In this document: positions 1 to 24,056 of the stretch, one piece after another
Position numbering within the stretch: position 1 is the first letter of the stretch
Layout: each line of letters opens with the position of its first letter
NCBI GenBank assembly: GCA_018398765.1
Contig: JAHBMJ010001552.1
Location: 5,031-29,086 of the forward strand
Reading direction: 5' to 3'
DNA from: Chromera velia
Taxonomy: Eukaryota > Sar > Chromeraceae
DNA length: 24,056 nt
Notes under the pieces: generated by a model
Told to the model about the DNA's origin: nothing
Database searches by the model: none
What the model saw: only the letters and a program-made list of their open reading frames with translations
Position numbers and translations under genes: made by a program

Positions 1-13
1 GGGGGGGGGGGGG
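1..13. repeat. poly-G run at window edge
   Basis: The window opens with 13 consecutive G. This could be a true homopolymer or a contig-end artefact; the sequence alone cannot decide. Confidence 0.7.
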
Positions 14-299
14 TGTCTGCCCCCGCTTCCCGTTTGTCTCCCTTTCACTGCTTGTTTATCTTTGTTCGGGTCTTTTCTTTGTGTTTAAGGCACCTTGGCC
101 CCTGCCCCAGCACTATCCCCGGCTCTGTCTGGCCCCAACGCGTGAGTCTCCGTAGAATAGAAAGATGAAAGAACGAAGAGGAGCGGGCAGAATCCGATCA
201 AGGCAGTGAGCAGGCCAGAGCGCTCGGCCGGAGCAACGTCCATCCATGGAGGCCGGGGTAAGGACGGAGGCAGGGGTGGCAACCCACGGTAGCCAGGCC

Positions 300-540
300 G
301 AGGCGGGGGGCCCGGCCCAGGGCCGGGCCCGACGGCGTTACAGGGAGAGGTCCAAGCGACCATGGAGAGCCGAGAGCAAACTAGAGCAAGCAGAGACTTT
401 GCGCTGAGTAAAGGCCACGACTGCCGGGGTCAGGGCTAGGGCTGGTGGCGCCATAAGGGGGCAGGGCGGGGCCCGAGGCCGAGGCCGGCGGCGTCACAAG
501 TGGGCCGGGGCCGGTGGCGTTACAAGTGCCACTAGGCCGG
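300..540 (+). repeat. GC-rich degenerate repeat
   Basis: Four diverged copies of a unit close to GGCCGGYGGCGYYAYAAGKG are visible, near 326-345, 440-460, 482-501 and 508-527. They sit in a very GC-rich stretch between 1 and 557 that otherwise holds no convincing gene. Reading frames across it give only Pro/Gly/Arg-rich shadow proteins. It directly abuts the foldback element, and I cannot tell whether it belongs to it. Confidence 0.5.
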
Positions 541-557
541 GGTAGGCGGCAAAGGAG

Positions 558-1095
558 CAGAGAATCTGGTGGGAGGCTGGTGGGGGAAAACGGTGAGGAG
601 TTGGGACAAGAAAAGTGGATTGGCTTGTGTCCCGAAGGGTGTCGGTGGTGGTTGCACTGCTCTTTTTGCCTCATTCCACTCTTTTTCCTGCCCAAAATTT
701 TCGGTAGTGCCGTGATCCCCCCCCCTGATAGTTAGCGGAAAAAACAGGTCTGATTCTTCCGGTAAGGGGGGGGGGTCAAAAATTTTTTTTGTCGGAAAAA
801 AAAAGAAGTGGTCCCAATCGATTACTAATATCAAAACAACCACTTTTAATTTTTTTCCGACAAAAAAAATCGGTAAACCCCCCCCCTTACCGGAAGAATC
901 AGACCTGTTTTTTCCGGTAACAACGAGAAGGGGGGGTCACGGCACTACCAGAAATTTGAGGCAGGACGGAGAGTGGAATGAGGCCAAGAGAGCAGTATAG
1001 CCGCTACCGGTACCCTTCGAGACGCCAGCCAATCCACTTTTCATGTTCCAACTCCTCACCGTTCTCCCCCATCCGCCTCCCATCCGGATTCCCTG
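558..1095. mobile_element. 538-bp foldback (long inverted-repeat) element
   Basis: The left arm (558-812) and right arm (839-1095) are imperfect reverse complements for nearly their whole 255-257 bp length, leaving a 26-bp loop at 813-838. Matching landmarks, read left arm and then reverse-complemented right arm, are: CAGAGAATCTGG and CAGGGAATCCGG at the outer ends; AACGGTGAGGAGTTGG and its partner AACGGTGAGGAGTTGG; CCTCATTCCACTCT in both; GGTAGTGCCGTGA in both; and AACAGGTCTGATTCTTCCGG in both. The arms also share G-runs and A-runs of variable length. No coding capacity and no clear target-site duplication were seen. The structure fits a foldback transposon or a palindromic MITE; a simple inverted duplication is the alternative. 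Confidence 0.8.
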
Positions 1096-2133
1096 TATGT
1101 ATGTGTGAGAGTGTATGCATGCACGTATGTGTGTATGTCTGTGTATGTGTATGTGTGTGTGTGTGTGTGTATGTATGTGTGTGTGTATGTGTGTGTGTGT
1201 GTATGTGTGTGTGTGGAGACAAGTCCTCAGGAGCTGGTTTCCAGATTGTTTTGAAACCTTTTAAATTTTCTTTTTTTTTTTTTCTCCCTGTTCTTGCTGT
1301 TGTCTTTAACTCTTTTCCATGTATATGTCTTTTGAATGTACGTTCAGGTAAATCCACCTGAGGGAAACACCATCTCTGAGTACCCATGTAGAAGGTAGGT
1401 CCATCGTACGGCATTTGTGTCAGTGGCTTGTTCTTGGTCTGCCAGGCTCTCAAAGCTCTGTTTCTTTTCCGCCTTTTCCGTTCCTTTCTGTTTTGAGTCT
1501 TTCTACTGCGTCTCTGCGGGCGTGCATCTTAGTGTGTATACATGTATATATGTTGGTGTAGGTATAGGTGTAGGTATAGATGTATGTGTGTGTATGTATA
1601 TGTGTAAATGCGTGAAAAGGGGGGTCCGTACATGCTGGAAAGCTTTTTCATTTCGGCACTAGCTCTTGCTGCTTGTGTGTTTGAAATAATAAGCCTGCAT
1701 GCCCCTATATTCCAATCAGGACATAATTCATGCATGCAGGTGTGTGTGTATGTGTGTGTGTATGTGTCTATGTGTGTGCGTTTGTGCGTTTGTGTATGAG
1801 AGAGAGAGAGAGGAAGAGGGAAAGAGAGAGAGAATAACAAAAGTAATGCCAACATGTGGTTCTGCTTCTGGTGACCAGCATGTTTTTGTGAACGTGTGTT
1901 TGTATGTTTGTATGTATGTGTATGTGTGTGTATATGTGTGTATATGTGTGTATGTGTGTGTGTATGTATGTGTGTGAATGTGTATATATATATGTGTATG
2001 TGTGTGTGTCTCTGTATGTGTGTATCACAGTGTACTCTCCCTCTCTCGGTCTCCTTCCGTCCCAGCGCTTCTCTGCCTGCTCTTTTCCGGGCCGGGCCCA
2101 TGTTCCTCTCCTTCCCCCACCACCACCACACAC

Positions 2134-2166
<33 letters not shown>

Positions 2167-2424
2167 GTCTGTCTGTGTGTGTGTGTGTGTATGTGTGTGT
2201 GTGTGTGTGGTGTCTTTGCCTGCATAAGTACATATGTGCACGCGTGTAAAGCTGTATGAGGGAGGTGAATAAAACGTAGAAAACGGTAAAGAAGGAAGAA
2301 AAACAAGAAGATATGCATCTGAGGCCTTGTGTGTGTGTGTGTGTGTGTATGTGTGTGTGTGTATGTGTGTGTATATGTGTCTCTGTGTGTATGTGTATAT
2401 ATGTGTGTGTATGTGTGTGTGTAA
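1096..2424 (+). repeat. TG/TATG-rich microsatellite field
   Basis: Long TG tracts interspersed with TATG occur at about 1096-1216, 1532-1612, 1740-1800, 1893-2020, 2132-2212 and 2328-2424. A GA tract lies at 1801-1832 and a (CTGT)n run at about 2133-2168. All TG tracts have the same orientation on the plus strand. The apparent open frames here encode only Val/Cys/Met/Tyr repeats (or Thr/His on the other strand) and are microsatellite translations, not genes. The unique DNA between tracts shows no recognisable gene. Confidence 0.9.
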
Positions 2425-3466
2425 CTGATGTGTGTATATTCTGTTTTATGATTGAAGCTAGAGTGGACTTCTACTACGTTGTGCACAACAATTGCTTCAA
2501 GTTCAGTAAGTCATTGGCAGCAAGTCATTAGATATGCGGTGCGAAAGATGCTGTAGGTTTCAGTGCCAACTTTTAGAGCGGTACACACTGGCAGGTGAAG
2601 GTGCATCTGTATCCATCCTAGATGGTATCTTATGAATGTTTATTTATACAAACAACTACTCACCGTTTTATGCCTGTAAATTACTTTAATGTTTTCATTT
2701 CTTTAACTGTTTTCATTTATTTAAAGCAAATTTCAAACATGAATTAGACCAAATTTAAGAATCAGTTATAGTATAATAAATTTTCCGTATCTTATTCATA
2801 TATATATACGTACGTGAATGCTATATATTCTGATAGTTGAGCTTATTATAAATACAGTTTAAACAACAAAACGATGTTTAATATCATTAGAAATTGTTTT
2901 AAAATGCTCTAGAAAATATGTATATACTTCATAATTTTGGAGACCGTTTGGGTGTTGGAGACCATTTTAAAATTTTTTTCCTTGAATGCATAGATGGCTT
3001 ATGGAAAGCGAGACATGGAAGAGCAAGCAAAATATGCTGCAAAATTATGAGGAGAAGGAGAGGGTTATTCAGCTGAAAGGGCAAACTTATGGTTGACAAT
3101 GTTGGAGATGCGAATATCGAGGGCCTGACGCCACCTGATCATGAGACTAACTTACACCAAAGTAACCAGACTACAGATCGACTCTTATATGCCGAACCTT
3201 AAAGTAAGTCAATAGCTGATTATACTAACACATACATATTGATATTTTCATTGACAGGGGGTAAAACAATGTTAAAAATATAATTCTGTCAGCAATTTTA
3301 TTATATGCCCCACACCTAATAATGTTAGTATGCATAACCCTAAAATTTTATACATAGAATTGGATATTATATTAGCCGGCTGCAGGAAAAATTTTAAATA
3401 ATGGGAGGTAGACTCGGGCTACCTCTCGATATATGACTTCGGAGATCTGTGGGGGTGTGGGGGTAT
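2425..3466. other. AT-rich intergenic stretch, no gene seen
   Basis: About 1 kb of AT-rich DNA with no open frame of note. Around 2993-3205 there is a short stretch of slightly higher complexity, framed by an acceptor-like and a donor-like dinucleotide. Its reading frame is broken by two stops and resembles no family I know. Confidence 0.6.
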
Positions 3467-3612
3467 GGGGGCGGAGAGGCCTACCCCGCTGGTAACGATG
3501 GCCTGCCAAAAGGCCCATAGTAGGCTAGTATCACTAGCGGGCATGCCCTAGGCTGATAGATAAACCAGACCTAGGTCACAAACAGTAAAGCACGTGGTAG
3601 GACACGGAGGCT
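3467..3612. repeat. Direct repeat copy A (146 bp)
   Basis: This copy aligns without gaps to 4099-4244 at a fixed offset of 632 bases, with 14 mismatches by hand count (about 90% identity). All 14 mismatches are transitions. The unit begins near GGGGGYGGAGAGGCCTACCCC and ends at CACGGAGGCT. It carries a short internal inverted repeat (GCCTGCT/AGCAGGC in the other copy). It could be an interspersed repeat family (SINE or solo-terminal-repeat-like); no internal promoter, tail or target duplication was identified. Confidence 0.8.
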
Positions 3613-4098
3613 AGGATGGTAGTTCTGGTGGAGCGACACAGATAAAATATTGGAAGCGGAGCCGGAACTAAGGCTCAGTCATAGATATCCCAAAAGCAAG
3701 CGACGGCCTACAATGGTGGCGCTTGCTGACAGTGTGTCTGCATTCCTTGGTTGGCGCCGCCTAGGGTGTCACAGATATAGCTATTTTGCCCTCCAAGGCT
3801 TAAGGAGCACACGCGTAGAATCAGAAATTCCGTGAATATCACAGAAATTGGGAAGGGTTTCTGAACGTCAGCTCTTGGCCTCGAGGCAACAAGGAAGAGA
3901 GTCGCTCAATCTGTATGCTCAGAGTAGCGGATACCTCAGAAAGAATCCGAAATTTACCCACCCACCCTCCCGGTAGATCTCCGGGCCCGGCCTGAATTCC
4001 AGTCTGGGCAAGCACCGAGACGGTGTCCCGGTGTACCGTTCATCATAACTGGTTGGGTGTGTCTATCACATCATATAAAGATGTGAGTGTGCTAGATC
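3613..4098. other. Spacer between the two repeat copies, no gene seen
   Basis: The 486 bases between the repeat copies have mixed composition and contain no credible gene. If the copies were terminal repeats of a small retroelement, this would be its interior, but I see no primer-binding site, polypurine tract or coding sequence to support that. Confidence 0.4.
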
Positions 4099-4244
4099 GG
4101 GGGTGGAGAGGCCTACCCCGCTGGCAACGGTGGCCTGCTAAAGGGCCCATGGTAGGCTAGTGTCGCTAGCAGGCGTGCCCTAGGCTGGTAGATAAACCAG
4201 ACCTGGGTCACAAACAGTAGAGCACGTGGTAGGGCACGGAGGCT
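4099..4244. repeat. Direct repeat copy B (146 bp)
   Basis: This is the second copy of the unit at 3467-3612, in the same orientation. At 10 of the 14 differing positions this copy has G where copy A has A; at one it has A where copy A has G; the other three are C/T differences. Confidence 0.8.
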
Positions 4245-4466
4245 GGAGAGAAGATTCGTCCACATCGATCGATCATACAAACTTGCGGGCAAAACGGTAC
4301 ATATACATACATACATTCTGCAAATAGCAAGCCATGAATGCACGCGCATGATAAGAACCGGTTGGGGGGACGTAAGTCATGCGACGTCCGTCCCGGCCTA
4401 CGCTCATATGCATGCGTATCCACGGCAACACCGGTTTCACTTCGATCGAACCCACTCATACCCACC

Positions 4467-4709
4467 CTAGGCGACGCACAGTGGTAAAAAAAAAAAAAGA
4501 ATAGACATGTCAAGATTTTGTTTTTCTTTTTTTTTTTTTTAGTCTAGTGGTCAAAGGTCCAAACAAACTTAGCAAAGGTAGGTTTTGTAGTTAGATGTGT
4601 TTTTGTTATATGTTTGGCACTTCCAATAAAATAATAGAAAAAAAAATAAAAAAGATTAGGCTTCTCCAGATTTTTTTTTTCTTTTTTTTTATCACTGTGC
4701 GTCGCCTAG
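4467..4709. mobile_element. hAT-like MITE 1 (243 bp)
   Basis: The ends are inverted repeats: the left end starts CTAGGCGACGCACAGTG and the reverse complement of the right end starts with the same 17 bases, followed by G/A, T and an A-run. The element is flanked by a perfect 8-bp target duplication, TACCCACC, at 4459-4466 and 4710-4717. Eight-base duplications are characteristic of hAT-superfamily insertion. The interior has no transposase, only poly-T/poly-A runs and a box-A-like stretch (AGTCTAGTGGTC near 4541), so the element is non-autonomous. The perfect duplication suggests a fairly recent insertion. Confidence 0.88.
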
Positions 4710-4717
4710 TACCCACC

Positions 4718-5440
4718 ACGTTCTTACACTTTCTCAGCAGTCATTCTTTTCAAGTATTTTCGAGATATTTCGGGCATTGGTTGGCATTAGAAAGGGGCAT
4801 ATGCTATGCATTGATATCGAGCGTGGAATCTTAATCTTAGAAAGGGGTGAAAGCTATGCACTACTTATACTTAATAAAAGGAATCAAAAGATTCTAAACG
4901 TAACTATCTAAGGCTTCCAAGCAAAACATACAATGTCATGATACTATGGCTTGCTTTTGTAGCCTAGAGGTTAAGATACAAGGCTATAGACTGAACGACC
5001 CGAGTTGAAAGCCTACAAGATCCTGTTTTGGAGCCTTATCATCCATCTGAAGCAGCGCAACGAACCATACACACAAAAACCGATTACTACAAGAATTACC
5101 GAATAATCGCCGCGTGTGAAAGACTTTCGAAAGACTGCAATCAAATCAGAATGATCGTTAAATCATAAAAAATCTCCAGGCTTCTGAAATTAATCGAGTC
5201 TGTCACTGGAGATTGACCTGAACCACCCCAGCAACATCAACCTCTGAAGAGCCTTGAAGAGCCTTGATTCTGGCCCTTGAACCCTTGTAAGCACTCATCA
5301 GCGCCTACCCCACCAAGTAGACTTTAATAATATATTATTCTAAATATTGTTTGATTGTATGGGTTTTAATTATTTGACAATGTATCAAAAGAATGCAGTG
5401 CTTTATAGACATACAAGGATATACAAAGCAATTAAAAAGG

Positions 5441-5475
<35 letters not shown>

Positions 5476-5485
5476 GCTCTATGTG
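4718..5485. other. AT-rich intergenic stretch with SINE relic and (TA)n
   Basis: There is no gene. The stretch contains a SINE-like relic (listed separately), a short duplication of GAAGAGCCTT near 5245-5265 and an alternating AT run at about 5441-5472 just before the second MITE. Confidence 0.6.
4955..5035 (+). mobile_element. tRNA-derived SINE-like relic
   Basis: A good RNA polymerase III box A (TAGCCTAGAGG, 4960-4970) is followed 43 bases later by a weak box B (AGTTGAAAGCC, 5003-5013), which is the spacing expected in a tRNA head. The surrounding bases do not fold into a complete cloverleaf, so it is not a functional tRNA gene. The 3' limit is unknown. A chance match is the alternative, because box B agrees at only about six of nine fixed positions. 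Confidence 0.4.
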
Positions 5486-5742
5486 CTAGGGGTGATTCCA
5501 ATAGTTTTAAATTTTTAAATAAAGTGATAACACCTCCACTTTAACTGTAAACTTTAAATAAAATTAATTTTCCGTTTAAACACTTTAAAACTACCCTAGA
5601 CTACCTTGCAAAGAAGGCTAAAAAAGTTGTATTATCTTTCAGTTTTAGTTCCAACTTTTGTTCTTTAAGTGTTTTAATGTTTTAATTTAAAGTGAAATCA
5701 TCGTCACTTTAATGTAAATAAATATATTGAGATCACCCCTAG
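5486..5742. mobile_element. hAT-like MITE 2 (257 bp)
   Basis: The terminal inverted repeats start CTAGGGGTGAT at both ends and match at about 16 of the first 18 bases. The flanking 8-mers are TCTATGTG (5478-5485) and TCTATGTC (5743-5750), an 8-bp target duplication with one mismatch. TAGGGGTGAT-type ends are common in the hAT superfamily. The interior is AT-rich with several subterminal copies of ACTTTAA in both orientations and has no coding capacity. It sits immediately beside a (TA)n tract. Confidence 0.82.
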
Positions 5743-5750
5743 TCTATGTC

Positions 5751-6780
5751 ACGGTGTGATGCAAAGCAACCATTCTATATTATTTTAGTATAATTTTATA
5801 TGCTTTAAACTTAGCTTTTACGTTTAAATCCTTGAAGTTTAAAAGCTTTATCTTATAACTGTACACAGTACTTTTTTTCTATAGAATTAATTAGTGCATA
5901 CTTTTGCATGTGTGTCCAAATTTAATAATTTTAATTTAATACACACTAAATGTTACATACTTCAAGTTTGATGTGTATAACAAAGGGGGGGCTAAGAGTA
6001 ATTGTTATATATTGCACATATTATATCCTAGATTGCCAGTGTGTAACACTACACGATTTGTGTAGATTTATTATTTTCTTTTCAAGCAATGTGAATGAAT
6101 GAATGAATGAATGAATGAATGAATGAGGGTTAAATCCTAGATCCAGCGATGCCAGACCCCAAGCCACTAACAAGGCTTTGAAGACAACCCCATGTCATGC
6201 AAAACGCTCACTCAACCTAGGTTCCATGGGGCATTTGAAGGCTTGCAAGACTAGGCGGCTCCTTCGCTTTCTGTCTCTACCAATGTACGAACAATCTGGA
6301 TCGACGTTCCATCTGTCTGCATCACTGCCTTCTTAGTGCACTCAGATCTTTGATTCCTGTCTGGAGACTGGAGTGGGTGTGCTTCAAGCTGACTGATGCT
6401 GTCAACACTCCAGTCCAAATGAATCAGATGGCATGAGACACACCGGCAGGTAGAAGACAAGAAGCAGTGTCGAATCGTAGAGGAAGGACTGCTGAGTCAC
6501 TCGCTGCGGGTTGATGACAGTGACACGACAAGTGAGCAGCAATGGGAAGAGGAAGAGGAGGACGACGGCCGGTAAGAGCGACCAACAACCATGTTGCCAA
6601 GAAAACAAAAGATGAAGCATCGCAAGAACGGAGGACAGACTTTTTCTGTGTTTTGATTTCTCGATGAAGCGCGCGCGCGCACACACACACACACACACAT
6701 GCACGTACACACGAGGCGGATGGAGGAGTTCCACGCCCCCCCCAGTGATGCGCAAACACTGTGTGAAGCTCTGCCAGTCT
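5751..6780. other. Intergenic DNA downstream of the CAP gene
   Basis: No gene is supported. It contains a (GAAT)n tetranucleotide tract at about 6091-6126 and an alternating purine-pyrimidine (CG)n(CA)n run at about 6669-6700. The short open frames here are microsatellite or shadow frames. Confidence 0.6.
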
Positions 6781-8470
6781 TCACGAATGTTTCTCATCTA
6801 AGCTTTGCTCTTCCGTCTTTGTTGTTTCTGCACACTCCAAAAGGCCGAGTCGTTTTGCAGACGCCGACGCAAACGGCATCTCACCCTCCACATTCCCCCC
6901 ATGCCCCCCCCCTTCCGATCCATACACACAAGAGGCAAGGTATTTCTCCCCCTCGCCCCTATACCCCCCGACTCCATGGAGCTCCTCAGTCGGGACACAC
7001 CGATGCACTGCACACCCAACATGTGTAGCATTGTTCCACATCATTTGTGTAAAGTGCCCCACTCGCACGGAGCTCTGAGAAAGCCCCATCCCGGTCCGTC
7101 TGTTGCACTCTTCACTCGGATGTGCACTACAGGATGACCCGAACGGCGCATATCTGTAGCACGCGACCTCGGCATGCCACGCGTCCACCACATCTGCCCC
7201 CCCCGGTTCTGCTCCCTGACCCCAGGCAGAGTATAAATTCTCCCCCACTTTGTGGAACCTCCCGACCTCATTTCTGTCTCTAGGGTCTGATGGTTTCACG
7301 TTACAGAAATTGATCAGATCGAGGGCCTGGAGGTAGTCGGAGGCGAACTCTGCAAGGTCGGAGTCCCAGGAGAGAGACCCGATGGCTGCCTCATTCCTCA
7401 ACCCGTTGTGACGATCTAGGGCACCTGCACCACAAAGAGAAGCAGATGCATAAATAAGGATATTTACACGAAGGCTGGTCCGTGTTGTACGCCAAAAATC
7501 ACGAGTTGGCCCTACATACTAACGCACACACTCACACAGAAGGGCAGGACAGAGAAGGGAAGGAGGAAGGAATGGATGGAAAGGGAAGAGAGAGAAAATG
7601 GGAGGGTGGTGAAACACGGGGAGGAGAGAAAGAGAGAAAAGAGAAGAGAAGAGAAGAATGCGCGCAAAAGAGACGCAAGGAGACTGAAACATTTTGCGTT
7701 GGGGCGATTGCGGTCTCCTGCGAGGCGAGGGAGGAGGCATTGAGTGCGAGAAAGAAATTGACTTGACAGTTTAGCGTTTCAATGCGGCGACACTGGGCGA
7801 TGTGAGATGGAACTTAGACAGCGGACAGACAAGTGTTCCTTTCTTTGGCGTTGACCTGACCCGTTTCGAAAGATGAGAGCCCCTCCATTCCGTTCTCGCC
7901 CCCCTGCTCCTCGTCCTGTTCGTTCAAAATTTCAGGGCCCTTTGTGTCCCCGGACTTGCCCCCTTTCTCCTTCTGCGTGAATGTGACATTTCTGTCCATC
8001 AGCCCTCGCCCGTTGTGCAGTGAGATAGAGCTCTCTTTAGACGCAGATCTGAGGAGCAACGAAGTCTCACCCGATGCAGGCGAGGAAGAGGAGGAGGAAG
8101 AGGAGGAAGATCCCCTCAGAAGGGGAGAAGAGGAAGGAATGCCGTCCCGTCCTGCACACACACATAGCAAGCAAAGGGGTTCACTTCTGGAGGGAAAAGG
8201 AAGATAGATAAGAGCACAGGGCAGCAGTAAAGCGGCACAGTTGAAATTACGAGCGCAAGCTGTCCCCTAACCTTGTGGTGTGTTGAGAGGAGACGGCGTC
8301 GGAGAGGAGTTTTTTTGGATGGATACGCCTGCAAGACGGCTCTGCAGCCCCTCGTCCTTTCCCTTCGCATCCCGGCCAACAGGGGAGGGAACTGGACTCT
8401 CGGCAGCTCCTTCATGAGAGACAAGCAGACAAAGAACAAAAAGGAACCCTGTGAGCCCCGCCAGCGGCAT
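6781..8470 (-). CDS. Secreted CAP/SCP-domain protein (3 exons, 377 aa)
   Basis: Proposed exons on the minus strand are 8272-8470, 7861-8151 and 6781-7424, with introns of 120 and 436 bp and both junctions in phase 1. Residues 1-25 form a signal peptide (MPLAGLTG, then a hydrophobic core FLFVLCLLV). Residues 26-163 are a low-complexity linker with a run of ten serines. The CAP (SCP/PR-1/antigen 5) domain starts at about residue 165, with RHNGLRNEA (the family's HNxxR helix), GENLY (Glu225), the CAP1 signature VGHFTQMMWNNATHVGCA (His287) and a CAP2-like YLASCVYG followed by Gly-rich residues. At least eight cysteines suggest disulphides outside the cell. Members of this family bind sterols or lipids or act in secreted defence or adhesion; the exact role here is unknown. 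The ATG at 8470 is the first in its frame and the only one giving a signal peptide. The RHN motif lies at the very start of exon 3, which supports the second junction. The linker exon is the least certain part. Confidence 0.8.
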
Positions 8471-9195
8471 CTGAATCTTCTTTGTTTCTTCGTACCCAAA
8501 AAAGGAGACGGCAAGCAGTGAGGCAACTACTTTTATGGTGTCTACTCTATCAAGAGGAGCAGAGAGAAGAAGACAAGATGCCTCAGATGCCACTTTCCAT
8601 TTGTGTCACCTAAGTCATGCTTCTTAGGCCCGACTGATGGGGAGTTGGGACGTACACTCATTCAAATCCAAAAAAGACAACAACATATAGTCTCCCCCCG
8701 AAGCATTGCTCATCTGCAGTTAATTGACGGGTCCGACAAATGAAGAACGACACTTGCGACTTCCCCCAACGTAAACTGCTAGGTCGTGCATACAAGGGAG
8801 ATTAAGGGGTGATGAATTCGACAGAGCGCGTCAAACGGGAGCTCTATGGAGCTCTAGAAATCACTAGACATCGATTTCTGGCCATCTTTCTCGCTGCTTT
8901 TCAACTTTTGCCGCGCGCCCCCGCACCCGCGCGCCGGCGCGCTGCATGCCCTGCGCGGGGCGCGCCGCCCTAGCTGATTCTCTTTCCTTGATGATTCCCC
9001 CCGAATTAAGAGTCCCGACCAAGTCACACAAAGGCGAGCTCCACTCATCTATACAGAACTGAGTCACGCATAACCTTGAGTCTCTTTCTCTATTCAGATG
9101 GATCGACTCCCAGCAGATCACTCGAGTTCTTCTCCCCACGTGGATCAAATGGGGCGCAATTGTGAGAGTTTCGAGATACACTGACGACCGAAGCA
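8471..9195. promoter_or_regulatory. Divergent promoter region with CpG-rich palindromic core
   Basis: This 725-bp spacer separates the start codons of the minus-strand CAP gene and the plus-strand RCC1 gene, so both promoters probably lie here. At 8911-8970 there is a sharp island of G+C rich in CpG, containing the perfect 14-bp palindrome GCGCGCCGGCGCGC at 8929-8942 and further GCGCG motifs on each side. No TATA box could be assigned with confidence. Confidence 0.4.
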
Positions 9196-10848
9196 ATGGA
9201 TGACCTTCACGTGGTCCCTTCCGACTGGTATTCTTTCGGGCGATCCGAGCACGGCGAGATTGGGCGGCCTCTGGTCCCAGGGAGAGATGGAGAGGCCTCT
9301 GTAATTGCAAGGTGCAGTGCAGTGCCTGGTCGCCTCTCTTTTCGTGCAGGGTCAGTCTGAACAACACAGCTCAGTATTTGACCCTCTGATATGTTGTTTG
9401 CATCTTTTGAACTGTTGCATCTGTTGCAGCTCCAAGGAATTGGACGTGGTCTCGGTCTCTTGTGGAGCTTTTCACAACTTGGCACTAACACGAGACCGCC
9501 GTGTGTTCGGTTGGGGCCTCGCAGACTCTGGTCAGCTCGGACGGGTTCCGAAAAAAACAACGGTAGTAACACCAGTCAAGGTTCAAAGCGTGGCTGGGAA
9601 GAGACGGAGTGCGCGTAAAAGTGCCTCGGATGTTTTCGTGTTCCGTCGGGGTAACGCTGAGGTTTTGGATGTTTCGTTTGTCTCCCGACGGCTCGGCCTC
9701 CTTCCCCCGTCTTCCCCATCGTCGTCAAAGGAGGAGACGGCAGTGGACACGTCCGAAGTCCAGGTCCCCGCTTGTGCCAGTGATGAGCTCTGCCTGGCTC
9801 TGAGTGCCGGGGCCTCGTTGCATGTTGGTCCATCGCGAGGGGGGGAAGAAAAGGAGGTGGGGTTGGAGAAGGAGACGGGTAAAGGGGGAAACGAAACGGG
9901 CCACGGAGGGCAGGGGGAGGCAGCAGAGAAAGAAGAAAAAGGGGAGCAGAAGCCTCCACAGGCAGCAGCGGACGTCCCTTCTTCATCTTCTTCTCCCTCA
10001 CCGGCTCCAGGTGTGCCCCGTTCAAGTGCCGCTGCCTCTGCCTCTCTTTCTCTGTTCCCTTGTGAGTTCGAAAAGCTCCGAGAACAAGAAGAGGAAGCCA
10101 AGAAAGAAGATGAGAGGCAATCCTTGAAGGAGACGGACTTGTGGATAGGTTCCTTTCTAACAGAGGAAGACGAACCCCCCCCAGAGGGCCCGTCGTCCCA
10201 CAGTAGACCAGAGCCGCTTCTCCTTTTTAGAGACCTGCACATCCCCCCACTTCCCTATTCAGTCCGCAGATACGCACAAGCGCATGAGATCCAAAGAGCT
10301 ACCAGCAGCCATTCCGCTTCCTCGCATATGCACAGAGTGAGAGACGAAGAAAGTGTGGCATTCCTAGAGCAACCGCAGTTGCTCCCTTTCTTCTCAGAGG
10401 CCACATCTGTCTCGGCGGGACGCACACACTCCCTGATCTTCTCTACAGGCCCAGCAAACAGCACGGGCCACGGCATGTCCCAATCTGCCTCTGCCGGGTT
10501 TCCTTCTCTCTCTGTGAGTACAGGGGGAAAAAGGGTCGATCCGGGGGAATCTCTGCTTCGGGGTGTCTGGAAGGCGGGGGTTTTGCAGGGGGAGGATGCA
10601 GAAAGGAGTGCGGCGATTGGCGACTCGAAAACCACGGGGGGGGACAGAGAGAAAGAGAGGGAGAGGGAGAAAGACCCCTCTCTTGCTGGAGCAATTGAGA
10701 TGACAGTCAGGGTCAGTCCGTGAGCAGATGTGCTTCTCTCATTGCTCTTCTCTCAACATGCATTTTCTTTGCCTCAGATTCCTTTCTCTTTTTTTGTTCG
10801 TTCGTTCCTTCTTTCGTTCGTTCGATGTGTGTGTCTGTGTCTGTGTCT

Positions 10849-10890
<42 letters not shown>

Positions 10891-13444
10891 GAGAGAGAGA
10901 GAGGATGGGAGACTTACGGCGACAGGCGTTTTCTCAGTACCCCTGGGAACACGAAGCTCAGCTGCGTAACAAAAGTCTTTGTATTGCCAGTTTGCTTCCT
11001 CCCTTCTATGCCTGGACAGCAGGGCAACCATTGAAAAGAGGCATTTATTTATTTTTTCCTTCTGCTGCATCGTTTGTGTAGATGTTTGAGTGACTCAGTG
11101 TCTTCGTTTGCTTCTCCATTCCATCAATGCAGGGAGAGCACAAGAAGGACAGAGGGCAACCAACTCTTGCACGATTGCCGGGTGATGCCTCTTTCTCTTC
11201 TTCCCCTTCTCTTACCGTCTCTCTCGGCCCCTCTTCTAGCGGAAGTTCTTTCGCGTGGGGGAAGGGGGATCCCTCTCTTCTGACTCTGACCTGTGCCTCA
11301 TCTGCCAGCTCTGGATTTGGCAGTACCCCGGAAAGTGCCGCTGCGGCTGCAGAGAGGCAGTGGGTGTCTGGGCTGGGAGAGGGAAGAGGGAAGGAAGTAA
11401 GGGGAAACAACGAAAAGGACAAGGACAAAAAGAAGGATACACGAGAACAGAAGGAGAAGGGTGGGGACGCTGCTGCGGTTTGTGAAGTTCAAAAAGTTAA
11501 AGGGGAAGCGTTGGGAGACGCAGAAAAGCGAGAAGAGCACGAGAGAAGTCAGGTTGTCAAAGAAGGAGCTTTGAAGGAAGAAAACGCAGAATCGTACTCA
11601 CAGGGACCATCCCCATCCTCAGCTACTTCTCCCCCCCCTTCCTTTTTGTTCTCACGTCTCGTGCCTCATCCTTTTTTTCTCTCCCAAAGGATCGCTGTGA
11701 AATCCCTGGCGACTGGAGCTTCTCACGTCCTTGGAATAGACAGAGGTTCTGGAGGCGTGTGGGCGTGGGGGTGGGGGGAGTACGGTCAACTTGGGATCGG
11801 AAAGCTTGGTTCAAGCTCTGTTGTGCGTGTGTCTCCCTGCAAGGTTGAGGGACTCATGGAGATTATTCAGGTTGGCGGAAGAGGAAGAGAGAGGCAGGAA
11901 AGAGAGGCTGGGTGGAAGGACGTGCAGAAGATAGAAGGAGGGAAAGCGAGACAGCGATGTGAAATGCCACTCCACAATTTTTTCCTTCAAGTGCCGTCTC
12001 TCCCATGTTCTCCTCGTTTCTTTCTGCAGATGGGGCAGTCGGAAGGGAGGGAGGTATTCGTGTGCTCATGATATGATGCACTCACTATTCGTTCTTCTTC
12101 TCTTGCAGGTCGCTGCGGGCACAGCGCATTCGATTGCGCTTCGGTCGGACGGCTCTGTTTTTGTGTGGGGTTCCAATAGAAGAGGACAGCTGGGGCTCGG
12201 GTGGTGGCCCTCCTCTTCTTCTTCTTCTTCTTCTTCTGCAGCAGCTGCAGAGGCGGGAGACGGGAGCGAGGAGACGGCGAAGAAGGAGAAGGAGGGAGAG
12301 AAGGTGGAGAGACGTGTTTCTCTTCCCTTCTGTCCATTGGAGGATTTTGTAGAGTCTCTGCCTGCAGAGGGGGGAGAAGGAAAGGTCCCGATGGTCCTTG
12401 GGACAGCCAAGCCGTGTCCTGTGACTGCACTACAGCCTCTGGTGGTGTCTGCAGTTGCGTGCGGGGCCTTCCACTCCGCTGCGTGCACACGCGACGGGAG
12501 GGTCCTCTGCTGGGGCCAGGGGAATTACGGCCAGCTTGGGTTTACTCATGACCCTGCAGTCAAAGGTTCGTAGATAGGGAGGGACTGTGATGCCTGAGAA
12601 TATTCATAGAAGAGACGGTACTGCATGGGATGAATGGCGATGGCAGAGAGGAGATTCTATTATTTCTCGGAGTACACCTATTTGTTGTGCTATTGTGCTG
12701 CTTTATCCGGGTCTTCACCACCCCACCCCCTTCCCTTTCTTTTTTGAACTCTTCTCCCATGCATTCGACTGGCTGCAGGGTCCCTCGTGCTGATCGCCTC
12801 CAACAGAAACAGACACCCACTCAGAAAGGCCCGGTGGAGGTGGCTGGCGACTCAGCAACAGCGGCAGGGGGCGCAGCAAAGCGCTGCAGGTACAGGTGCA
12901 GAAATCGGCTGTTCGGGGCCGTCTCCTTTGTCTCCTCCAGGACTTTTGAGTCCATCTTTTGGTGGAGACAGTGAGAGGAGGGGGCAGACGGAGACAGACA
13001 AGCGGACAGGCAGCAAGGGCAGGGGAAAGACAACCAAGGGGGGTTGGGGGAGACGGCGGAGCAGAGAACTGCATTCGCAGGGCGGCCGTCCGGCTCTTGA
13101 CCCCTTCTCTCTTTGGATTCAGGTGCGTCCTCTGTTGGTCTATTTGTCTTCAGGGCGGCGATTCCTCTTTATGGAAGCAGATGCAGATTTGCATTTCGTT
13201 TTTGTCCTTCAATTATCACTCTCTGCGCATTCGTCGTTGCGCTGTGCGTCAACTCGAGGTTTTCAGTGGCGGAGTCAATTGTGGAATGCGTGCGCGCGTG
13301 CCGAAGAGATGTTTGTCCGAATGGGAAAGAGCTGACAGGAAGGCATGAGATGAGATGAGATGAGATGAGATGAGATGAGAGAATTCTGTCCAACAGTGCG
13401 TTGAGGTCAACAAGATTGGAGGCTTGCTTGTCTGCCTGTCTGCC

Positions 13445-13476
<32 letters not shown>

Positions 13477-14234
13477 CCTTTGTCTTTGTTGCTTTCTTTC
13501 CTTTTGTCTATTGTGTCCATGAAGAAACGAAGCGAGAAGAAGAAACATATAGTCTGTCTGTCTGTCTGTGTGTGTCTATGTGTTTGTCTACCTGTCTGTA
13601 TGAAGAGGAGAAGGGAAAGAAACCATTCAGTCTGCATAAAGAAAAAGAGGGAGAAGAAGAAACACATGGTCTATCTGTCTCTGTGTGTGTCTGTGAATCG
13701 GCTCCTTTCTATTGTACGTGTGCATGCAGGCCTTCCCTCGCCTTGTTTCTTCGATGACTGGGCTGAGAGTAGAAGGAGTTGTTTGCGGATCCTACCACAC
13801 AGTCGTCCAGGTGAGGGGGGCGGAGCTTTCGTTGGCTGAAATTCATTTTCTCTTCCTCCCTCTCCGTTGCACTCCTCCTTCCTTGTTTCCTTCTTCGATG
13901 GCCTCTTTCTCTGTCAGAGAGCTCGTTTTTCTTCCTTTTTTGAACAGGTTTCTGGGGTAGCCGAAGATGTCGACTAAAAGGTCTGTCTTGTTCATAGAGG
14001 CCGACATAGCAACGTCAAGAGACATCGCCCGTTCCCCTCCTTTCGTCCTCGTCTGCACATGCAGGTGGAGAGAGGGGGTGAGGCCTCCGTGGCTCCCATT
14101 GCTGAGGTCCTCCTGCCCCCCCCTGGTTGGACCTCCACTCTCTTCCCTCAGAGGGGAGGCAACATCGATATCGTGACGGTCAGTCGGGAAGTGAGACCGT
14201 GAGAAACAAACACACACACATACACACATACACA

Positions 14235-14284
<50 letters not shown>

Positions 14285-16639
14285 TGACGAGATCAGCGAA
14301 TGTATTCCTTCACTTTTTTTTCCTTCCTTTCCTCGATTCGGTTCGCCAGCATTCTGAGCCTGCACGGGAAGGTTTGCAAACAAATGCGAAGACGTACGGA
14401 ATCCCCACGAAGTAGCAATGCATTGGCTTAGACTAAGCTGACTGCCTGACTGTCTGTCTGTGTGCAGTCGTTTGTGGAGGGGGGCAATGCGATTGGTCGT
14501 TGGTTTTCGAAGGCTTTCTCCTCCTCTGCGGCCTCCAACGGGAGCGCGTTGGCATCGGGGGGGGGCGTTCTGGCCTCCTCGGGGGGGCGTGACAGGGCAG
14601 GTGCGGGTGGATCTGGTTCGCTCTCAAGGAGTGTGCGCGGTTTGATTTTGAACAGAAAGGACCTGTGGCCTGTGGAAAGTGAGAGGGAGACGGCGTCGGT
14701 CCTTCGGGACATCCTGGGGGCAGTTGCCTCCGAGATGAGACTGAGCAGGCCGCTTCGGAGGTTGTCGGGGCCGTCTCTTGAGGCAGAGGGAGGGAGAGGA
14801 CCTTTGCAGAGAGAAGGGGTGCCTTCAGGGTGTGACGATCGAAAAGAGGGTAGAGGAGATTTGACTTCCTCTTCCTTGTCTTTGAGTTTCAATTTGTGGT
14901 TTTCGCTTGGTCCTTCGTGGAGGCAGGACGAGAAGAGGGTAGAGAGCCTCAGACAGTCTCTGGTTGCAGACCCTTCCCTCGCGTCTCTTCATGTATTGGC
15001 AAGTGGGCGAACGTGGTTGCGAGCTGAGGCAATGGACCTGATTCAAGGGATTCTGCCTTCTGAGGCCGGATTTGTCTCTCTGGTCTTTGCCCAGCATGCG
15101 AGAAGACGGCAAGTAGCGGAAGGAAAGAGAAAGGGAATTGGAACTGCCATCGTGACGAAAGTGGCGGCAGGGGCTGTAGGAGGGGGGCGCTTGCCTTCTC
15201 CCACCATTCAGCGCCCATTGCCGGTAGGTCTGTGAGAGAAGCATCAAGGGGATAAGCGGGTTCTGCAGCCATTTGGTCTACTTTGTTGTGCTTGTTGGTG
15301 TTGAATCGCATTGTCTTTACGTAAAGTGTTTTGCGTTATACCCATCCTTCACGTGAAGCTGATGTCGTATGCGATCTACATGTAGACTTTTCATTCCCTT
15401 TTTGTTTTCCTTCATGGTCTTCTGTCTCTCTGCCTGTTTTCTCTGCAGCCTGTGCCTGTTCTCTGGGACACTGTCGACTTTGTTGCCTACCTGGCGATGT
15501 TGGATGATGAGGGGGGGGCACTGGGGACAGATGGACCGGGAAAGCTCTTTACTGCCGTGTCCGGGTTTGTAGTAGGATTGGAGAAGATTGACAAGGGGGG
15601 GGAGAAAAGGAAAGTGGAAGAAGGGGTAGGAGACAAGAAATCGTTGATGAAGGAAGGAAAGTGGGAAAATCATTTGAGGACTCGGTGTATTCCCCGACCT
15701 GCGATGAAGAAGGAGGGCGAGGTACTGGTGGGAGAGGCCCTGCGTCGGGCCGCTGGGGTGAGTGACTTGCTGCAGGAGGGGGGGGGAGAGGTAAAGGCAG
15801 TGGTTGAGTTGGAGAGAAAAATTGCAAGGGGCGAACGTCGGGCTCTGGGTCAGTATTTCCGTTCGATTCCCGACTTTTTTCCCATGAGCTCTGGGTTTAA
15901 CAACCAACTTGGGCTGGAGCCTGCGTCGTCTGCCCTTGCAGACACGCCCCAAGATGACGTTCCTCAGGGTCTGGCGGGGGTTGAAGAGGAGAGGAACTTT
16001 TGTAGAGCATGGAAGTTGGAGGCTGAAAAGGAGAGTGTGGGGGTAGGTCATGTTAGAGCGATAGAGGATGGAACAGTAACAGAAGAGGGGGGGGCAGTGA
16101 AGGAGAAGGAGAGAGATGAGAAAGAGGTGAAGGGAGAAGACCCAACGCCGTCAACATCCTCCTCAGCGGGTTTGGGTTCAGACACGCAAGATGGGGGGGG
16201 GAAATCTCCAGGGGCTTGGGGGGAATCAGATGCCGTCTCTCGGCCGCACTCCTCCGCAGAAGAAAAAACAAAATCGGACAATGCGATTGCAAGTGTCCGA
16301 AATGAAGGTGACAATGGTGTTTCGGGGCCAGAAGTGAAAGTGGGTGTTCTTCCTCCCCCTGCCTCTTCTCCTGGTGTTATTGCAAAGAGTTCGATGGGAG
16401 GGTTTCCCCTTGCCTCCTCGGGTGCTGCACAGCTTTTTGAAGAGATCCCCGCAGAGTTCCTCTTTCGGACATGTAAAGGGGCGATCGGTCTTGCAAAGCG
16501 GGAAGGTCTGATTACTTACACAGACTCCTTTCACTTCCTGGATACCTGTTGCTCTGGAGAGCCCACAAACAATGAAGAGATGGAAGCACTCAGAGACGCG
16601 TTCTTCTGTGCAGATAGCCCCGATGGGGTTGTGACATAA
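9196..16639 (+). CDS. Giant RCC1-repeat protein (9 exons, about 1,696 aa)
   Basis: Proposed exons: 9196-9311, 9430-10711, 11133-11870, 12109-12565, 12779-13122, 13730-13810, 14065-14190, 14468-15223 and 15449-16639; all junction phases agree. RCC1 proteins form beta-propellers that bind chromatin or act as exchange factors or ligase scaffolds. Six repeats are visible as a W/F-G...GxLG strand followed by a CG/AGxxH strand: YSFGRSEHGEIG with CGAFHNLAL (about 12-58), FGWGLADSGQLG with SAGRTHSLIF (65-76, about 365), SSFAWGKGD with ATGASHVLGI (about 505, 660), VWAWGWGEYGQLG with AAGTAHSIAL (about 680, 715), FVWGSNRRGQLG with ACGAFHSAAC (about 730, 830), and CWGQGNYGQLG with VCGSYHT (about 847, 998). 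Long Ser/Glu/Lys-rich inserts split several blades. Residues from about 1010 onward match no family I know. The start follows an in-frame stop at 9163. Uncertain points: exon 5 (Arg-rich), and the exon 7 donor (14178 is equally in phase, giving four residues fewer). Confidence 0.78.
10826..10903 (+). repeat. (TGTGTC)n(TG)n(GA)n in RCC1 intron 2
   Basis: A compound microsatellite inside the intron 10712-11132, preceded by a TTCGTTCG run. The frames it opens are not coding. Confidence 0.85.
13344..13481 (+). repeat. (GATGA)n and (CTGT)n tracts in RCC1 intron 5
   Basis: A pentanucleotide GATGA array runs from about 13346 to 13380 and a CTGT array from about 13427 to 13477, both within the intron 13123-13729. 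A further CTGT/TG cluster lies at 13552-13600. This is the longest intron of the gene (607 bp), apparently lengthened by these arrays. Confidence 0.85.
14208..14283 (+). repeat. (CA)n(GA)n tract in RCC1 intron 7
   Basis: A CA tract, interrupted by TACACA, passes directly into a GA tract. It lies just inside the intron that begins at 14191 (or 14179). Confidence 0.9.
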
Positions 16640-17384
16640 AATGCACGTTCAATAGTCTGAATTATGCAGTAAATGAGAACGTGTCACAGGTGTTGCCAGT
16701 GGCGTAGACACTTACAATCGGTGGCCAACAATGACTCACGATTTTTTTAAAAAAAACCAAATTTTATAACTTTTTTTATTTTTTTTCTTTCATAAATACT
16801 AGCTGTATTAAGATGTTTTATTAAAGTAGTATAGCATAGTATTGATGTTCCGCGGTTTGCCCGCGGTCCACTGCCGGAGGTCGGCTTACTACACCATGTT
16901 TTAATTATCTATATTAAATCTGTATGGTCATATTCTTTATTTTAATTTTTAATTAGATTTTCAAGTTATGAATGATATATTGAATGTAATGCGCCAGCTA
17001 GTGCGTCAGACTGCCGTCAGTGGCTATTTTTATTTGACCATATATATACTTGCCGACTCCGGAACCTAGTCCAGAACGCTAGACGGAACACAGCCCAAAC
17101 GCTGGAGGCGGCTAGACGGGCTTAGTCACGGGCTAATAACGATGGCAATGCTAGTAGCAATGATAGCCAGAATCATAGCATATAAGATTGATTATCGTTT
17201 TTGAAATTTCTCAGGCTCTTTCAGCCTGGGCTATCCTAGGATTAAAGTTTTTAAACCGTTTTTTAATAATTAATAAATTAGTCTGTTTTTCCAGTTTTTT
17301 TGTTGAATATAAATAAAGTTTCGAGTAGTTTCTAGTAAAGTCTCTTCTAGAGTCTCTTAGACTTTCTCGCGGAGACTCAGACTC
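16640..17384. other. AT-rich intergenic DNA between convergent genes
   Basis: No gene is supported between the end of the RCC1 gene and the microsatellite upstream of the PGES2-like stop. It contains a perfect stem CCGCGG-TTTGC-CCGCGG near 16851-16867 and a GC-richer island at 17050-17170 that resembles, in reverse orientation, sequence at the end of the window. Confidence 0.5.
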
Positions 17385-17412
17385 TCACACACATATACAT
17401 ACACATACACAT

Positions 17413-17466
<54 letters not shown>

Positions 17467-17625
17467 TCTGTGTGTGTGTGTGTGAGAGAGAGAGAGAGTG
17501 TGTGTGTGAGTGAGAGAGAGAAAGAGAGAGAGTCTCTCTCTCTGTGTGTGTGTGTGTGTGTGTGTGTNGGGAGAGGGAGAGGGAGAGAGGGAGAGGGAGA
17601 GGGGGGGGGAGGGAGGGAGAGAGCC
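17385..17625. repeat. Composite dinucleotide microsatellite with ambiguous base
   Basis: The tract runs (CA)n, (GA)n, (TG)n, (GA)n, (TC)n, (TG)n and then GGGAGA-type units. The window's only N is at 17568, at the boundary between TG and GGGAGA. CA followed by TG, and GA followed by TC, can pair within one strand, which may explain an assembly or read break there. Confidence 0.9.
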
Positions 17626-18045
17626 AAGGAGAGAAACGGCGAAGGAGCAAGACAGCAACAGAGACACTCAGACGGACACAGAGACGGAGAAGCGTTGCAT
17701 CCCTAGTTGCATCCACACTACAGATGCATGTATGCAGGGTCGAAACCTTCTGCATGAGTGAAGCAATCACAGCGGAAAGGTACCAATTATCCTACAAACA
17801 CCTCATTGAGATACAAATGAACTAATAGATCTTCAGCAACTGTCAATCGACAAAATGACAAATGTTCTCACGAACACGGCACCAACCACAAACGTGGCGC
17901 ATGAATGATAATGCCCTTGTCTAGAAATTGAAAAATGATAAACACTCAATCGAGCAGTCAAGCACTCCAATATCTTCAATCGATCAGTACCCGAATTCGC
18001 CAGACTTCTCTTTCTCACTGCTTCCCTCACGCAGTCTGTTGAACT
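17626..18045. other. 3' flank of the PGES2-like gene
   Basis: About 420 bases with no open frame of note. This is presumably the 3' untranslated region and terminator zone of the minus-strand gene; no clear polyadenylation signal was assigned. Confidence 0.5.
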
Positions 18046-19014
18046 TCACCTGTGTCCAACAGCTTTTGCCACTTTCTCATACCACTCCTTCAAGCTGCCG
18101 TCTCCAAATTCCATCACGTCCTTGTGAGTCTCCAGGCCCTCAATTGACCTCAGGGAAGAGTACACCGCAATGTCCGCAAAAGAAGGCGACTCCCCTTTCT
18201 TGATGAACCCCACACCCCCACTCTTTCCCTCACCCCCTAGTGCCTTTGTGACCGTCCCTAGTGCCTCCATCAGTGCACCCCTTTCGTCCTCTATCTGGTA
18301 TTTCTTCTTCAATTTCCCTTGAGCCATCCACATGGCTGTCGCACCCAACCACTGGCTTCCCATCTTGTCCCAAAAGGAAAAGGAGGGAACCTTGTTGACG
18401 TAAGAAAAGGCCTGGAAGGACTCTGAGAAAGACCGCGTGATGTTCGGAAACAACAACACAGACAATTTCTGGTCCACCCACCTCTCCCATTCTTTGTCCT
18501 CCTCCTCATAGAAACCTGGAGGAGACGGGATGACAGCTCCGGGACCACTCCCTCCTGGAGAGACGGAAAGGAGCTCTGCCAGGATGCGGGAGGAATCCAC
18601 TAGAGCCTTTTCTGTCCCCACAAGCACCACCGGAACCTTCATGTAAGGTTTTCCTTTCTTCTCGTCTAAAGGCAGAATGTCACTCAGCTCTTTGAGCTCC
18701 TTCTTTGACAGTGGATTCACTTCTTTCACTTCATAAGAGACCTTAAGAAAATCGAGCACACTCTTGATCTTGTTGCAGAAGGGACAAATGCTGTACTGCA
18801 AAAGAGTCAGAGGGGGGGGTGCGGAGGATGCTTTGCATGATCCTGCAGTCGCTGTGCTGAAGGCAGGCGACGATCTGCAAACGAAGCTTCTACGCATCAG
18901 GCTTGTCACAGCGAGACGGCCGATGCTCGAGGGAGATCGCAGACCAACACTCAAGGCCAGTCGCCTCGCTGTGTTGAAAACAGAGGAAGACATGGGAAGG
19001 CAGCGAAGTGGCAT
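18046..19014 (-). CDS. Prostaglandin E synthase 2-like GST/glutaredoxin-fold protein (322 aa, no introns)
   Basis: A single open frame. Residues 1-58 are rich in Arg, Ser, Ala and Leu with no acidic residues, as in a mitochondrial presequence. A glutaredoxin-like N-terminal GST domain follows: LTLLQYSICPFCNK with the CPFC redox pair at 77-80, then KVPVV with the cis-proline at 128 and the DSS glutathione-contact position at 140-142. The C-terminal helical domain (about 165-322) carries family features: WERWVDQKLSVLLFPN, LGATAMWMAQGKLKKKY and SFADIAVYSSLRSIEGLE. This matches membrane-associated PGES-2 (PTGES2). In animals that enzyme can isomerise PGH2 or, with haem and glutathione, break it down; in protists its physiological substrate is unknown, so the name describes the family only. 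The first ATG is at 19014, with a second in frame at codon 8. The gene diverges from COQ5 across 639 bp. Lack of introns contrasts with its neighbours. Confidence 0.9.
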   Translation of the reverse strand: MPLRCLPMSSSVFNTARRLALSVGLRSPSSIGRLAVTSLMRRSFVCRSSPAFSTATAGSCKASSAPPPLTLLQYSICPFCNKIKSVLDFLKVSYEVKEVNPLSKKELKELSDILPLDEKKGKPYMKVPVVLVGTEKALVDSSRILAELLSVSPGGSGPGAVIPSPPGFYEEEDKEWERWVDQKLSVLLFPNITRSFSESFQAFSYVNKVPSFSFWDKMGSQWLGATAMWMAQGKLKKKYQIEDERGALMEALGTVTKALGGEGKSGGVGFIKKGESPSFADIAVYSSLRSIEGLETHKDVMEFGDGSLKEWYEKVAKAVGHR

Positions 19015-19653
19015 GAATATCAACTACTTAGTGAATGCTTCCGCACTTCGAGGCGCTGTGTGTCTTTGAAGCGCGATTCGGAGGAGACAGAGAGACGGTT
19101 CAGTGTGAAAGTGCACAAAGCACCCCAGTTACTGGAGGATGAAAAAACAATTAACTCGGTCAACGTTTTTCCTCTACTGGAAACGGAGGCACAGAGCCGC
19201 CACTGCAAGGTATATAGGTGGTCTGACACTTGGGGGTCGGATTGGATGGAGGTAATCGGATCATGATTCGGATGCAGACGGGAGGGGATCCTGGCACTGA
19301 GTCAGTAAGTGACTGCAAGTCTGCAAAGAGACGGCCGCGAGACGCGCGGAGGCGCGGGCCCCGTAATTCGTTTTTTTCCTCTTTTCCAGCCCCTCGCACT
19401 CGCACACCAGGTTCTCAGGTCAGGCGATCCAATGATCAACTGGCTCAGAAGCAATCTTCCCGTCGGATCGAACTCGTCGTTCCGTCCGCAATGTGGACTG
19501 CAGAGGTGGAAAGAGCACCTGTTGGTACCGCGCCTGTGCCGTTCACCTGTCTGTGTCTGCGTTTTGGTATGGACCGTTCGTGAAGAAGAAAAAAAAACTT
19601 TGAACCCTTTGTCCATCTGTCCTGACAGTCTCCCCCGACAAAAATTCTGGACG
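19015..19653. promoter_or_regulatory. Divergent promoter/leader region of PGES2-like and COQ5 genes
   Basis: This 639-bp spacer must hold promoters for both genes. On the plus strand the COQ5 frame is open upstream of the chosen start, and a possible leader intron lies at 19305-19389. No sequence-specific factor site could be assigned. Confidence 0.4.
19305..19389 (+). other. Possible 85-bp leader intron of COQ5
   Basis: It begins GTAAGTGAC, the best consensus donor in the window, and ends in a pyrimidine tract plus CTTTTCCAG. If spliced, the frame from ATG 19263 joins the COQ5 frame without a stop, giving a longer N-terminus. It may instead be a 5' untranslated intron, or not used at all. 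Confidence 0.4.
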
Positions 19654-22600
19654 ATGCACCGCCTCGCTCTCCTCCCTCGAACACTTGCGAGCACGCTAAG
19701 CTCACGACAAAGATTTTGTTATCGGACTGCCGCCATCGGGAGACGGTTTATGGCCTCAAAGAAGCAGGGTGGAGGGAATGGAGAGGAGACGGGAGATAAG
19801 ACTGAGCCGTCTACCCCCTCTTCCTCACACGACTCGAGCTCCTCCTCTCAAGGGTCCCCTTCTTCCTCTGCTTCTGCTTCTGCTTCCTCTTCCCCCTCCT
19901 CCGTCTCGTTTGGTTTCCGTGAGGTGTCGGAGAACGTGAAGGAGAGCCTCGTCAAGGGAGTCTTCAGCAGCGTCGCCTCGAAGTACGATCTTATGAACGA
20001 CCTCATGTCCTTAGGTCAGAGCGAAGGGGGGGGATAGGCGGGGATGGAGGGAAGCCAGGGATGGGGGGGTGATGAGGATACATTGAAGGATGAGAAAACG
20101 AATTATCGATGGTGTGACGAACCATAGGGGGCATCGAAGGTACGAAGGTTTCACCACTCCTGAAATCGCTTGCGCCCTCCATGCATGCGTGCGTTGTTCC
20201 CGGTGTGTGCAGGTATCCACCGACTCTGGAAGGACCAGTTCATCCGCCAGATAGGTCAGCCTGTCAATCAGCCAGTCCGTCGGTAGGGCCCCTTGGCTGG
20301 TTGGTTGGGGCTTTTCCTCCTCCTTTGAGGCTGACTTGTGTGGAAGGAGCCATCCGGGACCTATTTTTTATTATTATTCTTCCGTCAGTGATCAGCTGAC
20401 CCACACACGAACGTCCCGGTCTTGCATTCGTCTCCCTTCTTTAGTCACATGAAGTCCTTTTCAGTGTGAAATTTGCTCCAGAAGGCCCGTAGGTAGTCTT
20501 ACCCTCTTTGTTCCTTCTGTGATGCAGACTTGCACCCAAGCTTGTCAGGAGAGGGAAGGGGGAGTCTGAAAGTTGTTGACATTGCAGGGGGCACTGGTGA
20601 CATTGCCTTCCGTCTCCTTGAGGACTTCGAATCGAAGAAGAGAGGGATGAAGGGGGAGACTGGACATGCAGAGAAAGGGGGTGAAGAGACTGAAGCTGCG
20701 GGAACGAAGGAAGGGGAAGAAACGGGGGCGGAGAAGGCAGGCCCATCTCTGACGGTGACAGTTGTGGACATCAACGAGAGCATGTTGGAGATGGGGAAGA
20801 AGAGGGCAGGGGAGACCGAAGAGCTGAAAAAATTCGGTTGGTCTCACTCCAATGGTGAGGGAATACAAGTTTGATTTTAGTTTTCCTTTTCCGTGTGTTT
20901 TCAGCTTGGAGGCGGGAATGAATGGAGAAGTTCAATGGACAATCTGGTTCGGTAGGCCAGAGAGGGTGCTGTCGTTTACTTGCCTTTTTGTCTGAACACA
21001 TGCCCTTCTTTCTTTCCTTTGTCTTGTCTCGTCTGATGTGCTATGCCCTCTCTGCAGCACTTTTTGTTTCTTCCTGTATGAAAGTAAATGCATGCACCCT
21101 TCTTTCCTTTCTCTCGTCTCGTCTGATGTGCTATGCCCTCTCTGCAGCACTTTTTTTTTTTCCCCTGTATGAAAGTAAATGCATGCACCCTTCTTTCCTT
21201 TCTCTCGTCTCGTCTGATGTGCTATGCCCTCTCTGCAGCACCGTCACTTGAGTGGAAGTGTGGAAGCGGTGAGGCCCTGCCCTTCGAAGACAACTCTGTG
21301 GACCTCGTGACCATCTGTCGGTCTTGTTCTCTTTCACCAGAGGGTTGTTAAGTAATGTGTTGACTCGATCAGATGGTTGGGTGGCTGCTTAGACAGAGAC
21401 GGAAGATAGTCAGCCAGACATTCCTGTATGCCAGTAGAGCTGCCAATCCATGAGGAAACTAGTCAATCATGAGGTGCTTCAGGAAGAGACGTCGAGAAAT
21501 GTCTTCGAGAATGGCTCAATTTTGACGTTTTTCCCCCTCCAATGAAGGCGGGGTTTCCAAACTGCCGTGTCTCTATTCCCGTTCATCTAAATTATTCAAG
21601 ATAAATCTCATTGTTCTTTTCTTCCGTCACCCTTTCCTTTCCTTTGCGTGTGCAGCTTTTGGAATTCGAAATTTTTGTATGAAAGTATGAGAGTATTCTG
21701 CATGAAAGTAAATCCTCTCCTTTGTGTGTGCAGCTTTTGGAATTCGAAACTTCACTCACATAGACAAGGGACTTGCGGAATTCTTTCGAATCTTGAAGCC
21801 GGTCAGCACTTAATTCCATTTTATTCTTTTTCCTTCCTTTGTCCCTTTCGCTTTCCTCCATGATGCTTTCTCCTCTGCCAAGGGTCGCGCCTCCGTCTGA
21901 CTGATTTGGATCTGGTCGATCTTCTGCATTCTGAATTTCGTTTCCTTTTCGAATCCCTCCCGGATTCCCCTCTGGTTCCTCCATTCGGGTCTGCCCTCCC
22001 TGACTCGGGGTCCTTCCTGGGACAGAATGAAGTGTCGCACTGTTCCTTTCCTTGCAACCTCCCAGACTCTCCCAAGATATCTCTCTGTGTGATTTGATGG
22101 ATGCAGGGAGGAAGATTCTTTTGCCTCGAATTCTCGAAGGTTGAAAACGAAACTCTGAGGACAGTATATGATCAGTACTCATTCAACGTCAGTCAGTCAG
22201 TCAGTCAGTCAGCCTGTCTGTCTGTCATATCGATCAGTCAATTTGTCGATTTGTCCAGTAGTCGGCCAATGAATCATCAGCCATTCGACCAGTCTGGCGC
22301 TGTTCTGATGCTTCCTGAAAACTCTCTGCGTACCCTTTCTCCTTCGTCCCTCTTTCATGGGTGAAACATGAAGCCTCGAACCGTGTTCCAAAAACTGCAG
22401 AGGGGGGGCGGGGCACTTTTTTTCTTCTGCTGCATCGTTTTCTTTTCTTCACCTGCCCTTCTCTCCTCTCCTCTCCTCTCCTCCCTGCCTTCCGCGTTGT
22501 TGCTGCTGAAACCTCTGTGGATCCTCAGGTCATCCCGGAACTCGGACACGTCGTTGCGAACGATCGGGAGAGCTATCAGTATCTGGTAGGTTGGTCAGAC

Positions 22601-23636
22601 GCATAAGTAGACAGGCAGAAAGAGTGAAAGAGAGAGGCAGGGGGGTAGAGGACAGCGAAAACGCAGAATTTCGTCTTCGCCCTACCCAGAGTTGGCAGGC
22701 TAGCGAGAGAACAGAAGCAGCCTGCCTTGAAGTAGGCCTCGGGGGGTGCAGGTGATGTCGTGTCAGATTGTTTATTCAGACCTGCAAGCGGATTGATGGG
22801 TGGATGGACAGATGGCCAGCTGGCTGGCCCAATGGATGAAGTTCTCAGGGGCCCCGTTTTTTCCTTATGTGTTTGGTCTCTTCGTATGGGCTTATACGTG
22901 GCATTCATTGGGAGTCAATGTCTCTGAATTGCGGCTGCATTTTTGAGCTTTTGCCCTTATTCATAAGATCATGCAGGTTGAGAGCATCCGCAAGTTCCCC
23001 TCTCAAAACGACTTTGCGCAAATGATTTGGGACGCGGGTGGGTGGGCAGTGCACTTTGTGAATATGAAAATATGCCTGCCTACCGCGCAGGTGGACACTA
23101 AAATTTGAAAGAGAGGCGTGGTGCGAATGGAGGTGCTAATGGAAAGTTGGATAGAAGGAAAATTAGAAGGAAAGGGAAAGCGGGGGCACTCGTACTCGTG
23201 GACATCCGCGTGTGTGCACAATTCTGCCCAGTGAACCTTCTCTGAGACACAGGAAGGAGCGTGGTTGAGATGGGAAGCAGAAAGGTCAAGATCGAGTGTG
23301 CACACCCTAACGGGCAAAAAAGGAAGATCTGCAGGTCAAAAAAAGTGCATCGGAGGGGGCAGCAGCTACGCGACCGAAAGAACGGATGTGCGTTGGCCCC
23401 ATGTAAATGATTTGTCAGCATTTTCACACACGAACCCCGGTGCGTGCTGAGGCAATGGTTTGATTTTCGTGAAGTAGTACGAAGAGAACCTTCCATTCAT
23501 CCCACTCTTGTTGTGTGTCTGAAGCTGGACCTTCATACGTACGTGCATGTATGCAGGGTTTCGCCACGTGCGATACAGCAACATGACATTTGGGGTCGTC
23601 GCCATCCACTCTGGTTTTAAGCCCCCGGCAGCTTGA
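19654..23636 (+). CDS. COQ5: 2-methoxy-6-polyprenyl-1,4-benzoquinol C-methyltransferase (9 exons, 384 aa)
   Basis: COQ5 (UbiE/MenG family) uses S-adenosylmethionine for the C-methylation step of ubiquinone synthesis in the mitochondrial inner-membrane CoQ complex. Proposed exons: 19654-20014, 20213-20254, 20528-20854, 21239-21316, 21734-21801, 22107-22187, 22529-22585, 22977-23037 and 23557-23636; all phases agree and the joined protein is collinear with the family. Visible landmarks: Arg-rich presequence (1-34), poly-Ser linker, [19 protein letters not shown] with [12 protein letters not shown] (about 86-121), [10 protein letters not shown] on a 42-nt micro-exon, SAM motif [16 protein letters not shown] (150-165), VVDINESML (213-221), [21 protein letters not shown] (across exons 4-5), [20 protein letters not shown] (across exons 5-6), [14 protein letters not shown], and the C-terminal [10 protein letters not shown] Gly/Glu/Lys-rich insert of about 40 residues (168-208) lies between the SAM motif and the next strand. 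ATG 19654 has A at -3 and gives a basic presequence, but the frame stays open upstream. Confidence 0.93.
21003..21238 (+). repeat. Triplicated 3' splice site unit in COQ5 intron 3
   Basis: Units at about 21003-21096, 21097-21187 and 21188-21238 are tandem copies of a pyrimidine-rich unit containing CTGATGTGCTATGCCCTC, then TCTGCAG and CA. Acceptor AGs end at 21057, 21147 and 21238 (spacing 90 and 91). Only the last acceptor keeps the COQ5 frame. Confidence 0.9.
21641..21752 (+). repeat. Duplicated acceptor plus exon-5 start in COQ5 intron 4
   Basis: The stretch CCTTTGYGTGTGCAG plus the first 16 nt of exon 5 (CTTTTGGAATTCGAAA) occurs at 21641-21671 and again at 21719-21749, 78 bases apart. 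Only the second copy leads into the rest of the exon. Use of the first would hit an in-frame stop (TGA) shortly afterwards. Confidence 0.9.
22188..22230 (+). repeat. (GTCA)n/(CTGT)n tract at the COQ5 exon 6 donor
   Basis: The proposed donor GTCAGT of intron 6 (first base 22188) is itself the start of a run of about six GTCA units, followed by CTGT units. It therefore offers several tandem candidate donors spaced 4 nt apart. Confidence 0.8.
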
Positions 23637-24056
23637 TTCGAGTTGATTAGGTTGTTTGCCAATTGATCCGCAAGTTTTTTATCGAAATCAATTTTACATG
23701 AAAAACTTGAAGATGTGTGCTAATGTGTGCTAACATGTACTAACATGCATGATTACTGTACATGTACGTTCAAACAAAGTGGCAAAGGAAACGTATGTAA
23801 GGTACAGTGGATAGTTGTAAATAATTTTGAAACAAATTTAAATGCATAGCTAGATGCATGCCAGTGCCTGGTCCCAGTGGCCTTAGGCCTAGTGTATAGC
23901 TAGGGTAACGTTCAATAAAAAGTTAATCCTAATACATATATTCATCATCATTATACGCCATCGCTATCGGCCCATAATAGGCGTCTAGCGTTCGGCAAGT
24001 CACAACACGCAAGGCAGATTATTAAATGATGGACCCTTATTTCACAACCTTTAGCA
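23637..24056. other. AT-rich 3' flank of COQ5
   Basis: No gene was seen. It contains TGTGCTAA/CATGTACTAA reiterations at about 23716-23760. A terminal stretch (23941-24056) shares short blocks, in inverted orientation, with 17046-17175. Confidence 0.5.

Follow-up and report, generated by a model that had tools for sequence, protein, structure and literature searches.

Short inserts with inverted arms and duplicated target sites at splice acceptors of COQ5 and at more than 100 other sites in the same genome

Duplicated splice acceptors in the COQ5 gene

The window considered here, the whole stretch of 24,056 nucleotides that was analyzed, carries COQ5 on its forward strand. Seven exons were modelled. 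Exons 1 to 3 (19654..20014, 20213..20254 and 20528..20854), exon 6 (22107..22187) and exon 7 (22529..22585) were placed by the spliced reading frame, while exon 4 (21239..21316), which follows a triple acceptor, and exon 5 (21734..21801), which follows a double acceptor, were placed by the reading frame and by collinearity with yeast Coq5. Exon 7 is the last one modelled, and the gene continues beyond it. When joined by way of the third acceptor of intron 3 (21239) and, in the intron after it, the second acceptor (21734), the seven exons give an open reading of 338 amino acids. The spliced product matches the Pfam family Ubie_methyltran (PF01209) with an E-value of 1.1e-65 and 221.7 bits, and its alignment with yeast Coq5 (4OBW) is collinear over both junctions with duplicated acceptors. 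An earlier note on this DNA had named the gene as COQ5, and both of these results confirm that assignment.

The introns of this gene show an unusual donor preference. At five of the six, the donor is GTCAG or GTCGG instead of GTRAG (20015, 20255, 21317, 21802 and 22188), and TGCAG forms the acceptor end at five of the six. Elsewhere in the window, an ORF of 325 amino acids on the reverse strand (18046-19023) contains GST N-terminal and glutaredoxin-like domains (Pfam GST_N_3, GST_N_2 and Glutaredoxin), and we take it to resemble prostaglandin E synthase 2. Long degenerate TG/TGTA microsatellite arrays occupy positions 1128-2437, and other dinucleotide arrays lie near 10826 and at 17386-17567.

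Intron 3 contains a tandem array in which its 3' splice site is present three times. Tandem Repeats Finder (TRF) reports the array at 21010-21241, with a period of 91, 2.6 copies, 95% matches and a score of 420. A repeat search gives 96% identity between the units at 21061-21150 and 21152-21241. Identity falls to 71% over 90 nt for the first register, 20971-21060, since the copy there is confined to the right part. The array is composed of three target copies and two inserts, all read on the forward strand. Target copy 1 (21010..21060, 51 nt) contains the pyrimidine tract, CTCTCTGCAG and the first three exon bases, CAC, with its acceptor end at 21057. It is followed by insert a (21061..21099, 39 nt), which consists of a T-rich stretch and one arm, TGTATGAAAGTAAATGCATGCA, of a sequence found throughout the genome and referred to below as X. 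Target copy 2 (21100..21150) has its acceptor end at 21147 and is separated by insert b (21151..21190, 40 nt), a second copy of the insert with a T-run unlike that of insert a, from target copy 3 (21191..21241). The latter adjoins the intact exon, has its acceptor end at 21238 and is the sole copy that keeps the COQ5 frame. Of the 51 positions, 49 are identical between the outer target copies. Two positions set copy 1 apart from copies 2 and 3, and the 45 nt upstream of acceptor 2 are the same as those upstream of acceptor 3, while those of acceptor 1 differ at two positions. Both of the spacers between the copies contain TGTATGAAAGTAAATGCATGCA. Intron 3 is longer by the two units, which measure 90 and 91 bp.

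Much of this had been anticipated. The earlier note described a complete 3' splice site in three tandem copies at 21003-21238, and these are present as 51-nt copies spaced 90 and 91 bp apart, with acceptor ends at 21057, 21147 and 21238 as it gave them. It also proposed that only the third acceptor is productive, and exon joining agrees: the COQ5 reading stays open with acceptor 3 only, while the use of acceptor 1 or 2 shifts the frame and then leads to a stop. The proposal of a 90-91 bp unit repeated three times held in part. The acceptor itself is copied three times, but the first register is partial and the unit also contains a spacer with an X arm.

The next intron possesses a similar arrangement, again on the forward strand. 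Here, target copy 1 (21635..21674, 40 nt) has its acceptor end at 21655, followed by 19 exon-like bases, and its use leads to a stop. The insert (21675..21712, 38 nt) contains partial X arms, TGTATGAAAGTA...GCATGAAAGTAAA, and target copy 2 (21713..21752) has its acceptor end at 21733 and keeps the COQ5 frame. The array had earlier been regarded as a feature of one intron; the next COQ5 intron and more than 100 other sites are alike. An assembly artefact is an unlikely source of the COQ5 array because the two inserts have unlike T-runs, two positions distinguish copy 1 from the other copies, and the same anatomy recurs at more than 100 places.

These observations show that the repeated acceptor of COQ5 is a target-site duplication of about 51 bp, made by an insert of X and its reverse complement at the border of intron 3 and exon 4. 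The combination of insert and target copy occurs a second time in tandem, and one intron further on a separate insertion duplicated the acceptor in the same way.

Sequence X and the anatomy of its inserts

Sequence X is about 40 nt long and reads approximately TGCATGCRTTTACTTTCATACAGAATTCTTTTTCAGGGAGC. Pieces of X and of its reverse complement, together with filler, make up the inserts. Within the same 177.8-Mb genome assembly, the 16-mer TGTATGAAAGTAAATG has 401 exact matches and the X core TTTCATACAGAATTC has 1,086, with none for the reversed control of either; a related X core has 1,004, with 15 for its reversed control. The loci studied comprise 59 that represent every place among the first 100 TGTATGAAAGTAAATG matches listed, 20 further regions, several of which were picked for looking like arrays or pairs, and 30 later loci. 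Because each site was located through an exact match to part of X, copies that have degenerated are under-represented. Duplicates (L002, L003, L005 and L007), loci at a place already represented (L085, at that of L004, and L096-L099, at that of L095) and L108, though a direct repeat is visible there, lie outside the counts.

X is not a telomeric hexamer array. No match was found to a 21-mer of X in viral contigs or to a 24-mer in a collection of prokaryote genomes, and an Rfam search of five X-insert loci gave nothing above the gathering score, with only microRNA and two small-RNA models falling below theirs. A search that was not exhaustive turned up no template gene, no enzyme and no longer relative of the insert. 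Close direct repeats that lack the arm motif account for 15 of the 91 clusters in 212 kb; inspection by eye shows that several of these are simple tandem repeats, while others contain degenerate relatives of X. Degenerate TTAGGG-like repeats occur within the contig at L001 (2926-3016). L084 contains a nuclear PsaD exon in which 146 of 148 aligned residues are identical to PDB chain 9HYU_D, and the genome is therefore that of a photosynthetic eukaryote.

The anatomy seen in COQ5 is general among the sites examined, with direct repeats flanking an X-built insert at 105 of 112. The 88 sites that were detected automatically, from the first two groups of loci and the window, were scored for flanking repeats against a control of 1,499 cross-site pairs, for which the maximum score was 20.5 and the 99% point 14.0. 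Scores exceed 13 at 84 of the 88 sites and 20.5 at 73. At a threshold of 14, 82 of the 88 were kept, and the six sites below it were left out of later counts. For the later loci, 23 of the 24 analyzed reach this score. The remaining one, L095, has a 25-bp repeat by eye and was probably missed by the automatic test since its insert exceeds the search span. At the 82 sites the repeats are 17-74 bp long, with a median of about 39, and single inserts (n = 67) measure 29-144 bp, with a median of 62. The two repeat copies are still identical at 25 of the 105 sites.

The inserts vary in composition. X and reverse-complement X arms stand at both ends of 65 of 90 inserts. At least one arm went undetected in the other 25, a figure to be read with the detector in mind, which requires an arm to lie no more than 14 nt from the end, and with the composite nature of some inserts. 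An intact palindrome centre is present at two places only. Three or more target copies were counted at 26 of the 105 sites, COQ5 included; this is a count of 12-mers in a sample where several arrays were chosen on purpose, and a few of the counts may reflect low-complexity repeats.

Some individual loci are worth recording. Strongly amplified arrays of insert and target, with four to ten target copies by the 12-mer count, are present at L023, L035, L038, L001 and L074, and in several of these the units are nearly identical. Two apparently related gene copies on contig C487 (L052 and L053) each carry an insert at a similar exon start, which could mean that the same position was hit twice independently or that the insertion preceded the gene duplication; the repeat score of L053 is only 12. 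The inserts of L026 and L060 have a GTAT or AT microsatellite interior beside the X arms. Paired inverted arms lying 2.9 kb apart on contig C1386 and 0.7 kb apart on contig C1427 were considered as candidates for an autonomous element and were rejected, as they are separate insertions, each with its own repeats.

Association with splice junctions

Splice motifs were counted in the empty sites rebuilt from the flanks of the inserts. TGCAG occurs within 41 of the 105 repeats, compared with 13.9 expected from length-matched local windows, and within 19 of 97 compared with 7.7 when 8 nt are trimmed off each repeat end. An excess, though a smaller one, is also seen for TGCA with any base but G after it (43 of 105 versus 22.0, and 20 versus 12.5 after trimming). 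Part of the TGCAG excess may come from a preference of the insert ends for TGCA. Pyrimidine-rich acceptors are likewise raised (38 of 105 versus 23.4). As for donors, the GTC[AG]G[TC] type seen in most COQ5 introns is found in 22 of 105 repeats versus 10.5, mostly near repeat ends, and its excess is gone after the 8-nt trimming (8 of 97 versus 6.0). No enrichment of GT[AG]AG[TC] donors was found in the 105 repeats (6 versus 6.0), and GGTRNGY donors are not clearly raised among them (8 versus 5.7).

Protein homology provides firmer cases. Sixty ORFs, each chosen for its overlap with a repeat, were put through Pfam, and six gave a match above the curated cut-off. Because matches were obtained for six of 60 ORFs, all chosen for repeat overlap, most junction calls rest on motif statistics. 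The ORF with the match reaches the repeat at L010 (EGF), L032 (FAD_binding_2), L042 (Cyt-b5), L064 (DnaJ), L079 (UCH) and L081 (Gpi1). At L042 and L064 the match lies further along the same ORF, and the border was placed by the motif. When judged by motif and frame, all six Pfam-anchored sites have a splice-like border within the repeat (five acceptors and one donor), and both COQ5 duplications likewise contain a splice border when read in this way. The exon-side copy of L081 encodes WNVLRKRVDSC, and the intron-side copy does so without the cysteine (DSCAF versus DSPAF). Weak matches to Atrophin-1 (L022) and Ank_3 (L016) fell below the cut-off and were not counted.

Systems already described resemble these inserts in some respects. 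Introners share with them the short elements, the inverted and direct repeats, the occurrence in protist genes and the link to splice sites, as described in two reports (PMC9860276, PMC7789003). According to these reports, introners are themselves whole introns, with direct repeats of 3-9 bp (PMC9860276), or 3-5 nt in Amoebophrya (PMC7789003). In contrast, the X inserts duplicate splice sites that already exist, have repeats of 17-74 bp and lack an end-to-end match between copies. An introner is a spliceosomal intron placed in a formerly continuous exon, whereas at the six Pfam-anchored sites and in both COQ5 introns the repeat, read from motif and frame, contains an exon-intron border that already existed. 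Direct repeats at intron/exon borders have also been described from many taxa and ascribed to insertion and break repair, with lengths of 4-30 bp and a mean of 11.4 bp (PMC11782384). Unlike those repeats, the ones described here belong to one sequence family, have a median length of 39 bp and can hold a complete splice site. No description of such inserts was found among the results listed from a literature search that did not extend to subscription journals and preprints.

Origin of the inserts and its meaning

Taken as a whole, the favored explanation is that an X insert duplicates its target, that the insert is made afresh at each site and that amplification follows later at some sites. We assign this explanation a probability of about 0.6. 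One component of it, that the insert is made afresh at each site and is not a copied transposon, stands by itself at about even odds.

The evidence for this component comes from comparisons between inserts. For the 90 inserts of 160 bp or less, a set that leaves aside the longer inserts of 15 of the 105 sites and includes a few composites holding a target copy, nearest-neighbor identity has a median of 0.75 and a maximum of 0.87, and no pair reaches 90%. The repeats around 27 of these 90 are at least 97% identical. The start base within X varies over at least 8 nt. At 91 ends, the target matches the upstream X bases over a mean of 1.65 nt, compared with 0.55 in shuffled and 0.38 in random flanks; ends that start at least 8 bases before the anchor were left out, and some of the apparent microhomology may arise from alignment boundaries between repeat and insert that are ambiguous by a few bases, but chance extension by itself would be expected to yield only about 0.4 nt. 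The arms are cut at different inner points among inserts, and L095 and L115 each contain one insert in which near-perfect arms are reused several times in one direction. Because the inserts are dissimilar, their starts vary and show microhomology, and their arms are variably cut or reused, copying of a template at both break ends is suggested.

The process could proceed as follows. A staggered break would leave two 3' ends, each of which would anneal to a short RNA or DNA template over a few bases, often ...CA or ...TGCA. The paired ends would be extended with X and then joined, producing X and its reverse complement with arms of variable length and, at times, repeated priming. Gap filling would then create the long direct repeats, and tandem amplification would follow at some sites, COQ5 among them. 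Frame and homology indicate that the original mRNA would be restored by splicing to the target copy next to the intact exon, so that the insert and the extra copies become intron. A more specific version can be put forward tentatively, and we regard it as possible rather than probable. It holds that a recurrent repair-like process uses a template of about 40 nt, possibly RNA, and a telomerase-like reverse transcriptase at the two 3' ends that a staggered break leaves, with many of the breaks at splice junctions. Each insert would then be unique, entire splice sites would be duplicated and intron borders would shift while the mRNA stays unchanged, with neither a transposon nor an introner involved.

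The nearest known case that we found is telomerase-dependent insertion at breaks, to which the X inserts may be compared by analogy. A report on mammals describes insertions composed of telomeric pieces and pieces of telomerase RNA in opposite orientation, with microhomology (PMC2246262). The features in common would be templated sequence at break ends, microhomology, fragments in opposite orientation and reuse of the template, as seen in the insertions derived from telomerase or its RNA (TERC). Duplication of the target, which is the rule here, is recorded there at only 4.6% of rodent and 16% of primate loci. The X inserts differ further in that X is not a telomeric hexamer, the same sequence is usually added at both ends, and there is an enrichment for splice junctions.

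A mobile element has to be weighed against the favored explanation. Foldback elements and miniature inverted-repeat transposable elements (MITEs) have inverted-repeat ends, target duplications and many copies. The X inserts share all three features and have no coding capacity that was seen, and could represent a near-perfect palindrome of about 75 bp, mobilized by a transposase, with long and variable target duplications, and scrambled after insertion. Palindromes are unstable, so even a precise one of this size could be scrambled later; an intact centre survives at two places, and by eye the variants GCATTTAC, GCGTTTAC, GCATTTTC and GCATTCATTTTC tend to be common to both arms of a copy. Against this, the duplications (17-74 bp) are long and have no fixed length, and the ends are imprecise, with a variable start in X and microhomology. 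No 90%-identical pair occurs among the 90 inserts, though 27 are young by their repeats, and in 25 of the 90 a detector limited to 14 nt from the end fails to find one or both arms. The arm pairs 0.7 and 2.9 kb apart also prove to be separate insertions with their own repeats. On balance, we consider such an element unlikely, yet a serious competitor of the favored explanation.

Target-primed reverse transcription of the LINE type appears more doubtful still. LINE-type events are known to produce target duplications of variable length, truncation and microhomology. An insert would here represent the 3' end of a retroelement RNA, and twin priming, at both ends, could generate the inverted arms. 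The variable target duplication is encountered, and T- or A-runs, which a retroelement could also account for, adjoin an arm in some inserts (such as COQ5, L036, L059 and L082), but such runs are absent from many others. Furthermore, the 90 inserts of up to 160 bp contain nothing longer than pieces of X and filler, and the longer spans, not every one of which was read individually, have at least three arms and look like arrays.

The earlier note had raised the possibility that non-productive splicing tunes COQ5 output, which would make the tandem acceptors a regulated switch. Acceptors 1 and 2 are nearly identical to acceptor 3 and both lead to stops, so non-productive isoforms are possible. 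The note's other option, that the cell tells these acceptors apart, is possible too. However, the same kind of duplication occurs in several unrelated genes and at more than 100 sites, and the cysteine of L081 is kept in the exon-side copy only, as expected if selection acts there alone. A switch is very improbable, and these data offer no support for selection on the tuning of COQ5 output. A simple tandem duplication that involves no inserted element, whether by replication slippage or by unequal exchange, can be set aside almost entirely: the COQ5 array is tandem with a period of 90/91, and at least three target copies occur at 26 of 105 sites (by 12-mer count, with several arrays chosen on purpose and a few counts perhaps due to low-complexity repeats), but the COQ5 units hold X-family sequence that is foreign to the target and whose core has 1,086 genome matches against none for the control, and slippage or unequal exchange is kept only as the later amplification step.

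In conclusion, the favored explanation, a target duplication by an X insert, makes what seemed a curiosity of one gene part of a process that acts across the genome. Its many events differ in age, and the repeats are still identical at 25 of 105 sites. It fits that the insertions are tolerated since an intact copy of the splice site stays beside the exon, and the simplest reading is that the insertion does nothing for the cell. The edge of an exon can take an insertion harmlessly in this way, as the duplication supplies a spare splice site, and the sites also offer natural cases of near-identical acceptors competing in one organism. Should every insert be newly made on a short template, the inserts would constitute a natural record of templated break repair. 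If the repair-like reading is true, intron-exon structure would have been changed in this genome neither by a transposon nor by an introner.
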